Shown here one piece after another: positions 1-64,000 of a DNA stretch of 64,000 bases. The first letter of the stretch is position 1, and each line of letters opens with the position of its first letter. The position numbers and the translations under genes were made by a program. Source of the stretch: Vescimonas fastidiosa (lineage in GTDB: Bacteria > Bacillota > Clostridia > Oscillospirales > Oscillospiraceae); NCBI RefSeq assembly GCF_018326305.1, contig NZ_AP023415.1, positions 620,001 through 684,000 on the forward strand, written 5' to 3'. The notes under the pieces were generated by a model that made no database searches, was not told where the DNA came from, and was given only the letters and a program-made list of their open reading frames with translations.

Positions 1-627
1 TATGAGGGGATCTTTCTGGAGGTGCTGGACCGGCTGGGGAAAATGCCCTTGCCGCCTTACATCAAGGAAGAGCTCCAGGACCGGGAGCGGTATCAGACGG
101 TATACTCTAAGGTAGTCGGCTCGGCGGCGGCACCTACGGCGGGGCTGCACTTTACGGAGGAACTGCTGCAAAAGGTGCAGAAGATGGGCGTGAAGGTAGG
201 TTATGTAACGCTCCATGTGGGGCTGGGTACCTTTCGGCCTGTAAAGGAAGATGACATTACAGACCACCTGATGCATAGCGAATACTGCGTGATCCCCCAG
301 GAAACTGCGGATCTGATCAATGAGACGAAGAAAAATGGGGGCAGGGTTATCTGCGTAGGAACCACCTCCTGCCGAACGGTGGAATCCTGGGCCGGAGAGG
401 ACGGTACCATGCGTGCCTCGGCAGGATGGACCAACATTTTCATCTATCCGGGATATAAGTTCAAGGTCTTGGATGCACTTATTACCAATTTTCATTTGCC
501 GGAATCTACACTTATTATGCTGGTATCGGCTCTGGCGGGCCGCGAAAATGTATTGCGTGCTTATGAAGAGGCCGTACGGGAGAGGTATCGGTTTTTCTCC
601 TTCGGCGATGCGATGTTTATTCACTGA
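1..627 (+). CDS. queA: S-adenosylmethionine:tRNA ribosyltransferase-isomerase, 3' part
   Basis: The frame is open from the first base of the window, so the N-terminal part lies outside and only about 208 residues are visible. QueA transfers and rearranges the ribosyl group of SAM onto preQ1 at the tRNA wobble position, giving epoxyqueuosine. Family stretches seen are [35 protein letters not shown] and [19 protein letters not shown] near the C-terminus. It lies 24 nt before tgt on the same strand, the usual queuosine operon order in Firmicutes. Queuosine genes continue at queH near 42.8 kb. Identification is secure; the start is not in the window. Confidence 0.96.
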
Positions 628-651
628 ATTCTGAATCAAGGAGTTTATTCC

Positions 652-1785
652 ATGTTTAAGGTCATTAAAAAAGAGGGAAGTGCCCGGCGGGGCGAGTTTC
701 AGTGCGCCCACGGGGGTGTAGTACAGACGCCGGTTTTTATGAATGTAGGCACCCAGGCGGCTATCAAGGGAGGGCTCAGTGCCTTTGATCTCAAGGACAT
801 CGGCTGCCAAATCGAGCTGTCCAACACCTATCATCTGCACCTGCGGCCCGGGGACGATGTGGTGCGACAGATGGGCGGACTGCACCGGTTTATGCGGTGG
901 GACGGACCCATCCTGACAGATTCCGGCGGGTTTCAGGTGTTTTCCCTGGCCAGCCTGCGCAAAATCAAGGAGGAGGGCGTGACCTTTGCCTCCCATCTGG
1001 ACGGACATCGCATTTTTATGGGACCGGAGGAGAGTATGCAGATCCAGTCCAACCTGGGCTCGGATATCGCTATGGCTTTTGATGAGTGCGTGGAAAATCC
1101 GGCGACCTACGAGTACGCCAAGGCCAGCTGTGAGCGGACGCTGCGGTGGCTGGAGCGGTGCAAAAAAGAGCATGACCGTCTCAACGGGCTGCCGGGCACC
1201 GTGAATCCGGGGCAGATGCTATTCGGCATTAACCAGGGGGCTACCTTCCCGGACCTGCGCATTTGGCATATGCAGGAGATCGCAAAGCTGGACTGCGACG
1301 GCTATGCAATCGGGGGTCTGGCTGTTGGTGAGCCTACGGAGACTATGTACGAGATCATTGAGGCGGTGGAGCCATATATGCCCGCAGACAAGCCCCGGTA
1401 TCTTATGGGTGTGGGCACGCCCAGCAACATCATTGAGGGTGTGGCAAGGGGAGTAGATTTCTTTGACTGCGTGATGCCGGCTCGAAACGCTCGACACGGA
1501 AAGCTCTTTACCTGGCAGGGGACGCTGAACATCAAAAACGCCAAGTACAAGCTGGACGACGGCCCCATTGACCCGCAGTGCGACTGCCCGGTGTGCAGGC
1601 AGTTTAGCCGGGCTTATGTTCGGCATCTGTTTGCAGCGGAGGAGATACTGGCCATGCGTCTGGCGGTAATGCATAACCTGTATTTTTATAACAAGCTGAC
1701 CCAAAAAATCCGGGATGCACTGGATGAGGGACGGTTTGCGGCATTCCGAGCGGAGTACAGCGAAAAGCTTTCACAAAAGATATGA
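652..1785 (+). CDS. tgt: queuine/preQ1 tRNA-guanine transglycosylase
   Basis: This 377-residue protein exchanges guanine-34 for preQ1 in tRNAs with GUN anticodons. Visible family marks are the LTDSGGFQVFSL segment near residue 90, GGLAVGEPTE near 220, the nucleophile region DFFDCVMPARNARHG near 265-280, and the zinc-binding C-x-C-x2-C cluster (CDCPVCRQ) near 310 followed by a histidine. Length matches bacterial Tgt. The start is supported by an AAGGAG box 9 nt upstream. It follows queA closely and is probably co-transcribed with it. Confidence 0.98.
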   Translation: MFKVIKKEGSARRGEFQCAHGGVVQTPVFMNVGTQAAIKGGLSAFDLKDIGCQIELSNTYHLHLRPGDDVVRQMGGLHRFMRWDGPILTDSGGFQVFSLASLRKIKEEGVTFASHLDGHRIFMGPEESMQIQSNLGSDIAMAFDECVENPATYEYAKASCERTLRWLERCKKEHDRLNGLPGTVNPGQMLFGINQGATFPDLRIWHMQEIAKLDCDGYAIGGLAVGEPTETMYEIIEAVEPYMPADKPRYLMGVGTPSNIIEGVARGVDFFDCVMPARNARHGKLFTWQGTLNIKNAKYKLDDGPIDPQCDCPVCRQFSRAYVRHLFAAEEILAMRLAVMHNLYFYNKLTQKIRDALDEGRFAAFRAEYSEKLSQKI

Positions 1786-1814
1786 AAAGAATCCGTGAAC
1801 AGACCGAAAAGGTC

Positions 1815-1843
1815 TTGCAAAATTCCCGGTGATTCTGTATAAT
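1815..1843 (+). promoter_or_regulatory. sigma-A promoter for yajC
   Basis: A -35 box TTGCAA (1815-1820) and a perfect -10 box TATAAT (1838-1843) are separated by 17 nt and lie 34 nt before yajC. The promoter suggests yajC can be transcribed separately from queA-tgt. Confidence 0.75.
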
Positions 1844-1876
1844 ACAGTCATATTGTAAAAAAGGAGATTATGTCCC

Positions 1877-2335
1877 ATGTTTGAAATCGCATATGCGTCC
1901 AGTTCCGGTACCGCCGCCGGTGGTAGCGGAATGACTTCCATCCTGATGATCGTTGTCATGCTGGCCATTTTCTATTTCCTGCTGATCCGTCCCGAGAATA
2001 AGCGCAAAAAGCAGGCTGAGGAAATGCGCAGCTCCCTGAAGAAGGGCGACTGGATCACTACCATTGGCGGTGTGTATGGCCGCGTGGTCACCATCACGGA
2101 CCGCACTGTTGTTATTGAGACCAGCGAGGATCGGGTTCGTGTGGAGTTTTTGAAGTCCGCCATCGGTTCCGTGGGTACCCTGGATGAGCAGGCTGCCGCT
2201 GCCGCCGCTCCCCGCCGCGGTAAGAAGGCCGCTGAGCAAGTGGAGGAGGAGGCTCCCACTGCTGAAGTGGAAGCACCTGCCGAAGAGGAGACGACCGCTG
2301 AGGAAGCTGCTCCCGCCGAGGAAAACAAGGAATAA
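1877..2335 (+). CDS. yajC: preprotein translocase accessory subunit YajC
   Basis: YajC is a small membrane partner of the Sec translocase (SecDF-YajC). The 152-residue product has one transmembrane helix near residues 22-38 (ILMIVVMLAIFYFLLIRP), then the family block RPENKRKKQAEEM and the conserved KKGDWITTIGGVYGRV region. The C-terminal 45 residues are a low-complexity Ala/Glu/Pro tail, longer than in many YajC proteins. The neighbourhood queA-tgt-yajC is conserved across bacteria. A terminator-like hairpin and a copy of a 62-nt dispersed repeat follow the stop codon. Confidence 0.95.
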   Translation: MFEIAYASSSGTAAGGSGMTSILMIVVMLAIFYFLLIRPENKRKKQAEEMRSSLKKGDWITTIGGVYGRVVTITDRTVVIETSEDRVRVEFLKSAIGSVGTLDEQAAAAAAPRRGKKAAEQVEEEAPTAEVEAPAEEETTAEEAAPAEENKE

Positions 2336-2338
2336 TCC

Positions 2339-2400
2339 CAGCGTGTCGAAAAATTCTTTTCGCCTTGCTGCCTAAGTTTTTGAAACTTTGAAATAGCTTC
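2339..2400 (+). repeat. 62-nt dispersed intergenic repeat, copy 1
   Basis: This 62-nt segment is matched at 52 of 62 positions by the reverse complement of 48445-48506, counted by hand. The left half folds as an imperfect hairpin (CAGCG..CGAAAA / TTTTCG..TGCTG). The right half holds the best-conserved block, CTGCCTAAGTTTTTGAAAC. It starts 3 nt after the yajC stop codon. Function is unknown. Confidence 0.7.
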
Positions 2401-2413
2401 AAACATAAATTAA

Positions 2414-2461
2414 AACCTCTCCCAATATGCTGAAACAGCATGAGTTGGGGGAGGTTTTTTT
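2414..2461 (+). terminator. intrinsic terminator overlapping the next ribosome binding site
   Basis: A 12-bp stem pairs AACCTCTCCCAA (2414-2425) with TTGGGGGAGGTT (2445-2456), with one G-U pair. A nested ATGCTG-AAA-CAGCAT hairpin sits inside, and a run of seven T follows (2455-2461). The 3' arm contains GGGGGAGG, which is also the only plausible ribosome binding site for the gene whose ATG begins at 2462. It may therefore act as a terminator/translation switch and not as a simple stop. Confidence 0.8.
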
Positions 2462-2887
2462 ATGCGCATCGGGACATGGATCAACAAGAGGGTAGGGCTG
2501 GGTCTGCTGCTCAGTGTGTTGCTGTGCGTGGCGGGTGCGGCACTGGGGGCCCTGCTGGAGAGTAAAGAACTATTGCAGGAGAGCCAGGAAGGTGTGTGGA
2601 TGTGCGTCACCTGGGCCGTGGCGGCCTTCGTAGGCTGCCGCTTTTCTCTGCAAAATACGGAGGGGAGGCTGGCTCACATCGCCGTGCAGGGCGCGCTGCT
2701 GTATCTTGCAGTGTGGTGCGGAGCGCTGGCCGCCGGAACCGATATGCAATTTAGAACGAACGGGTGGTATATTACAGCCTGTATATGGGGCGGGGCGGTG
2801 GTCTCTGCCATACTGCCGGAGGGAAAGAAAAAGAAAAGAAGAAGCAGAACGGCCGGAAAACACAGGGGCAGGAAGGGCCGTCAATAG
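2462..2887 (+). CDS. TIGR04086-like small integral membrane protein
   Basis: The 141-residue product has four hydrophobic segments (about residues 10-32, 45-60, 75-93 and 102-118) and a very basic, probably cytoplasmic tail rich in Lys and Arg. Size, topology and position directly after yajC fit the TIGR04086 family of Clostridia membrane proteins, whose function is unknown. The start ATG follows immediately after the U-tract of a terminator-like hairpin that holds the ribosome binding site in its 3' arm, so expression probably depends on read-through and hairpin opening. The family assignment rests on synteny and topology, not on a distinctive motif. Confidence 0.65.
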   Translation: MRIGTWINKRVGLGLLLSVLLCVAGAALGALLESKELLQESQEGVWMCVTWAVAAFVGCRFSLQNTEGRLAHIAVQGALLYLAVWCGALAAGTDMQFRTNGWYITACIWGGAVVSAILPEGKKKKRRSRTAGKHRGRKGRQ

Positions 2888-3211
2888 ACAAATCCTCCAA
2901 AAATACGCTTAGGACGATTATTTTTAAAGAGAGAGCCGTTATTCGACGGACTTCGATTGGCGGCGCAAGATGTTGTGCCGACGGGATGGAGGTGCGTCCA
3001 TATTTGGATGGAAGCGGGTGCGAGAGAGGCGGTTTTTTGTCCGGTTTCGTTTGTTTACATAATTCAGTTTACATAACTTTTTGGCATAAATGGAGAAAAA
3101 AGAAAATATGCCGCAAAAGCCTTGCTCTTTTTGTTTTTTTGGCTTATAGTATAGATGTTTTCTTCTAAAAGGTGCGCTTGTCTCATAGGTATAGAGAGAG
3201 GTGAGCGCTAC
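2888..3211. other. intergenic region, 324 nt
   Basis: No gene is supported here. The left part is unremarkable. The right part becomes AT-rich and holds the putative spoIIM-like promoter (3122-3150). The sequence GTTTACATAATTCAGTTTACAT contains two direct copies of GTTTACATAA/GTTTACATAAC near 3052-3082; nothing else was recognised. Confidence 0.4.
3122..3150 (+). promoter_or_regulatory. putative promoter upstream of spoIIM-like gene
   Basis: TTGCTC (3122-3127), a 17-nt T-rich spacer and TATAGT (3145-3150) lie about 60 nt before the ATG. The boxes are only fair. If the gene is spoIIM, a sigma-E promoter would be expected, and I did not see a convincing one. Confidence 0.35.
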
Positions 3212-3832
3212 ATGAGAGAGAACCGCTTAGCAAAACGAGTCGGTCGGACGAGGGGACGGCTTGCCCCGGAGCTGCTGCTATTAAGTGTGGCATATGGGCT
3301 GGGGCTGACCGCCGGGCACTTTATCGGGCGGGCTGCCGGAGCAGATGCGGAGATCCGCACCTATTTAGCTGCATATGCCCAGGCTCTCGAGTCCGGCAGC
3401 ACCGTGACGGCGGCATCCCTTTTGGGCGTGGCTATGGCATACTATCGGATGCCGTGCGCTGTTTTTTTCTGCAGCTTTTTACGCAATGCAAATTATTTCT
3501 TTTGCGGGATATTTTTACTGGAGGGCTTTCTGCTGTCCTACGCCGTCGCGTGCTTTTCCGGTGCGCTGGGGCAGCAGGGAGTTTTGATTTCCCTGTGTAC
3601 GCTGGGGATTCGGGCAATGTTCGTCCTCCCGGTATCGCTGTTTTTGGCTTTGCACAGGCGAAGGTCTGCGCCGGGAATTGCCGGACGGCGGGCGACCAAG
3701 CAGCTGTCTCTGCAGCCGGGTCGGGTGGGCCGATTCTTATTTTTGATCCCGGCGCTGCTGGCTTTGGGTGGGCTGTGCGAGTTGACCTTTGTACCGAAGC
3801 TGACGGCACTGGCACTGAAATTCATTGCATGA
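3212..3832 (+). CDS. spoIIM: stage II sporulation protein M-like membrane protein
   Basis: The 206-residue protein has an N-terminal basic segment, a membrane helix near residues 18-37, and four or so further helices from about residue 80 to 202, including one ending LPVSLFLALHRRR. SpoIIM works with SpoIID and SpoIIP in septal peptidoglycan remodelling during engulfment. Size, topology and the location directly before xerD (as in Bacillus, where spoIIM lies near ripX/xerD) support the call; sequence similarity alone is weak. The ATG at 3212 was chosen because AGAGAGGTGAG lies just upstream; an in-frame start at 3155 lacks a site. Confidence 0.6.
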   Translation: MRENRLAKRVGRTRGRLAPELLLLSVAYGLGLTAGHFIGRAAGADAEIRTYLAAYAQALESGSTVTAASLLGVAMAYYRMPCAVFFCSFLRNANYFFCGIFLLEGFLLSYAVACFSGALGQQGVLISLCTLGIRAMFVLPVSLFLALHRRRSAPGIAGRRATKQLSLQPGRVGRFLFLIPALLALGGLCELTFVPKLTALALKFIA

Positions 3833-3853
3833 TTATCGGAAAGGAGTGAGGGT

Positions 3854-4735
3854 GTGACGGATTATCTGGCGCTGTACTGCAGCTATTTGACAACGGAAAA
3901 GCATGTGTCCGCTAACACCATCAGCTCCTATATGCGGGATCTGACCCAGTACCAGCAGTGGCTGCAGCAGAAGAAATCAGACCTCAGGCGGGCGAAAAAT
4001 GCAATGCTGCAGGAGTATTTGACAAGACTGGAGCAGCTGGGAAAATCGCAGGCTACCATGAGCCGGTTTATGGCGTCGTCCAAGTCCTTCTACGCCTATA
4101 TGTTTGCCAAGGGTTACATAAAAACAAACCCCACCGCTGCCCTGAAAGCGAAAAAGGTGCAGCGAAAGTACCCGGAGATCCTCACCAACAAGGAAGTAGA
4201 ATTGTTTTTGGAGCAGCCTAAGTGCGTGGATGAGAAGGGATTCCGGGACCACGCTATGCTGGAATTGCTGTATGCCACAGGCATCCGCGTCTCGGAGCTT
4301 ATCAGCCTGGATGTGGACGACCTGAATTTGCCTGCCGGGCTGGTGGTCTGCCGCAGCAAGGGTAAGGAGCGGAGTATCCCGCTATATCCCGGTGCGGTGA
4401 AGGCACTCCAGGATTATGTCGCGCACATCCGGGAACGGATCGTAACCAGCGACGAGGAAAAGGCGCTGTTTGTGAACATGAACGGAGAGCGCATGACGCG
4501 GCAAGGCTTTTGGAAGATCATAAAGTATTATCAGGAGAAGGCAGAAATCAAAAAGGACATTACGCCCCATATGCTGCGCCACTCCTTTGCTGCGCATTTG
4601 CTGGAAAACGGGGCAGACCTGCACTCTATTCAGGAGATGCTGGGCCACGCAGACATTTCCTCCACACAGATCTACACACATATTGTAAAAAAGCAGCTGA
4701 AGGATGTTTACCAAAAGGCCCATCCTCGTGCATAA
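3854..4735 (+). CDS. xerD: site-specific tyrosine recombinase XerD
   Basis: The 293-residue length fits XerD, which with XerC resolves chromosome dimers at dif. The N-terminal SAM-like core-binding domain spans residues 1-85. The catalytic domain shows all expected residues: Arg145 in ATGIRVSEL, Lys170 in RSKGKERSIPL, His239 and Arg242 in HMLRHSF, His265 in LGHADISSTQ and Tyr274 in IYTH. The start is GTG at 3854 with AAGGAG 8 nt upstream. It lies 21 nt after the spoIIM-like gene and is followed by a bidirectional terminator. Confidence 0.95.
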   Translation: MTDYLALYCSYLTTEKHVSANTISSYMRDLTQYQQWLQQKKSDLRRAKNAMLQEYLTRLEQLGKSQATMSRFMASSKSFYAYMFAKGYIKTNPTAALKAKKVQRKYPEILTNKEVELFLEQPKCVDEKGFRDHAMLELLYATGIRVSELISLDVDDLNLPAGLVVCRSKGKERSIPLYPGAVKALQDYVAHIRERIVTSDEEKALFVNMNGERMTRQGFWKIIKYYQEKAEIKKDITPHMLRHSFAAHLLENGADLHSIQEMLGHADISSTQIYTHIVKKQLKDVYQKAHPRA

Positions 4736-4755
4736 AAATACATTTTTATATACAA

Positions 4756-4786
4756 AAATCCCGACGGAAAAACTCCGCCGGGATTT
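4756..4786. terminator. bidirectional terminator between xerD and transketolase
   Basis: AAATCCCG(A)CGG pairs with CCG(C)CGGGATTT around a short A-rich loop. Runs of A on the left and T on the right allow it to end transcripts from both converging genes. Confidence 0.8.
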
Positions 4787-4809
4787 GATTTTTAAAGAAT
4801 AAATAGAGG

Positions 4810-5736
4810 TTACAGTGCGGATTTGATAGAGGCCGCGATCTGGTCGAAGGTGAGACCGTATTCCCTGAGAACATCCTGCGCCTTGCCGGACTGGCCGAAC
4901 TGATCGTTCACACCGATCTTCTTGAACTTGCAATCGACCTCGCCCATGAGCACCTCGGCTACGGCGTCGCCCAAGCCGCCGATGACACTGTGCTCCTCCA
5001 CAGTGACCACCTTGCCGCACTTCCGGGCGTACTCGGTGACGCAAGCAGCGTCAATAGGCTTGATGGTGTGTACATTGATGACAGCGGCATCGATTCCGTC
5101 GGCGGCCAGAAGCTTGGCGGCCTCCAGGGCCTCGGCAACCATCAGGCCGCAGGCAAACACAGCCACATCCTTACCCTCCCGGAGTACATTGGCCTTGCCG
5201 ATCTCGAAGGGGTAATCCTCCTCGAACACGGGGGTGGCCAGGCGGGCGGTGCGCATATAGGCGGGACCCCGGAACTCAGCCAGGGCCAAGGTGGCCTTGC
5301 GGGCTTCCTTGGCATCGGCGGGGACAATGACCGTCATGCCGGGAATCAGGCGCATGAGGCCGATATCCTCCAGGCACTGGTGACTGCCGCCGTCTTCACC
5401 CACGGATACGCCGGCGTGGGAGCAGCAGATCTTCACATTGAACTTGGGATAGGCGATAGAGTTGCGGATCTGCTCATAGGCACGGCCTGCGCCGAACATG
5501 GCAAAGGTGGAGCAGAAGGGAATAAGGCCCATGGTGGAAAGGCCAGCGCCGATATCCATCATGTTGCACTCGGCAATACCGCAGTCGAAGAAGCGGTCGG
5601 GATAAGCGGCTTTGAAATGCTTGGTCATTGTGGCGCCGGCCAGGTCAGCATCCAGCACCACAACCTTATCATTGGCGGCACCCAGCTCTACCAGAGCCTT
5701 GCCGTATGCCTCGCGGGTCGCAATTTTTTCACTCAT
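4810..5736 (-). CDS. transketolase, C-terminal subunit
   Basis: The 308-residue protein corresponds to the pyrimidine-binding and C-terminal domains of transketolase. It shows KVVVLDADLAG, FDCGIAECNMMDIGAGLS (with the catalytic Glu that activates thiamine diphosphate) and SHAGVSVGEDGGSHQ. The start at 5736 (MSEKIATR) has a GGAGG box and lies 4 nt after the stop codon of the N-terminal subunit gene, so the two are translated as a pair. Split transketolases are common in Clostridia and archaea. It interconverts sugar phosphates in the non-oxidative pentose phosphate pathway. Confidence 0.95.
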   Translation of the reverse strand: MSEKIATREAYGKALVELGAANDKVVVLDADLAGATMTKHFKAAYPDRFFDCGIAECNMMDIGAGLSTMGLIPFCSTFAMFGAGRAYEQIRNSIAYPKFNVKICCSHAGVSVGEDGGSHQCLEDIGLMRLIPGMTVIVPADAKEARKATLALAEFRGPAYMRTARLATPVFEEDYPFEIGKANVLREGKDVAVFACGLMVAEALEAAKLLAADGIDAAVINVHTIKPIDAACVTEYARKCGKVVTVEEHSVIGGLGDAVAEVLMGEVDCKFKKIGVNDQFGQSGKAQDVLREYGLTFDQIAASIKSAL

Positions 5737-5740
5737 GGTC

Positions 5741-6550
5741 TCAGTCCTCCAATTCCTGCAAAGCCTGCTGACGCTGCTCGGCGTTGGGCGCCTTGCCGTG
5801 CCAGCCCACTTGATTCTCCATAAAGGAAACACCCTTGCCCTTGACGGTGTGGGCCAAAATACACTTGGGCACACCGGGGGTGTGGGGCGCAGCCAGAGCT
5901 TTTTCGATGGCATCCAGGTCATGGCCGTTGATCTCATACAGGTCGAAGCCGAAAGCCCTTACCTTGGCGGGCAGATCACCCAAAGACATGACCTCATCGT
6001 TGGTGCCATCGATCTGCAGGCCGTTGTTGTCGATAATAACAGTGAGATTATCCAGGTGATAGTGGGCGGCAGACATGAAAGCCTCCCAGATCTGCCCCTC
6101 CTGACATTCGCCATCGCCCAGGAGCGTGAACACCTGCGTATCCTTGCCCAGTTTCTTAGCACCCAGAGCCATACCTACGGCAATGGAGCAGCCCTGGCCC
6201 AGGGAGCCGGTGGAGGCGTCCACGCCGGGGACCTTCTTGCAGTCCGGGTGACCCTGGAGAATGCTGTGAAGCTGACGGAAGTTGGCGTACTCGCTGCGAT
6301 CGATGAAGCCAAGACTGGCGAGGACAGCATAGTAGCAAGGAGCGCTGTGGCCCTTGCTCAGGACAAAACGGTCCCGATCCTCCCATTTAGGATTTTTAGG
6401 GTCCAGGCGCATATGATTATGGAAAACGCTGGTCATAAGCTCCACGGCTGACAGGGAGCCGCCGGGGTGGCCACTGCCGGCATTGGCCGTCATGTTGATG
6501 ATGTCACGGCGAACCTGGCGACAGATTTTGGAAAGTTCGGCTGTATTCAT
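5741..6550 (-). CDS. transketolase, N-terminal subunit
   Basis: The 269-residue protein is the thiamine-diphosphate pyrophosphate-binding half of transketolase. Visible marks are GSGHPGGSLSAVELM near residue 28, KGHSAPCYYAVLA near 66, and the metal-ThDP motif GDGECQEGQIWEA...NN around residues 145-175. The start at 6550 (MNTAELSK) is preceded by GGAGG. Together with the C-terminal subunit gene it forms a two-gene operon. Confidence 0.95.
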   Translation of the reverse strand: MNTAELSKICRQVRRDIINMTANAGSGHPGGSLSAVELMTSVFHNHMRLDPKNPKWEDRDRFVLSKGHSAPCYYAVLASLGFIDRSEYANFRQLHSILQGHPDCKKVPGVDASTGSLGQGCSIAVGMALGAKKLGKDTQVFTLLGDGECQEGQIWEAFMSAAHYHLDNLTVIIDNNGLQIDGTNDEVMSLGDLPAKVRAFGFDLYEINGHDLDAIEKALAAPHTPGVPKCILAHTVKGKGVSFMENQVGWHGKAPNAEQRQQALQELED

Positions 6551-6584
6551 ATGAGACCTCCATTTAGTGAAATACACAGTCTTT

Positions 6585-6613
6585 ATCGTACATCATTTGG
6601 TACATAAAGTCAA
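6585..6613 (-). promoter_or_regulatory. sigma-A promoter for the transketolase operon
   Basis: On the minus strand TTGACT (6613-6608) and TACGAT (6590-6585) are separated by 17 nt, about 35 nt upstream of the first transketolase ATG. Confidence 0.65.
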
Positions 6614-6696
6614 GAATCGGCAGGGATTTGGATCGCGAAAATCAAACAAAGGGCAGGGAAGGGAGTAGGGAGGAGGACATAAAAGAAATACCGGGA

Positions 6697-7713
6697 TCAA
6701 TCCTCAATTTTCCCTTGTATTTTAACCTTTGACAAGGGATTTGCCTTTGCAGCTACACGCAGAGATTCGTTATCAATATGCGTATAAATTTCGGTGGTAT
6801 TCAAATGCTCGTGGCCCAAAACCTCCTGGACGGCCTTTACATCCACCCCGTTTTGCAGCATAAGGGTGGCGGCTGTATGGCGCAGCTTGTGGGCGGAGTA
6901 TTTTGTGCTGTCCAGACCGGCATCGGACAGATGTTTTTTTACAAGATTATGGACTGTGGCGCGGCTGATACGCTGGCGGTTGCGGGAGACAAACAGCGCA
7001 TCCTGATCTTTGCCGCCCACCACCGGACGAACCTGTAAATAGCGGTCTAAGGTGTCCTTGCAGGCTTGATTCAGGTAGACAATACGGACCTTATTGCCTT
7101 TGCCCAGAATACGGAGGGCATCATCCTGAATGTCGGAGCGGTTGAGTCCGATGAGCTCGGAGATGCGCAGACCGCAGTTGAGAAACAGGGTCAAAATGCA
7201 GAGATCGCGCTCACGGTTAGGGCCGCCGACACCTTGCAGGAGGCGGACACTCTCATCCAGCGTCAGGTAGCGAGGCAGAGTTTTCTTGATTTTGGGTGAG
7301 TCGATATCCTTAATGGGATTATCAGGCAGCAGATGGACCTTGTTACAAAGATAGTTAAAAAAAGAACGAAGTGTAGCCACTTTTCGGGCACGGGTAGAGG
7401 CAGAAAGTCCTTTCTCAGAATGATCGCTGTTAGGCCGGTTCAGACGATCTCGACTGAGGTAGGCCAAGTAGCTGTAGACATCCGTAAGGGTGATGGAGCC
7501 GATGAACTCGATGCCAATGTCGCGTATGTCGATCTCATCCAGAGGACAGTCCGCAAGAGCCGGATCTCGGAGCTGCTTCATATAGCGGAAGAAATTGCGC
7601 AAGTCCAGATAATATTCATCAACGGTTTTTTGAGAATGGGCTTTCACCGTTTCGTGGTAAGACAGAAACTCCAACAGGATCTTTGGTGAGTCCGCTCGGT
7701 AATTCATGGCCAT
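6697..7713 (-). CDS. XerC-like tyrosine recombinase
   Basis: This 338-residue protein is a second phage-integrase-type recombinase, longer than XerD. Catalytic residues are complete: Arg183 (NCGLRISEL), Lys205 (GKGNKVR), His275 and Arg278 (SAHKLRHT), His301 (VLGHEHLNTT) and Tyr310 (IYTH). The N-terminal domain contains an extended insertion near residues 85-110. The start at 7713 has GAGGTG 8 nt upstream; an ATG five codons earlier lacks a site. It could be the chromosomal XerC partner of XerD or an integrase of a small element. Gene context (next to an AT-richer stretch) does not decide this. Confidence 0.85.
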   Translation of the reverse strand: MAMNYRADSPKILLEFLSYHETVKAHSQKTVDEYYLDLRNFFRYMKQLRDPALADCPLDEIDIRDIGIEFIGSITLTDVYSYLAYLSRDRLNRPNSDHSEKGLSASTRARKVATLRSFFNYLCNKVHLLPDNPIKDIDSPKIKKTLPRYLTLDESVRLLQGVGGPNRERDLCILTLFLNCGLRISELIGLNRSDIQDDALRILGKGNKVRIVYLNQACKDTLDRYLQVRPVVGGKDQDALFVSRNRQRISRATVHNLVKKHLSDAGLDSTKYSAHKLRHTAATLMLQNGVDVKAVQEVLGHEHLNTTEIYTHIDNESLRVAAKANPLSKVKIQGKIED

Positions 7714-7739
7714 GATATAGCACCTCACTTATAAATTCA

Positions 7740-7768
7740 AATATATCGCATATCAAAAGGATTCGCAA
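7740..7768 (-). promoter_or_regulatory. promoter for the XerC-like gene
   Basis: TTGCGA (7768-7763) and TATATT (7745-7740) on the minus strand are 17 nt apart, about 27 nt before the start codon. Confidence 0.5.
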
Positions 7769-7824
7769 GAGCAGAAATGGGGGCCGAGAGGTATTTATAG
7801 CTGCGGACGGCAAAATCCGTCCAC

Positions 7825-7858
7825 TCAATTAAACAAAATTTTTATTTTGTTTAATTGA
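7825..7858. repeat. 15-bp inverted repeat with a 4-nt loop
   Basis: TCAATTAAACAAAAT and ATTTTGTTTAATTGA are perfect inverted copies around TTTT. The AT-rich arms and lack of a following T-run make it a weak terminator. An operator or recombination site is equally possible given the adjacent recombinase gene. Confidence 0.75.
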
Positions 7859-8196
7859 CAGTGTGAAAAGAAACAGGGGCTGCTGTGGCTCCCCCGGCTG
7901 GATTCAATTCTACCATGCAGCTTTCCAAGCGTCAACTAAGCAAAATAATTGTCTTGTTGAGTTTGTTATTTATTTATGGTGGCCTACGAACTCCGTGGGT
8001 CTACCGCAGCAGTTACGCATTGATGGTCAGATTCTATTGAAACCACCGTGTGTGCCTGTGTACACACACGCTGGTTTTCTTTACCGCACTCAGACTGCGC
8101 GAAAGGCACCTCTTTTTCCTCCCCCCCTCAACGAGCTCTTGGTGGGTTCAATAGGCAGCATTGTAAACTCCAACCTGGCAAATGATTCAAAAAAGC

Positions 8197-8225
8197 TTGC
8201 ATTATAACCTGTAAATTGGTATAAT
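8197..8225 (+). promoter_or_regulatory. sigma-A promoter for the amidase-domain lipoprotein
   Basis: TTGCAT (8197-8202) and TATAAT (8220-8225) are 17 nt apart and lie about 55 nt before the ATG at 8281. Confidence 0.75.
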
Positions 8226-8280
8226 TGTATAGGACAGTGCGAAAAATGGCAAATTTTGACAGAGGAAAGGATCAGAAATC

Positions 8281-9609
8281 ATGAGACTGAGAAAAATAGC
8301 AGCGTTTCTCATGGCTGTGCTTATGGCGCTTTCACTGCTGGCTTGCGGATCGGAAAATGAAACAAATCCCGCCACTTCCAACGAAACATTTATCCCCGAG
8401 GAAATCGTCGAAAACACATCCGCAGGCGAGTCGGAGCACGAGGACAAGGAGAATGTTGACCGCTCCGACAGCGCTGCCGGGGCACCTACATCCGCACCCG
8501 CTTCTGAGCCTCAACAGGAAACCAAGGTTATTGAGACTTCGAAACCACAAAGCAAGCCAATGCCTAAAGACACCTCCGCCAAAAGAAGTGACGGCTTGAC
8601 TGAAAATCAGTATAGCAAAATTACAGATTATCTTGATTCGTTTTATTCCTCTATCGGTGACTTTAGTGTTAGCGTAAAGCCCGACTTATTTGCTTCAGAC
8701 AGTATTGAGAAGTTAGAAACGACAATTTGGAATAGCATGATCGCTGTTCGCGAAAGATCTCTCATTGACTTACATATAAATTATTACAATTTTAGCTTAA
8801 GAATAGCGGACATTCGTACTCTCTCTCCCTCAAAGGTCGAGATCGAAGTTTGGGAAAGCTGCGATCAGCAATATGCGGGACTGTCTGTGCTATCCAGAGA
8901 GTTTGATATTGAGCATCACTTTACCCTGGAGCTTGGGGATGACTCCATATGGCGGATCAGCAACCACAAATCTGAGTGCAACCCCTTTTATGTATTCAAA
9001 TATGATGCGAGCAGTAACTCCGATGTTAAAATCGGTACTGTTTTAAGCAACATTGGAATGCGGAATGCACAATATGGCGGCGAAATCAAGGAGGAACCGG
9101 CCTGCGATCATCCGTACAACAGAGCCACTGCAGTGGAGTATGCCCGTCAATGGGTAAACGCAAGGAATCCAAACTACAAGGCATATGACGCGCTCGGTGG
9201 TAATTGCATGAATTTTGCGTCCCAGGTGCTGCACGCGGGTGGGATCCGGCAAACGGATGGTTGGTTTTTTGAAAGTCCAAAGAGATTTTACAGGTCGTGG
9301 ATCAATGTGGATGGGTTTACAGCCTATGCCACATCGGCTTCGCCCGACAAGCTGCTTTGCGATGTAAATGCAAACTATTATTCCGGGCAGCCGGGGGATC
9401 TTATTTTGATGGGCATTGACAGCCCGACCAATCATGCCACGATTATTTGCGATGTTGTAAAAGACGGTGACGGCAGGACGGTGGATTATCTGCTGTGCTC
9501 TAACACATCGAATCTTGAAAACTTTCCGGCCAGCGCCTACTATTATACCAACCAACGATTGGTTCAGATTTTCGGCTGGAACGATGTGCCTGCAGAAAAA
9601 TTGCCCTGA
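8281..9609 (+). CDS. lipoprotein with C-terminal amidase-like (Amidase_6) domain
   Basis: The 442-residue protein has a lipoprotein signal peptide with lipobox LLAC (Cys22). A low-complexity Ser/Thr/Pro/Glu linker runs to about residue 105, a globular middle domain covers about 106-260, and a C-terminal domain covers about 277-436. The last matches the putative amidase family Amidase_6 (PF12671). Marks are YNRATAVEYARQWVNARNPNY, LGGNCMNFASQVLHAGG with candidate catalytic Cys309, and NHATII with His385. It is probably an exported, membrane-anchored peptidase or amidase acting at the cell surface; the substrate is unknown. Base composition is visibly more AT-rich than in neighbouring housekeeping genes, which suggests acquisition. 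Confidence 0.8.
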   Translation: MRLRKIAAFLMAVLMALSLLACGSENETNPATSNETFIPEEIVENTSAGESEHEDKENVDRSDSAAGAPTSAPASEPQQETKVIETSKPQSKPMPKDTSAKRSDGLTENQYSKITDYLDSFYSSIGDFSVSVKPDLFASDSIEKLETTIWNSMIAVRERSLIDLHINYYNFSLRIADIRTLSPSKVEIEVWESCDQQYAGLSVLSREFDIEHHFTLELGDDSIWRISNHKSECNPFYVFKYDASSNSDVKIGTVLSNIGMRNAQYGGEIKEEPACDHPYNRATAVEYARQWVNARNPNYKAYDALGGNCMNFASQVLHAGGIRQTDGWFFESPKRFYRSWINVDGFTAYATSASPDKLLCDVNANYYSGQPGDLILMGIDSPTNHATIICDVVKDGDGRTVDYLLCSNTSNLENFPASAYYYTNQRLVQIFGWNDVPAEKLP

Positions 9610-9643
9610 CGCGAATGGGACTTCTCCCCTTTTTGCACAAAAA

Positions 9644-9674
9644 TACCGGGAAGCGGCTTGCCTCCCGGTATTTT
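9644..9674. terminator. bidirectional terminator between lipoprotein gene and ptb
   Basis: TACCGGGA pairs with TCCCGGTA around an AGCGGCTTGCC loop. A-rich and T-rich flanks lie on both sides, between converging genes. Confidence 0.75.
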
Positions 9675-9684
9675 CATCTTAAAT

Positions 9685-10590
9685 TCAGCAGCCCTTGATG
9701 CAGCGGAGGACAGCCATGAGGATGGAATAATACTTGCTGTCCGGGGTATCGGCACGGCTGGTGATGACCACCGGGCAGGAGGCACCGCAGATGGTGCTGG
9801 CCATGGTCTTACCGGCGATATAGGTACAGGCCTTATAAAGCACATTGCCGATCTCGATGAAGGGGACCAGCAGGATATCGGCCTGACCGGCTACGGGGTC
9901 GTGGATGGCCTTATGCTTCACAGACTCCATGGAAATAGCACCGTCCAAAGCCAGGGGGCCGGAGATGATGCAGCCCGGAACGCCGCGGCGGGCAATCTCG
10001 GCAGCGGTAACGGTGCTGGCCATCTTCTCGGTGACATTCTCCACAGCGGAAAGAACGGCCACCTTGGGGCAGTCGTTACCCAGGGCCTTTGCTACAGGCA
10101 GGGCATTTTCGACGATGCCGATCTGGGTGTCCACATCAGGATTGATATTGATGGCGGCGTCAGTGATCATGACAAAGCGGCCTTCATACTCGAAAATGCC
10201 GCACTGGCTCACCAGTCGGCGGCCACTGGCGGGGACAAGGCCGGTCTCACGGTTAAGAATGGCGCGGGCAAAGTTGGATGTCTGCAGGATGCCCTTCATG
10301 GGTATGTCGGCCTTCCCCTCCTTCACCAGCTTAATGGCGATCTTAGCGGACTCCAGCTCCTCGCCATCGAAGTCGATGATTTCATAGTCAGCCTCACTCT
10401 CACCCATGTCGTGGAGCATCTGAACGATCTCGGCCTTTTTCCCGATGAGGGTGCCCTCCACCACACCTCTGCGCTTGGCATTTACCACGGCGCTGAGGGC
10501 GGGCTCGTCATGGGCGTTGGCCAGAGCGATGCGCTTTTTCATATTCTGTGAGAGAACATAGGACTCGATTTCCTTAAAGGTTGTAAACAT
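9685..10590 (-). CDS. ptb: phosphate butyryltransferase
   Basis: The 301-residue protein belongs to the phosphate acetyl/butyryltransferase family and has the length typical of Ptb, which converts butyryl-CoA and phosphate to butyryl phosphate. Family features are KGILQTSNFARAILNRETGL near residues 98-117, the ITDAAININPD stretch near 142, and SGPLALDGAIS near 208. No butyrate kinase (buk) gene is adjacent, although ptb-buk pairs are common. A phosphate acetyltransferase role or broader specificity cannot be excluded. The start has GGGAGG 9 nt upstream. Confidence 0.85.
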   Translation of the reverse strand: MFTTFKEIESYVLSQNMKKRIALANAHDEPALSAVVNAKRRGVVEGTLIGKKAEIVQMLHDMGESEADYEIIDFDGEELESAKIAIKLVKEGKADIPMKGILQTSNFARAILNRETGLVPASGRRLVSQCGIFEYEGRFVMITDAAININPDVDTQIGIVENALPVAKALGNDCPKVAVLSAVENVTEKMASTVTAAEIARRGVPGCIISGPLALDGAISMESVKHKAIHDPVAGQADILLVPFIEIGNVLYKACTYIAGKTMASTICGASCPVVITSRADTPDSKYYSILMAVLRCIKGC

Positions 10591-10627
10591 ACTTATTCCT
10601 CCCTGTATGCAGGTTTAATACGGCTCT

Positions 10628-10656
10628 ATTATACGCCCAATTTTTAGCAAAAACAA
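10628..10656 (-). promoter_or_regulatory. promoter for ptb
   Basis: TTGTTT (10656-10651) and perfect TATAAT (10633-10628) on the minus strand are separated by 17 nt, about 38 nt before the ptb ATG. Confidence 0.65.
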
Positions 10657-10694
10657 CAGGAATTCTTCCCTTTTCGCGGGTTTTAAGATTTGCC

Positions 10695-10723
10695 TTGTAA
10701 TTGGCGGCGCTATGCGGTATACT
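10695..10723 (+). promoter_or_regulatory. promoter for the small membrane protein at 10752
   Basis: TTGTAA (10695-10700) and TATACT (10718-10723) are 17 nt apart and diverge from the ptb promoter. Confidence 0.55.
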
Positions 10724-10751
10724 GAAGTTACTATTTGTGGAGGTATGGGGT

Positions 10752-11045
10752 ATGTTTTGGACGATTCTTTTTTATGCGGTATGCGCTGTAGGCGCACTGC
10801 TGTTTGTGGGACTGCTTTATTACCGCATCGACTGGGCCCGGCATCCGGAAAAATATAAGGACCTAGAAAACGATGAAAAGAGCGAATACTGGGAGAAAAA
10901 GAAAAAGGATCAGCAGCTACGCGAAAAAAAGGCCAAGGACAAGGCAAAGGCCATGAAGCAGCAGCGGCGGTTGGACAAGGTCAACCACTATCGGGCTGTG
11001 GCCGGAAAGAAACCGCTGGATCAAAATTTGAAAGAGAAAAAGTAA
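10752..11045 (+). CDS. uncharacterised single-pass membrane protein with charged tail
   Basis: This 97-residue protein has one transmembrane helix near residues 3-24, followed by a hydrophilic, Lys/Glu-rich tail (about residues 40-75) that looks like a short coiled coil. I do not recognise the family. The start at 10752 (MFWTILF) is preceded by GGAGGT with good spacing; an in-frame upstream start at 10701 would overlap the promoter and lacks a site. A terminator follows directly. Confidence 0.7.
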   Translation: MFWTILFYAVCAVGALLFVGLLYYRIDWARHPEKYKDLENDEKSEYWEKKKKDQQLREKKAKDKAKAMKQQRRLDKVNHYRAVAGKKPLDQNLKEKK

Positions 11046-11051
11046 AGGAAA

Positions 11052-11082
11052 AGTCCTCCGTGCAAAACGGAGGGCTTTTTTG
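11052..11082. terminator. terminator between the small membrane protein gene and radA
   Basis: AGTCCTCCG pairs with CGGAGGGCT, with one G-U pair, and is followed by six T on the plus strand. The genes on each side converge. Confidence 0.75.
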
Positions 11083-11085
11083 ATA

Positions 11086-12456
11086 TTAAAGGTCGTCGTG
11101 AGCCAGAAGGCGCAGGACTTGTCCGATGTTTTTAACGGGTAGGAGGCGCAGGTCACCGGGAGCGCGGAGCTTATGGGCCTGCTGGGACGGGACGATACAC
11201 TGGGTGAAGCCCAGGCGCTGCACCTCGGCTAAACGCTGCTCAATATGGTTGATGCTGCGCAGTTCACCGGAGAGGCCCACCTCCCCTACGGCGGCCAGCT
11301 TGGTGGGGACAGGCTTATCCAAATAGCTGGAGGCAATGGCGGTCAGAACGGCCAGATCGGAGGCGGGCTCGTCCAGAGTCAGGCCGCCGATGATGTTAAA
11401 ATAGGCGTCGCACTGGGAGACCTTCAGGCCGCCGCGCTTTTCCAGCACCGCCAAGAGCATGGCGGCGCGGTTAGAATCCAGACCATTGCAGGTGCGGCGG
11501 GGATAATTGGCGTTGGACGGGGCTACTAGGGCCTGCACCTCGGCCAGGACCGGGCGGGCACCCTCCATCACACAGGTAACGCAGGAGCCGGGGGCATCCT
11601 CCGGACGGCCGGAGAGAAGCATCTCAGAGGGATTCTCTACCTCCCGCAGACCACTGTCCAGCATCTCAAATACGCCGATCTCGTTGGTAGCTCCGAAGCG
11701 GTTTTTGGCGGCGCGCAGGATGCGGTAAGTCATGTGCTGATCGCCCTCAAAGTAGAGCACACAGTCCACCATGTGTTCCAGGACCTTTGGCCCGGCTATA
11801 AAGCCCTCTTTATTCACATGGCCGATGACAAAAATGGTGATATTTCCCTCTTTAGCCAGCTGCATAAGCTTCATGGTGCAGTCCTTAACCTGACCGATAC
11901 CGCCGGCGGGAGAATTGATCTCCTCGTTATACAGAGTCTGAATGGAGTCCACAATGAGAATGTCCGGCTGTTCGGTCTGAACGCACTCCAGCACATCGCC
12001 CAAATTCGTCTCCGAGAGGACGAAAAGATTTTCACTTTCTGCGTGCAAACGCTGCGCCCGGAGCTTGAGTTGGTGGACGGATTCTTCGCCGGAGACATAG
12101 AGAACCCGGAACTGCTCACCCAGTCTTTTACAGATTTGCAGCATGAGGGTGGACTTACCGATGCCGGGAGCTCCACCCACCAGCACTAGAGAGCCTTTCA
12201 CCGCGCCGCCGCCTAAAACCCGATCCAGCTCACCCATACCGGTGGAAAATCGAATCTCCTGATCGGTGGACATATCTGTAATGGCACTTGCCTTTACAGG
12301 TCCTTTAATAGATGAACGAGTGCCCTTTTTAACAGACGCCCTTATATCCGGCTGCTCCACGATGGTGTTCCAGGCGCCGCAGGAAGGGCAGCGCCCCGCC
12401 CACTTAGGTGTTTCGTTGCCGCACTGGGTACAATAGAATAGAGTTTTGGCTTTCAT
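11086..12456 (-). CDS. radA: DNA repair protein RadA (Sms)
   Basis: RadA is a RecA-like, DnaB-type helicase that promotes branch migration in recombinational repair. The 456-residue protein has the N-terminal zinc finger C9-x2-C12 ... C23-x2-C26, Walker A GAPGIGKS at 95-102, Walker B LIVDSIQT near 167, the RadA signature KNRFG at 251-255, and a C-terminal Lon-protease-like domain. The start at 12456 (MKAKTLFYC) is chosen because the zinc finger begins there. It starts 2 nt after the cwlD stop codon, so translation is likely coupled. Confidence 0.97.
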   Translation of the reverse strand: MKAKTLFYCTQCGNETPKWAGRCPSCGAWNTIVEQPDIRASVKKGTRSSIKGPVKASAITDMSTDQEIRFSTGMGELDRVLGGGAVKGSLVLVGGAPGIGKSTLMLQICKRLGEQFRVLYVSGEESVHQLKLRAQRLHAESENLFVLSETNLGDVLECVQTEQPDILIVDSIQTLYNEEINSPAGGIGQVKDCTMKLMQLAKEGNITIFVIGHVNKEGFIAGPKVLEHMVDCVLYFEGDQHMTYRILRAAKNRFGATNEIGVFEMLDSGLREVENPSEMLLSGRPEDAPGSCVTCVMEGARPVLAEVQALVAPSNANYPRRTCNGLDSNRAAMLLAVLEKRGGLKVSQCDAYFNIIGGLTLDEPASDLAVLTAIASSYLDKPVPTKLAAVGEVGLSGELRSINHIEQRLAEVQRLGFTQCIVPSQQAHKLRAPGDLRLLPVKNIGQVLRLLAHDDL

Positions 12457-12458
12457 GG

Positions 12459-13178
12459 CTATTCGTTCTCCGTTCTGCTTTGTAGATACCCGGACACGAT
12501 GGCGGTAGACAGACGAAGCTGGTGGCTGTCCGTCTGAAGAATCTCCGCTTCTTCTGCGTGGGACAGAAATCCACACTCCACAAGGATGCCCGGGCGCTGA
12601 ATATTATTCATTAAAAAGATGGATTCATCGATTTGCTTGGCATTTTTTCGGTTGTTACCGTTAATGCCGCTGTTAAGCGCCTGTTGCACGGAGACAGCGG
12701 CGTCTTTAGCGGGGGCTACAGCGTTATAAAACACCTGGGCGCCCTGGGCCTTGGTGCCCGGGAGACTATTTTGATGGATGCTGATCAGAAAGCCACGGGG
12801 TGTTTGATTTATCATCTCCACGCGGTTATTCAGATCAGAAATTTTTTTCTCCCGAAGGGTTTTGGCATCGCCGGAATAGATGGCGTCCGGGCCGGTGCGC
12901 GTGAGGGTAGTGCTCTCCCCTACAAAGGTGAAAAGCTGCTCCATCTTTTGCACGATCTGCAAATTGATATGACTCTCCGGCACTCCGGCTGCGGAGACCG
13001 CTCCGCCGTCCTCCCCACCGTGTCCGGCATCCAGGACCAGAATCTCTGCGGAGGGCATCGGCCTTACGGTGGACATGGCCGGCTTGTCCCGGGAAATATA
13101 CAGGGCACACACCGCCCCAATAGCCAAGATTATGGCTCCGCAGACCGACAGCAGAGTCCTTTTTTTCAGCAACACCAT
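12459..13178 (-). CDS. cwlD: N-acetylmuramoyl-L-alanine amidase CwlD
   Basis: The 239-residue protein has an N-terminal membrane anchor (about residues 8-28) and an Amidase_3 zinc hydrolase domain: LDAGHGGEDGG with the first zinc His, ESHINLQ with the zinc Glu, ISIHQNS with the second zinc His, and VECGFLSHAEE. CwlD removes the peptide side chain from muramic acid so that muramic-delta-lactam of spore cortex can form. The start at 13178 (MVLLKK) has GGGGAGAGG upstream; a start nine codons earlier has no site. It is translationally coupled to radA. Confidence 0.88.
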   Translation of the reverse strand: MVLLKKRTLLSVCGAIILAIGAVCALYISRDKPAMSTVRPMPSAEILVLDAGHGGEDGGAVSAAGVPESHINLQIVQKMEQLFTFVGESTTLTRTGPDAIYSGDAKTLREKKISDLNNRVEMINQTPRGFLISIHQNSLPGTKAQGAQVFYNAVAPAKDAAVSVQQALNSGINGNNRKNAKQIDESIFLMNNIQRPGILVECGFLSHAEEAEILQTDSHQLRLSTAIVSGYLQSRTENE

Positions 13179-13337
13179 CACGACGCCTCTCCCCTTTCGG
13201 GTCATTGTATGCGCCGTGTTCCCGATTCATTCTATCACATTTTACCGCAAATGAAAATCCCCTGTCCCCTTTTCTTTTTCCGCTGCATAAAATGGAGTGT
13301 TCCGTGCGGAACAAAACCCTATGAGGAGGAAATGAAA

Positions 13338-13802
13338 TTGTATACGGAAAAATCTGCCGCGGGCATGGAGTCGGCGTCCTGCCCCACACAGCAGGGCTCA
13401 CTGCCCGGCGTATGCGCACCGCTGGCTTTTCCTTATATTCCCATGCAGTGCAAGAACCCTAAACAGTATGACCGCCGGGAGGCGCTACAGCAGGGAACGC
13501 TATTTCCGGGGTTGGACCTGCCCTTTCAAAAAGAGCTGAAAAGTCGCTTTCCGGCCGTAAACAGCGCTCTATCCGAACTGATGGCCCTGGACTTCGCCGT
13601 GGATGAACTGGGGCTTTACCTGACCACCCATGCGGATGACCGGGAGGCTTTGGAGCTGTACTGGAGCTATATTGCCCTGGCCCAGGAGGGACGCAAGCGC
13701 TACCAGGAGACCTACGGCCCGATTCTGCAGACTGACACCACACCCGACGGCTACCGCTGGCTCAATGATCCGTGGCCTTGGGACGAAGGAGGAAATAGCT
13801 GA
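13338..13802 (+). CDS. spore coat CotJA-CotJB fusion protein
   Basis: One open frame of about 154 residues joins two coat proteins that are normally separate. Residues about 25-60 match CotJA (LAFPYIPMQ, REALQQGTLFPGLDLPF). Residues about 70-152 match CotJB (ALDFAVDELGLYLTTH, ending WLNDPWPWD). No stop codon lies between them. A TTG start at 13338 is 8 nt from AGGAGG (13324-13329), whereas the in-frame ATG at 13332 is only 2 nt from it, so TTG is preferred. The stop overlaps the cotJC start by one base (TGATG). The products are thought to assemble with CotJC in the inner spore coat under sigma-E control. Confidence 0.82.
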   Translation: MYTEKSAAGMESASCPTQQGSLPGVCAPLAFPYIPMQCKNPKQYDRREALQQGTLFPGLDLPFQKELKSRFPAVNSALSELMALDFAVDELGLYLTTHADDREALELYWSYIALAQEGRKRYQETYGPILQTDTTPDGYRWLNDPWPWDEGGNS

Positions 13803-14398
13803 TGTTTGTATATGAAAAAAAACTGCAATATCCCGTACGCATCGCCAACCCAAACCCGAAGCTGGCGGCGGTGATTATCAGTCAGTACGGTGGTCCGGAC
13901 GGCGAATTAGGTGCATCCCTGCGGTATTTAAGTCAGAGGTACGCCATGCCCTATGCCGAGCTAAAGGGCTTACTGACGGACATCGGAACGGAGGAGCTGG
14001 GTCACCTGGAGATGATTGGCACCATTGTTCACCAGCTCACACGGAATCTTTCAGAAAAGGACATCAAAACGGCAGGCTTTGACGCCTACTTCGTGGATCA
14101 CACCACAGGCGTATATCCGGCGGCAGCCTCCGGCTTTCCCTGGAATGCCGCATCTATAGCCGTAACGGGAGATGTGATCGCGGACTTAACCGAGGATCTG
14201 AGTGCCGAACAGAAAGCCCGGGTAACCTATGACAACATCCTGCGGCTTTCCGATGATCCGGATGTGAACGATGTCATTAAGTTTCTGCGGGCCCGGGAGG
14301 TTGTCCACTTCCAGAGATTCGGAGAAGGACTCCGCCTTGCTCGAGAGAAAATGGACCAAAAGAATGTGTACTTCACCAATCCTGCCTTTGACAAGTAA
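13802..14398 (+). CDS. cotJC: spore coat protein CotJC, manganese-catalase family
   Basis: The 198-residue protein is a ferritin-like, di-manganese catalase homologue of the spore coat. Metal-ligand candidates are Glu in SQRYAMPYAELKGLLTDIGTEELGHLEM (Glu-x2-His near residue 62) and Glu-x2-His in RAREVVHFQRFGE near residue 165. It may protect the spore from peroxide. It overlaps the CotJA-CotJB gene by one base, which keeps the cotJABC operon order. Confidence 0.93.
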   Translation: MFVYEKKLQYPVRIANPNPKLAAVIISQYGGPDGELGASLRYLSQRYAMPYAELKGLLTDIGTEELGHLEMIGTIVHQLTRNLSEKDIKTAGFDAYFVDHTTGVYPAAASGFPWNAASIAVTGDVIADLTEDLSAEQKARVTYDNILRLSDDPDVNDVIKFLRAREVVHFQRFGEGLRLAREKMDQKNVYFTNPAFDK

Positions 14399-14406
14399 AT
14401 AAAATC

Positions 14407-14439
14407 AGCCGCAGACCGAGGTTTGTCCGATCTGCGGCT
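14407..14439. terminator. terminator between cotJC and merR-type gene
   Basis: AGCCGCAGA pairs with TCTGCGGCT across a 15-nt loop between converging genes. T-runs are short, so efficiency is uncertain. Confidence 0.6.
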
Positions 14440-14455
14440 GCATTATTGTAGCTTT

Positions 14456-15262
14456 TTATTCCTCCTCCACCGGCAAGACAAGGCGGGAGCAGTAGCGTTG
14501 GGCATTGATCTCCCGGCCTGTGTAGGGAGCTACAATGCCCAGTACACGGGGCGGGGCATTGGGCTTCAGACCCCGAGCCTTTACCTCTCTGCCCAGGGTC
14601 AGCCACGCCTCGTCCATGCCGCCGTATTCGCCGTAGTAGAGTACCGAGAGCGCCCGGCACTCCGGTAACACCACAGCCTCGGCCGGGGCTTTATCCGCCC
14701 GCAGCGGAACGCAGACATCAAAGGAAAAGGGATCCTTGCCGATATACCCCTCCAAAAAATCTTTTCGGTCTGAGATAGTAAAAAGCGGATCATCTGACAG
14801 TATATAGCCCTTTCGTATACACTCATGGTACAGGGCGTACATGGCGTTGTACTTTTCCTGGCCGGTGTGTCCCCAGTAGCGACGCATGATGCAGGTAACA
14901 GCAGGCAGCGTTATTACTTGTACGGACATACCGGCCTTTTCCCGTACCCGCAGACGAAGCTCCTCCACGCTGCGTTGAAAATCGTGCAAATGCTCCACCA
15001 GAGTTGCGAGTATATCGGTGGCTTCTCCGCCCCGGACGAAGTAGTTGATAATCTGCTCATTACTTATGCCCATGGACTTGAACTTCTCTATTTGCATGAT
15101 ACGGGCCACATTATGATTGTCGTAGTAGCGGCGGCCGCTGTCAGGCGCGATGTAGGCCGGGGTTAACAGTCCCTTTTCCTCCATGCGCAGGAGCGTGCTG
15201 CGGGAGAGACCGCAGGCCCGGGCAGCCTCCGTAATTTGGAAAAGTTCTTTTTCCATTCCCAT
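14456..15262 (-). CDS. MerR-family regulator with GyrI-like effector domain
   Basis: The 268-residue protein has an N-terminal winged-helix MerR domain (residues 3-75: FQITEAARACGLSRSTLLR, then GRRYYDNHNVARIMQI), a dimerisation helix to about residue 115, and a C-terminal GyrI/BmrR-like ligand-binding domain (about 120-268). Such proteins bind small hydrophobic or cationic compounds and twist the promoter to activate export genes. No efflux gene is adjacent, so the target is unknown. The start at 15262 has GGAGG 8 nt upstream. Confidence 0.85.
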   Translation of the reverse strand: MGMEKELFQITEAARACGLSRSTLLRMEEKGLLTPAYIAPDSGRRYYDNHNVARIMQIEKFKSMGISNEQIINYFVRGGEATDILATLVEHLHDFQRSVEELRLRVREKAGMSVQVITLPAVTCIMRRYWGHTGQEKYNAMYALYHECIRKGYILSDDPLFTISDRKDFLEGYIGKDPFSFDVCVPLRADKAPAEAVVLPECRALSVLYYGEYGGMDEAWLTLGREVKARGLKPNAPPRVLGIVAPYTGREINAQRYCSRLVLPVEEE

Positions 15263-15319
15263 TGCAAAAACCTCCAAAAAAGCGCTTGCTTCGTTCATAG
15301 GTGAACGGATTATAATACT

Positions 15320-15349
15320 ATTATAGAAAATAGGTTTTGAGATTGTCAA
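15320..15349 (-). promoter_or_regulatory. sigma-A promoter and possible MerR operator
   Basis: On the minus strand a perfect TTGACA (15349-15344) and TATAAT (15325-15320) are separated by 18 nt. The dyad AAAATAG (15327-15333) / CTATTTT (15353-15359) brackets the -35 and spacer and could be an autoregulatory operator. The gene served is the MerR-type regulator. Confidence 0.7.
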
Positions 15350-15394
15350 GCTCTATTTTTTGCAGGCGGGGCGCGCTTGGGTGTTCCCGAGCCC

Positions 15395-15967
15395 ATTTCA
15401 ATCCGCGCACCCCTTACGGGGTGCGACCTCCGGTCAGCTCATCAAGATAGCGGCACTTCATATTTCAATCCACGCACCCCTCGCGGGGTGCGACTGCCAT
15501 AGATTCACCTCACCCTCATGGCTTCGTCATTTCAATCCACGCACCCCTTACGGGGTGCGACCACCCGGCTCGATGCAGTAGCAGGCAGGGCCATCATTTC
15601 AATCCACGCACCCCTTGCGGGGTGCGACCCTGGTGACGCTGGTGACCTGTACGCCCTTTGGGGTATTTCAATCCACGCACCCCTTGCGGGGTGCGACGTT
15701 GCTCCTTTCCATGCCCGAGTCGGGCACACACATTTCAATCCACGCACCCCTTGCGGGGTGCGACAGCGGGAGCAGAACTTCTTGCGGTTCCTGGTCTCAT
15801 TTCAATCCACGCGCCCCTCGCGGGGTGCGACTTCGTCAGCGGCGGCGTTCTGACCGTGCTGGGCATATTTCAATCCACGCACCCCTTGCGGGGTGCGATG
15901 GCTCCTCACCCAGCAGATCACTGACAGTGCATCCATTTCAATCCACGCACCCCTTGCGGGGTGCCCG
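15395..15967 (-). CRISPR. type I-C CRISPR array, 9 repeats and 8 spacers
   Basis: Repeats of 33 nt start at 15395, 15462, 15529, 15596, 15665, 15732, 15799, 15867 and 15935. Spacers are 34, 34, 34, 36, 34, 34, 35 and 35 nt. In transcript orientation (minus strand) the repeat begins GTCGCACCCC, has a GCACCCC/GGGGTGC stem and ends GTGGATTGAAAT, as in type I-C. Repeat variants: TTAC loops at 15395 and 15529, TCGC at 15462 and 15799, and one changed end base at 15899. The repeat nearest the cas genes (15935-15967) has lost its first three bases (CGG in place of GTC). No leader is present; the array joins the cas4 fragment and is presumably transcribed by read-through from the cas operon. Confidence 0.97.
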
Positions 15968-16234
15968 TTTTTCCCCGGCGGAATTCCAACACATCGCAGG
16001 CGCCGGACACACCCAGTGTCCGGGAAAAATGCGCATATCCCGGGTGACGAGGAGGTCTCCCCGGCTCTCGGTAAATCCACCGTTGTGGGCGTTTTCGTGA
16101 AGGATCGCTCCATCGGTGGTGCGGAAATTTTCCGCCCACTGGTTCTCGATATAGATAAGCGCCCACTGGCGGCGGCAGAACTTGAAGTGCTGCAAACCGG
16201 AGAGTTGGAGGAAATCCTCCTCGGGATAAATCAC
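15965..16234 (-). pseudogene. cas4: Cas4 (type I-C), truncated and frameshifted
   Basis: The frame opens at a GTG (16234) that overlaps the cas7 stop. It reads the Cas4 N-terminus with LSGLQHFKFCRRQWAL (first Fe-S cysteine), WAENFRTTDGAILHE and SRGDLLVTRDMRIF. At an A5 run (16025-16029 on the plus strand) one base appears to be missing. The expected continuation SRTLGVSGACDVLEF, with the RecB-type aspartate, lies in another frame. After about 23 further codons the homology ends abruptly inside a CRISPR repeat. The nuclease core and the remaining cysteines are lost. Cas4 normally trims prespacers for Cas1-Cas2; this copy cannot. Confidence 0.88.
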
Positions 16235-17121
16235 CCCATCCGTGTGCAGATTACGCCCTCCGGCAGTTTCTCTTCGTCCACGGTGACGGCATAATCGTCA
16301 TAGCATCTAGGCGTAGTCACACCGTCCTTTCGTGCCGCCTTCACCAGTTCAAAGAGCTTATGGGCAGGGGCACAGCCCAGCTCACAGTCATGCTTGAAAA
16401 CGATCAGTTCCCGGACGGCCATCTTGCCCCGCGCGGCGGAGTGGTCATTTTCAAACATATTCAAAATGGCAGTCCACAGCAGGTCAAGATCCTCCTGAGA
16501 AAAGCCGGTGGTCTTACGGGCGAGGTTGGCGGAAACATAACCCTCCACGCGATACAGGCCGTAGGGTACGATGTACTTGCGGCCCATCTCCGTGCCCTTC
16601 TTCTCCGCGTCCGCCTCGGTAGTGATGGCCACGCGGGTGATGGTCACCTCCTGCGGCAAAATAGGATCGACGCTGCGGGCAAAGCCCAGCTGCACTGGTC
16701 CCCGCACCTGACCGCAGTTGAGGGCCCCCTTCACAAAGGTGGTCATCACCGCGCCGAAGGTGCGGATATCGTAGAAGTTGGAGCACATGAAGTCCCGGAG
16801 CTTTTCATCCAGATGCTCGTCCTTTTTCTTTGCATCCTTCAGCTTGTCCGGATCAACCCCTACATAGGCGCAGGCTTCCTTGTCGCTGGTGTTCAGAGGA
16901 ACGCCGTCCTTGATATAGATGCGATAGCCGCTCTCCCCCTCCTTGGCGGTCTCCACATAGTTGCGGATCTTGCGCTTGAGGCACACATCCGTCACAAGGC
17001 CGTAGCCGGTCTCGGGGTCCACGCGGGGCATATTGCCCGCATCAGGGTCGCCGTTTGGATTACCGTTCTCCACATCGAACAGCACCACAAATTCATACCG
17101 GTTCTTGATGGGTTCAGACAT
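16231..17121 (-). CDS. cas7c: type I-C Cascade backbone subunit Cas7 (Csd2)
   Basis: The 296-residue RAMP protein forms the helical backbone that coats the crRNA spacer. Typical Csd2 features are YEFVVLFDVENGNPNGDPDAG near the N-terminus, PRVDPETGYGLVTDVCLKRKIR near 40, and DIRTFGAVM near 120. The start at 17121 (MSEPIKNRY) lies inside the end of cas8c (8-nt overlap) and has AAGGAGGA upstream. The stop overlaps the cas4 GTG, so all cas genes from cas5 onward are tightly coupled. The gene appears intact. Confidence 0.96.
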   Translation of the reverse strand: MSEPIKNRYEFVVLFDVENGNPNGDPDAGNMPRVDPETGYGLVTDVCLKRKIRNYVETAKEGESGYRIYIKDGVPLNTSDKEACAYVGVDPDKLKDAKKKDEHLDEKLRDFMCSNFYDIRTFGAVMTTFVKGALNCGQVRGPVQLGFARSVDPILPQEVTITRVAITTEADAEKKGTEMGRKYIVPYGLYRVEGYVSANLARKTTGFSQEDLDLLWTAILNMFENDHSAARGKMAVRELIVFKHDCELGCAPAHKLFELVKAARKDGVTTPRCYDDYAVTVDEEKLPEGVICTRMG

Positions 17122-18856
17122 TGTTCTCTTCCTCCTTTTTTGTAAATCGCTTCTGTGTTTGATGATAGTAACCGAGGTCAAAAGCCCCCTGCTGTGCCAG
17201 CGTCATGCGAGCAGGGTAGCTTTCACCTAAAATGCCCTTGAGCGCCATAACCTGCTTGTCATAGTAAACACGCTGTCCGCCCTCCAGCTTGCGCAGATGC
17301 TTCTGGTACAGGTTGTTCAGCACAGGGAAAATGCTGGCGGGCATCGCCGCCGCGGAGTTGAAATACTTATCCTTGATGGTCGCATTGATACCGGGATTCG
17401 CGGTCTGCTGTACCGCCTCGTAGACGGAAAACAGGCGGCCCAGCGTATAGGCAGTATTGGTACTTGCTTCATTGAGACTCACGGTCAAAACCTCCTTCGG
17501 ACAGTCCTCGTGTGGATTTTTCAGATAATAGGCCTTGATGATCGCCGCCCGTCCCCATGTGATATGGCGCTCCGCCCGGATACGGAGCATCGTTGCCTCC
17601 AACAGAGAGGCGGTATAGCGTCCGCCGGAAAAAATGGCCCGGGCCGTCGCGCCGGCCATAATGGGAGAGGGCGCTTTATCGCGGGAATTCAAGTTCACCG
17701 TCTCCCGCAGCAGCGCCCACAACGGCAGATAAGTGAATTTTTCATAGGAAGGACGAACGATCTCCATACGCTCATAGTGGTCGTTGACATTCTTCATCAG
17801 CGCCCCGAAGCTGTCCCGCAGGAAAAAGCGGACGGAGAGCCGAGCCGCGTTGGGAGCCAGCCCCAAAATGTAGAACGGGCGGTTGGGGTCAATGCCCAGG
17901 TCGTCACAGGGTAAACCGTTTGCTAAGCGCTTGAGGGCTGCCCGAAGGTCATCGTCCGACAGCCCCTCTTTTCCACCGCCGAACAGCGCTGCCACGCCGA
18001 AGGTCTGGTAGATGTCCTCCGCACCCTCCGCCCAGCAGACTACGGTGGTATCGCCGATGGTCTGCACATTTTCCTTATCGGCAAGCAGATGGTTCAGTGC
18101 GGCGGTATAGGCAAAGGCGGCGTATTTCCCCACCGGGGCGTTGAAGCTCTGCTCGTGTCCGTAGGAACAGAACGCTGGAGCATTGAAGGATACAAGCGCC
18201 GCACCGCTGGACTGCGCGTCCCGAACACCCTTCACCGACGGATGTACGGCGGTGATCTCATCCTCCCTGCCTGTTACAAGGCACTGCATTCGCACCGCAT
18301 CCGTACCGCCGCTCTCCCGATACCGCTGCCATGCCTCTCGGATGGCGGCATCCTCCTGCGGGTAGATCCCGGCAGCGCGGAACAGGAGATTTCCGCCTGA
18401 TATTACCTCATCAAGCAGTCCGGCAAGGGCCGGGTGCTCCGCCGCATTTTCCGGTTTCCAGTTGTCGAAAAATGCCAGAATCGAGTGGGCCACAGGGGAA
18501 TCAACACCGTCCAGAACCGCGTGGTGCAGCTTCGCTGCTGCGGCGAAACAGTTTCGGCTGCGCTCGGGCTTACCTTTTTGGTCGATACCGAACAGATAGG
18601 AAGAGTTGTCCCACAAGAAATTCGCGGCGATACCCACCGTGCGCTTCACAGCTGCAGGCAGCGCCATAGACTGCGGCTGTTGGACGGTTTTCTTTCCCTT
18701 CGTCACATCCTCCATTGTGGGAACGACCTGCGTCAGTCCGCCGTTTTCATCCAGATACAGTGCAAAGCTAATCTTCGCAGGGGCCCAGCCGGGAGCGTCG
18801 ATCTTTCCCTGTGCAAGCAGATCCTCATAATACCGCGTCAGTGCCTGCAGAATCAT
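17114..18856 (-). CDS. cas8c: type I-C Cascade large subunit Cas8c (Csd1)
   Basis: The 580-residue protein is the type I-C large subunit, which recognises the PAM and helps target DNA unwinding. The N-terminal MILQALTRYYEDL start, the stretch KRTVGIAANFLWDNSSYLFG near residue 70, and the C-terminal part with SYPARMTLAQQGAFDLGYYHQ are characteristic of Csd1. In other I-C systems an internal start within cas8c yields the small subunit Cas11c. The C-terminal third could encode one here, but I did not establish the site. It overlaps cas5 by 4 nt (ATGA) and cas7 by 8 nt. Confidence 0.96.
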   Translation of the reverse strand: MILQALTRYYEDLLAQGKIDAPGWAPAKISFALYLDENGGLTQVVPTMEDVTKGKKTVQQPQSMALPAAVKRTVGIAANFLWDNSSYLFGIDQKGKPERSRNCFAAAAKLHHAVLDGVDSPVAHSILAFFDNWKPENAAEHPALAGLLDEVISGGNLLFRAAGIYPQEDAAIREAWQRYRESGGTDAVRMQCLVTGREDEITAVHPSVKGVRDAQSSGAALVSFNAPAFCSYGHEQSFNAPVGKYAAFAYTAALNHLLADKENVQTIGDTTVVCWAEGAEDIYQTFGVAALFGGGKEGLSDDDLRAALKRLANGLPCDDLGIDPNRPFYILGLAPNAARLSVRFFLRDSFGALMKNVNDHYERMEIVRPSYEKFTYLPLWALLRETVNLNSRDKAPSPIMAGATARAIFSGGRYTASLLEATMLRIRAERHITWGRAAIIKAYYLKNPHEDCPKEVLTVSLNEASTNTAYTLGRLFSVYEAVQQTANPGINATIKDKYFNSAAAMPASIFPVLNNLYQKHLRKLEGGQRVYYDKQVMALKGILGESYPARMTLAQQGAFDLGYYHQTQKRFTKKEEENNV

Positions 18857-19515
18857 CTCCTCACCTCCCCGCTATCCGGCGGCGGAACCGTCATCACGCC
18901 GTTGACCAACTCCGCCCGGAAGAATATAGGCGTGATGTTTTCGGGGTCACGATAGTCCATATCCCAGAGTATCCACCCCAAATCCTTTGCGCCCTTCAGC
19001 TCGTCGGGACAGGGCGGCAGAGCGGCACAGCGGCGGAAATGGGCGGGAAATTCCCGTGTACCGAGGTAGGGCATACTGTAACACTGTCCTCGTTCCAACC
19101 GCCGCTTGATAATGTCCTGAAATTTTCCGTGGTTGTCCCCCGGTGCGGCGGCAGGCGTCATCTCAAAGTGGGCATCGATGACATAATGGACATCCCGCAG
19201 CACCATAGCCGCCCGTTGCTGGATGCTCTCCGGGGTAGCCAGATACAGTTCTCCCACCCCGCCGTTCATCACTGCTTTCACTTTATTAGCGCTGATGATG
19301 TCCTTCACCTCGTTACGGCGGATATTGGTGAAGCGGATGGGACTGCACACATGGATGCGGTCGATCACCCATCTGAGACCAGGGTGCCAGTAAATGCTCT
19401 CCAACAGCCCTCGCGCTGCCGAAGGCGTCATCACATCATAACTGACGCGCTCCGTCTTCATCTCTGGCCGCGTGAAGCATGCGTAGTCACCCCAGACCTC
19501 CACTTGGATTGGCAT
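18853..19515 (-). CDS. cas5c: type I-C pre-crRNA endonuclease Cas5 (Cas5d/Cas5c)
   Basis: In type I-C, Cas5 cleaves the precursor crRNA and caps its 5' handle; no Cas6 is needed and none is seen. The 220-residue length fits. Features are VEVWGDYACFTRPEMKTERV at the N-terminus, YDVMTPSAARGLLESIYWHP near 26-45 and RFTNIRRNEV near 61. The start at 19515 has GAGGAG 7 nt upstream. It is separated from cas3 by 73 nt that contain a TCCTATAGGA palindrome inside an AGGTG/CACCT dyad, a possible control point between cas3 and Cascade genes. Confidence 0.95.
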   Translation of the reverse strand: MPIQVEVWGDYACFTRPEMKTERVSYDVMTPSAARGLLESIYWHPGLRWVIDRIHVCSPIRFTNIRRNEVKDIISANKVKAVMNGGVGELYLATPESIQQRAAMVLRDVHYVIDAHFEMTPAAAPGDNHGKFQDIIKRRLERGQCYSMPYLGTREFPAHFRRCAALPPCPDELKGAKDLGWILWDMDYRDPENITPIFFRAELVNGVMTVPPPDSGEVRR

Positions 19516-19588
19516 TGGATCACTCCTCTCTTCCCTCTTACCTTGGTTTTAATATCAGTATAGGTGGTACTGTATCCTATAGGACACC

Positions 19589-21745
19589 TCATATTAAATC
19601 AGCTCTTCCTGTCTCTGGTTCCAGCGCAAGTCCCGTACGCTCGTCATATAATGTCAGATCGGCGAGAATGGCGCTGTCCTCGTCCAGAGCGGGAATGTCC
19701 CGCGCAGTCAGCAGCGCACCGGCGGCATACAGCGCCTTGAAATGCTGGTCATATACAGAAACGGCATACCGGCCCAGCTTGCGATAGAGGTTCTTGGAGC
19801 ATTTTCCTTCCCTTAGTTGCTCAATGAGCGCTGCACCCTCGCCAACGGGCACATAGACCGTATATGTATTTTCATCGATGAAGTGAAAATGCTCTGCCAC
19901 GGTGCGCAACGGCAGACTGTAGCCGCTGATGCCCATTTCAAGGGCTTTGACAACGCCATACTTGTCAAGCGTTTCCCCGCTCAAGGTCCGCAGTTCACGA
20001 AAATAGCGCTGCATGGTCTCCTGTGCGGCAGGGTCACGCCCGCCATCCAGTGCATGGCGCGTTGCGCCCACAGCCGTGCGGAACAAAAGCGGCGGAAGCT
20101 CCGTCCGCTCGAAGACCGTTACGATACTCTCATCTGCCGCCCGCTTTCCCTCCCGGTTGCAGCGCCCCGCCGCCTGCAGAATGGAATCCAGTCCAGCCAG
20201 CTCACGGTAGACTGTAGGAAAATCCACATCTACACCCGCCTCAATAAGAGATGTAGACACCACACGGCATGGTTCGCCGTCCTTCAATCTCTGCCGAATT
20301 TCCTCTAAAATTGCCTGTCTCTGCGTAGGGATCATCAGGGTAGAAAGATGGAAACATCCCTCTTTGGGCAGGCGGTCAAAAATCCGCTGCGCCGCCCTGC
20401 GGCTGTTGACCACGCAGAGTACCTGTCTGTGATTGCTCAATCGCTCCGTCAGCGCATCATCCTCCAAAACCCCGGCCTGCCGGAAGGTCACACGGCGAAA
20501 GCGATCATATATCTCCTCTGTTTGGGGGCACAGCTCCATCACGGTATGCCCTGGCGCATAGGTACGCAGTAAATCACTCAGGGACGGCTGCGTAGCGGTA
20601 CACAGCACCAGGGTGGAGCCGACATACTCTGCCAGCGATGCCATTGCCGCCACACAGGGACGCAGGTGGCACAGGGGCAGCATTTGCGCTTCATCAAAAA
20701 TGATGACGCTGTTTGCAAGGTTGTGAAGCTTGCGGCATTTGGAGGAGCGGTTGGCGTATAAGGAATCGAAAAACCGGGCCGCCGTTGTCACCACCACCGG
20801 CATATCCCAATTTTCCGATGCCAGCGCCCGGCGTATCTCCTCGGGCGACGCGCCATCGGAGAGGTCAAACTCAATGCCGGAGTGGTGCTCCAGCACATTG
20901 CCGCCGCCCAGAATATTCCGAAACACCTCCGCATTCTGCTCGATGATAGAGGTGTAGGGAATGATGTAGATCACTCGCTTCATGCCGTGAGTTACTGCGT
21001 GACGCAGGGCAAACGCCAGCGATGTAACCGTTTTTCCGCCGCCGGTCGGCACGGTAAGCGTGTAAATGCCTTTCGGTTTACACCCCGCCTCTATGCAGGT
21101 ATTCAGCATTTTGCATCGGAGATGGTTCAGTTCCGTTTTCGGATTTTGCCACAGTGCGATATAGGCCTCCAACCGCTTGAGCAGCGTCGGCAGGTCGTCG
21201 TAACCGCCACGGCCCTGCTCTCCGTTCATAAACCGCTCCGTGTCCAAAAAATCCGCGTCCACCAAGCAGGAATAGAGCATTCGTGTCCGGAATGACAATT
21301 TCCACAGATCCCGCTCCGGCGTTTCCGGTGGGATCCGCGGTAGCGCTACACCACTCTCACCGCAGCGATCCAAATACCGCTCCTCCAAGCCCTTTTTGAG
21401 TCGTCCGTAAAGGGTTGCATCCCCTGCCTGATCGGTTCGTGGGTTTCCGAAATCAGGAAGTCCACTATGATGCCCCGCTACACAGGCAGCAGCACATGTG
21501 CGTAAAAGCCGTGCGCAGGCCACTGCACCGGCGGTGGCGTGATCCACAATGGGACCGCCCTCCAGTAAGCGTTTTTGGAAGCCATCGGTGCATTTGCCAA
21601 TATCATGGGCAAGACCCATCAGCTCTCCCTCTGCCTCTGCTCCGAACTCGCCTGCGAATGAGCGGCATAGCGCAGCGGTTCCCGACAGATGCTCTGCTAT
21701 CATCTGTCGGCGGCCATCGTCTGAAATGTGAGCATAATAGTCCAT
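19589..21745 (-). CDS. cas3: type I-C helicase-nuclease Cas3
   Basis: The 718-residue protein unwinds and degrades DNA marked by Cascade. The HD nuclease domain comes first: His47-Asp48 in LAHDIGK, Asp68-His69 and the GHHSG motif at 91-95. The superfamily 2 helicase follows, with Walker A TVPTGGGKT at 231-239, DEAQ at 351-354, motif III LCTATQPSL near 390, and a C-terminal helicase lobe with SLIEAGVDVDFPTVYRE and QAAGRCNREGKR. All catalytic motifs look intact. The start at 21745 has GGAGG 7 nt upstream. An intrinsic-terminator-like hairpin precedes that site. Confidence 0.97.
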   Translation of the reverse strand: MDYYAHISDDGRRQMIAEHLSGTAALCRSFAGEFGAEAEGELMGLAHDIGKCTDGFQKRLLEGGPIVDHATAGAVACARLLRTCAAACVAGHHSGLPDFGNPRTDQAGDATLYGRLKKGLEERYLDRCGESGVALPRIPPETPERDLWKLSFRTRMLYSCLVDADFLDTERFMNGEQGRGGYDDLPTLLKRLEAYIALWQNPKTELNHLRCKMLNTCIEAGCKPKGIYTLTVPTGGGKTVTSLAFALRHAVTHGMKRVIYIIPYTSIIEQNAEVFRNILGGGNVLEHHSGIEFDLSDGASPEEIRRALASENWDMPVVVTTAARFFDSLYANRSSKCRKLHNLANSVIIFDEAQMLPLCHLRPCVAAMASLAEYVGSTLVLCTATQPSLSDLLRTYAPGHTVMELCPQTEEIYDRFRRVTFRQAGVLEDDALTERLSNHRQVLCVVNSRRAAQRIFDRLPKEGCFHLSTLMIPTQRQAILEEIRQRLKDGEPCRVVSTSLIEAGVDVDFPTVYRELAGLDSILQAAGRCNREGKRAADESIVTVFERTELPPLLFRTAVGATRHALDGGRDPAAQETMQRYFRELRTLSGETLDKYGVVKALEMGISGYSLPLRTVAEHFHFIDENTYTVYVPVGEGAALIEQLREGKCSKNLYRKLGRYAVSVYDQHFKALYAAGALLTARDIPALDEDSAILADLTLYDERTGLALEPETGRADLI

Positions 21746-21773
21746 TTCATTTCCTCCAAAAGAAAAAAAATCA

Positions 21774-21794
21774 GCCCTGTAATTATTACAGGGC
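21774..21794 (-). promoter_or_regulatory. terminator-like hairpin in the cas operon leader
   Basis: In the minus-strand transcript GCCCTGTAAT pairs with ATTACAGGGC and is followed by TGATTTTTTTTCTTTT, then the cas3 ribosome binding site. It lies between the putative cas promoter (21837-21865) and cas3, about 43 nt after the expected transcription start, so it could act as an attenuator. Confidence 0.7.
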
Positions 21795-21836
21795 CAGTTC
21801 CAAAGACGGCCGAAAAACAGCCCTTACTCTGTCAAT

Positions 21837-21865
21837 ATAATACAATTCATTAGCAAATATCACAA
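21837..21865 (-). promoter_or_regulatory. putative cas operon promoter
   Basis: On the minus strand TTGTGA (21865-21860) and TATTAT (21842-21837) are separated by 17 nt. The promoter lies about 90 nt before the cas3 start, upstream of the terminator-like hairpin. Confidence 0.5.
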
Positions 21866-21984
21866 TGGCAAAATATCCGCCTGTACACCTATAATATAGC
21901 ACATAAATCGTTTATTCGTCAACAGTTTTTTGAGTATTGCACTTAAAATGGGGCATATGAAACGGTTCTATCGGTTAAAAGATA

Positions 21985-22014
21985 GTGGCGGCTACCATTT
22001 CTGATAGCCGCCAC
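21985..22014 (-). terminator. hairpin after the PspC-domain gene
   Basis: GTGGCGGCTA pairs perfectly with TAGCCGCCAC around a 10-nt loop. On the minus strand it is followed only by TATCTTTT, so it is a moderate terminator. Confidence 0.55.
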
Positions 22015-22049
22015 AGATGCTGCCGTTAAGCGTATAGAGTGTGTCCCAT

Positions 22050-22238
22050 TTATTCATCCATAGGTTTATTGGGGAAAATAAGGGTGCAAATAATATAAGC
22101 CAGGACGCCGCTGCCGCCCAAAGCGCAGAACAGCACCCAGGCCAGTCGAATCAGAGTTGGGTCAACAGAAAAATACTCCGCGATACCCGCACAAACACCG
22201 GCTAATATCTTGTTATCGGATTTATACAGCTTTTTCAT
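22050..22238 (-). CDS. small PspC-domain membrane protein
   Basis: This 62-residue protein is essentially a single PspC domain: MKKLYKSDNKILAGVCAGIAEYF at the N-terminus (matching the usual RSxxxKxIAGVCGGLAEYF pattern in spacing), DPTLIRLAWVLF, then one transmembrane helix ending in IFP. PspC proteins are envelope-stress-linked membrane proteins; in Firmicutes the partner is often a LiaF/PspB-like protein, none of which is seen here. The start at 22238 has AAGGAGG 9 nt upstream. It has its own promoter. Confidence 0.85.
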   Translation of the reverse strand: MKKLYKSDNKILAGVCAGIAEYFSVDPTLIRLAWVLFCALGGSGVLAYIICTLIFPNKPMDE

Positions 22239-22382
22239 GGTCAATTTCCTCCTTAATATCTCTTTTCTTTGCAATTTTACTGCCTAAAAGCGTTCCCAGC
22301 AGCATACTCCGGCCCGAAAGAATCCAGGGCAGCGCTGTCTACTCGGATTGACTTACGGGATATTCCCCCTTTTTCTGGGTCT

Positions 22383-22411
22383 ATGATAGGCCTATATTTC
22401 ACATTTGTCAA
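22383..22411 (-). promoter_or_regulatory. sigma-A promoter for the PspC gene
   Basis: A perfect TTGACA (22411-22406) and TATCAT (22388-22383) on the minus strand are 17 nt apart. They imply a 5' untranslated region of about 140 nt before the PspC start. Confidence 0.65.
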
Positions 22412-22430
22412 TGAAAAAGCACACGAAAAA

Positions 22431-22460
22431 GGAGCCCCTGCCCTTGCAGGCAGAGGCTCC
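22431..22460 (-). terminator. terminator of the VorB-type operon
   Basis: GGAGCCTCTGCC pairs with GGCAGGGGCTCC on the minus strand, followed by TTTTTC. It lies 12 nt after the last gene of the operon. Confidence 0.85.
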
Positions 22461-22471
22461 CACGAATTCGT

Positions 22472-23167
22472 TTACTTTCTATCCAGCCATGTGGGCCGCA
22501 TATAGAGCTTGATGGGATAAATGACCATATCGTCCAGGCCCTGCTCGGCCTTGGCCTTTTCCAACTCCGGCACCAGCTTCTCAACGCAGGTGGTATAGGT
22601 GATGGGAATACCTGTCTCCCGGGAGATGTCCCGGCAGAGCTGATAACCCTTCAGAATATCCTCCACCTTAGTCTCACGAAGCAGATGTGTGTTGCTGATA
22701 AGGCCCTTCACCTTCAGTCCGGTCTCGGCCTGGATGGTCTGAATGTGATACAGTGCGCCCTCCAGGGTGTCCGTTTCCGGTCGGTTGGCATTCACCACGA
22801 TAAGCATTTCGCAGTCCGACTCATCCACAAAGTACTTCTTGAACTGGTTCAGCACCCGTGCGCCGGCGTTATCGCCGCCCACATCGGCCACCACCATATA
22901 GTCTTTGTTTTCCAGCGGAGCTTTCATGCAGGCGGAAATGGCCGGTAGATCCTCGGTGATGTCGTAGCCAAAGGAATTGAAGTGAATGGCGATGCCCATA
23001 TCCTCCAAAAACTCCTGCCGCTCTCTGCTGCGGAAGTAGGGGTTGGCAATGTCCATATCCAGGATGGCTACTTTATCGTACTGCTTCTTCAGGTTGATGA
23101 CATGGTTCACGGAAAACTCTGTTTTGCCGCTGCCATAATGGCCTACTATAAGCGTAATTCGTTTCAA
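22472..23167 (-). CDS. P-loop ATPase of the MinD/ParA-like class in the 2-oxoacid oxidoreductase operon
   Basis: The 231-residue protein has a Walker A motif GHYGSGKTEFS at residues 9-19, AILDMDIANPYFRSRERQE near 35-50 (switch/Walker A' region) and VVADVGGDNAGARVL near 93, the Walker B area. It lacks the deviant second lysine of classical MinD. It is the last of five genes, 15 nt after the gamma subunit. Homologues often sit with ferredoxin-dependent 2-oxoacid oxidoreductases in Clostridia, but I know of no demonstrated role; cofactor (Fe-S) maturation or regulation is a guess. Frame and domain are certain; the function is not. Confidence 0.8.
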   Translation of the reverse strand: MKRITLIVGHYGSGKTEFSVNHVINLKKQYDKVAILDMDIANPYFRSRERQEFLEDMGIAIHFNSFGYDITEDLPAISACMKAPLENKDYMVVADVGGDNAGARVLNQFKKYFVDESDCEMLIVVNANRPETDTLEGALYHIQTIQAETGLKVKGLISNTHLLRETKVEDILKGYQLCRDISRETGIPITYTTCVEKLVPELEKAKAEQGLDDMVIYPIKLYMRPTWLDRK

Positions 23168-23182
23168 GGCAATTCTTCTTTC

Positions 23183-23716
23183 TTACTCTTTCCAAGCAGA
23201 CAGAGCTGTCTTGTTGGCGGGGATGAGGGCGGCCTTCTTGCCGGTCATGGTCTTGGCCAGGACCTTGTCCATGATGTCCAGGCTCACCACGCCGGAAGCG
23301 CGGATGATGGCGCCCAGCATGACCATATTGGCGGTCTTGCCATTGCCCACTTCGTGCTCGGCAATATGAGTGCAGTCCACATAGTGAACATTTACATCGG
23401 TGCGGCGAGCCTTATAATTGATAACAGAAGCGTTCACAAACAGGTGGCCGCCGGGAACCAGCATATCCTCGAATTTATCCAGAGAAGGACCATTCATAGC
23501 CACCAGAACATCACAGGTAGTGACCAAGGGAGAGGCAATGGGCTTATCGGAAATGCAGACGGTGCAGTTAGCCGTACCGCCGCGCATCTCGGGGCCGTAG
23601 GAGGGCATCCAAGTGGCCTCTTTGCCCTCGTACATTGCAGCGTAGGCCAGCATCTGGCCGATCAAAAGCACACCCTGGCCGCCGAAGCCGGCCACAAAAA
23701 CTTTTTTAGTAGCCAT
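23183..23716 (-). CDS. 2-oxoacid:ferredoxin oxidoreductase, gamma subunit
   Basis: The 177-residue protein is the small catalytic-gamma subunit (POR_N-gamma fold). Features are the N-terminal VFVAGFGGQGVLLIGQMLA, the middle PSYGPEMRGGTANCTV and the C-terminal MVMLGAIIRASGV. With alpha and beta subunits it forms the oxidoreductase that converts 2-oxoacids and CoA to acyl-CoA, CO2 and reduced ferredoxin. It lies directly after the beta subunit (stop and start adjoin). Confidence 0.92.
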   Translation of the reverse strand: MATKKVFVAGFGGQGVLLIGQMLAYAAMYEGKEATWMPSYGPEMRGGTANCTVCISDKPIASPLVTTCDVLVAMNGPSLDKFEDMLVPGGHLFVNASVINYKARRTDVNVHYVDCTHIAEHEVGNGKTANMVMLGAIIRASGVVSLDIMDKVLAKTMTGKKAALIPANKTALSAWKE

Positions 23717-24472
23717 TTACTTTACCTCCTTGACTTCCTCGGGGCACTTGAACTGCTTCACAGGATAGTAAGGCATCATGTTCTCCCGCAGCCACTCCAT
23801 AGCTTTAGGAGCGGTCAGGCCCCAGTTGGTGGGGCAGATGGACAGGAACTCAACAAATGCGAAGCCCAGCTTCAAATCCTGCACCTTAAAGGCACGGCGG
23901 ATAGCGGACTTAGCCTTGCGCACATTGGCGGGGGAATCCAGAGAAACGCGCTCCACATACACGGCGCGATCCTGGCAGGAAATCAGCTCGCACATACGCA
24001 TGGGCATACCGGCCTGCTCCACGGTACGGCCGTCCACGCAGGTGGTGGTCTTTTGGCCGATCAGAGTGGTGGGGGCCATCTGGCCGCCGGTCATACCATA
24101 GATGGCATTGTTGATGAAGAAGGTGCAGAACTTCTCGCCGCGCTCAGCAGCGTGAATGATCTCGTTGGTGCCGATGGAGGCCAGGTCACCATCGCCCTGG
24201 TAGGTAAACACAGGGGAGTTGGGATGCACGCGCTTGATGCCGGAGGCAACAGCGGGGGCACGACCGTGCGGAGACTCCATCATATCAACATTCATGTACT
24301 GGTGAGCCACAATGGAGCAGCCCACGGGGGAAACGGCGATGCAGTTACCCAGGTCACCGCGCTCCTCCAGCACTTCCATAATCAAGCGATGAGCAATACC
24401 GTGCGTGCAGCCGGGGCAGTAGTGCAGCTCGGTCTCACGCATACCTTTTGTATATTCAAATACGGGCTTCAA
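23717..24472 (-). CDS. 2-oxoacid:ferredoxin oxidoreductase, beta (thiamine diphosphate) subunit
   Basis: The 251-residue subunit binds thiamine diphosphate. Marks are YCPGCTHGIAHRLIMEVLEE near residue 18, HGRAPAVASGIKRV near 69, the metal-ThDP motif GDGDLASIG near 96-104 followed by NNAIYGMTGGQ near 126-136. Cysteines in the N-terminal CPGC may help bind a cluster. It starts 1 nt after the alpha-subunit stop, so the subunits are translated together. Confidence 0.94.
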   Translation of the reverse strand: MKPVFEYTKGMRETELHYCPGCTHGIAHRLIMEVLEERGDLGNCIAVSPVGCSIVAHQYMNVDMMESPHGRAPAVASGIKRVHPNSPVFTYQGDGDLASIGTNEIIHAAERGEKFCTFFINNAIYGMTGGQMAPTTLIGQKTTTCVDGRTVEQAGMPMRMCELISCQDRAVYVERVSLDSPANVRKAKSAIRRAFKVQDLKLGFAFVEFLSICPTNWGLTAPKAMEWLRENMMPYYPVKQFKCPEEVKEVK

Positions 24473-24473
24473 C

Positions 24474-25553
24474 TTACTTCACCTCCATAATCTTCTTGGT
24501 CCGGTCAACGATCTCCTGGGGATCCAGCAGCATACCACCGACGCGGTTGATGAGGCTGACGGGCAGCTTGCACTCCACGGCCAGCTTCACATCGTAGATC
24601 ATCTGACCCTGGGACAGCTCCACAGAGATGATGTGCTTGGTGGTGTTGAAGTCGATCTCCTTAAAGGCATTCACGGGGAAGGGCCAGAGGGACTTGGGAC
24701 GGATCAGGCCGACCTTGATGCCCTCGTTTGCCAGCATCTCCATAGCCTCCATAGCGATACGAGAGGTGGAACCATAGGCCACAAACACGACCTCGGCGCC
24801 GGCAAGATTACGGGACTCCCAATCCTGCAGCTCGCGCTCGGCCTTTTCGTACTTGGGCCAATATTCATTGATGTAGTTCTCCAGCAGCTCCTGCTTGAGC
24901 CACACGGAGTTGATGGCGTGACGGTCTCTCTTATTCTTATGGCCGGTCAGCGCATAGGGCTTAGCCACGGGGATCTCGTCCTCCGTGAGAGCAGCCTTGG
25001 GCTCGGGCATCACAACAGGCTCCATCATCTGGCCCAACATACCGTCGGCGGCGATGATGACGGGGTTTCTGTATTCATCAGCCAGGTCAAAGGCCTTGCC
25101 GATCATATCGATGGCTTCCTGGATGGAGTTAGGAGCCAGAACGATGGTGTGATAGTCGCCGTTGGAGCCGCCGCGGGTGACCTGGTTATAGTCGGCCTGA
25201 CCGGGCTGGATGGAACCGATGCCGGGGCCGCCGCGCATAACATTGATGATGACCACAGGCAGCTCTACGGAGCAGAGCAGACCGATGGACTCCTGCATCA
25301 GCGCGATACCGGGAGAAGAGGAGGTGATCAGCACACGACCGCCGGCAGCGGATGCGCCGTAGGCCATGTTGATGGCGCCCAGCTCAGACTCAGCCTGGAT
25401 GAAGGCGCCGCCGTTCTTCTTCAGCTCTCTGGACATATACTCGGGAACCTCGCTCTGCGGGGTGATGGGGTAACCGAAATAGTATCTGCAGCCGGCGTTG
25501 ATAGCGGCGGCAGCGAAGGCTTCGTTACCCTTCATTAATTTCTTTTCTGCCAT
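24474..25553 (-). CDS. vorB: 2-oxoacid:ferredoxin oxidoreductase, alpha subunit (VorB type)
   Basis: The 359-residue subunit carries the pyrimidine-binding domain: GNEAFAAAAINAGCRYYFGYPITPQSE near 9-35, QAESELGAINMAYGASAAG near 54-72, TSSSPGIALMQE near 78, and the MRGGPGIGSIQPGQADYNQ segment near 106. The sequence most resembles the branched-chain (3-methyl-2-oxobutanoate) VorB group; 2-oxoglutarate (KorA) specificity is possible. It probably serves amino-acid fermentation, or supply of branched CoA precursors. Confidence 0.88.
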   Translation of the reverse strand: MAEKKLMKGNEAFAAAAINAGCRYYFGYPITPQSEVPEYMSRELKKNGGAFIQAESELGAINMAYGASAAGGRVLITSSSPGIALMQESIGLLCSVELPVVIINVMRGGPGIGSIQPGQADYNQVTRGGSNGDYHTIVLAPNSIQEAIDMIGKAFDLADEYRNPVIIAADGMLGQMMEPVVMPEPKAALTEDEIPVAKPYALTGHKNKRDRHAINSVWLKQELLENYINEYWPKYEKAERELQDWESRNLAGAEVVFVAYGSTSRIAMEAMEMLANEGIKVGLIRPKSLWPFPVNAFKEIDFNTTKHIISVELSQGQMIYDVKLAVECKLPVSLINRVGGMLLDPQEIVDRTKKIMEVK

Positions 25554-25572
25554 TTCTTTGTTACCCTCCTAC

Positions 25573-25803
25573 TTATTCCTCAACATAGACATTGATGATG
25601 CCGTCCGGACACATCAATGCGCAGCTGGCACAAGCAATACACTTGTCAGGATCCGTTATGCTGATGGGATGATAGCCCTTTCTATTCACGGCCTCATCAT
25701 CAAGCTTCAGGATCTTCATAGGACAAGCGTTCACACACAGCTCGCAGCCCTTACAGCGGTCTGTTCTGAAAACCAATTTTCCTTTTTTTGCCACTTGACT
25801 CAC
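25573..25803 (-). CDS. 2-oxoacid oxidoreductase delta subunit, 2[4Fe-4S] ferredoxin
   Basis: This 76-residue protein contains two ferredoxin cluster motifs, CKGCELCVNACP near residues 18-29 and CIACASCALMCP near 58-69. It is the electron-accepting delta subunit and first gene of the operon, 19 nt before the alpha-subunit gene. A sigma-A promoter lies about 50 nt upstream. Confidence 0.93.
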   Translation of the reverse strand: MSQVAKKGKLVFRTDRCKGCELCVNACPMKILKLDDEAVNRKGYHPISITDPDKCIACASCALMCPDGIINVYVEE

Positions 25804-25851
25804 TTCCTTTTCTGTTTTCCGGTGGAAAACCCACTTCCACCCGATAAATGT

Positions 25852-25880
25852 ATTATAACGAAAAATGTTGCAATAGTCAA
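25852..25880 (-). promoter_or_regulatory. sigma-A promoter for the 2-oxoacid oxidoreductase operon
   Basis: TTGACT (25880-25875) and perfect TATAAT (25857-25852) on the minus strand are 17 nt apart. Confidence 0.8.
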
Positions 25881-26021
25881 CGGATTATGCCCGTTTACCA
25901 TTGTTAAATTCTAGATTTCATCCATTTCATTAAAAATGCAGAGTAATTTTGTGCATATTTTTTTTGCGTTTATTTTGCTGAAAGTATAGAAAGAAACGGT
26001 TTCATTTTGTGAAACAAATTG

Positions 26022-26050
26022 TTGACTTTACGGGAAATAATTGGTATAAT
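26022..26050 (+). promoter_or_regulatory. sigma-A promoter for the XRE regulator
   Basis: TTGACT (26022-26027) and TATAAT (26045-26050) are 17 nt apart and lie 24 nt before the ATG at 26075. An AGGAGGTG ribosome binding site (26061-26068) is in between, so the leader is very short. Confidence 0.8.
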
Positions 26051-26074
26051 GAAGCGGCATAGGAGGTGTGTCGA

Positions 26075-26806
26075 ATGAGTTCATTTGGTTACCATGTGGG
26101 CCAGCGCATAAAAAAATACAGAAAAAGCCGCGGATACACCATTGAGAAGTTCTCCGCCATGATCGGCAAGAGCAAGGCCACCGTGTCAAAATACGAAAAC
26201 GGGACCATTACCATTGATATTGAGACCCTGTACGATATTGCACAGAAGCTGGATATTGATCTCAAGTGCTTCATTGACTATCATCCCCCGGTGATGCACT
26301 CGGAGCCGGTTCTGCCGAAGAATTATTACTTCAATCAGCCCAGGGCCTATATGTATTACTACGATGGACGCGTGCGGCAGATCGTCCGCTCTCTGCTGTG
26401 CTTCTCCCCTTCTACGGCAGGGGAGTCGGTGGATGTGATGCTCTATGTGGGCGTAGAGGATTTCTCGAATCCTGACCGCTGCCAGCACCTGTTTACCGGT
26501 GAAATGAAGGCTTACGACACCATTACCCACATGGTGCTCAACAACCAGATCAACGAGGCGGAAAAAATGTACATCTGTATGCTCAACCCCATGCAGACTC
26601 GGACGCCCGCCATCGGACTTCTCTCCGGCATCGGCAGCAGCCCCTTCTTCGCGCCCATTGCCGTGAAAACCCTGATCTCCAAGGAGCCTCTGGAGGAAAG
26701 CGACCGCCTGCTCAATACCATTAAACTGGATAAGGACGACTACCATCTGCTGAAATACTATAATATGATGGTAGTCAACCGTCCCGCAGCCCTGTTTTTG
26801 GAGTGA
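26075..26806 (+). CDS. XRE-family transcriptional regulator with unknown C-terminal domain
   Basis: The 243-residue protein begins with a Cro/C1-type helix-turn-helix (residues about 8-65: GQRIKKYRKSRGYTIEKFS, then GKSKATVSKYENGTITID). The remaining 170 residues, with YYYDGRVRQIVRSLLCF near 92, resemble the ligand- or partner-binding half of regulators found singly in Clostridia; I do not recognise a named family. ATG 26075 is selected from the near-perfect ribosome binding site. It diverges from the oxidoreductase operon and may regulate it or itself. Confidence 0.85.
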   Translation: MSSFGYHVGQRIKKYRKSRGYTIEKFSAMIGKSKATVSKYENGTITIDIETLYDIAQKLDIDLKCFIDYHPPVMHSEPVLPKNYYFNQPRAYMYYYDGRVRQIVRSLLCFSPSTAGESVDVMLYVGVEDFSNPDRCQHLFTGEMKAYDTITHMVLNNQINEAEKMYICMLNPMQTRTPAIGLLSGIGSSPFFAPIAVKTLISKEPLEESDRLLNTIKLDKDDYHLLKYYNMMVVNRPAALFLE

Positions 26807-26828
26807 GGGCAGGGTACATATATCGTAT

Positions 26829-26861
26829 AAAAATGCCGGATCACACGATCCGGCATTTTTT
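26829..26861. terminator. bidirectional terminator between the XRE regulator gene and sigE
   Basis: AAATGCCGGATC pairs with GATCCGGCATTT around CACA, with A/T runs on both sides, between converging genes. Confidence 0.88.
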
Positions 26862-27603
26862 AGCTCATTTTAAGTATTTCACGCTTCAGACGCAGGATAA
26901 TCCGCTTTTCAAGGCGGGAAATGTAGGACTGGGAGATGCCCATTCGGTCAGCCACCTCCTTTTGGGTCATTTCCTTTTTCCCTCCCAGGCCGAAGCGCAG
27001 GGTTATGATATCCTGCTCCCGGGAGGAGAGCTTACCCACCGCATCCCGGAGCAGCTTACGGTCCACATCCGCCTCAATGGGTCGCATCACCGTGTCACCA
27101 TCCGTGCCCAGGACATCGCTGAGAAGCAGCTCCTTGCCGTCCCAGTCTGTGCTCAATGGCTCATCGAAGCTCACCTCTGTCCGCTGGGCGGCGTTTTTAC
27201 GCAGATACATGAGAATTTCATTTTCGATGCACCGGGAGGCGTAGGTGGCCAGCTTGATATTTTTATCCGCTCGGAAGGTATTGATAGCCTTAATAAGACC
27301 GATGGTTCCGATGGAGATGAGGTCCTCCATGTTGATCCCTGTATTTTCAAAGCGTCGAGCCAAATATACAACCAATCGAAGATTGTGCTCAATAAGAGTC
27401 TGGCGCACGGCGAAGTCTCCTCGACCCATCCGGGCGATAAGCTCCGCCTCCCTTTCCCGGCTCAAAGGCTGCGGCAGCGTATCGCTGCCGCCTATGTACA
27501 TGACCTTATCCGGCCTGGCCAGACGCAGAAGACTGCGCCAGATCCGCAGTATCAGCTTCTTCAGCGTTCTCCCCCCTTTCCATGGCGCCGCCCCACAGGG
27601 CAC
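26860..27603 (-). CDS. sigE: sporulation sigma factor sigma-E (pro-form)
   Basis: Sigma-E is the early mother-cell sigma factor. The protein shows the family hallmark [18 protein letters not shown] after a pro-sequence of about 20-25 residues, sigma region 2 ([32 protein letters not shown]) and region 4 ([35 protein letters not shown]). The given GTG start (27603) has GGAGG 5 nt upstream and adds 13 residues; alignment by eye with Bacillus pro-sigma-E suggests the real start may be a CTG at 27564 behind GGGGGGAG. The gene overlaps spoIIGA by up to 98 nt. Pro-sequence removal is by SpoIIGA. Confidence 0.92.
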
Positions 27604-28432
27604 AATATCCTCCGCCGTCGCTTACCGGCCCCGGCGAAAGGGCTATGAGTGTTCGGGGCATCCGCCTGCGGTGCAGGGCTATATAGTCACTGCGCACAGC
27701 CAAAAGCAGCCCCGACTCCGTTCCCACGCTGCGAAAGGGCAGCAGGGTAAAATGGAGCCGGCTCCCTCCGTCATAAAGTCTCGCCATGGCCGCCTCTGGA
27801 GCAGAATTCTCCCGCAAAATAGCGGCATCCCGCTCCGGCAGCAGCTCCAGCACCGCCGCCTGTTCCGCCACCAACACCGGCCGCCCATTTACCGGGTCGC
27901 GCAGGGTGTTGCCCGTATCGTGCAGGGCGGTGAGTTTGCGCACATGGCCGCCTATGGCTACCTGAACTGTCATCAATTCCCCTCCTCCATGTCTTGCTCC
28001 CTGCCGAAACAGCAGGTGCAGCGCCGCACTCAGCGCCACCGTGCCGCCCAACAACAGCCTCCAGTCGATCTCAGCCCGATAGATCCGCCCCAGCAGCAGA
28101 CCCGGCGCACCTACACAAAATCCCGCAGCCAGGATTATACCAGCCAGTGCCCCGGAGAGAAGGAAAAACAGGCCTATCAGCCTCCAGCGGCTGCGCTCCG
28201 GCGCAAACGCCGCCAGTGCCATGGCTGCACCGGAGACCACCTTGCCTACAGGATGTGCCAGCCAGCCAAGTCCCGGCAAAAACACAACCGCCGCGTACAG
28301 ACCGCCTCCGGCGGCACACAACAGCAGCCGCAACCGCCGCAGCGGAATACCCGCCAGCCGCGCCGCTGCCAGCAGGAGCAGATAGTCCACTGCCAGGTTC
28401 AGCAAAAACACACGGTCGATATAAATACGCAA
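27506..28432 (-). CDS. spoIIGA: sigma-E processing aspartic protease SpoIIGA
   Basis: The 308-residue protein has about five transmembrane segments in residues 5-140 and a C-terminal aspartic-protease domain with the active-site block [10 protein letters not shown] (Asp172). On septation SpoIIGA dimerises and cleaves pro-sigma-E. The domain order and position directly before sigE match the spoIIG operon. The C-terminus runs about 27 residues (acidic, Ala/Glu/Asp/Ser-rich) past the usual end, into the sigE reading region, which produces the long overlap. Confidence 0.92.
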
Positions 28433-28500
28433 CAGCCTCCCCCCTCTCCGCTATGATTATATCCCCACGGAGATGAGAATCCCGTCATATCCGGGCGCAA

Positions 28501-28537
28501 AAAAATGTACCCCGCCAAAAAGATGGGGTACATTTTT
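28501..28537. terminator. terminator of fba
   Basis: AAAAATGTACCCC pairs with GGGGTACATTTTT around an 11-nt loop, 24 nt after the fba stop on the minus strand. The A/T flanks make it symmetrical. Confidence 0.88.
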
Positions 28538-28560
28538 CGATACTTATTTGTGCTGAAAGC

Positions 28561-29499
28561 TTAGAACGCCTTGCCGTCGCAGCCCAGCACATCCACGATC
28601 TTATGGGCCACCATGTCATGGATGGCCTGACGGGCAGGCTTCAGATACTGACGGGGATCGAAGTGATCCGGATGCTCAGCCAGATACTCGCGGATAGAGG
28701 CAGTCATAGCCAGACGCAGGTCGGAGTCGATGTTGATCTTGCAGACGGCCATGGAGGCAGCCTTCCGGAGCTGATTCTCGGGTACGCCGATGGCACCGGG
28801 CATATTGCCGCCGAACTTATTGATTTTCTCCACGAATTCCTGGGGCACGGAGGAGGAGCCGTGCAGCACGATGGGAAAGCCCGGCAGCTTCTTCTCCACC
28901 TCCTCCAGCACATCAAAGCGCAGCTGGGGCTTGGTACCGGGCTTGAACTTATAAGCGCCGTGGCTGGTGCCGATGGCGATAGCCAGGGAATCGCAGCCTG
29001 TCTTTTCCACAAACTCCTGTACCTCCTCGGGGCGGGTGTAGGAGGAGTCCTCGGCGGAAACATTCACCTCGTCCTCAATGCCGGCCAAGGTGCCCAGCTC
29101 CGCCTCTACCACCACGCCGTGGTCGTGGGCATACTCCACCACCTGACGGGTCAGGGCGATGTTCTCGGCAAAGGGCTTGGAGGAGGCGTCGATCATCACG
29201 GAGGTGAAGCCATCGTCAATGCAGCTCTTGCACAGCTCAAAAGTGTCGCCGTGGTCCAGATGCAGACAGATGGGCAGGCCCGTGTCGATGACGGCGGCCT
29301 CTACCAGCTTCATCAGATAGGTGCGGTTGGCATAGGCCCGGGCGCCCTTGGACACCTGCAAAATAACCGGGGCCTTCAGGTCGGCGGCGGCGCCGGTGAT
29401 GCCCTGAATGATCTCCATGTTGTTCACATTGAATGCGCCGATGGCATAGCCGCCCTTATAGGCCTTTTCAAACATTTCCTTCGATGTTACCAGAGGCAT
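28561..29499 (-). CDS. fba: class II fructose-1,6-bisphosphate aldolase
   Basis: The 312-residue protein is a zinc-dependent aldolase that splits fructose-1,6-bisphosphate. Visible are the N-terminal YAIGAFNVNNME, zinc/catalytic residues in LHLDHGDTFE (His-x-Asp-His near residue 80-83), EAELGTLAGIED near 132, SLAIAIGTSHGAYK near 170-183 with a zinc His, and LHGSSSVPQEF near 211. It is transcribed away from pfk on the other side of a shared promoter region. Length and motifs are typical. Confidence 0.97.
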   Translation of the reverse strand: MPLVTSKEMFEKAYKGGYAIGAFNVNNMEIIQGITGAAADLKAPVILQVSKGARAYANRTYLMKLVEAAVIDTGLPICLHLDHGDTFELCKSCIDDGFTSVMIDASSKPFAENIALTRQVVEYAHDHGVVVEAELGTLAGIEDEVNVSAEDSSYTRPEEVQEFVEKTGCDSLAIAIGTSHGAYKFKPGTKPQLRFDVLEEVEKKLPGFPIVLHGSSSVPQEFVEKINKFGGNMPGAIGVPENQLRKAASMAVCKINIDSDLRLAMTASIREYLAEHPDHFDPRQYLKPARQAIHDMVAHKIVDVLGCDGKAF

Positions 29500-29560
29500 A
29501 GTTATGATCTCCTTTACATTATAAATTCAAACTCTATATCGAATGGCACTCTTGCCATAG

Positions 29561-29588
29561 ATTTTACCACATAAATCGGAATTTGCAA
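29561..29588 (-). promoter_or_regulatory. promoter for fba
   Basis: TTGCAA (29588-29583) and TAAAAT (29566-29561) on the minus strand are 16 nt apart. Confidence 0.6.
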
Positions 29589-29598
29589 GGGTTGGCCG

Positions 29599-29627
29599 TT
29601 TACTTTATGCAAATCTCATGGTAGAAT
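29599..29627 (+). promoter_or_regulatory. promoter for pfk
   Basis: TTTACT (29599-29604) and TAGAAT (29622-29627) are 17 nt apart. It begins 11 nt from the divergent fba promoter, so the two glycolytic genes share one control region. Confidence 0.6.
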
Positions 29628-29685
29628 AGGGTAGCTGATTCCGAAAAAATATTCCACATACATCATCGCAGGAGGTATTGATTCC

Positions 29686-30924
29686 ATGAATGTACTGAAA
29701 GGCGCCTGTATCATCGGCCAGTCCGGCGGGCCTACATCCGTTATCAACGCCAGCGCCTACGGCGTTATCGACACAGCGCTGAAAAGCGGCGTTATCACCC
29801 GGGTGCTGGGCGCGGAGCACGGCATCAAGGGTGTGCTGAATGACAGGCTGTTCGACATGGGCCAGGAGGACCCCGAGGAGCTGCGTCTGCTGAAATACAC
29901 CCCCTCCTCCGCCCTGGGCTCCTGCCGCTATAAGCTGGCCGACCCCGCCGTGGACGACACGGATTTCAAGCGCATCCTGGAGATTTTCAAGAAATACGAT
30001 GTCCGCTACTTCTTCTATAACGGCGGCAACGACTCCATGGACACCTGCAACAAAATCAACCAGTACATGCAGTCTGTGGGCTATGAGTGCCGGGTCATGG
30101 GCGTGCCCAAGACCATCGACAACGACCTTTACGGCACGGACCACTGCCCCGGCTACGCCTCTGCCGCCAAGTACATTGCCACCTCCTTTATGGAGGTGTA
30201 TCTGGACTCCCATGTGTATGACACCGGTATGGTGGTGATTATGGAGATCATGGGCCGCCATGCTGGCTGGCTGGCCGCCGCCTCCGCTTTGGCCAGTGAA
30301 TACGGCGCCGGCCCGGACCTCATCTATTTGCCGGAGACGGACTTTGATATGCCGAAGTTTATTAACGATGTCAAGGGTGTCTACGCCAAAAAAGGCAACT
30401 GCCTGGTGGCAGTATCCGAGGGCATACACTACGCCGACGGCGGCTTTGTCTCCGAGGCCAAGGTGGAAAAGACCGATGGCTTCGGCCACGCTCAGATGGG
30501 CGGCCTGGCCTCTATCCTGGCAGAGGTCATCAAGGAGGAGATGGATGTAAAGGTCCGTGGCATCGAGCTGAATCTTCTGCAGCGCTGCGGTGCGCATCTG
30601 GCCTCCGAAACGGACATTGAGGAGTCCTTCATGGCCGGTAAGGCCGCGGTGGAAAACGCCATTGCCGGTATCAACGGACGCATGATCGCCTTTGAGCGGG
30701 GCATCCAGAACGGACGCTATGCCTGTAAGACCAAGCTGGTACCCCTGATGGAAGTAGCCAATGTGGAAAAAAAGATTCCCCGCTCCTGGATCAACGAGGA
30801 TGGCACCGGCGTAAATCATCAGTTTATTGAGTATGCTCTGCCCCTGATCCAAGGTGAGCCGGACCTGCCCAAGCAGGACTCCCTCCCCCGCTTTGCCAAG
30901 CTGAAGAAAGTGCTGTCGAAGTAA
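29686..30924 (+). CDS. 6-phosphofructokinase, probably pyrophosphate-dependent
   Basis: The 412-residue protein phosphorylates fructose-6-phosphate. At the phosphoryl-donor site it reads YNGGNDSMDT (GGNDS at 113-117) where ATP-dependent enzymes have GGDGS. An Asp in the fourth place and the PKTIDND motif (141-147) are marks of pyrophosphate-using enzymes. MEIMGRHAGWLA (fructose-6-phosphate site) follows near 185. The neighbouring Asn in place of the first Asp is usual in one Clostridia branch but its effect on metal binding is not known to me. GGAGG precedes the ATG. Confidence 0.9.
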   Translation: MNVLKGACIIGQSGGPTSVINASAYGVIDTALKSGVITRVLGAEHGIKGVLNDRLFDMGQEDPEELRLLKYTPSSALGSCRYKLADPAVDDTDFKRILEIFKKYDVRYFFYNGGNDSMDTCNKINQYMQSVGYECRVMGVPKTIDNDLYGTDHCPGYASAAKYIATSFMEVYLDSHVYDTGMVVIMEIMGRHAGWLAAASALASEYGAGPDLIYLPETDFDMPKFINDVKGVYAKKGNCLVAVSEGIHYADGGFVSEAKVEKTDGFGHAQMGGLASILAEVIKEEMDVKVRGIELNLLQRCGAHLASETDIEESFMAGKAAVENAIAGINGRMIAFERGIQNGRYACKTKLVPLMEVANVEKKIPRSWINEDGTGVNHQFIEYALPLIQGEPDLPKQDSLPRFAKLKKVLSK

Positions 30925-30938
30925 AGGAGGTTTTCGTT

Positions 30939-31466
30939 ATGGTCAGGTGCAGCATTGAGGTTGGAAAAAAAGAACAGGAAATTCTGAAGCAAATTGTCTT
31001 GGCCGGGAGCAAAAATGTAAAAAAACGAAAATTGGCCGCAGGCATTTCGGCAGTTACATCCTTTATCATGCTGGCGTATATCATTCTGATTTTCCCATAT
31101 GGCCATATTGGACAAGTCGTGTTCGGTGTGCTGCTGTTTGCTTTCTTTCTGTGGCTTGCTATAAAAGGGGTGGCTGTCATTCAAAAAAAGGTGCTGGACA
31201 TAGCACTGTCTAAGCTGGATGATAAACTGACCTCCGGAAAACGGGAGTACTGTTTTGACGTAGACGGAATTCAAATCAGCTCCGATTTCGGCAGTGGTAC
31301 ACATCTTTGGAACGCCTTTACATGCTGGGGAATCTTTCAGAATTACATATATATCCGAATGCTGAGGGATGAATTTATTCTTGTTGACCAAAACAGCTTA
31401 TCAGAAAGTAGCAGAGATGAATTGAAACTTATTTTGACTCAGAATTTAAAACAAGAATCGCTTTGA
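30939..31466 (+). CDS. YcxB-like membrane protein
   Basis: The 175-residue protein has two adjacent transmembrane helices near residues 33-53 and 58-80. A C-terminal cytoplasmic domain (about 100-165: REYCFDVDGIQISSDFGSGTHLWNAF) matches the YcxB-like pattern with a hydrophobic strand IYIRMLRDEFILVDQ. Function is unknown. The ATG has AAAGGAGG 8 nt upstream and starts 14 nt after pfk, so it can be co-transcribed. Its AT content is higher than that of pfk. Confidence 0.75.
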   Translation: MVRCSIEVGKKEQEILKQIVLAGSKNVKKRKLAAGISAVTSFIMLAYIILIFPYGHIGQVVFGVLLFAFFLWLAIKGVAVIQKKVLDIALSKLDDKLTSGKREYCFDVDGIQISSDFGSGTHLWNAFTCWGIFQNYIYIRMLRDEFILVDQNSLSESSRDELKLILTQNLKQESL

Positions 31467-31475
31467 TCTTTTAAC

Positions 31476-31515
31476 CTGAAAGGATCAGAGGCCCATGGGC
31501 CTCTGATCCTTTCAG
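31476..31515. terminator. 40-nt perfectly palindromic terminator
   Basis: CTGAAAGGATCAGAGGCCCA is followed at once by its exact reverse complement, giving 20-bp arms with no loop in DNA. It lies between the converging YcxB-like gene and coaX and ends within 2 nt of the coaX stop codon. T-runs are short. Confidence 0.75.
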
Positions 31516-31516
31516 A

Positions 31517-32296
31517 TTATTTCTCTTTATTCTTCAGATAAATCAGCTGTAAGCCCTCCATGAGCAGGTACTTATCGTAAATGATCTGATTGCGGCAGTA
31601 ACGCACGATGACAGGCGCGTTGCCGCCGGTGGCCACGATGGTAGGTTTTTCACCGGGGATGGTCTCTCTGATACGGTCGATGATACCGTCCAGCATTCCC
31701 GCCGAGCCGTAAACGATACCGTTGCGCATGCAGTCCTCGGTGTTTTTCCCTATGAGGTTCTTAGTGGGATGCTGCAGGGCCACATTTTGCAGCAGGGCCG
31801 AGTGCTCGGACAGCGCATCCAACGACAGCCGTACCCCCGGGAACATCATGCCGCCCTCATAGGTGCGCTGGCGGGAAATGTAGGAGATGGTGGTAGCCGT
31901 ACCCATTTCAATCATAATAATGGGAGCGGGATATTTTTCCAATGCCGCCACGGCATTGGCCACCAGATCGGTGCCCAGTTGATTGTGTACCTCCATACGA
32001 ATATTCAGTCCTGTCTTGATGCCCGGTCCCACTACCATGGGCTCTTTGCCCAGCAGACGGGTCAGTGCCTTGTGCATCATAAAGTTGATGCCCGGCACCA
32101 CGCTGGAGAAAATAGCCCCGGTGACCTGGCGGATATCGTAGCCATAGAGAGCAAACAGATTCATCAGGTCAATGCTGATCTGGTCCGCGGTCTTACGACT
32201 GTCTGTGTCGATGGAGGCCAAGAATTTGAGATCCCGGCCCTCTCCAAAGAGGCCAACACTGATGTTGGAGTTCCCAATGTCAATAGCAAGCAGCAT
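31517..32296 (-). CDS. coaX: type III pantothenate kinase
   Basis: CoaX carries out the first step of coenzyme A synthesis with an ASKHA-fold active site. The 259-residue protein starts LLAIDIGNSNISVGLF (phosphate 1 motif). It shows VGPGIKTGLNIRMEVHNQLGTDLVANAVAA (pantothenate and phosphate 2 regions) near 91-120 and EMGTATTISYIS near 129. Length and motifs fit well. Confidence 0.96.
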   Translation of the reverse strand: MLLAIDIGNSNISVGLFGEGRDLKFLASIDTDSRKTADQISIDLMNLFALYGYDIRQVTGAIFSSVVPGINFMMHKALTRLLGKEPMVVGPGIKTGLNIRMEVHNQLGTDLVANAVAALEKYPAPIIMIEMGTATTISYISRQRTYEGGMMFPGVRLSLDALSEHSALLQNVALQHPTKNLIGKNTEDCMRNGIVYGSAGMLDGIIDRIRETIPGEKPTIVATGGNAPVIVRYCRNQIIYDKYLLMEGLQLIYLKNKEK

Positions 32297-32400
32297 ACCG
32301 GCTCTCCCTTCCGCTTTTTCTTTATCATAACACGCTTTTTTTCAAAAAACAAGACGGATGCTCTGCGCAACCGTCTTATTCTTTGTAATGGCATTCCCCT

Positions 32401-33885
32401 TTACAGAATTATGCAGATAAGGCCTCCGCTGCCTTCATTGATGATGCGCTCCAGAGCCTCACGCATTTTTTTCTGAGAAGGCTCCGGCATCCGTTTGAGC
32501 TTGGCCTGCAGGTCATCGCCTACGATCTCATTGAAGCTGCGGCCAAAAATATTGGACTGCCACAGTTTTTGCTTGTCGCCCTGGTACTGCTGGAGAAGGT
32601 AATTTACCATGTCCTCCGACTGCTTTTCGTCGCCGACTATGGGGGAAACGGTGGTCGCAATGTCTGCCCGGATCATATGAATGGATGGCGCACTGGCCTT
32701 CATTTTCAGACTGTACCGTCCCCCCTGCCGCACGATCTCCGGATCCTCCAGCTTCAGCTCTCCCAGCTCCGGCGTCACGATTCCATAGCCGGTGCTGTAG
32801 GCCGCCCGGAGGGCCGGGGCCACCTTATCATATTCCCGACGCACCTTAGAAAGATCCGTGAGTAGATCCATCAGGTCGCCGTCATCCTGCACTGTAAAGC
32901 CCGTTTCCTTGCCAACGGTTTCGTAAAACAGCGCCCTGGGCGGATCCATTTGCAGCGCAGCGCAGCCCAAGCCCAGGTCCATTTGCCGCAGCTTAACGCA
33001 CTCGATCATGTCGCTCTGCTCCAGCTCCCGGGCCACGGCATCCATCTGCCGCATATGGGTCAGGCGCCCTCCCTCCCGGGCAACCAGCTCCACCATGGTT
33101 TTTTTGATGGGATGCTCCTCCGGCAAGACCTCCACCCAAGACGGGAAAAACACATCCAGCTCCTGCAAGGGAAACTCGTACAATAAGCTTTGGATGATCT
33201 CCTGTATCTCCCCCTCGCTCAGACGCAGGCAGTTCACCGGCAGGCATTTAGCATCATACTTTCTGCTCAGGCTTTCGGCGATCTCGGTCGCCTCGGCGCT
33301 ATCGGGCTGGGCGCTGTTTACCAGAACCACAAAGGGCTTTCCGATGGCCTGCAGCTCCCGGATAGCCCGCTCCTCCGCCTCCAGATAATCCTCCCGGGGA
33401 ATTTCCGTCACCGTACCGTCGGTGGTAATGACGATGCCTACGGTTGCATGCTCGGATATGACCTTGCGGGTACCGATTTCCGCCGCCTCTGCCAAAGGTA
33501 TCTCATGATCCAGCCACGGAGTCATCACCATACGAGGGGCCAGGTCCTCAAACTGTCCCATAGCGCCCGGCACCAGGTATCCCACGCAGTCCACCAATCT
33601 TACGCCAAATTCTGCACCATTAGGCAGGCGTAGCTGCACCGCTTTCTCCGGGATAAATTTGGGCTCTGCGGTCATAATGGTGCGCCCGGAGCCGCTCTGA
33701 GGCAGCTCGTCAATGGCCCGGTCCCGGCTGAAGTCATCGTTCATCCGGGGCAGCACCTGGGTCTGCATAAAGCGCTTGATAAATGTGGATTTTCCCGTGC
33801 GCACAGGCCCCACCACGCCGATATAAATATTGCCGTCCGTTCGCTGGGCCATGCTCTCATAAATATCTGTGACCTGATTCGTCAT
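32401..33885 (-). CDS. spoIVA: stage IV sporulation protein A, coat morphogenetic ATPase
   Basis: SpoIVA polymerises on the forespore surface using ATP and forms the base of the spore coat. The 494-residue protein has Walker A GPVRTGKSTF near residues 26-35, VRLVDCVGYLVPGAMG near 95, a TRAFAC GTPase-like fold, and the C-terminal stretch KLWQSNIFGRSFNEIVGDDL near 440-460 that mediates assembly. The C-terminus ends GSGGLICIIL, as in other SpoIVA proteins. The start at 33885 (MTNQVTDIY) has AAAGGA upstream. A sigma-E-like promoter precedes it. Confidence 0.97.
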   Translation of the reverse strand: MTNQVTDIYESMAQRTDGNIYIGVVGPVRTGKSTFIKRFMQTQVLPRMNDDFSRDRAIDELPQSGSGRTIMTAEPKFIPEKAVQLRLPNGAEFGVRLVDCVGYLVPGAMGQFEDLAPRMVMTPWLDHEIPLAEAAEIGTRKVISEHATVGIVITTDGTVTEIPREDYLEAEERAIRELQAIGKPFVVLVNSAQPDSAEATEIAESLSRKYDAKCLPVNCLRLSEGEIQEIIQSLLYEFPLQELDVFFPSWVEVLPEEHPIKKTMVELVAREGGRLTHMRQMDAVARELEQSDMIECVKLRQMDLGLGCAALQMDPPRALFYETVGKETGFTVQDDGDLMDLLTDLSKVRREYDKVAPALRAAYSTGYGIVTPELGELKLEDPEIVRQGGRYSLKMKASAPSIHMIRADIATTVSPIVGDEKQSEDMVNYLLQQYQGDKQKLWQSNIFGRSFNEIVGDDLQAKLKRMPEPSQKKMREALERIINEGSGGLICIIL

Positions 33886-33939
33886 TTCCAACCATTCCTT
33901 TCTCCTGCAAACGGCAAGGCCGTCACTGTCGTTTGCTCT

Positions 33940-33968
33940 ACTGTATGAAAAGGCAGGCCGGTTTAGAC
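33940..33968 (-). promoter_or_regulatory. possible sigma-E promoter for spoIVA
   Basis: The minus strand has CATACAGT (33947-33940), an exact fit to the sigma-E -10 pattern CATACAnT, and GTCTAAA (33968-33962) 14 nt upstream as a poor -35. Sigma-E control of spoIVA is established in Bacillus. Confidence 0.5.
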
Positions 33969-33977
33969 GAAAAAAAA

Positions 33978-33995
33978 GCACCCCGAATGGGGTGC
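33978..33995 (-). terminator. terminator before the spoIVA promoter
   Basis: GCACCCC pairs with GGGGTGC around GAAT. On the minus strand it is followed by TTTTTTTT, so it insulates spoIVA from upstream minus-strand transcripts. Confidence 0.8.
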
Positions 33996-34000
33996 GTTGA

Positions 34001-34204
34001 GACTGTCGAAAAACCCTCTGGGTTTTTCCGACAAAAGGTTTGCGGTCTGCTGCGCGCATAATTTGTCCGTTTGTAACGGACAAATTCCACACTGGCAGCC
34101 TGAGAGGTATTTTCTCTCACGCACATGTCGCGAGAGAAAATGATTTCATTTCTTTGCCGCCTGCGGGCGGCAAACTCTGCGAGGCTTTTTTGACACACTG
34201 AAGC
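34001..34204. repeat. hairpin-rich MITE-like element
   Basis: The ends are imperfect inverted repeats: GACTGTCGAAAAA (34001-34013) matches the reverse complement of the right end (34189-34201) at about 10 of 13 positions. Inside are four strong inverted repeats: 34005-34032, 34060-34086 (AATTTGTCCGTT / AACGGACAAATT), 34109-34141 (ATTTTCTCTC / GAGAGAAAAT) and 34153-34174 (TTTGCCGCC / GGCGGCAAA). No open frame of note exists. It is either a non-autonomous element or a structured RNA gene. Confidence 0.6.
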
Positions 34205-34235
34205 AACCCGGATGGGGCGCAAGATCAGCTAAAAA

Positions 34236-34970
34236 TCAGTCCTGCTGCCAGTTGTGCCACACATTCTGGACATCCTCGTTGTCATCCAGCATATCCAGCA
34301 GCTTTTCCATGTTCTTTACATCGTCCTCACCGGTCATGGTGACATAGTTCTGGGGGACCATCTCAAGCTCGGCGCTCTCGAAAGTATAGCCCTTCTTCTC
34401 CAGCGCCGCTACCACATCGTTGAAGGCGTCGGGGTCCGTGGTAATTTCAAAGACAGGGCCATCGGCGGAGAAATCCTCTGCGCCGGAGTCCAAAGCGTCC
34501 ATCATCACGGTATCCTCGTCCAGCTCCTCATCCTCGTTGCTGATGACGATGACGCCCTTGCGATCAAAGCTCCAGCTAACGCAGCCCTGAGCGCCCATAC
34601 CCTTGCCGAACTTATCAAAATAGTGGCGAATTTCCGGGGCGGTGCGCTGACGGTTGTCGGTAAGGGCCTCCACAATGACGGCCACGCCGCAGGGACCATA
34701 GCCCTCGTAAGTAACGGACTCGTAGTTATCGGTGTTGCCTGCGCCCAGGGCCTTATCGATGGTGCGCTTGATGTTATCGTTGGGCATATTGGCAGCCTTG
34801 GCCTTGGCAATAACGGTGGCCAGGCGGGAGTTATTGGCAGGATCGCCGCTGCCCCCCTGCTTCACCGCCACAATGATCTCCTTGGCGATCTTAGTAAAGG
34901 CAGCGCTGCGCTTGGCGTCAGCCGCGCCCTTGGTTTTTTGAATATTGTGCCACTTGGAATGTCCTGACAT
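34236..34970 (-). CDS. yebC: YebC/PmpR-family regulatory protein
   Basis: The 244-residue protein is a complete YebC family member: MSGHSKWHNIQKTKGAADAKR at the N-terminus, KAANMPNDNIKRTIDKALG near 75, and EGYGPCGVAVIVEALTDNRQR near 105. YebC proteins bind DNA as regulators or, as shown more recently for some members, act on the ribosome to relieve stalling at proline runs. It may share a transcript with the nif3-like and trmK genes upstream on the same strand (13-nt gap). Confidence 0.97.
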   Translation of the reverse strand: MSGHSKWHNIQKTKGAADAKRSAAFTKIAKEIIVAVKQGGSGDPANNSRLATVIAKAKAANMPNDNIKRTIDKALGAGNTDNYESVTYEGYGPCGVAVIVEALTDNRQRTAPEIRHYFDKFGKGMGAQGCVSWSFDRKGVIVISNEDEELDEDTVMMDALDSGAEDFSADGPVFEITTDPDAFNDVVAALEKKGYTFESAELEMVPQNYVTMTGEDDVKNMEKLLDMLDDNEDVQNVWHNWQQD

Positions 34971-34983
34971 AGTTTACTCTCCT

Positions 34984-35760
34984 TCAAATGCAGTATTGGA
35001 TGACCTCGCTTTTATGCGAGATCGAAGTGGAAACGGAAACTGCGGAAAATGTTGCCTGCAGCCGCCGACATAACTCGGGAACAATGACCTGCTCCGTGGG
35101 GAAATGTCCGGCGTCAATGAGGTTCAGCTCTTTTGTATCCAGAAAATCGTGGTAACGAAGATCGGATGTCACAAAGGTATCGCAGCCCAATGCAATAGCC
35201 TGCGCAATATAGTCGCCGCAAGCGCCGCCGCCCACCGCCACGCGGTGTACGGCCTTGCCGCAGTCGGTAAAGCGCAATCCATTGCATCCTAATAATTCTA
35301 CCACAAACCGGGTGAAGTCCACAAGGGGTAATTCACATTTTAATGTGCCCACCCGGCCAATTTTTTCCTCTGTAAGCGGTTGTGTGTCCAAAAGGCCCAG
35401 TTTTTCGGCCAAAACATCGTTCACGCCGCCCTCTGCCGCATCCAGATTGGTATGCATACAGATGGCAGAGATGCGATTTTCCACCAACCCGGTGAGAATG
35501 CGGCCCTGGCGGTCATCGGAGCGCAGCGTCTGAACCGGATGCCAGGCACAATTCATCACCGGATGATGCGAAACGATGAGATCAGCCCCGGTTTGCACGG
35601 CCTCCTCCACCACGGACTCGGTAATATCCAGGGTTGTGAGAATTTTTTTCACCTCCCGGACCGGATCGCCTACCAGCAGGCCCACATTGTCCCAACTCGC
35701 TGCCAGGCCGGCCGGGGCCCAGGTATAAAGGAAGCTTTCCACATCCCGCACGGTTATCAT
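34984..35760 (-). CDS. Nif3-like dinuclear metal centre protein
   Basis: The 258-residue protein has the Nif3/DUF34 metal ligands: HHP in LIVSHHPVMN near residue 65, HTNLD near 102-106 and the C-terminal GHFPTEQ (His and Glu) near 217. It resembles GTP cyclohydrolase I type 2 proteins in annotation, but the true reaction is not settled. The gene overlaps trmK by 4 nt; trmK-nif3 pairs are common in Firmicutes. Confidence 0.93.
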   Translation of the reverse strand: MITVRDVESFLYTWAPAGLAASWDNVGLLVGDPVREVKKILTTLDITESVVEEAVQTGADLIVSHHPVMNCAWHPVQTLRSDDRQGRILTGLVENRISAICMHTNLDAAEGGVNDVLAEKLGLLDTQPLTEEKIGRVGTLKCELPLVDFTRFVVELLGCNGLRFTDCGKAVHRVAVGGGACGDYIAQAIALGCDTFVTSDLRYHDFLDTKELNLIDAGHFPTEQVIVPELCRRLQATFSAVSVSTSISHKSEVIQYCI

Positions 35761-36452
35761 AGCTGTGCCCTCCTCTCCATAAGTACTTGCTTGATTCTTC
35801 CCAGCTCCCGGGCCCGTCGGCGGTTTTCATCTCCGCTGCTTTTCGCAAGTCCCTGCTCCGCCTGTTCCAATCGGCGGATACGCTGGGTAAGGTATTCCCC
35901 TGCCAGAGGGTCCACCTCAATATCTATACCCCCGTATATCTCCGCCACGGAAAGGGACGGCTGAGGTCCTCCGTAGACGGTGAAAATGGGGTATAAGTAG
36001 TCCTTGTCCTGCACCAGCCGCTCCGCGCACTGGGCATAGCCGTTTTCATTGAGCCAGCGGCGCAGAGGCTCCTGCTTAGTCATGGGCTGGAGCAGCAAAA
36101 GTGTTTCACCCGACCGAGTCCAGGGAGCTTGGGACAGGATACGGATGATCGTCTCACCGCCCATCCCGGCAATGACCACTGTGTCTGCATCCTCCGGGCT
36201 GATGCCGCAAAGGCCGTCGCAGCACAGAAAGCGCAGGCCGCACTCTACGCCGTATTGCTCCGCTGTGCGGCGGGCGTGATCCAGAGGCGCCCGGCCAATA
36301 TCGGCGGCAATGGCGGAGGCGATGCGGCCCCGCTGCAGCAGATAGACCGGCAGATAACCGTGATCTGTCCCTATATCCGCCAGGCGGGCACCCTGGGGCA
36401 CCAGATCAGCCAAAAGCCGTAAGCGCGGCTGCAATTGCAACTGTTCCGTCAT
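35757..36452 (-). CDS. trmK: tRNA (adenine-22-N1)-methyltransferase
   Basis: TrmK methylates A22 in the D-arm of tRNAs using SAM. The 231-residue protein has the Rossmann SAM site LADIGTDHGYLPVYLL near 22-37, the AADIGRAPLDHA acidic loop near 49, and VVIAGMGGETIIRIL near 92-106, which is typical of the TrmK family, then a C-terminal coiled-coil (about 165-231). The stop/start overlap with the nif3-like gene implies translational coupling. Confidence 0.95.
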   Translation of the reverse strand: MTEQLQLQPRLRLLADLVPQGARLADIGTDHGYLPVYLLQRGRIASAIAADIGRAPLDHARRTAEQYGVECGLRFLCCDGLCGISPEDADTVVIAGMGGETIIRILSQAPWTRSGETLLLLQPMTKQEPLRRWLNENGYAQCAERLVQDKDYLYPIFTVYGGPQPSLSVAEIYGGIDIEVDPLAGEYLTQRIRRLEQAEQGLAKSSGDENRRRARELGRIKQVLMERRAQL

Positions 36453-36514
36453 TTTTTTACCTCCGGCAAGGATAAAAGGATCGTTCGACGCACTGCCTAT
36501 TTATAGACAGACTG

Positions 36515-36544
36515 AAGCGCATACGGTCAGGGCCGTATGCGCTT
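36515..36544 (-). terminator. hairpin after the DUF1858 gene
   Basis: AAGCGCATACGG pairs perfectly with CCGTATGCGCTT around TCAGGG. No clear T-run follows on the minus strand, so termination is uncertain; it may protect the 3' end. Confidence 0.5.
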
Positions 36545-36554
36545 ACTGATTTGC

Positions 36555-36755
36555 TTACTTGTTGGCTTCTTCGTTTACCAGAGCCAGCAGCTTCTCGCAA
36601 TCCACGCCATGCACCATGCAGGCCTCCTCCACGGTCTCGCCGCGAGAGGAAGGGCAGCCCAGGCAATGCATACCGATGGACAGGAAAATAGGAGCGGTCT
36701 GGGGCGCAACATCCAGAATATCACCGATAATGGTGTCTTTGGTAATTTCAATCAT
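36555..36755 (-). CDS. DUF1858-domain small protein
   Basis: This 66-residue protein is a single DUF1858 domain: ITKDTIIGDILDVAPQTAPIF, then GMHCLGCPSSRGETVEEACMVHG. The Cys-x2-Cys pair suggests metal or redox binding. The domain also forms the N-terminus of some iron-sulfur repair (ScdA/RIC-like) proteins. The start at 36755 has GGAGG 9 nt upstream. Role unknown. Confidence 0.88.
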   Translation of the reverse strand: MIEITKDTIIGDILDVAPQTAPIFLSIGMHCLGCPSSRGETVEEACMVHGVDCEKLLALVNEEANK

Positions 36756-36840
36756 GGTAATTGACCTCCACTTAATCTTTGGTTTTCTTATTATAACCCG
36801 TTTACCGACTTTTTTCAACAACAATTTTTATTCCCATAGA

Positions 36841-36869
36841 AAAACCGGCGCAGCAAGCTGCACCGGTTT
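36841..36869. terminator. terminator after the zinc-ribbon gene
   Basis: AAACCGG(C/T)GCAGC arms pair around AA, forming a 12-bp stem with one mismatch. On the minus strand the tail is TTTTTCTA. It lies 23 nt after the zinc-ribbon stop codon. Confidence 0.75.
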
Positions 36870-36891
36870 ATTTCTATTATTCAGCAAAGAA

Positions 36892-37170
36892 TCAGCCGTT
36901 CTCTCTCATCTTGGCGAAGCAGTCGCTGCAGTAAACAGGACGGTCGCTCTTGGGCTCAAAGGGAACCTTGGCCTCGCCGCCGCAGGCAGCGCAGGTAGCG
37001 GTGAAATACTCACGGGGACCGCGGGCAGCGTTCTTGCGGGCGTCACGGCAGGCCTTGCAGCGCTGGGGCTCATTCTGGAAGCCTCTCTCTGCATAGAACT
37101 CCTGCTCACCGGCGGTGAACACGAACTCGTTGCCACATTCTTTGCAAACTAAAGTCTTATCTTCGTACAT
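36892..37170 (-). CDS. small zinc-ribbon protein
   Basis: The 92-residue protein contains four Cys-x2-Cys pairs: CKEC near residue 9, CKAC near 38, CAAC near 59 and CSDC near 80. They are expected to form two zinc ribbons of the probable zinc-binding type found in Clostridia and Bacteroidetes. It is rich in Arg/Lys between the ribbons, so RNA or ribosome binding is possible. The start at 37170 (MYEDKT) has AGAGGG upstream. It follows sigH with a 34-nt gap and may be co-transcribed. Confidence 0.85.
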   Translation of the reverse strand: MYEDKTLVCKECGNEFVFTAGEQEFYAERGFQNEPQRCKACRDARKNAARGPREYFTATCAACGGEAKVPFEPKSDRPVYCSDCFAKMRENG

Positions 37171-37204
37171 GATTTTACCCTCTCTTTTGAGAAATATATT
37201 GCGC

Positions 37205-37828
37205 TCAGCCATTGCTGATATCGCCGGAAGAAATTTGCCGCGCTACCTTGCGGCGGATACGCTGAACGGCATTATCCACGGATTTATAGGGCTTGCCCAC
37301 CGTGGCTGCAATCTCGCCGCAGCTACAGCCGTCCAGATACAGATCCAGAACCCGGATCTCCAAATCGGAAAGCTGACTGCGCACTCGATTCAGTAGCGCC
37401 GCAGCCTTTTCCCGGTCGATCAGCAGATCCTCGGGGTCTAATTGACTATACTGTGGCTGCGCATCAAGTAAAAATGCATTCAGGGGTACGGATTCGTTTA
37501 ACGGACTATGCTTACCGGCCAGAGACGCCCGTATTACCGAATACAGCCGTCTGCGAATGCAGACCTCTGCAAAGGTTTGAAAGCTGGCTTCCCGGTCCGG
37601 CCTGAACTCGCGCATGGCCTTTACCAAGCCGAACATACACTCCTGCAGCAGATCCTCGCTGTCGCCCCCGGCTAAAAAATAGGGGTGGGTGCAGCTGCGG
37701 ACCATTCTGCTGTAGCGATGGACCAGTATTTCCTCTGCATCGGCGTTGCCGCTCTGCAGTGCCTGGCATAGCTCCTCGTCTGAGAGCCGCTCCAGCTCAC
37801 TATACTGTTTCTGCATATATCCGTCCAT
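37205..37828 (-). CDS. sigH: sporulation/stationary-phase sigma factor sigma-H
   Basis: Sigma-H drives entry into sporulation. The 207-residue protein has region 2 (YSRMVRSCTHPYFLAGGDSEDLLQECMFGLVKA) and region 4 with the sigma-H hallmark KSVDNAVQRIRRK near residues 182-194. The ATG at 37828 lies only 5 nt after a perfect -10 box, so the message would start at or next to the start codon. An internal ATG four codons later would give a 12-nt leader with weak GGACGGA. Length is close to Bacillus sigma-H (218). Confidence 0.94.
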   Translation of the reverse strand: MDGYMQKQYSELERLSDEELCQALQSGNADAEEILVHRYSRMVRSCTHPYFLAGGDSEDLLQECMFGLVKAMREFRPDREASFQTFAEVCIRRRLYSVIRASLAGKHSPLNESVPLNAFLLDAQPQYSQLDPEDLLIDREKAAALLNRVRSQLSDLEIRVLDLYLDGCSCGEIAATVGKPYKSVDNAVQRIRRKVARQISSGDISNG

Positions 37829-37833
37829 CCGTT

Positions 37834-37863
37834 ATTATACCTTTTCTATGAATTAATTGTCAA
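37834..37863 (-). promoter_or_regulatory. strong sigma-A promoter for sigH, leaderless arrangement
   Basis: The minus strand has perfect TTGACA (37863-37858) and TATAAT (37839-37834) with an 18-nt spacer. The predicted transcription start, 7 nt downstream of the -10 box, falls at 37827-37828, the first base or two of the sigH ATG. Confidence 0.8.
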
Positions 37864-37899
37864 GCAATCCGTAAAATTTTGTTAATACTATGCAAAACC

Positions 37900-39249
37900 T
37901 TATATGTTTTTTATGAAATCAGCCAAAGCCTGCGCCACGGTATGAGCCGTCTCGACAGTCTTCGCCTCAACCATGACCCGAATGAGGGCCTCCGTACCGG
38001 AGGGACGGACCAAAATACGGCCCTCTCCGTGCAGCGCATCCTCGTGCTTACGCACCTGCTCCCACAGGCGTTCATCGCCCATAATACGCTCCTTGGCCCC
38101 GCCCACGGCGGATACCGGCACATTAATGAGCTCCTGGGGGTACTGGGCGCAGCAGGATACCAGCTCGGACGCCGGGACTCCCGCCTCGCAGTAGGCCTGG
38201 ATAAATTGCAGAGCCGTCAGCTCGCCGTCGCCGGTGGTAGCAAACTCCCGGAAGATCGTGTGGCCCGACTGCTCACCGCCGATCATGTAGCCGCACTCGA
38301 TCATCTTCTCCAGCACATGGCGGTCTCCCACATCGGTGCAGACCAGCCGATAGTCTCCCTTGCGGCAAAACTCATGCAGACCCAGGTTGGACATAACCGT
38401 GGCTACAATGGCATCACCGTTGAGGATGCCCCGTCTGCGCATGGACCGACCGCACACGGCCAACACCTTGTCGCCATCAATGACGCTTCCCTTTTCGTCT
38501 ACCAGCAGGCAGCGGTCGGCGTCGCCGTCAAAGGCGATACCCAAGTCGTACTTCCCTGCCACTACGCCCCGGCACAGAGTCTCCATATGGGTGGAGCCGC
38601 AGCCTCTGTTGATGTTTACACCGTCGGGTTTATCGAAAATAAAGTCCGCATGCAGGGGCAGCTTGCCAAACAGATCCGGCGCCGTGGCGGAGGATGCGCC
38701 GTTGGCACAGTCCACCAACACCCGCAGGCCCCGCATATCGCAGTCTACGGTGGAAAGAAGATGGCTGATATAATCCGATTTCATCTGGCGCATACCGTGC
38801 AGACGCATACCGATCTGGTCGTGGGTCTTAACGGGCAGTGTCTCCCCGGAGAGAACGATGTTCTCCACCTTTTCCTCCATCTCATCGGAGATCTTGTAGC
38901 CCTGGCCGCCGAAAATCTTAATGCCGTTATGCTCATAGGGATTATGGGAGGCGGAGATAACGATACCCGCATCCGCCTCCTCCTGCACCGTGAGAAATGC
39001 TACCGCCGGGGTAGGGATGGTGCCGAAGGGCATAACGCTGCCGCCCATGGAGCAGATGCCGGCCATCAGCGCAGACTCCAGCATGTCCGAGGAAATGCGC
39101 GTGTCCTTACCGATGCTGATGATGGGCGCGCCGCCCTTTTGCTCTGTTAAAACAATGGTGATGGCCTGGCCCACACGGTAGGCCAGCTCCGCTGTAAGTG
39201 TCTCCCCTACTACACCGCGAATGCCGTCGGTGCCGAAAAGTTTACCCAT
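37900..39249 (-). CDS. glmM: phosphoglucosamine mutase
   Basis: GlmM converts glucosamine-6-phosphate to glucosamine-1-phosphate for UDP-GlcNAc and peptidoglycan. The 449-residue protein shows GKLFGTDGIRGVVGE at the start, the catalytic serine loop VISASHNPYEHNGIKIFG near 97-114, the metal loop AFDGDADRCLLVD near 240, and the sugar-binding GGEQSGHTIF near 325. RPSGTEALIRVMVE near the end is the phosphate site. The start at 39249 is 22 nt after ruvB, so it probably ends the ruvCAB transcript. Confidence 0.97.
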   Translation of the reverse strand: MGKLFGTDGIRGVVGETLTAELAYRVGQAITIVLTEQKGGAPIISIGKDTRISSDMLESALMAGICSMGGSVMPFGTIPTPAVAFLTVQEEADAGIVISASHNPYEHNGIKIFGGQGYKISDEMEEKVENIVLSGETLPVKTHDQIGMRLHGMRQMKSDYISHLLSTVDCDMRGLRVLVDCANGASSATAPDLFGKLPLHADFIFDKPDGVNINRGCGSTHMETLCRGVVAGKYDLGIAFDGDADRCLLVDEKGSVIDGDKVLAVCGRSMRRRGILNGDAIVATVMSNLGLHEFCRKGDYRLVCTDVGDRHVLEKMIECGYMIGGEQSGHTIFREFATTGDGELTALQFIQAYCEAGVPASELVSCCAQYPQELINVPVSAVGGAKERIMGDERLWEQVRKHEDALHGEGRILVRPSGTEALIRVMVEAKTVETAHTVAQALADFIKNI

Positions 39250-39271
39250 TTCAATTATTCCTCCAAAATTC

Positions 39272-40312
39272 TTATAGTGAAAGCTGCTCCTGGTCCAGGT
39301 AGGCAAGGTGCAGATGGTCGTATGCTTTTTTGGTGACGCAGCGCCCCCGGGGCGTACGGGTCAGAAAGCCAAGCTGCATCAGATATGGCTCGTACACATC
39401 CTCCAGGGTAACGGATTCTTCCCCGATGGTGGCTGCCAGGGTCTCCAATCCCACCGGACCGCCGCCGTAGTTTTCGATGATAGCCCGGAGCATGCGACGG
39501 TCCACCGGGTCCAGGCCCAGGTGGTCGATTTCCAGCGCCTGCAGCGCCTGATCTGCCACCGCATCGGTGATGACGCCGTCTGCCTTCACCTGGGCAAAGT
39601 CACGCACACGGCGGAGCATACGGTTGGCGATACGGGGTGTGCCCCGGGAACGCCGGGCGATCTCCATGGAGCCGGAGGGCTCAATAGGTACCCGCAGGAT
39701 GCCCGCGCTGCGGGTAACGATCTGAGCCAGCTCCTGGGGGGAGTAAAGCTCCAGACGCAGTGTTACGCCGAAACGGTCGCGCAAGGGTGCAGAAAGCTGG
39801 CCGGCCCGGGTGGTAGCCCCGATAAGGGTAAAATGAGGCAGGTCCAGCCGGATAGAGTTAGCCGATGGTCCCTTGCCGATGATGATGTCGATGGCGTAGT
39901 CCTCCATGGCGGGATAGAGAATTTCTTCCACGGAGCGATTCAGGCGGTGAATTTCATCCACAAACAGGATGTCATTTTCCTGTAAATTGGTCAGCAGTGC
40001 CGCCAGGTCGCCGGGCTTTTCAATGGCCGGCCCGGAGGTAATGCGAATGTTTACGCCCATCTCTGCGGCAATAATACCCGCCAGGGTGGTCTTGCCCAGG
40101 CCGGGAGGGCCGTGGAGCAGCACATGATCCAGCGACTCAGCCCGGCGACGAGCCGCTTCGATAAAAATGGAAAGATTTTCCTTCGCTTTGCTTTGGCCGA
40201 TATATTCGTTTAAGGTATGCGGGCGCAGGGAAACCTCCCCGCTGTCCTCGGGCTGAAGAGTGGTGGACACCAGGGAATCGTCAAATATATCGTTGCCGAA
40301 ATCAATACTCAC
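39272..40312 (-). CDS. ruvB: Holliday junction branch-migration ATPase RuvB
   Basis: The 346-residue AAA+ motor has Walker [11 protein letters not shown] near 62-71, Walker [12 protein letters not shown] near 115, sensor [21 protein letters not shown] near 163, and the C-terminal winged helix DNA-binding domain ending [15 protein letters not shown]. It forms hexameric rings that move Holliday junctions with RuvA. It is the third gene of ruvC-ruvA-ruvB-glmM. Confidence 0.98.
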
Positions 40313-40339
40313 GCTTCATTCTCCTTTGTGCGCCGCACC

Positions 40340-40933
40340 TCAGCGGGCCATCTTTTTCAGGGCAATGCGGATCATTTCCTCCACAGGCAGTGCCGCATCC
40401 ACGCCCTTAAGAGCAGCGGAAATCTCTTGGGACGAGTAGCCCAGCACCGCCAGCGCCGAAGCCGCCTCCTGGGTCTTGCCCCCGGCGGGAATCGGCGACA
40501 GGGGGCCCATCCTGGCGTCAAATCCGGTCTGCTCCTTGGCCAGCTTGTCTTTCAGCTCCAGAATGATGCGTTGGGCAATCTTTTTGCCGATGCCCGGAAC
40601 ACCCGTAAGGGACTTCTCATCTCCGGTAACGATGCTCAGAGCCAACTGGTCCGGCGTTCCCGAGGATAAAATAGCCAGCGCCGCCTTGGGTCCCACACCG
40701 GAGACCCCCAGCAGCATCTTAAAGCTGCTCAGCTCCGCCTGGGTAGAAAAGCCATACAGGTCAAAAATCTCCTCCCGCACATGGAGGTAGGTGTAAAGCT
40801 TGGCCTGCTCTCCCCTCTTGAGCTGGGCCAAGGTATAGTTGGTGGTAGCGCAGGCATAGCCAACCCCACCGCAGTCGATGACCGCCAGATTCGGGCCGAT
40901 TTCTGCCACCGTTCCATTCACATAATAATACAT
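40340..40933 (-). CDS. ruvA: Holliday junction-binding protein RuvA
   Basis: RuvA forms the tetramer that holds the four-way junction for RuvB. The 197-residue protein has the N-terminal OB-fold (residues 1-62: MYYYVNGTVAEIGPNLAVID), two helix-hairpin-helix motifs (LLGVSGVGPKAALAILS near 74 and LTGVPGIGKKIAQRIILE near 108) and the C-terminal RuvB-binding domain (ALAVLGYSSQEISAAL). It lies 16 nt after ruvC. Confidence 0.97.
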   Translation of the reverse strand: MYYYVNGTVAEIGPNLAVIDCGGVGYACATTNYTLAQLKRGEQAKLYTYLHVREEIFDLYGFSTQAELSSFKMLLGVSGVGPKAALAILSSGTPDQLALSIVTGDEKSLTGVPGIGKKIAQRIILELKDKLAKEQTGFDARMGPLSPIPAGGKTQEAASALAVLGYSSQEISAALKGVDAALPVEEMIRIALKKMAR

Positions 40934-40949
40934 AGATTCTTCTCTTTTC

Positions 40950-41462
40950 TTACACAGTCTCCTTCACGCCCGGGTCTGTACGCCGCAGCAGGCTGGTGGC
41001 ACTGCGGGCATGACACAGAGCAATCGCCAAGGCATCAGCGGCGTCGTCGGGCCGGGGCACAGCCTTCAGCTTCAGCAGCCGACGGGTCATGTCCATCACC
41101 TGCTTCTTGTCCGCCAGTCCATACCCCACCACCGCCTGCTTCACCTGCATGGGCGTATACTCATAGATGGGCAGCTTGTGCTTTTCTGCCGCACAAAGGA
41201 TGACCCCTCTGGCATGGGCCACGGCGATGCCCGTGGTGATATTTTTGGAAAAAAACAGCTCCTCAATAGACATTTCATCAGGCTGGAAAGATTGAATCAG
41301 CTCCTCCATGTCCCGGCTGATCTGCAAAAGACGCGCAGCAAGGGGCTGACCGGCGGGGGTTGTGATGGCGCCGTATTGCAGCATCCGCAGGCTACCCCGG
41401 TCAGACTCAATAAGCCCGAACCCCACAATAGCAACCCCCGGATCAATGCCCAGAATACGCAT
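40950..41462 (-). CDS. ruvC: Holliday junction resolvase RuvC
   Basis: RuvC cuts Holliday junctions. The 170-residue protein starts MRILGIDPGVAIVGFG with the first catalytic Asp at residue 7. Further acidic residues are Glu in SIEELFFSKN near 67 and Asp in RPDDAADALAIALCH near 140-143. The start at 41462 is the RuvC N-terminus and has GGAGG 6 nt upstream. It is the first gene of ruvCAB. Confidence 0.97.
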   Translation of the reverse strand: MRILGIDPGVAIVGFGLIESDRGSLRMLQYGAITTPAGQPLAARLLQISRDMEELIQSFQPDEMSIEELFFSKNITTGIAVAHARGVILCAAEKHKLPIYEYTPMQVKQAVVGYGLADKKQVMDMTRRLLKLKAVPRPDDAADALAIALCHARSATSLLRRTDPGVKETV

Positions 41463-41588
41463 AGCAAACCTCCGCCAATTAATCCGTTTCAGTATAGCAG
41501 ATTCTACTGCAAATGGCAAGTCTTACAGCCGATTCTTTCGGGAATTGTGCCGGAAAAAAGTTTCATTCGTTCAATAAAAAAGGGGCTG

Positions 41589-41617
41589 TTGCTTTACGCC
41601 CAGCGAGGTGGTATAAT
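41589..41617 (+). promoter_or_regulatory. promoter for the FrhB-like gene and queH
   Basis: TTGCTT (41589-41594) and TATAAT (41612-41617) are 17 nt apart, 24 nt before the ATG at 41642. Confidence 0.7.
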
Positions 41618-41641
41618 AGGGAAAAAATCGGAGGTACGGCC

Positions 41642-42820
41642 ATGATCTCTACCGCGTCTGCCCATCTTGCACCCAAAGAGCACTGCACCGGCTGCAGCGC
41701 GTGCGCCAGCGGCTGCCCTCGGGGCGCTATCAAAATGGTTGCCGATAAGGAGGGGTTTCTCTATCCCCAGGTGACGGATGCCTGTGTCCACTGCGGTCAC
41801 TGCACCCATATATGCCCGGCTTTGAAGCACCGGGAGCAGCGGCCTGAGCCCACAGTATTTGCTGTTTGGAATGAGGACGAGGCCCAGAGGCGGCTGTCCA
41901 CCTCCGGCGGTGCGTTTGCCGCCATTGCCGGCTTTGTGCTGGAGTCCGGAGGCGTAGTATTCGGCGCGGCCATGGACGGAGATATGCGGGTGGTCCACAC
42001 AGCTATCCAAAGCAAAGAGGATCTGCCGCGGCTCATGGGCACAAAGCTGGTCCAAAGCGACATGGGTGAGTGCTTCCAGCAGGTTCGCTATTATCTGGAT
42101 CGTGGTACCTTTGTTTTCTTTACAGGCACGCCCTGTCAAGTTGATGGCCTTTACAGATATTTAGGGGAATCTCCGGAGCTTCTTCTCACGGCGGACACCC
42201 TTTGCAGCGGTGTTCCCTCCCCAGGGGTGTGGAGCAAGGTGGTGGATGCCATGCACTACATCAAGCAGCGTCGGGTCACCGCCGTGCAGTTCTGCAAAAA
42301 GCTCACAGGCAGCGAATCTCGCTTTGTGGTGGACTTTGAGGGCGGCGGCCAATATGACGCACCTCTGGGTAAATCTGACTACGGTCGGGGCCTGTTTCGG
42401 GGGTTATTTCTGCGCCCGGCCTGCTACCACTGCACCTGCTGCAGCACGAATCGCGTGGCCGACCTGACCTTTGGCTCCTTTAAGGGGCTGCCATCCGACT
42501 TTTATCCCCAGCAGCAGAAATTAGGCGTTTCCATGCTGCTTATCAACACCGTCAAGGGTGCGCACATCTTTGATATGATCCCCCTGCATCGTGAGAAACG
42601 GACTCTGGCGGAGGCGGTGGCCGGAAACCCGGCTCTCAGTCATCCTGCAGCCTTCCCCAAGGAGCGTGCCGCCTTCTTTGACGCCTTTATCAACCAGCCG
42701 TTCCACAAGGTCTATCACCGCTTTTTCTCTATATCCGATTGGTCGTACCGGGTGGCGAATGAGGGAAAGCTCCGCAATTTCATTCGCCGCATTCAATCCG
42801 GAAAGAAGGATGAGAAATGA
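41642..42820 (+). CDS. FrhB-like iron-sulfur flavoprotein (F420 hydrogenase/dehydrogenase beta family)
   Basis: The 392-residue protein has an N-terminal 2[4Fe-4S] ferredoxin domain, CTGCSACASGCPRGA near residues 16-30 and CVHCGHCTHICPALK near 46-60, then FrhB N- and C-terminal domains. SGGAFAAIAGFVL near 81 and FFTGTPCQVDGLYRYL near 160 are typical, as is the extra CYHCTCC cluster near 260 and VADLTFGSF. Such proteins pass electrons from ferredoxin or a flavin to a partner. The start at 41642 is fixed by GGAGG. Its stop overlaps queH by 4 nt, suggesting a link with queuosine synthesis or a general redox role. Confidence 0.88.
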   Translation: MISTASAHLAPKEHCTGCSACASGCPRGAIKMVADKEGFLYPQVTDACVHCGHCTHICPALKHREQRPEPTVFAVWNEDEAQRRLSTSGGAFAAIAGFVLESGGVVFGAAMDGDMRVVHTAIQSKEDLPRLMGTKLVQSDMGECFQQVRYYLDRGTFVFFTGTPCQVDGLYRYLGESPELLLTADTLCSGVPSPGVWSKVVDAMHYIKQRRVTAVQFCKKLTGSESRFVVDFEGGGQYDAPLGKSDYGRGLFRGLFLRPACYHCTCCSTNRVADLTFGSFKGLPSDFYPQQQKLGVSMLLINTVKGAHIFDMIPLHREKRTLAEAVAGNPALSHPAAFPKERAAFFDAFINQPFHKVYHRFFSISDWSYRVANEGKLRNFIRRIQSGKKDEK

Positions 42821-43395
42821 CCAAAACTCTGCTGCACACCTGCTGCGCCCCCTGCTCCGTCTCCTGTGTGGAGCAGCTGCGCACCGAGGGCATTGAACCG
42901 GTTTCCTACTGGTTTAATCCCAACATCCATCCCTATCAGGAGTATAAGGCCCGCCGGGACACCCTCATCGGCTATGCCAAACAGATAAATATGGAGCTGA
43001 TCGTGCAGGAGGACTACGGCCTGCGAGAATTTACCTGCGCTGTGGCAGAGGATATTGACCATCGCTGCGGAACATGCTATGAAATGCGTTTGGACCGGGC
43101 CGCTGAATTCGCTGCGGAAAACGGGTTTGACTCCTTTACCTCCACGCTGTTCGTCAGTCCCTATCAGCAGCACGAGCGCATGGCCCAGATTGCCGAGCAA
43201 GCGGCCCGGAAATGGGGCGTTTCCTTCCTCTACCGGGACTTTCGTCCGGGATTTCGCAGCGGTCAGCAGCAGGCCCGAGAGCTCGGACTCTATATGCAAA
43301 AATACTGTGGCTGCATTTTCAGCGAAGAGGATCGCTACGCAAAGCAGATTCTTCGCGATCAGCAGGAGCCGCTGAAGCACTTTCAAAACCGATAA
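42817..43395 (+). CDS. queH: epoxyqueuosine reductase QueH
   Basis: QueH performs the last step of queuosine formation, reducing epoxyqueuosine in tRNA, and replaces the cobalamin enzyme QueG. The 192-residue protein has LLHTCCAPCSVSC near residues 5-17 and CGTCYEMRLDRAA near 85-97 as paired cysteine motifs, plus YWFNPNIHPYQEYKAR near 31. These cysteines bind a [4Fe-4S] cluster and a second metal. Partners queA and tgt are near position 1. It overlaps the FrhB-like gene by 4 nt. Confidence 0.95.
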   Translation: MTKTLLHTCCAPCSVSCVEQLRTEGIEPVSYWFNPNIHPYQEYKARRDTLIGYAKQINMELIVQEDYGLREFTCAVAEDIDHRCGTCYEMRLDRAAEFAAENGFDSFTSTLFVSPYQQHERMAQIAEQAARKWGVSFLYRDFRPGFRSGQQQARELGLYMQKYCGCIFSEEDRYAKQILRDQQEPLKHFQNR

Positions 43396-43409
43396 TTTCA
43401 AAAAATTTT

Positions 43410-43437
43410 GGGAGCCTTTCGGCTCCCCTTTTTTTAT
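43410..43437 (+). terminator. terminator after queH
   Basis: GGGAGCC pairs with GGCTCCC around TTTC, followed by a run of nine T interrupted by nothing. It lies 14 nt after the queH stop. Confidence 0.9.
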
Positions 43438-43443
43438 TCGCAT

Positions 43444-43881
43444 TTATCCCGCTAAAACCTCGAATTTCAGCACGCCGAAGGCGCCGGAAATACCGGCCAT
43501 CATCTCCTCCAGCCCCTCCTTCATTTCGCTGGTCTCGGCAGAGATAGTCACGCCCGCGCAGCCATTGGTGGGGATAGTCTGATTAATGGTCAGTATATTT
43601 GCGCCGGAATTGGCAAAAATAGACAGGTAGTTGCTGAGCACACCGGGGTTGTCCTTCAGTAAGGCGTAAAAAGTAATGATACGTCCGGCCTTCATGTCCT
43701 GAAACGGCTGCACCGCATCCTTATACTTATAAAAGGCGCTGCGGCTGATGTTCATAAGCCGGGCGGCCTCACCAACATTCTTTGCCTCCCCCACCTGCAG
43801 CATCCGCTTAGCCTCGGCCACTTTAATAAAGATGTCCGGCAGCGCATCCTCGGACACAATGTAGTACTTCTTCTTGCTCAT
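43444..43881 (-). CDS. ACT-domain protein of the UPF0735/PheB type
   Basis: The 145-residue protein has an N-terminal helix-turn-helix-like region (VGEAARLMNISRSAFYKYKD near 35-54) and a C-terminal ACT domain (about 68-145: GRIITFYALLKDNPGVLSNYL, then ILTINQTIP). PheB-type proteins usually lie next to homoserine dehydrogenase or prephenate dehydratase genes and bind amino acids, but not here. The start at 43881 (MSKKKYYIV) is chosen from the conserved N-terminus. Confidence 0.9.
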   Translation of the reverse strand: MSKKKYYIVSEDALPDIFIKVAEAKRMLQVGEAKNVGEAARLMNISRSAFYKYKDAVQPFQDMKAGRIITFYALLKDNPGVLSNYLSIFANSGANILTINQTIPTNGCAGVTISAETSEMKEGLEEMMAGISGAFGVLKFEVLAG

Positions 43882-43973
43882 AGCCGCATCCCCCAAAGCC
43901 TATCGTTATTCACTGTTATTTTAGCATATATTAGTCCTGTATGCAAGGCAATTCAATCCGCCGGAGGTCCAGT

Positions 43974-45044
43974 ATGTCGGATAAATACCGCAACTTCATA
44001 ACCTTGGCACTGTACTGGGGTCTTTTGCTTCTGCTGTGCTGGATCGGGGTACGGTATGTGCTTTTGTGGCTGCTGCCGTTTCTTATCGCTCTGGGCGTGG
44101 CATACATCATGGAGCCCATGGTGTGCTATCTGCGGAAAAAGCTGCGCCTACGCCGCGGGTTTGTGTCGGCGGTACTCTCCTTCGTGCTGCTGGCACTGCT
44201 TTTGACGGCGCTTACCGTGCTGTGCCTGAATCTATTGCAGCAGTCCGTGCGGTTGTTTAAGGCGCTGCCCCAATATCTCGCAGAGCTGCCCGTATATTTT
44301 TCCGCCCTACAGGAGCGGCTGGAGCAGTTTTGCAGCTCCTGCCCCAAAAGCCTGCAGTCCTGGCTGCAGCAGGTCCTGTCGGACAGTTCTCGGGAATTAT
44401 CCGCTTGGTTCGCCCGTTTTTCTGCCCAATGCGTCTCCACCGCCGCCGAAGCGCTGAAGGATATACCCTCCGTTTTCCTTTTTACAGCAACCACTGTACT
44501 GGCCGTATTCTTTACAGCGGCGCGGCTACCGGCCATCCTGGATTTTCTCCGCCGCCAGCTCCCGCCCCAAAGGCAGAAGCAGGTCGGCGGTGTGAAGGAC
44601 AATCTTCTCAGCACCCTGAGCAAATGGTTCAAAGCTCAGTGTATACTCCTGGGCGTCACCTTCGCGGAGCTGCTGGCGGGGCTGCTGCTCATTCGTCAGC
44701 CCTACGCTCTGCTTTTGGCCGCCGCCATCGCCCTCATAGACGCTCTGCCGGTATTCGGCACAGGGACGGTACTGCTGCCCTGGGCGGCGGTGTGCCTGCT
44801 CTTGCAGCATACGCCCAAAGCCTTCTCCCTTGTGGCTATTTACGCAGTCATTACCCTGGTGCGCAGCTTCCTGGAGCCCAAGGTCATGGCGGCCCAGGTG
44901 GACCTGCCCCCACTGGCGGCGCTGATGGCCATGTACATCGGCTTTTGCACCTTCGGCGTGGGAGGAATGATCTTCTTCCCCCTGGCGCTCCTCTTCCTAA
45001 AGCAGCTCCATGACGCAGGCTATCTGCGGCTATGGAAGCAGTAA
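43974..45044 (+). CDS. ytvI: sporulation membrane protein YtvI / AI-2E transporter family
   Basis: The 356-residue protein has about seven transmembrane helices, two at the N-terminus (residues 10-45), a pair near 60-85, and a C-terminal group ending IGFCTFGVGGMIFFPLALLF. Family stretches are FLIALGVAYIMEPMV near 37 and LIDALPVFGTGTVLLPWAAV near 260-279, the latter typical of the permease. YtvI proteins are linked to sporulation in Bacillus; the substrate is unknown. The start at 43974 has GGAGG 7 nt upstream. Its last 15 nt overlap cca on the other strand. Confidence 0.9.
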   Translation: MSDKYRNFITLALYWGLLLLLCWIGVRYVLLWLLPFLIALGVAYIMEPMVCYLRKKLRLRRGFVSAVLSFVLLALLLTALTVLCLNLLQQSVRLFKALPQYLAELPVYFSALQERLEQFCSSCPKSLQSWLQQVLSDSSRELSAWFARFSAQCVSTAAEALKDIPSVFLFTATTVLAVFFTAARLPAILDFLRRQLPPQRQKQVGGVKDNLLSTLSKWFKAQCILLGVTFAELLAGLLLIRQPYALLLAAAIALIDALPVFGTGTVLLPWAAVCLLLQHTPKAFSLVAIYAVITLVRSFLEPKVMAAQVDLPPLAALMAMYIGFCTFGVGGMIFFPLALLFLKQLHDAGYLRLWKQ

Positions 45045-46355
45045 ATTCTTTTTCGCCAGGGCAGCCAGCAGTGCATCCCGTTTATTATCCATTTCCCCGG
45101 CAATAACGCCCTCCAGCAGCCACTCTAAAGCCGCGCCGATCTCTCGCCCCTCATAGCCCAAAGCCAGCAGGTCGTTTCCGTTCACAGCCAGATCCTTCAG
45201 ACACAGGCATTGCTTTTTTCGCAGAAGCTCCTCTAATATTTCCTCTGCACGGTCGACTTTTTGGCAGACCCAGCGATATTCCGGGGCCTGAGCCCGGTTG
45301 TCGGCCCGCTTTACCGCCAGCAGTCGCCGGAAATTCTCCTCACCCAGTGCCCGGACGGCAGATCCGATGCCCTTTTCCGTCACAGGAATGTCCCGATCAT
45401 GCCAGGCAATCAGCGTCACAATATCCTCCCGGTCCTTTTTTCGCATCCGCAGGCGAGTGCAAATATCCTCCGCCATGGCGGCACTGACCTTGGGATGCCC
45501 GTAAAAATGCATCTGGCCCCGCTCATCTTCTGTAAAGGTGTTTACCTTGCCAATATCATGGAGCAGCATGGTCCAGCGCAAAACCGGCTCCGCCGCCACA
45601 CTGTCTACCGACAGGACTGTGTGGGTGTATAAATCATAGCAATGATGGATATTTCGCTGGTCGAAGCCCACACAGGGCAGCAGCTCCGGCAGGAACACAC
45701 CCAGCACATCCGGGTATGCAAGCAGAATTTCCCGGCAGCCTTTGCCGCAAAGGAGCTTATTCATCTCGGCCAAAATGCGCTCCGCTGCCACTCTTTCCAG
45801 CAGCCGTGCCTCCCGATGGATGGCGTCTGCTGTGGACGGCTCTATGGCAAAGCCCAGGGTTGCGGCAAAGCGCAGCGCCCGTAAAATGCGCAATGCATCC
45901 TCCTCAAAGCGTATCCGGGCATTCCTCACGCAGCGGATGGTTTCACCCTTTAGGTCGCTGATTCCGCCGTAGAGGTCAAGAATGCGCCCGCCTTTCTCCA
46001 TGGCCATGGCGTTGATGGTGAAGTCCCGGCGGGCCAAGTCCTCCCGGATGCTCCCTGCAAAGGTCACCTGATCCGGGTGCCGTCCGTCGGAATACCGCCC
46101 GTCTGTGCGGAAGGTGGTTACCTCAAAGGCTTCCCCGCCGCTTTTCACTGTAACGGTTCCATGCTTACACCCGGTGGGCAGGGCATCTGCGCCGAAAAGT
46201 GCCATCACCTGCTCCGGCCTTGCAGCGGAGGCAATGTCCCAGTCCTCCGGCTCTCGGCCCAGCAGCGTGTCACGCACACATCCGCCAACAAAATAGGCCG
46301 GAAAGCCCGCTTTTTCCAGGATCTCAATGATTCTTGTCGCCTGCTCTCGGCCCAT
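45030..46355 (-). CDS. cca: CCA tRNA nucleotidyltransferase
   Basis: The 441-residue enzyme adds CCA to tRNA 3' ends, or the A or CC part of it. The poly-A polymerase head domain has YFVGGCVRDTLLGREPEDWDIAS near 19-41 with the catalytic Asp-x-Asp, then RRDFTINAMA near 107 and RFEEDALRILRALRFA near 148-163. An HD domain follows (MLLHDIGKVNTF near 262) with TLIAWHDRD. The HD domain points to a bifunctional, phosphohydrolase-bearing type. The start at 46355 was chosen from GGAGGG spacing. Confidence 0.93.
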   Translation of the reverse strand: MGREQATRIIEILEKAGFPAYFVGGCVRDTLLGREPEDWDIASAARPEQVMALFGADALPTGCKHGTVTVKSGGEAFEVTTFRTDGRYSDGRHPDQVTFAGSIREDLARRDFTINAMAMEKGGRILDLYGGISDLKGETIRCVRNARIRFEEDALRILRALRFAATLGFAIEPSTADAIHREARLLERVAAERILAEMNKLLCGKGCREILLAYPDVLGVFLPELLPCVGFDQRNIHHCYDLYTHTVLSVDSVAAEPVLRWTMLLHDIGKVNTFTEDERGQMHFYGHPKVSAAMAEDICTRLRMRKKDREDIVTLIAWHDRDIPVTEKGIGSAVRALGEENFRRLLAVKRADNRAQAPEYRWVCQKVDRAEEILEELLRKKQCLCLKDLAVNGNDLLALGYEGREIGAALEWLLEGVIAGEMDNKRDALLAALAKKNLLLP

Positions 46356-46393
46356 GTCCATCCCTCCGTCAAAATGAAAGTGCGTTTTCCCTG

Positions 46394-46422
46394 TTGCACT
46401 TCCGTCTGATTCGTATTATAAT
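46394..46422 (+). promoter_or_regulatory. sigma-A promoter for murC
   Basis: TTGCAC (46394-46399) and perfect TATAAT (46417-46422) are 17 nt apart, 57 nt before the chosen murC start. Confidence 0.75.
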
Positions 46423-46479
46423 ATAGGTTATAAAAAAATGCAATTCCAAGGCAAAACCGTCTTTAGGAGGCTACCTGAA

Positions 46480-47865
46480 ATGATGCATCCCACTGTGGAT
46501 TTCAAAGAATATCTGCGCCCCGGTGTCCGGGTCCATCTGTCCGGCATCGGCGGCGTTTCCATGTGTCCTCTGGCCGAGGTGCTGCTGGGCATGGGCCTGC
46601 GTGTGCAGGGGTCCGATATGTCCGAAAGCGACACCGTGCGCCATCTGCGTTCCCTGGGTATTCCCGTGGCTGTAGGCCATTCAGCAGACAATCTGCAAAA
46701 CGCCCAGCTGGTTATTCGCACCGCCGCCATCCACGATGATAATCCCGAGGTCTCCGGCGCTATAGCCCGGGGTATCCCGGTCTATGAGCGGGCCCAGGCC
46801 TGGGGTGCCATCATGCAGCGGTATCAGAACGCTCTGTGTATCTCCGGCACCCACGGAAAGACCACCACCACCTCTATGGCCACCCATATCTTCATGGCGG
46901 CCCAGGCGGACCCTACGGTTATGATCGGCGGGACGCTCCCCATGCTCCACTCGGGCTACCGGGTGGGCCACGGTGACACCATCATTTTGGAGTCCTGCGA
47001 ATATTGCAACTCCTTTTTGAATTTCTTCCCCACGGTAGCTGTAATTTTAAATGTGGAGGCCGATCACCTGGACTTTTTCAAGGATCTGTCGGATGTGGAG
47101 CATTCCTTCCACGCCTTTGCAGACCTGGTCCCCCAGCGGGGCTATGTTATCGTCAATGGTGACGACGCCGGGGCCATGGATTCCGTAAAGGGACTGTCCC
47201 ACCCGGTGTTCACTTTTTCCGTACGGGACGGCGGCGCGGATTGTCGGGCCGACAATGTAGCATTTCACGATGGCTGCGGTGAGTTCGATGTGCTGATCCA
47301 TGGCGAGTTTTATGCCCACATTGCCCTGGCCGTTGCCGGCAAGCACAACATTTCCAATGCCCTGGCGGCAGCCTCAGCGGCCTATGTGCTGGGTCTCAGC
47401 GGAAAGGCCGTGGAGGAAGGCCTGCGTACCTTCCACGGAGCCGGACGGCGGTTTGAATACAAGGGCAGCTATCACGGCGCTGCAGTGTTTGACGACTATG
47501 CCCATCATCCCGGTGAACTCCACGCGTTGCTCACCACCGCCCGTTCCATGCCCTATAAGCGCATCATCTGCGCCTTCCAGCCCCACACCTATACCCGCAC
47601 CCAGGCGCTGTTTGAGGATTTTGTTCGGGAGCTGAAGTTGGCGGACATTGCTGTTCTGGCAGAGATTTACGCCGCCCGAGAGAATAATGACATCGGTATT
47701 TCCTCCAGTCAGCTGGCCAAGGAGATTCCCGGGGCCATCTACTGCTCTACCCTGGACCAGGTGGCCGATACCTTGGCCCGTATTGCCCGGCCGGACGACC
47801 TGATCCTCACCGTAGGCGCAGGCGATATTTTCCGTGCCGGAGAAAAACTGCTGGCAAAGGAGTAA
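46480..47865 (+). CDS. murC: UDP-N-acetylmuramate--L-alanine ligase
   Basis: MurC adds L-alanine to UDP-MurNAc in peptidoglycan synthesis. The 461-residue protein has a Rossmann start VHLSGIGGVSMCPLAEVL near 16-33, ATP loop SGTHGKTTTTSMATH near 122-136, HNISNALAAASAAY near 289, and VFDDYAHHPGELHALL near 330, all Mur ligase marks. The start at 46480 has AGGAGG 9 nt upstream; an earlier in-frame ATG lacks it. proX begins 3 nt after the stop. Confidence 0.96.
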   Translation: MMHPTVDFKEYLRPGVRVHLSGIGGVSMCPLAEVLLGMGLRVQGSDMSESDTVRHLRSLGIPVAVGHSADNLQNAQLVIRTAAIHDDNPEVSGAIARGIPVYERAQAWGAIMQRYQNALCISGTHGKTTTTSMATHIFMAAQADPTVMIGGTLPMLHSGYRVGHGDTIILESCEYCNSFLNFFPTVAVILNVEADHLDFFKDLSDVEHSFHAFADLVPQRGYVIVNGDDAGAMDSVKGLSHPVFTFSVRDGGADCRADNVAFHDGCGEFDVLIHGEFYAHIALAVAGKHNISNALAAASAAYVLGLSGKAVEEGLRTFHGAGRRFEYKGSYHGAAVFDDYAHHPGELHALLTTARSMPYKRIICAFQPHTYTRTQALFEDFVRELKLADIAVLAEIYAARENNDIGISSSQLAKEIPGAIYCSTLDQVADTLARIARPDDLILTVGAGDIFRAGEKLLAKE

Positions 47866-47868
47866 GCT

Positions 47869-48405
47869 ATGACTATTTCCCCCGTCTATTCCGGCCGTCC
47901 GGACACCCTGCGAGAGCCGGTGGAGCAGCGGGTCTATGAGCTGCTGGATGCTCTCCATATCCCCTACCAGCGCGTGGATCACGAGCCTGCCTATGACATG
48001 GACGCCTGTGCCGGGATCAGTGAGGCCTTGGGTATTACCATCTGCAAAAATTTGCTGCTCACACCTCGCAACCGCAGCGCCTTTTATCTGCTGGCCATGC
48101 CTGCGGACCTGCCTTTCCGGACCGCAGATTTTTCCAAAAAAATCGGATCTTCCCGCCTGAGCTTTGCTTCCCCCGAGGATCTGCAGGCACTTTTAGGCGT
48201 GCAGCCAGGCTCTGCCTCGGTGCTGGGGCTTATGAACGACACCGAGCATCGGGTCACTTTGGCTCTGGAGCGGCGTGTAGCCGAGGCGGAGTGGTTCGGC
48301 TGCCATCCCTGCCGCAACACCAGCTCTCTGCGTCTGAAAACAACGGACCTGCTCCATGTATTCCTGCCTCACATCGGTGTGGAGCCCATCATTGTAGACC
48401 TGTAA
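47869..48405 (+). CDS. proX: prolyl-tRNA editing protein ProX/YbaK family
   Basis: The 178-residue trans-editing deacylase removes alanine mischarged on prolyl-tRNA. The family pattern YQRVDHEPAYDMDACA near 31-46, KNLLLTPRNRSAFYLLAMPAD near 61-81 and KKIGSSRLSFAS near 91 fits the ProX (PrdX) group. GVQPGSASVLGLMND is the conserved loop near 112. Murein gene murC precedes it by 3 nt; the pairing is probably transcriptional convenience. Confidence 0.9.
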   Translation: MTISPVYSGRPDTLREPVEQRVYELLDALHIPYQRVDHEPAYDMDACAGISEALGITICKNLLLTPRNRSAFYLLAMPADLPFRTADFSKKIGSSRLSFASPEDLQALLGVQPGSASVLGLMNDTEHRVTLALERRVAEAEWFGCHPCRNTSSLRLKTTDLLHVFLPHIGVEPIIVDL

Positions 48406-48444
48406 AAGCCCTATATAATTGGAATCAGTAGTTTTTAAAACCCC

Positions 48445-48506
48445 GAAGCGGTTTCAAGGTTTCAAAAACTTAGGCAGCGGGGCGAAAAAACCTTTTCGTC
48501 CCGCTG
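48445..48506 (-). repeat. 62-nt dispersed intergenic repeat, copy 2
   Basis: In minus orientation this matches 2339-2400 at 52 of 62 positions. The hairpin pairs CAGCGGG.CGAAAA with TTTTCG.CCCGCTG over 13 of 14 bases, and the block CTGCCTAAGTTTTTGAAAC is identical in both copies. It lies downstream of proX and before dnaG. Confidence 0.7.
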
Positions 48507-48634
48507 AATTATCCTGCCGCACCGGGCGGGATAATTTTTTTGCAGGAAAAAAGGAATTTCGATTTTTTATTCGTATAAAATAGTTGAAAGCATGTTGCAC
48601 AGTGCTGTGCAAGGATGCGGAAAGGAGGGGGAAA

Positions 48635-50419
48635 ATGGCATTTCCGCAGAGCTTTTTGGACGAGCTGGCCGCCCGAAACGACATTCTGGATGTAGTGGGG
48701 AGCTATGTGTCCCTGCAGCCCAAGGGCGGAAGCTACTGGGGCTGCTGTCCGTTTCATAATGAAAAAACACCCTCCTTCCATGTTTTGCAGGACAAGCAGT
48801 ACTATCACTGCTTCGGCTGTAAGAAGGGCGGCGGCGTCATCAATTTTATTATGGACATTGAAAATTTGTCCTATCCCGATGCCGTGCGTTTTTTGGCCAA
48901 GCGGGTGAATATGCCCGTGCCGGAGGATCGGGAGTCCGATGGGGCCGACCGCCTGCGCCACCGTCTGCTGGACCTGAATAGAGACGCCGCTCGGTACTAT
49001 TATGAGGTGCTCCAGTCTCCGGACGGGGCCGCCGTACAGGCGTACCTGAACCGGCGTCAGATTCGACGGGGCATCGCCGTGCGCTTTGGCATGGGCGCCG
49101 CCCGGGATGGGTGGGACCATCTCCTGCGGGCCATGACCGAAAAAGGTTATACCAAGCAGGAGCTTTTGAAGGCCGGACTTATCGTGCAGAATAAATCCGG
49201 CGGCTTTTACGATAAATTCCGCAACCGTCTTATTCTCCCGGTGGTGGATGTGCGTGGAGATGTCGTGGGATTCGGCAGCCGCGTAATCGACAAATCCGAG
49301 CCCAAGTATATGAACACCAGCGAAACACCGGTATACAGCAAGCGCAGGGTGCTCTATGGGCTGAATTTAGCCAAAAAAACCAAGCGTCCCAACATCATTC
49401 TCTGTGAGGGCAATCTGGATGTGGTAACGCTGCACCAGGCTGGTTTTGACAACGCCGTGGCCTCTATGGGAACGGCTCTCACCGTAGAGCAGACCCGACT
49501 TTTAAGCCGCTACACCAAGGAATTGATCCTTTGCTACGACAATGACAATGCCGGGCAGCTTGCCACCCAGCGGGCTTTGGACATTCTGAAAAATTCCGAG
49601 TTCACCGTGCGGGTCTTGCAGCTCCCCCGCCGCCTGGTAGACGGCAGCTACATAAAGCAAGACGCCGACGACTTCATTAAATTTCAGGGGCCCCAAGCCT
49701 TTGAGCGGCTCCTAAGCGGCAGTGAAAACGGTATCGAGTTTCGTATGTCCCAGATAGCTGCTAAATACGACCTAAAAAATGATGCCGACCGCATTGCCTA
49801 TGCCGCCGAGATCAGTCAGGTCCTCTGCACTTTGGACAGTGCCGTGGAGCGTGAGATTTACACCGTGCGGGCCGCCGAGGTGGCCGGGCTCACCCCGGAG
49901 GCTATGCGCAATGAGGTCAGCCGCACTTACAGCAAGCAAAAGCGCAAGGAGCAGTGGGCTGAGACCCGCCGAGAGATGAACCCCGTGGCCACACTCCAGC
50001 CCCAGGCCCGAGCCTTCCGCTATGCCAATCTACGCAGTGCTATGGCCGAGGAGGGTGTCATTCGCCTGATGATGCGGGACGATGACCTCTACGATAAGCT
50101 CTGTGTCCTGCGCCCGGAGGAGTTTTCTTCCCCGCTGCTGGGAAAAATATACTCGCTTTTGTGTGCAGACCGGGAGGCGGGCCGTCCCCACAGCATGGCT
50201 GCCCTGGGAGGCATCCTCTCCCCGGAGGAAATGAGCCATTTCACGGCGATCCTGCAAAAGCCGGAATCTGTTTCCGGCGCAGAGCAGGCTCTGAGCGACT
50301 ACATACGCATCATCCGAGAAGAAGCAGACCGGCAAATCGGCGGTGACGAGCTTGACCCGCTGCTGGCCGCACAGGAAAAATATAAATTCAAAAAGGGATA
50401 CGGAGGAAAGAACCTATGA
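48635..50419 (+). CDS. dnaG: DNA primase
   Basis: DnaG makes RNA primers at the replication fork. The 594-residue protein has the CHC2 zinc ribbon ([16 protein letters not shown] near 37-52, then [10 protein letters not shown] near 58-67), the RNA polymerase domain with the TOPRIM core [16 protein letters not shown] near 253-268 and LCYDNDNAG near 302 (metal Asp-x-Asp), and a helicase-binding C-terminus. The start at 48635 has AAAGGAGG upstream. It overlaps rpoD by 4 nt, the conserved dnaG-rpoD macromolecular-synthesis arrangement. Confidence 0.97.
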
Positions 50420-51843
50420 CAGAGACAAAATACACCGAAAAACAACTGCAGGAAATGGCCGACGCTCTCCTGAAGGAGGCCGACCAGCAGCAGCGTGAAA
50501 TTGAAGAGGAAGTCATCAAGAGCAACAAGGGACAGTTGGACGACAAGACCATCGCTTCCCTGCCTGCCGCTCAGCTGATTCAAAGCAACGAGCGTCTGAA
50601 GGAGCTTTTCATCAAGGGTAAGCGCCACGGCAAGCTGGAGAGCAGTGAACTCTCCGATGTGCTTGACGGCATGGATCTGGAGAGCGAGAAGCTGGATATG
50701 ATCTATGATTCTCTGGAAAAACTTTCCATCGAGATTACCACCGAAGCCTTCCTGCCGGATGTCAACGCCGAAATCGACCCTCCTCTGGAGGAAATCGCCG
50801 AGATTGAGGAGGAGGAGCTGGTAGATCCCAATGCTCTGGTAGACAGCTTCAATATCGACGACCCCGTCCGCATGTACCTCAAGGAGATTGGCAAGGTCTC
50901 TCTGCTTTCCGCAGAGGGTGAGATAGAGCTGGCCTCCGCTATTTCCGCCGGGAACAAGGCCAAGGCCACACTCATTGCCTGGGAAAAGGCCAATGGCCAG
51001 GCTGTGGAGCCGGTGCTGGATGCCGAGGATCCCGTGGGTGAAATTGAGGTTCCCGAAGAGGAAGTGGCCAATCTCACCGAGAAGGATCTGGAAGAGCTGC
51101 GCAAAACCGTGAAGGCCGGTGAAAGCGCCAAGCAGAAGCTGGCTGAGGCTAACCTGCGTCTGGTGGTATCCATTGCCAAGCGTTATGCCGGTCGCGGAAT
51201 GCTGTTTTTGGATCTGATCCAGGAGGGCAACCTGGGCCTTATCAAGGCTGTGGAGAAGTTCGACTACACCAAGGGTTATAAGTTCTCCACCTATGCCACC
51301 TGGTGGATCCGCCAGGCCATCACCCGCGCCATCGCTGACCAGGCCCGCACCATCCGCATCCCCGTCCACATGGTGGAGACTATTAATAAGGTCATCCGCG
51401 TTTCCCGTCAGCTTTTGCAGGAGCTGGGGCACGATCCCACCCCGGAGGAGATCTCCGCCCAGATGAATATGCCCGTGGATAAGGTCCGGGAGATTCTGAA
51501 AATTGCTCAGGAGCCTGTATCACTGGAGACCCCCATCGGCGAGGAAGAGGACTCCCACCTGGGCGACTTCATCCCTGATGAGGGCGCATCCGAGCCCTCC
51601 GAGGCCGCCAGCTTCACCCTGCTGAAGGAGCAACTGGTGGATGTGCTGAGTACCCTCACCCCCCGGGAGGAAAAGGTTCTGAAACTGCGCTTTGGCATTG
51701 AGGACGGACGCACCCGCACTTTGGAGGAAGTGGGCAAGGAGTTTAATGTCACCCGAGAGCGTATCCGTCAGATTGAGGCCAAGGCTCTGCGTAAGCTCCG
51801 TCACCCCTCCCGCAGCAAAAAGCTGAAGGATTTCCTCAACTGA
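50416..51843 (+). CDS. rpoD: primary sigma factor RpoD (sigma-A)
   Basis: The 475-residue protein is the vegetative sigma factor. Region 1.2 ([17 protein letters not shown] near 148), regions 2.1-2.4 ([53 protein letters not shown]), region 3 ([18 protein letters not shown]) and region 4 ([34 protein letters not shown]) are in order. An acidic insertion (about residues 115-145 and 192-215, Glu-rich) lies before and within the non-conserved region. The ATG overlaps the dnaG stop (ATGA). Confidence 0.98.
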
Positions 51844-51847
51844 TCGT

Positions 51848-52516
51848 ATGCCTGTTCTTGCAAACTTATTTCGCGATTTTCGTCGCACATCCAGCGATCT
51901 GCCCGGCCTGTTCAGCGGTGACTTTCATGTCATGCTTCTGCCGCTGTTGCCGCTTTTTCCTGCTGAGAAGCAGATTTGTGTGCCTGGCTATTACAGCGAT
52001 CAAACCTATTACTGCACCCTGCGGAAAGAATATGCGGACCCCCTGGCCCCCTACCGCTGCAAAAAACAGCTGAAAGCCGGTCGCTGCATGATCCTGGAGG
52101 TCAATGGACTGGGTAGCTTCGTTTTCACCAACCACCGCCGCTCGAACTTATTTCTCAACCTGCAGCGGAAATTTCCCGGCGTTACCAGCTATGTGTTTGC
52201 CTCCGACGGCCCCGGCGGCTACTTCAAAATTCTGAAGGATGGCCGCATTCAGCGTAAGATCGCCAGTTACATGTGGTCCGAGGGCATAGGCAGCTATGCC
52301 GAGACCCGGGGTGCTCCCTGCACCTATGAACTGGAAACCGGGCACATTTTTAAGATCGATCCCAAAGCCCAACATCTTCGGGAAATGATGCCCGATTTCA
52401 CAAAGCGGGAGGTTTTGGATCTGTTTGACTACTATGTGGGTCTGGATCGCTTCAAAAGCGCCAATCTCCGGCGCGTGTTGGTCTACGACCTGGAAAGACC
52501 CGCAGCGAAAAAGTAA
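51848..52516 (+). CDS. uncharacterised protein after rpoD
   Basis: I do not recognise this 222-residue protein. It starts 4 nt after the rpoD stop, so it is probably in the same transcript. It is soluble by appearance, with an aromatic-rich middle (YYSDQTYYCTLRKEY near 48, SYVFASDGPGGYFKIL near 115-130) and a basic tail RRVLVYDLERPAAKK. No signal peptide, membrane helix or classic catalytic motif is visible. The start is not well supported: no good ribosome binding site lies before 51848, and coupling to rpoD may substitute. It is followed by a good terminator. Confidence 0.75.
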   Translation: MPVLANLFRDFRRTSSDLPGLFSGDFHVMLLPLLPLFPAEKQICVPGYYSDQTYYCTLRKEYADPLAPYRCKKQLKAGRCMILEVNGLGSFVFTNHRRSNLFLNLQRKFPGVTSYVFASDGPGGYFKILKDGRIQRKIASYMWSEGIGSYAETRGAPCTYELETGHIFKIDPKAQHLREMMPDFTKREVLDLFDYYVGLDRFKSANLRRVLVYDLERPAAKK

Positions 52517-52530
52517 TACATAACCGCAAA

Positions 52531-52558
52531 AAAAGCCGCGACAGGTGTCGCGGCTTTT
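52531..52558. terminator. terminator between the rpoD operon and but
   Basis: AAAAGCCGCGACA pairs with TGTCGCGGCTTTT around GG. A and T runs on both sides serve the two converging units. Confidence 0.9.
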
Positions 52559-52570
52559 CAAAACATACAT

Positions 52571-53920
52571 TTACCGTCTGTTGGAGCGGATCCAAATGCC
52601 CTGCTTCTCCGCCGCAGCGATAAGCTCATCCCGGAAGGCCGGATGCGCCACGGAGATCAGCCGCTCGGCCCGCTCCCAGGTGCTGCAGCCCACCAAGCTC
52701 ACGCCGCCGTACTCGGTGACGATATAGTAGGCTAAGCTTCGGGGATCGGTGACCACATCACCGGTGACCAGGGTGGGATTGATGCGGGAAACCATCTCCC
52801 CCTTTTTATTGGTGAAGGAGGAGGTCAGGCAAATGAAGGCCTTGCCGCCACGGGATACCGCCGCCGCCTCCAGGAAGTCAAGCTGGCCGCCGGTGCCGCT
52901 GATCTGGCGGGTACCGGAGCTCTCGGCGCAGATTTGACCATACAGGTCCACGGAAATACAGTTGTTTATAGACACAAAGTTATCCAGCTTACCCACAACG
53001 GCTGCATCGTTGCAGTAGGAAATGGGGTAAGTGACCACACCCGGGTTCTCCCGGATCCAGTCGTACAGGTCCTGTGAACCCAGGGCCAGACCGAAAACAC
53101 TCTTGTAGCGGTCGATGGCCTTCTTATTGTTGGTGATCTTTCCCGCCTTGTACATATCCAGGTAAGAGTCACACAGCATTTCCGTATGTATACCCAGGTC
53201 CTTCAGGTCGCTCTTGGCGATCATCTGGCCCACGGCGTTAGGCAGGGAGCCGATACCAAGCTGCAGGGTACAGCCATCTGTCATGTTCTGCACCACAAAC
53301 TCCGCGATCTTCATCTCCGCCTCGGAGGCCTCTCCGGACTTTACATTGGGCAGCGGGCCATGCTCCCCCTCCACGATCATGTTCACATCACTGATATGGA
53401 TGCACTCGTCCAAACCGCCATAGACCCAGGGCAGATTCTCATTTATCTCCAAAATAACGATATCCGCCTTGTCCAGCACAGCCCGGGCCGAGGCATTGCT
53501 GACGGAGAAATTAAAATACCCGTGCTCATTCATGGGTGTCACGCACATCATGGCCACATTCACCGTAAGGAACTGCGTGTAATACCAGCCCAGGTTCCGG
53601 AACACCATGGGGCTGAAGTTGCACAAGCCCCGGTCGCACAGCTTACGCTCATACCCGGACATATGCCAGCTGTTGTAAATAAAATGCTCCCGCGTGGGGT
53701 CGCACTCCACCATTTGGATGGGCTGAGAAATGAGGTATCCCCGCACCTTCACACCCCGCAGCTCATCCTTGCGGCGTGCAACGGCGGCGTCCATCAAGGA
53801 CGGAAAGGCTCCGCCCATAGAGATGTCGATCCAGTCACCGCTCTTAACAACTCTCGCTGCCTCGTCCGGAGTGCAGAGCTTACGCTTATATTCGGCTGTA
53901 TAATCAAACGGAATGGCCAT
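52571..53920 (-). CDS. but: butyryl-CoA:acetate CoA-transferase
   Basis: The 449-residue family I CoA-transferase has the length and sequence of But enzymes of butyrate-producing gut Clostridia: LQLGIGSLPNAVGQ near 219, GIHTEMLCDSYLDM near 243-256 with the Glu that should form the CoA thioester, GQICAESSGTRQISGTGGQLDF near 328-348, and the C-terminal WERAERLISVAHPAFRDEL ending IWIRSNRR. It swaps CoA between butyryl-CoA and acetate, the last step of butyrate formation. A 4-hydroxybutyrate CoA-transferase function is possible, as the families are similar. Confidence 0.88.
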   Translation of the reverse strand: MAIPFDYTAEYKRKLCTPDEAARVVKSGDWIDISMGGAFPSLMDAAVARRKDELRGVKVRGYLISQPIQMVECDPTREHFIYNSWHMSGYERKLCDRGLCNFSPMVFRNLGWYYTQFLTVNVAMMCVTPMNEHGYFNFSVSNASARAVLDKADIVILEINENLPWVYGGLDECIHISDVNMIVEGEHGPLPNVKSGEASEAEMKIAEFVVQNMTDGCTLQLGIGSLPNAVGQMIAKSDLKDLGIHTEMLCDSYLDMYKAGKITNNKKAIDRYKSVFGLALGSQDLYDWIRENPGVVTYPISYCNDAAVVGKLDNFVSINNCISVDLYGQICAESSGTRQISGTGGQLDFLEAAAVSRGGKAFICLTSSFTNKKGEMVSRINPTLVTGDVVTDPRSLAYYIVTEYGGVSLVGCSTWERAERLISVAHPAFRDELIAAAEKQGIWIRSNRR

Positions 53921-54012
53921 AGCTTCCTCGCCTCTCTCTACTATTATTCCTTTGTTAATTTTATCACTTTTCTATAACTTTGTCAATGCTTTAACAGGAA
54001 TTCTCAGGAAAA

Positions 54013-54040
54013 GCGGGCGGGGTTTTTGCGCCCCGCCCGC
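54013..54040 (-). terminator. terminator of nifJ
   Basis: GCGGGCGGGG pairs with CCCCGCCCGC around an 8-nt loop and is followed by TTTTCC on the minus strand. It lies 25 nt after the nifJ stop. Confidence 0.88.
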
Positions 54041-54064
54041 AGCGGTTTTATTATGCAGCGTCCG

Positions 54065-57000
54065 TTAGTCCTCAGACTTACGCTTATAGTACTCGTACTT
54101 CTCCTTGGCGGCCTCTTCCGCGTCGGCAAACAGTACCTTGGCATTCTCCGGGAAGCTCAGCTCCAGGGAAGCGTAGCGCACCTCGCCCTTCATGAAGTCA
54201 TACAGAGGCATGGTGGGCTCCTTGGAATCCAGAGTGAACTTCTTGGTCTCGGGGCTGTAACGGTACAGGTTCCAGTAGCCGGAAGCCACCGCATTCTTCA
54301 TCTCCTGCTGGACATTGTTCATACCCTTCTTGATGCCGTGATTGATACAGGGTGCATAGCAGATAACGATGGACGGGCCCTTATGTGCCTCGGCCTCCTT
54401 GATGGCCTTGATAAGCTGGTTGGGATTGGCGCCCATGGAGCACTGCGCCACATAGACATTGTCGTAGGTCATCAGCAGCAGGCCCAGGTCCTTCTTGCGG
54501 GTCTTCTTACCGCTGGCCTGGAACTGCGCCACGGCGCCCACAGGGGTGGCCTTGGAGGACTGACCGCCGGTGTTGGAATACACCTCGGTGTCCACCAGCA
54601 GCACATTCACATCCTCGCCCATGGCGAACACATGGTCCAGACCGCCGTAACCAATATCGTAGGCCCAGCCGTCGCCGCCGTACATCCACATGGTCTTTTT
54701 GGACATATCCTTCCGGCGCTTGAGGATCTCGCTAACCACAGCCTGCTCCTCGGCGCTGAACTGCGTGCTCTCCAGCACGGCCAGCAGCTCATCGGTAGCC
54801 ACAGAGGAGGCATCCAGATCGTCGTAGACCTCCAGCCACTTGGCGATGGCTGCCTTCACAGCGGTGTCTTGGGTCATGCCGTCCAGCTGCTTTACAAATT
54901 CCGTCACGGCAGCGCGGAGCTGCTTTACAGCCAGGCACATACCGTAAGAGAACTCGGCATTGTTTTCAAACAGGGAGTTAGACCATGCCACGCCCTTGCC
55001 GGCCTTATTCTTGCAGTAGGGTACACAAGGCATAGCCGCGCCCCAGGCCTGGGTGCAACCGGTAGCGTTGGCCAGGTACATCTTGTCGCCGTAAAGCTGG
55101 GTCAGGAGCTTGATATAGGGTGTCTCGCCGCAGCCGGCACAGGCACCGTTAAATTCCACCAGGGGCTGGCGAAGCTGGCTGCCCTTGAGGGTGAACTTGT
55201 CGATGCGGTCGTTCTTCTCAGGCAGCGTCTGCAGGTACTTCCAGTTTGTCTGATCCAAAGATACCTCGTGGGTAGGAACCATCTTCAAGGCCTTCCCGCT
55301 CTTGGGGCAGGAGGAAACGCAGCTGCCGCAGCTGGTGCAGTCCAGGGTAGACACACCCATGGTGTACTTCAGGCCTTCCATCTTGGGGCCCTTCGCATCC
55401 ACCAGGATCATCCCGGCAGGGGCATTGGCCGCTTCCTTCTCGTCCAGCAGATAGGGCCGAATCACGGCGTGGGGGCACACGAAGGAGCACATATTGCACT
55501 GGATGCACTCGTCTTGATTCCACACGGGCAGATGCGTGGCGATGCCGCGCTTTTCATACTGAGAGGTACCCAACGGCATGGTGCCGTCCTCCATTCCCTT
55601 GAAGGCAGAAACCGGCAGCAGGTCGCCCTTCTGGGCGTTGATGGGCACCAGGATGTTCTTAATGATGTCGGGAACATTGTCCGCAGCGGGCTGGATGGCG
55701 GCGCCGGAGAGATTCTTCCAGCTCTCCTTCACCTGCACCTGCTTCACAGCGTTGATGCCTGCATCCACGGCGGCAATATTCATATTCACGATCTTCTCGC
55801 CCTTGAGTCCGTAGGTCTTTTTCACCGCAGACTTCATATGCTCCACGGCATCCTCCACGGGGATGACCTTGGCCAGCTTGAAGAAGGCAGCCTGCAGCAC
55901 CATGTTGGAGCGGTTACCGAGGCCCAGGGACTGGGATTCCTTATTGGCGTCGATGATATAGAACTTGATATCATTTTCCGCAATGTACTTCAGGATGTCG
56001 CCGGGCATCTTCTGCTCCAGCTCATCCTCGCTCCACTCGCAGTTGAGCAGGAAGCTGCCGTGGGGCTTCAGCTCGGAGATGATGTCGTACTTGGTCAGAT
56101 AGGTCTGGTTATGGCAGGCCACAAAGTCAGCATTGCTCACATAATAGGTGGAGCTGATGGGCTTCTTGCCGAAGCGCAGGTGACTCTTGGTAATGCCGAA
56201 GGACTTCTTGGTGTCGTACTCAAAGTACGCCTGGCAATACATATCGGTGGTCTCGCCGATGATCTTAATGGAGTTTTTGTTGGCGCCCACGGTACCGTCG
56301 GAGCCCAGGCCCCAGAACTTGCAGGAGATGGTGCCCTCGGGCTCGCAGTTCAGGGCAGGACCCATGGGCAGAGACAGATTCGTCACATCATCCACGATGC
56401 CGATGGTGAAGTGATTCTTAGGCTCGGCCAGCAGCAGATTATCGTACACCGCCTTGATTTGGGCGGGAGTAGTGTCCTTGCTGGACAGGCCGTAACGGCC
56501 GGCAAAGATCTCGGGACGGTCCTTATCATTGATGTAAGCGGCGCAGATGTCCTCATACAGGGGCTCACCGATGGAGCCGATCTCCTTCACGCGGTCCAGG
56601 ACAGCCACCTTTTTCACGGTCTTAGGCATAGCCGCCAGCAGGTGCTTGGCCGAGAAGGGACGGAACAGGTGTACCTGCAGGAAGCCCACCTTCTCGCCCC
56701 GGTCATTCAGGTACTTCACCGTCTCCTGAATGCAGCCGGTAACAGAGCCCATGGCCACGATGACCCGCTCCGCGTCGGGAGCACCATAATAATTAAAGAG
56801 GTGATACTCCCGGCCCGTCAGCTTGCTGATTTCGGCCATATAGTCCTCAACGATGTCGGGGAGCTTGTTATAGTCGCTGTTGTTGGCCTCGCGAAGCTGG
56901 AAATAAATGTCGGGGTTATCCACCAGAGAACGCATCCGGGGATCCTCGGGATTCAGCGCATTGGCGCGGAACCGGGCCAGTGCGTCATAGTCCACCAGCT

Positions 57001-57577
57001 TGGCCAGGTCGCTGTACTCCAGGGCCTCCACCTTCTGAATCTCATGGCTGGTGCGGAAGCCGTCAAAGAAATGCAGGAACGGGATGCGGGCCTTGATAGC
57101 GGACAGATGTGCCACACCGGCCAGGTCCATGATCTCCTGCACGCTGCCGGAGTTGAGCATAGCAAAGCCGGTCTGGCGGCAGTTCATCACATCAGAGTGA
57201 TCGCCGAAAATAGAAAATGCGTGGGTACCCACCGTACGGGAAGCCACATGCAGTACGCCGGGCAGACGCTCACCGGAGATACGATGCATGGTGGGGATCA
57301 TCAGCATCAGGCCCTGAGAGGCGGTGAAGCTGGTGGCCAATGCGCCGGCCTCCAATGCACCGTGGCAAGCGCCGCAGGCGCCGGCCTCCGACTGCATCTC
57401 CACCAGGCGGACAGGCTGATTAAAGATGTTCTTTCTTCCCTTTGCGGACCACTCATCCGTGTGCTCCGCCATGGGAGAAGACGGGGTGATGGGGTAAATC
57501 GCCGCCACCTCGGAAAAGGCATACGCCACATATGCCGCGGCTTCGTTACCATCGCAGATCTTCATGATCTTACTCAT
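54065..57577 (-). CDS. nifJ: pyruvate:ferredoxin (flavodoxin) oxidoreductase
   Basis: The 1170-residue single-chain enzyme converts pyruvate and CoA to acetyl-CoA, CO2 and reduced ferredoxin. Domains in order: pyrimidine-binding (AYAFSEVAAIYPITPSSPMAEHT near 15), CoA-binding/gamma-like (GCWGLGSDGTVGANKNS equivalent near 425), a 2[4Fe-4S] ferredoxin domain (CIQCNMCSFVCPH near 690 and CTSCGSCVSSCPKSGK near 745), and the ThDP domain with a proximal cluster (GACAGCGETPYIK near 810, DIGYGGLDHVFA near 970, YSNTGGQSSKATPVGA near 1000). Length and order are canonical. Confidence 0.97.
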   Translation of the reverse strand: MSKIMKICDGNEAAAYVAYAFSEVAAIYPITPSSPMAEHTDEWSAKGRKNIFNQPVRLVEMQSEAGACGACHGALEAGALATSFTASQGLMLMIPTMHRISGERLPGVLHVASRTVGTHAFSIFGDHSDVMNCRQTGFAMLNSGSVQEIMDLAGVAHLSAIKARIPFLHFFDGFRTSHEIQKVEALEYSDLAKLVDYDALARFRANALNPEDPRMRSLVDNPDIYFQLREANNSDYNKLPDIVEDYMAEISKLTGREYHLFNYYGAPDAERVIVAMGSVTGCIQETVKYLNDRGEKVGFLQVHLFRPFSAKHLLAAMPKTVKKVAVLDRVKEIGSIGEPLYEDICAAYINDKDRPEIFAGRYGLSSKDTTPAQIKAVYDNLLLAEPKNHFTIGIVDDVTNLSLPMGPALNCEPEGTISCKFWGLGSDGTVGANKNSIKIIGETTDMYCQAYFEYDTKKSFGITKSHLRFGKKPISSTYYVSNADFVACHNQTYLTKYDIISELKPHGSFLLNCEWSEDELEQKMPGDILKYIAENDIKFYIIDANKESQSLGLGNRSNMVLQAAFFKLAKVIPVEDAVEHMKSAVKKTYGLKGEKIVNMNIAAVDAGINAVKQVQVKESWKNLSGAAIQPAADNVPDIIKNILVPINAQKGDLLPVSAFKGMEDGTMPLGTSQYEKRGIATHLPVWNQDECIQCNMCSFVCPHAVIRPYLLDEKEAANAPAGMILVDAKGPKMEGLKYTMGVSTLDCTSCGSCVSSCPKSGKALKMVPTHEVSLDQTNWKYLQTLPEKNDRIDKFTLKGSQLRQPLVEFNGACAGCGETPYIKLLTQLYGDKMYLANATGCTQAWGAAMPCVPYCKNKAGKGVAWSNSLFENNAEFSYGMCLAVKQLRAAVTEFVKQLDGMTQDTAVKAAIAKWLEVYDDLDASSVATDELLAVLESTQFSAEEQAVVSEILKRRKDMSKKTMWMYGGDGWAYDIGYGGLDHVFAMGEDVNVLLVDTEVYSNTGGQSSKATPVGAVAQFQASGKKTRKKDLGLLLMTYDNVYVAQCSMGANPNQLIKAIKEAEAHKGPSIVICYAPCINHGIKKGMNNVQQEMKNAVASGYWNLYRYSPETKKFTLDSKEPTMPLYDFMKGEVRYASLELSFPENAKVLFADAEEAAKEKYEYYKRKSED

Positions 57578-57660
57578 TATATTTCCTCCTCATTGCACTT
57601 TTTTGCTTGCAGGCTTGATCAGCCCATGATCCTAATCTGTTTCGCTACAATACAATTTAT

Positions 57661-57688
57661 ATTTTAGCACTTTCTTTTTCTGCGTCAA
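57661..57688 (-). promoter_or_regulatory. promoter for nifJ
   Basis: TTGACG (57688-57683) and TAAAAT (57666-57661) on the minus strand are 16 nt apart. The leader to the nifJ ATG is about 80 nt. Confidence 0.6.
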
Positions 57689-57754
57689 TGTGAAGCCATA
57701 AAATTTGTAACTATTCATAACATCGCTTCTCATTTTTGTTGAAAAAAGATATAA

Positions 57755-57783
57755 AATTACCGTACCAAAACGGTACGGTAATT
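57755..57783 (-). terminator. terminator of ligA
   Basis: AATTACCGTACC pairs perfectly with GGTACGGTAATT around a 5-nt loop, followed by TTATATCTTTTTT on the minus strand, 16 nt after the ligA stop. Confidence 0.8.
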
Positions 57784-57798
57784 GTTGACTATAAAAAA

Positions 57799-60497
<2,699 letters not shown>

Positions 60498-60538
60498 ACC
60501 AGTGTATGCGTGGTGCGCGCAGGCGGTGCGTGTCCGTG

Positions 60539-61924
60539 TTATTCCTCCCAGCCGTTTACGATTGACTTAAAAGTTTTACCCCGTTCCATGAAGTTTTTAA
60601 ACTGGTCAAAAGCCGCGCAGGCCGGAGAAAGGGTCACCACATCGCCGCTTTGGGCCCGGTCTCGGGCAAACTCCACCGCTTTTTCAAAGGGCGTCACCTC
60701 AACGATTTCAGGGCAGCCCACCCGGTAACCCGGCGCAGCCTCCACCGCAGCGCGTATCTTCCCTGCTGTGGCGCCGCAAAGCACCAGCAGCTTCACATGC
60801 GCGACCACCTCCGGGCCCAGCACATCGAAAGGAATATGCTTGTCGTATCCACCGGCAATGAGGATGACCTTCTCCTTAAAGGATCGCAGCCCCGCAATGG
60901 TCCGGGAGGGACTGCTGGCAATGGAGTCGTTGTAAAACCGCGCCCCGTGATAGGTCCGCACCAATTCGATGCGATGCTCCACACCGTTAAATTCCCGGGC
61001 GAATTTCTTAATGATCTCGTCCGGCACCAAGCCGTCCACCGCAGCGATGGCGGCCATGTAGTTTTCTACATTGTGCAGCCCCGGCAGCCGAATGTCCTCC
61101 GTGGTCATAATGACCCTTTCTCGGCCGTCCATGCGGCTTATAATATCCTGCCCCCGGAGGAAAACACCCTCTCCAGGCTCCTCCCGACGGCTGAAATACC
61201 GTACTTGCCCCGGAGCTCTGCCCCCCTGCTCCCGGGTGATATCATTGTCCAGGTTAAATACGGCCACATCCCCGGCGGATTGGTAGCGGAAAATATTCTC
61301 CTTGGCCGCCACATATTCCTCCATACTCTTGTGTATATCCAGATGGTTAGGGGCCAGATTCGTCACCACCGCAATATGGGGGCTCTGCTGCATGGTCATA
61401 AGCTGGAAGCTGGAGAGCTCCAGCACCGCATAGTCCCCTGCCTGCATTTCGTCTGCCTGACACAGCAGAGGATTGCCGATATTCCCGCCCACATGAACGG
61501 TGTTCCCGGCGGCCTTCAGGAGCTCTGCGATGATGGTTGTGGTGGTGGTCTTGCCGTCGGACCCCGTCACCGCAATCAGTGTACAGGGGCACACCTTAAA
61601 AAATACCTCCATCTCCGAGGTAATCTCACTGCCCCGCTCCGCAGCTGCCAGCAGCTCCGGTACATCGGGTCGCAGCCCCGGCGTGCGAAAGATCACATCC
61701 TGGTCCAGGCCCCGGAGATAGTCCTCCCCCAACTGCAAACGGCAGCCATCCTTTTCCAGCTCCTCCGCCAGCGCCCCCAGGGCGGCTCGATCCCGCTTGT
61801 CACAGGCCGTGACCCGGATCTTTTCCCGCAGCAGAAGCCGCAGCAGCGGTGTGTTGCTCACCCCAATGCCGATGACGGCCACAGTCTTATCTTTCAGCGA
61901 ATCTAAATACTCCCTCAGTGTCAT
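60539..61924 (-). CDS. murD: UDP-N-acetylmuramoyl-L-alanine--D-glutamate ligase
   Basis: MurD adds D-glutamate in peptidoglycan synthesis. The 461-residue protein starts with a Rossmann region VAVIGIGVSNTPLLRLL near 16-32. It has the ATP loop AVTGSDGKTTTTTI near 116, NLAPNHLDIHKSMEEY near 183, and NDSIASSPSRTIAGLRSF near 323, then LIAGGYDKHIPF. The start at 61924 has GGAGG 8 nt upstream; an in-frame start 26 codons earlier does not. murC lies 14 kb away, so the mur genes are dispersed here. Confidence 0.95.
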   Translation of the reverse strand: MTLREYLDSLKDKTVAVIGIGVSNTPLLRLLLREKIRVTACDKRDRAALGALAEELEKDGCRLQLGEDYLRGLDQDVIFRTPGLRPDVPELLAAAERGSEITSEMEVFFKVCPCTLIAVTGSDGKTTTTTIIAELLKAAGNTVHVGGNIGNPLLCQADEMQAGDYAVLELSSFQLMTMQQSPHIAVVTNLAPNHLDIHKSMEEYVAAKENIFRYQSAGDVAVFNLDNDITREQGGRAPGQVRYFSRREEPGEGVFLRGQDIISRMDGRERVIMTTEDIRLPGLHNVENYMAAIAAVDGLVPDEIIKKFAREFNGVEHRIELVRTYHGARFYNDSIASSPSRTIAGLRSFKEKVILIAGGYDKHIPFDVLGPEVVAHVKLLVLCGATAGKIRAAVEAAPGYRVGCPEIVEVTPFEKAVEFARDRAQSGDVVTLSPACAAFDQFKNFMERGKTFKSIVNGWEE

Positions 61925-62021
61925 ATCTTCAGCCTCCACGACATTTTTATCGATAGGCTCATTATATCCCATATTATGCCCCAGTTCAATTCTTTTTTCC
62001 AATGAAATCTTCCCGTCCCCG

Positions 62022-62050
62022 TTGACTTCCCCCGCAGAATACTATATTAT
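62022..62050 (+). promoter_or_regulatory. promoter of RNase P RNA
   Basis: TTGACT (62022-62027) and TATTAT (62045-62050) are 17 nt apart and lie 6 nt before the predicted 5' end of the RNA. Confidence 0.8.
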
Positions 62051-62055
62051 ATTGT

Positions 62056-62400
62056 GTGAGTAGGTCGGACGGTCGCGGGGACAAAGGCGAAAGCCTGTCC
62101 ATGAGGAAAGTCCGGGCTCCGCAGGGCAAGGATAACGGGTAACGCCCGCCGAAGGCGACTTCAGGAAAAGTGCAACAGAGATATACCGCCTCGTTTTCGA
62201 GGTAAGGGTGGAAAGGCGAGGTAAGAGCTCACCCGGCGGCGTGTGAAAGCGTCCGCCGCTGTAAACTCTATTCGGAGCAACACCGGTATGGGAGCAATAG
62301 GCCGGCCCGGCTGCTCCCGAGGTGGCTGGAGCGCACCGGCAACGGTGCGCGTAGATAGATGACCGTATGACAACAGAACCCGGCTTATAGACCTGCTCAC
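62056..62400 (+). ncRNA. rnpB: RNase P RNA, class A
   Basis: The RNA is the catalytic subunit of the tRNA 5'-maturation enzyme. The 5' GTGAGTAGGTC pairs with 3' GACCTGCTCAC (P1/P2 region). The universally conserved GAGGAAAGTCCGGGCT (P4 region, near 62103) is matched by the 3' part ACAGAACCCGGCTTATA near 62371-62390. GTAAGAGCTCACC and ACTCTATTCGGAGCAA are other conserved blocks. The order and length, about 345 nt, fit the ancestral class A type, which many Clostridia have. The ends are set from pairing and promoter position. Confidence 0.95.
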
Positions 62401-62407
62401 TCAATAT

Positions 62408-62444
62408 GCAATCGGCTGCTTAAACTGCAGTCGATTGCTTTTTT
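62408..62444 (+). terminator. terminator of RNase P RNA
   Basis: GCAATCGGCTGC pairs with GCAGTCGATTGC, with one internal mismatch or wobble pair, around a TTAAACT loop, followed by TTTTTT. Confidence 0.85.
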
Positions 62445-62595
62445 ACTGCACCATCGGTTGACAGGGGCAGAATCGCTTCCTTCCCACTGTTACTGGATGC
62501 CCATTTCGTTGTCAGTCTACCTATCTTGCGTATTCCTTGTGCATATCTTACAATCCAATTTCCTGAATTTGTGCATGATTTGTAATTTTTACTTC

Positions 62596-62624
62596 TTTAC
62601 ATTATCACGCTAAAGTGGTAGTAT
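62596..62624 (+). promoter_or_regulatory. promoter of the amino-acid ABC transporter operon
   Basis: TTTACA (62596-62601) and TAGTAT (62619-62624) are 17 nt apart, about 66 nt before the substrate-binding protein ATG. Confidence 0.6.
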
Positions 62625-62689
62625 GATAGTGCAATAAGAAATCGGTCGGATGCACCGGCCCCATAAAAAGAAAAAAGGAGAACGAATCA

Positions 62690-63502
62690 ATGAAAAACCT
62701 GAAGAAAGCTCTGTGCCTGCTGCTGGCAGTGCTGATGACCGTTTCCCTCCTGGCCGCCTGCGGCAAGAAGAACGATGACAACGCCGACGGCAAGAAAGTC
62801 TTTACCGTTGGCATCGATGCCGAGTATCCCCCCTTCAGCTATCTGGGCGATGACGGCAGCTACACCGGCTTCGACATTGAGGTAGCCCAGGCCGCCTGCG
62901 ACCTGCTGGGTTGGGAGATGAAGGTCTTCCCCGTCAACTGGGATCAGAAGCTGACGCAGCTGGATGCTAAAGAGTGCGATTGCATCTGGTCCGGCATGAC
63001 CATCCTCGACAGCATGAAGGAAGCCGGCTACACCCTCTCCGCCCCCTACTATGACAACACTCAGGTCATCATGGTCAAGGAAGGCAGCGACATCAAATCC
63101 TCTGCCGATCTGGCCGGTAAGGTCGTAGCCGTGCAGCTGGGCACCTCCGGTGACACCCTGCTCAGCGAGGGCGGTGATCTGGAGTCCCTGACCGCCACCT
63201 TTAAGTCCCTGATCCGCAGCGATAGCTTCCTCAAGTGCTTCACTGAGCTGAGCGGCGGCGCCGTGGATGCCGTCATCGTGGATAAGCCTGTTGCTACCGC
63301 CTATGCCGATAAGAACGCCGGCTTCACCATCCTCTCCGAGGAGCTGGGCGCCGAGCAGTACGGCATCGCCTTCCGCGCCGATGATAAGGAGCTGTGCGCC
63401 TCCATCGAGGGTGCCGTCAAGACTCTGGTGGATAACGGCACCTATGCCAAGATTGCCGAGAAGTATCCCGACATCGTCAACAACCTGCTGTTCCTGAACT
63501 AA
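62690..63502 (+). CDS. amino-acid ABC transporter substrate-binding lipoprotein
   Basis: The 270-residue protein has a lipoprotein signal peptide (lipobox LLAAC, Cys24) and a family 3 periplasmic-binding fold: VGIDAEYPPFSYLGDDGSYTGFDIEVAQ near 42-69 is the polar amino-acid-type signature. WDQKLTQLDAKECDCIWSGMTI near 84-105 and AVQLGTSGDTLLSE near 145 follow. It captures a polar amino acid and delivers it to the permease encoded next; the exact ligand is not clear from sequence. AAGGAG precedes the ATG. Confidence 0.92.
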   Translation: MKNLKKALCLLLAVLMTVSLLAACGKKNDDNADGKKVFTVGIDAEYPPFSYLGDDGSYTGFDIEVAQAACDLLGWEMKVFPVNWDQKLTQLDAKECDCIWSGMTILDSMKEAGYTLSAPYYDNTQVIMVKEGSDIKSSADLAGKVVAVQLGTSGDTLLSEGGDLESLTATFKSLIRSDSFLKCFTELSGGAVDAVIVDKPVATAYADKNAGFTILSEELGAEQYGIAFRADDKELCASIEGAVKTLVDNGTYAKIAEKYPDIVNNLLFLN

Positions 63503-63539
63503 TAGGGTCCATCCCCTTGAAAAAGTAAAATCTACGCAC

Positions 63540-63570
63540 CTCCCGGAGGCTCCCAAGGGGCTTCCGGGAG
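63540..63570 (+). promoter_or_regulatory. intercistronic hairpin between binding protein and permease genes
   Basis: CTCCCGGA pairs with TCCGGGAG across a loop in the gap between the two genes, with no following T-run. It probably protects the 3' end of the binding-protein message and lowers permease expression, as in other ABC operons. Confidence 0.6.
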
Positions 63571-63599
63571 CGCGCGCCTAAAAAAATGAGGAGAAACCA

Positions 63600-64000
63600 A
63601 TGACATTATCCACCATGATCCTGAAAATGAGCGAGGGTCTCGGCAATACCTGTGCCATTTTCTTTCTGACCCTGCTGTTTTCCCTGCCCCTGGGCATGAT
63701 TTTCGCCCTTCTGCGCATGAGTAAGAGCAAGGCCGTGTCCTCTGTGATGCGCTTTATCATCTCCGTTCTGCGCGGCACGCCCCTGATGCTCCAGCTTTTG
63801 GCGGTCACCTATGGCCCGCACTATCTGTTTCCGGACATGGGCGTGGCCCGAAATAAGCTCATTCCCGTGGTCATCGCCTTTGCCATTAACTACGCCGCCT
63901 ACTTCGCGGAAATTTACCGCGGCGGCATCGAGTCCATGCCCGTGGGGCAGTACGAGGCCGCCGGGGTCCTGGGCTATACCAAGGTTCAGACCTTTATGCG
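63600..64000 (+). CDS. amino-acid ABC transporter permease (5' part)
   Basis: The frame from ATG 63600 runs off the window after about 133 residues. The N-terminus MTLSTMILKMSEGLGNTCAI is followed by two hydrophobic helices (about 18-36 and 48-72), a third near 88-102, and the conserved cytoplasmic EAA loop GQYEAAGVLGYTKVQTFM near the cut end. This is the HisM/GlnP type inner-membrane permease that works with the preceding binding protein. The ATP-binding gene probably lies beyond the window. GAGGAG is 9 nt upstream. Confidence 0.93.
   Translation, partial: MTLSTMILKMSEGLGNTCAIFFLTLLFSLPLGMIFALLRMSKSKAVSSVMRFIISVLRGTPLMLQLLAVTYGPHYLFPDMGVARNKLIPVVIAFAINYAAYFAEIYRGGIESMPVGQYEAAGVLGYTKVQTFM

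Follow-up and report, generated by a model that had tools for sequence, protein, structure and literature searches.

Can a type I-C CRISPR-Cas locus that has lost its means of acquiring spacers go on as a defence with a fixed memory, or is it a remnant in decay? A CRISPR locus without acquisition genes is easily taken for a dying one, although several of the lineages described below keep their effector genes after the acquisition genes, and often the leader, have been lost. The case at hand lies in a 64,000-nucleotide stretch of the Vescimonas fastidiosa genome (contig NZ_AP023415.1, positions 620,001 to 684,000; the window), for which the original prediction proposed that one deletion had removed the end of cas4, cas1, cas2 and the leader.

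Effector genes, cas4 stump and array

The locus consists of the following features.

19589..21745, minus strand: cas3, HD nuclease and helicase, full length, 718 aa (over the cut-offs of TIGR01587 and TIGR01596)
18853..19515, minus strand: cas5c, by family a pre-crRNA processing enzyme and Cascade subunit (TIGR01876, 167 bits, cut-off 85)
17114..18856, minus strand: cas8c, 580 aa (TIGR01863, 424 bits, cut-off 219)
16231..17121, minus strand: cas7 (Csd2; TIGR02589, 351 bits, cut-off 182)
15965..16234, minus strand: cas4 stump of 270 nt, in which about 70 in-frame codons are followed by a frameshift and then, as far as the junction, by homology in another frame over about 20 codons
15964..15965, minus strand: deletion junction, cas4 joined to repeat nucleotide 4
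15395..15967, minus strand: CRISPR array, nine repeats of 33 nt and eight spacers of 34–36 nt
15935..15967, minus strand: first repeat, in which bases 15965–15967 are cas4 sequence instead of repeat and the 3' handle is kept
15428..15461, minus strand: spacer 8, encoding MKCRYLDELTG, with 30 of 34 bases matching the fecal phage-like contig MT835766
15395..15427, minus strand: last repeat, at the trailer end, with 2 mismatches

As had been predicted, none of the four effector genes is truncated, and each scores over its NCBIfam cut-offs, I-C or Cas3; for Cas8c and Cas7 these cut-offs (TIGR01863, TIGR02589) are specific to type I-C. Cas3 covers 99.7% of the local Cas3 profile in a single frame, and the cas7 start was set at MSEPIK in a reading frame that is open to 17181. 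The predicted genes cas3-cas5c-cas8c-cas7 follow the type I-C operon order on one strand. In type I-C systems cas8c also contains an internally translated Cas11c, Cas5c is the pre-crRNA processing enzyme, and the leader is the usual promoter of the array.

The cas4 gene had been described as ending after roughly 93 codons. This holds for its length (270 nt, about 90 codons) but not for its reading in one frame, which is broken near codon 70 by a one-base frameshift in a five-base T tract (16025–16029, minus strand) ahead of the junction. Past this tract the Cas4 homology runs in another frame (LGVSGACDVLEFRRGKTG) and reaches the junction at about 15964/15965, where possible microhomology between cas4 and the repeat (GGCACCCC) makes the breakpoint imprecise. 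The frameshift is a second lesion beside the deletion and could be either real decay or a sequencing error. The 98-aa cas4 open reading frame of the window gives no family match at E 0.001.

Among the intact loci compared, the closest is L050, from another genus of the same family, with identities to the window of 80% for Cas8c, 91% for Cas7, 80% for Cas5 and 69% for Cas3. (A Cas8c single-protein search of GTDB genome contigs gave one relative, and a separate genome search yielded more.) In L050 cas4-cas1-cas2 are present and are followed by a leader stretch of 181 nt before the first repeat; in the window the stump abuts the array, with cas4 sequence adjoining nucleotide 4 of the first repeat, so the leader is indeed missing. 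Relative to L050 the window lacks 1,901 nt, comprising the rest of cas4, cas1, cas2, the leader and the first three repeat bases. The two repeats differ by one base and have the same orientation relative to the cas genes, the L050 leader being on the cas side of its array. An intact cas4-cas1-cas2-leader arrangement in a relative with a near-identical repeat supports the predicted deletion, as does the genome-wide search described below.

Of the first 70 codons of the stump, 69 align with intact L050 Cas4 (82.6% identity over 69 aa), which is the conservation that a prediction based on 210 intact pairs of loci gives for an intact cas4 at that divergence (z −0.07). Comparisons with 15 intact neighbours showed lower conservation of the stump than predicted in 14 cases (z down to −2.8), a hint of some erosion. 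Taken together, these values suggest that the loss is probably recent, with some erosion of the stump.

The genome is assembled into three contigs totalling 2.50 Mb and is 97% complete, with the window inside a 1.5 Mb contig. Searches of the whole genome with Cas1, Cas2 and Cas4 Pfam profiles gave no matches at E 0.001; the same profiles detected Cas1, Cas2 and Cas4 in 9, 7 and 8 of 14 control genomes, respectively. The Cas1 of the I-C model likewise had no match in this genome or in those of L035, L057 and L090. The absence of cas1 and cas2, noted originally for the window, thus extends to the whole genome. A second array is also absent, since the repeat pattern (at most 2 mismatches) occurs across the genome only at the nine sites of the window. 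Neither adaptation in place nor borrowing from another system is therefore visible, save in the few percent of the genome that may be missing. The locus is an adaptation-less one, with effector genes and an array but no cas1-cas2, a frameshifted stump for cas4 and no leader, in a genome with no other detectable Cas1-Cas2.

The nine repeats stand out clearly from shuffled controls (100 shuffles gave a mean of 0.00 and a maximum of 0), and they are hairpin repeats with the end GGATTGAAAT, in keeping with type I-C. Comparison with the nine-repeat consensus bears out the description of the repeat at the joint: it agrees at 30 of 33 positions and differs only in its first three bases, CGG instead of GTC, so that it starts CGGGCACCCC... 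where GTCGCACCCC... is expected. It folds into a stable hairpin (−18.4 kcal/mol, z −4.5) in which 7 of the 8 stem pairs seen in the other folded repeats are retained and two outer pairs are new. The repeat at 15799–15831 has 2 mismatches, as does the last one, and degeneracy alone is therefore a weak guide to the direction of the array.

Transcription and spacer targets

Between cas7 and the array we found no promoter- or terminator-like site on the minus strand, and upstream of cas3 there are four promoter-like sites against 1.8 expected. A terminator-like hairpin with a T run lies just upstream of cas3 on the cas3 strand (21772–21796) and is perhaps an attenuator of the cas operon. Just past the array, a 12-of-12 sigma-70-like promoter at 15320–15349 on the minus strand probably serves a MerR-type regulator at 14456–15349.

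We consider it probable that the locus is an interference-only I-C system that arose by deletion, with a fixed spacer set and an array that is likely read through from the cas operon. A single deletion would have taken the rest of cas4, cas1, cas2 and the leader and joined cas4 to the leader-side repeat. With its eight spacers about 260 nt behind cas7 and in the same direction, the array would most likely be transcribed by read-through of the cas operon, and the transcript would be cut by Cas5c at the repeat hairpins to give crRNAs. Cascade (Cas5c, Cas8c and Cas7) together with Cas3 could then carry out interference from this set of eight spacers, and the locus would be a fixed, heritable and sequence-specific defence that is unable to learn. 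From the arrangement of the sequence we infer read-through transcription from the cas promoter, as originally proposed, as well as crRNA production, a frozen spacer set and present activity in this strain.

Only spacer 8, presumably the oldest because it is furthest from the lost leader, has recognisable homologues. These are all diverged, matching 26–30 of 34 bases in fecal phage-like contigs, and the encoded MKCRYLDELTG belongs to a protein whose frame stays open for about 1010 residues in the stretches read and which may be the SNF2-like helicase of integrative elements. In four of five homologues the preceding codon is Phe (TTT in three, TTC in one), which is compatible with a TTC PAM having once been present. 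A TTC PAM is described beside protospacers of a Xanthomonas I-C system in the accessible text of PMC8406640. The remaining array matches in phages and plasmids (20 listed of 23 and 36 records) were judged to be repeats or chance, leaving a plausible match in the phage collections for one of the eight spacers. Searches of IMG/VR viral contigs with 21-of-25-base patterns matched none of the eight, a result that does not establish old age. No self-target was recognised in the genome: apart from the array itself, the matches (18 of 19) are short (15–34 nt, best E 0.36), and the best of them covers spacer 4 at only 24 of 34 bases ungapped and was taken as chance.

Losses in relatives and selection after loss

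An order-level sample of 395 genomes (minimum completeness 90) gave a Cas8c match in 110, over the cut-off in 103, and 109 I-C loci were examined (106 fetched over the cut-off and three others of the sample). A full-length cas1 is present in 95 of these, 93 inside the fetched stretch and two (L118, L120) by Cas1 search, their cas1 being cut by or lying beyond the end of the stretch; this excludes the possibility that all relatives share the compact form. Four loci are cut by contig ends (L047, L114, L116, L125), three have disrupted adaptation genes (L036, L092, L115), and in L089 only partial cas8 and cas7 were found, with neither cas4-cas1-cas2 nor an array. The other six (the window, L035, L057, L090, L094 and L095) have an array without cas1-cas2 and were counted as five events.

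Outside this sample, in L015, from the genus of the window, some 20 codons of cas4 are fused to the final 20 or so of cas1, the array comes next, and the genome has no Cas1 match. When 400 genomes were searched at family level with a Cas7 and Cas1 query, the matches listed included at least five more loci of the same kind (L135, L136, L138, L139, L140), which are examples and not a rate. Each of these genomes has one match to the query, to Cas7; that of L140 (G565) is only 83% complete. The array of L135, whose repeats are visibly degenerate and too uneven for the array finder, was recognised by eye. The start of cas3 lies outside the fetched stretch in L135, L136, L139 and L140, and L090 and L138 show no cas3 within theirs. 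The adaptation-less L015, L035 and L057 have full-length copies of all four effector genes, as does the window. L137 and L141, with broken effector genes, were left out of the event count.

Separated by junction and taxon, without a tree, these 12 loci represent at least 11 losses that we judge to be separate. At least eight events are leaderless (the window, L015, L090, L094/L095, L135, L136, L139 and L140), and in three (L035, L057, L138) a leader-like stretch is wholly or partly kept. The junction clearly falls inside a repeat in five leaderless events (the window, L015, L090, L094/L095, L139) and likely does so in L140. L135 and L136 have a short stretch, possibly a cut spacer, before the first whole repeat, and we therefore claim no bias of junctions towards repeats. 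Nor are losses one-sided, since G065, G407 and G427 show the reverse, with cas1 kept and cas8c broken; G401 was rejected as a fourth such case, its cas8c being cut by a contig end.

Other rearrangements were also seen. L146, in G427, is a mirror case in which cas8c is mostly deleted and cas4-cas1-cas2 and the array are intact. Internal deletions of the adaptation module with the array kept (for example cas4-cas1 or cas1-cas2 joined) occur in L036 and in L143, L144 and L145, the latter three from the matches listed in the family-level search. In L118 and L120 the array directly follows cas7, and in L118 cas4-cas1 are placed after the array rather than before it.

Selection after loss could be followed in a lineage other than that of the window. 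L094 and L095 belong to two species of one genus and have one junction in common, where cas4 codon 7 meets the first repeat at about nucleotide 13, and their intact sister L088 aligns to L094 at 91% up to that point. The flanks of L094 and L095 are 93–95% identical over 13 kb, similar to the divergence of the loci. Assuming a single shared deletion with no later recombination, all divergence between the two postdates the loss. Over 1811 codons of cas3, cas5, cas8 and cas7 their dN/dS is 0.159 (95% bootstrap 0.123–0.199), and the branch values are 0.175 and 0.141, compared with 0.23 for the intact sister plus stem. The value of 0.16 indicates that in this lineage purifying selection continued at loci that had neither in-place adaptation nor a leader. 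In L095 cas3 and cas8 each contain a single nonsense codon, which shows that such loci can decay. Both genomes also carry a second I-C locus with another repeat.

The arrays of L094 and L095 (two and four spacers; L094:7150-7370 and L095:7150-7510, with cas8c on the plus strand) have similar degenerate last repeats and one leaderless junction but no spacer in common, as might result from losses in an ancestral array that was long. In the intact sister genome G151 the array query matched 125 times, on two contigs (L088 is on G151:C7; the other region is G151:C16:38346-58474), which suggests a very long array of the same repeat.

A broader reading, which we advance tentatively, is that I-C systems of this order may repeatedly switch from adaptive to fixed. 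The segment cas4-cas1-cas2-leader would be cut out up to the leader-side repeat and the array would become the 3' end of the operon, expressed by read-through, giving a hard-wired, RNA-guided, restriction-like system selected for over the lifetimes of species. If this is true, I-C adaptive immunity in this order repeatedly becomes fixed immunity by one class of deletion. The L094/L095 pair makes selection after the loss measurable, and it becomes possible to address a long-standing question, namely whether a frozen spacer memory pays on its own, and over what length of time. Arrays that are leaderless and operon-borne would, in addition, offer a natural example of crRNAs being expressed with no leader promoter.

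Alternative readings and known systems

The most serious alternative, which we think unlikely, is that the locus is dead: loss of the leader silenced the array, the effector genes are intact because the deletion is very recent, and decay has begun with the cas4 frameshift. That second lesion speaks for such a history, and the conservation of the stump relative to L050 fits a recent event. Decay is evident elsewhere too, in the two nonsense codons of L095, the partial or split effector genes of L089, L137 and L141, and the degenerate repeats of L135. Against this, the L094/L095 effector genes continued to experience strong purifying selection once the shared deletion had occurred, and full-length sets of all four in L015, L035 and L057 show that the window is not alone in keeping its effector complement.

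Two further explanations would leave the locus adaptive, and we give very little credence to either. Another Cas1-Cas2 in the cell might feed the window array, and adaptation-less loci can indeed borrow machinery, as reported for II-C/VI-B in Flavobacterium in the part of PMC8092290 available; moreover a second I-C locus is present in G362 and in G252, and no spacer occurs in both L094 and L095 despite their common junction. The genome of the window, of which about 3% may be missing, has no Cas1 or Cas2 profile match and no second array with its repeat, and the leader is gone, all of which makes such feeding highly improbable. A misassembly through the repeats might instead hide cas1, cas2 and the leader, the junction being at a repeat, where assemblies can fail. 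This too is scarcely credible, as the genome has three contigs, of which the one with the window spans 1.5 Mb, cas1 and cas2 were found nowhere else in that genome, and other genomes have comparable junctions, including one that two species share. We thus retain the interpretation of a deletion-derived, interference-only system.

Compared with complete type I-C systems (cas3-cas5c-cas8c-cas7-cas4-cas1-cas2-leader-array; L050, L016, L017), the window has the same gene order and families and, relative to L050, a 33-nt hairpin repeat one base different, but lacks cas1, cas2, most of cas4 and the leader, and has its array directly behind the cas4 stump. Adaptation-less loci are known from type IV, many type VI systems, a III-B locus and transposon-borne type I systems, according to the accessible parts of PMC8092290 and PMC8616872, and like the locus in the window they combine effector genes and an array without cas1-cas2. 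PMC8092290, in the text available, stresses borrowing from a second system, whereas the genome of the window has no Cas1 match and the leader has been lost as well. The nearest parallel in the available portion of PMC12596717 is the type I-B locus of Haloferax lucentense, a type I interference locus missing the same three genes, cas1, cas2 and cas4. It is provirus-encoded and sits beside a complete system on a megaplasmid, according to that portion; the locus in the window, by comparison, has lost its leader and has its array fused to the operon, and no second Cas1 was found in its genome. The literature searched, which was mostly without subscription papers and in part accessible only as excerpts, yielded no report of a recurrent, leaderless, operon-fused I-C form. 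Adaptation-less CRISPR loci as such are already known, and the locus in the window is an operon-fused, leaderless I-C variant of a form that appears to have arisen repeatedly.
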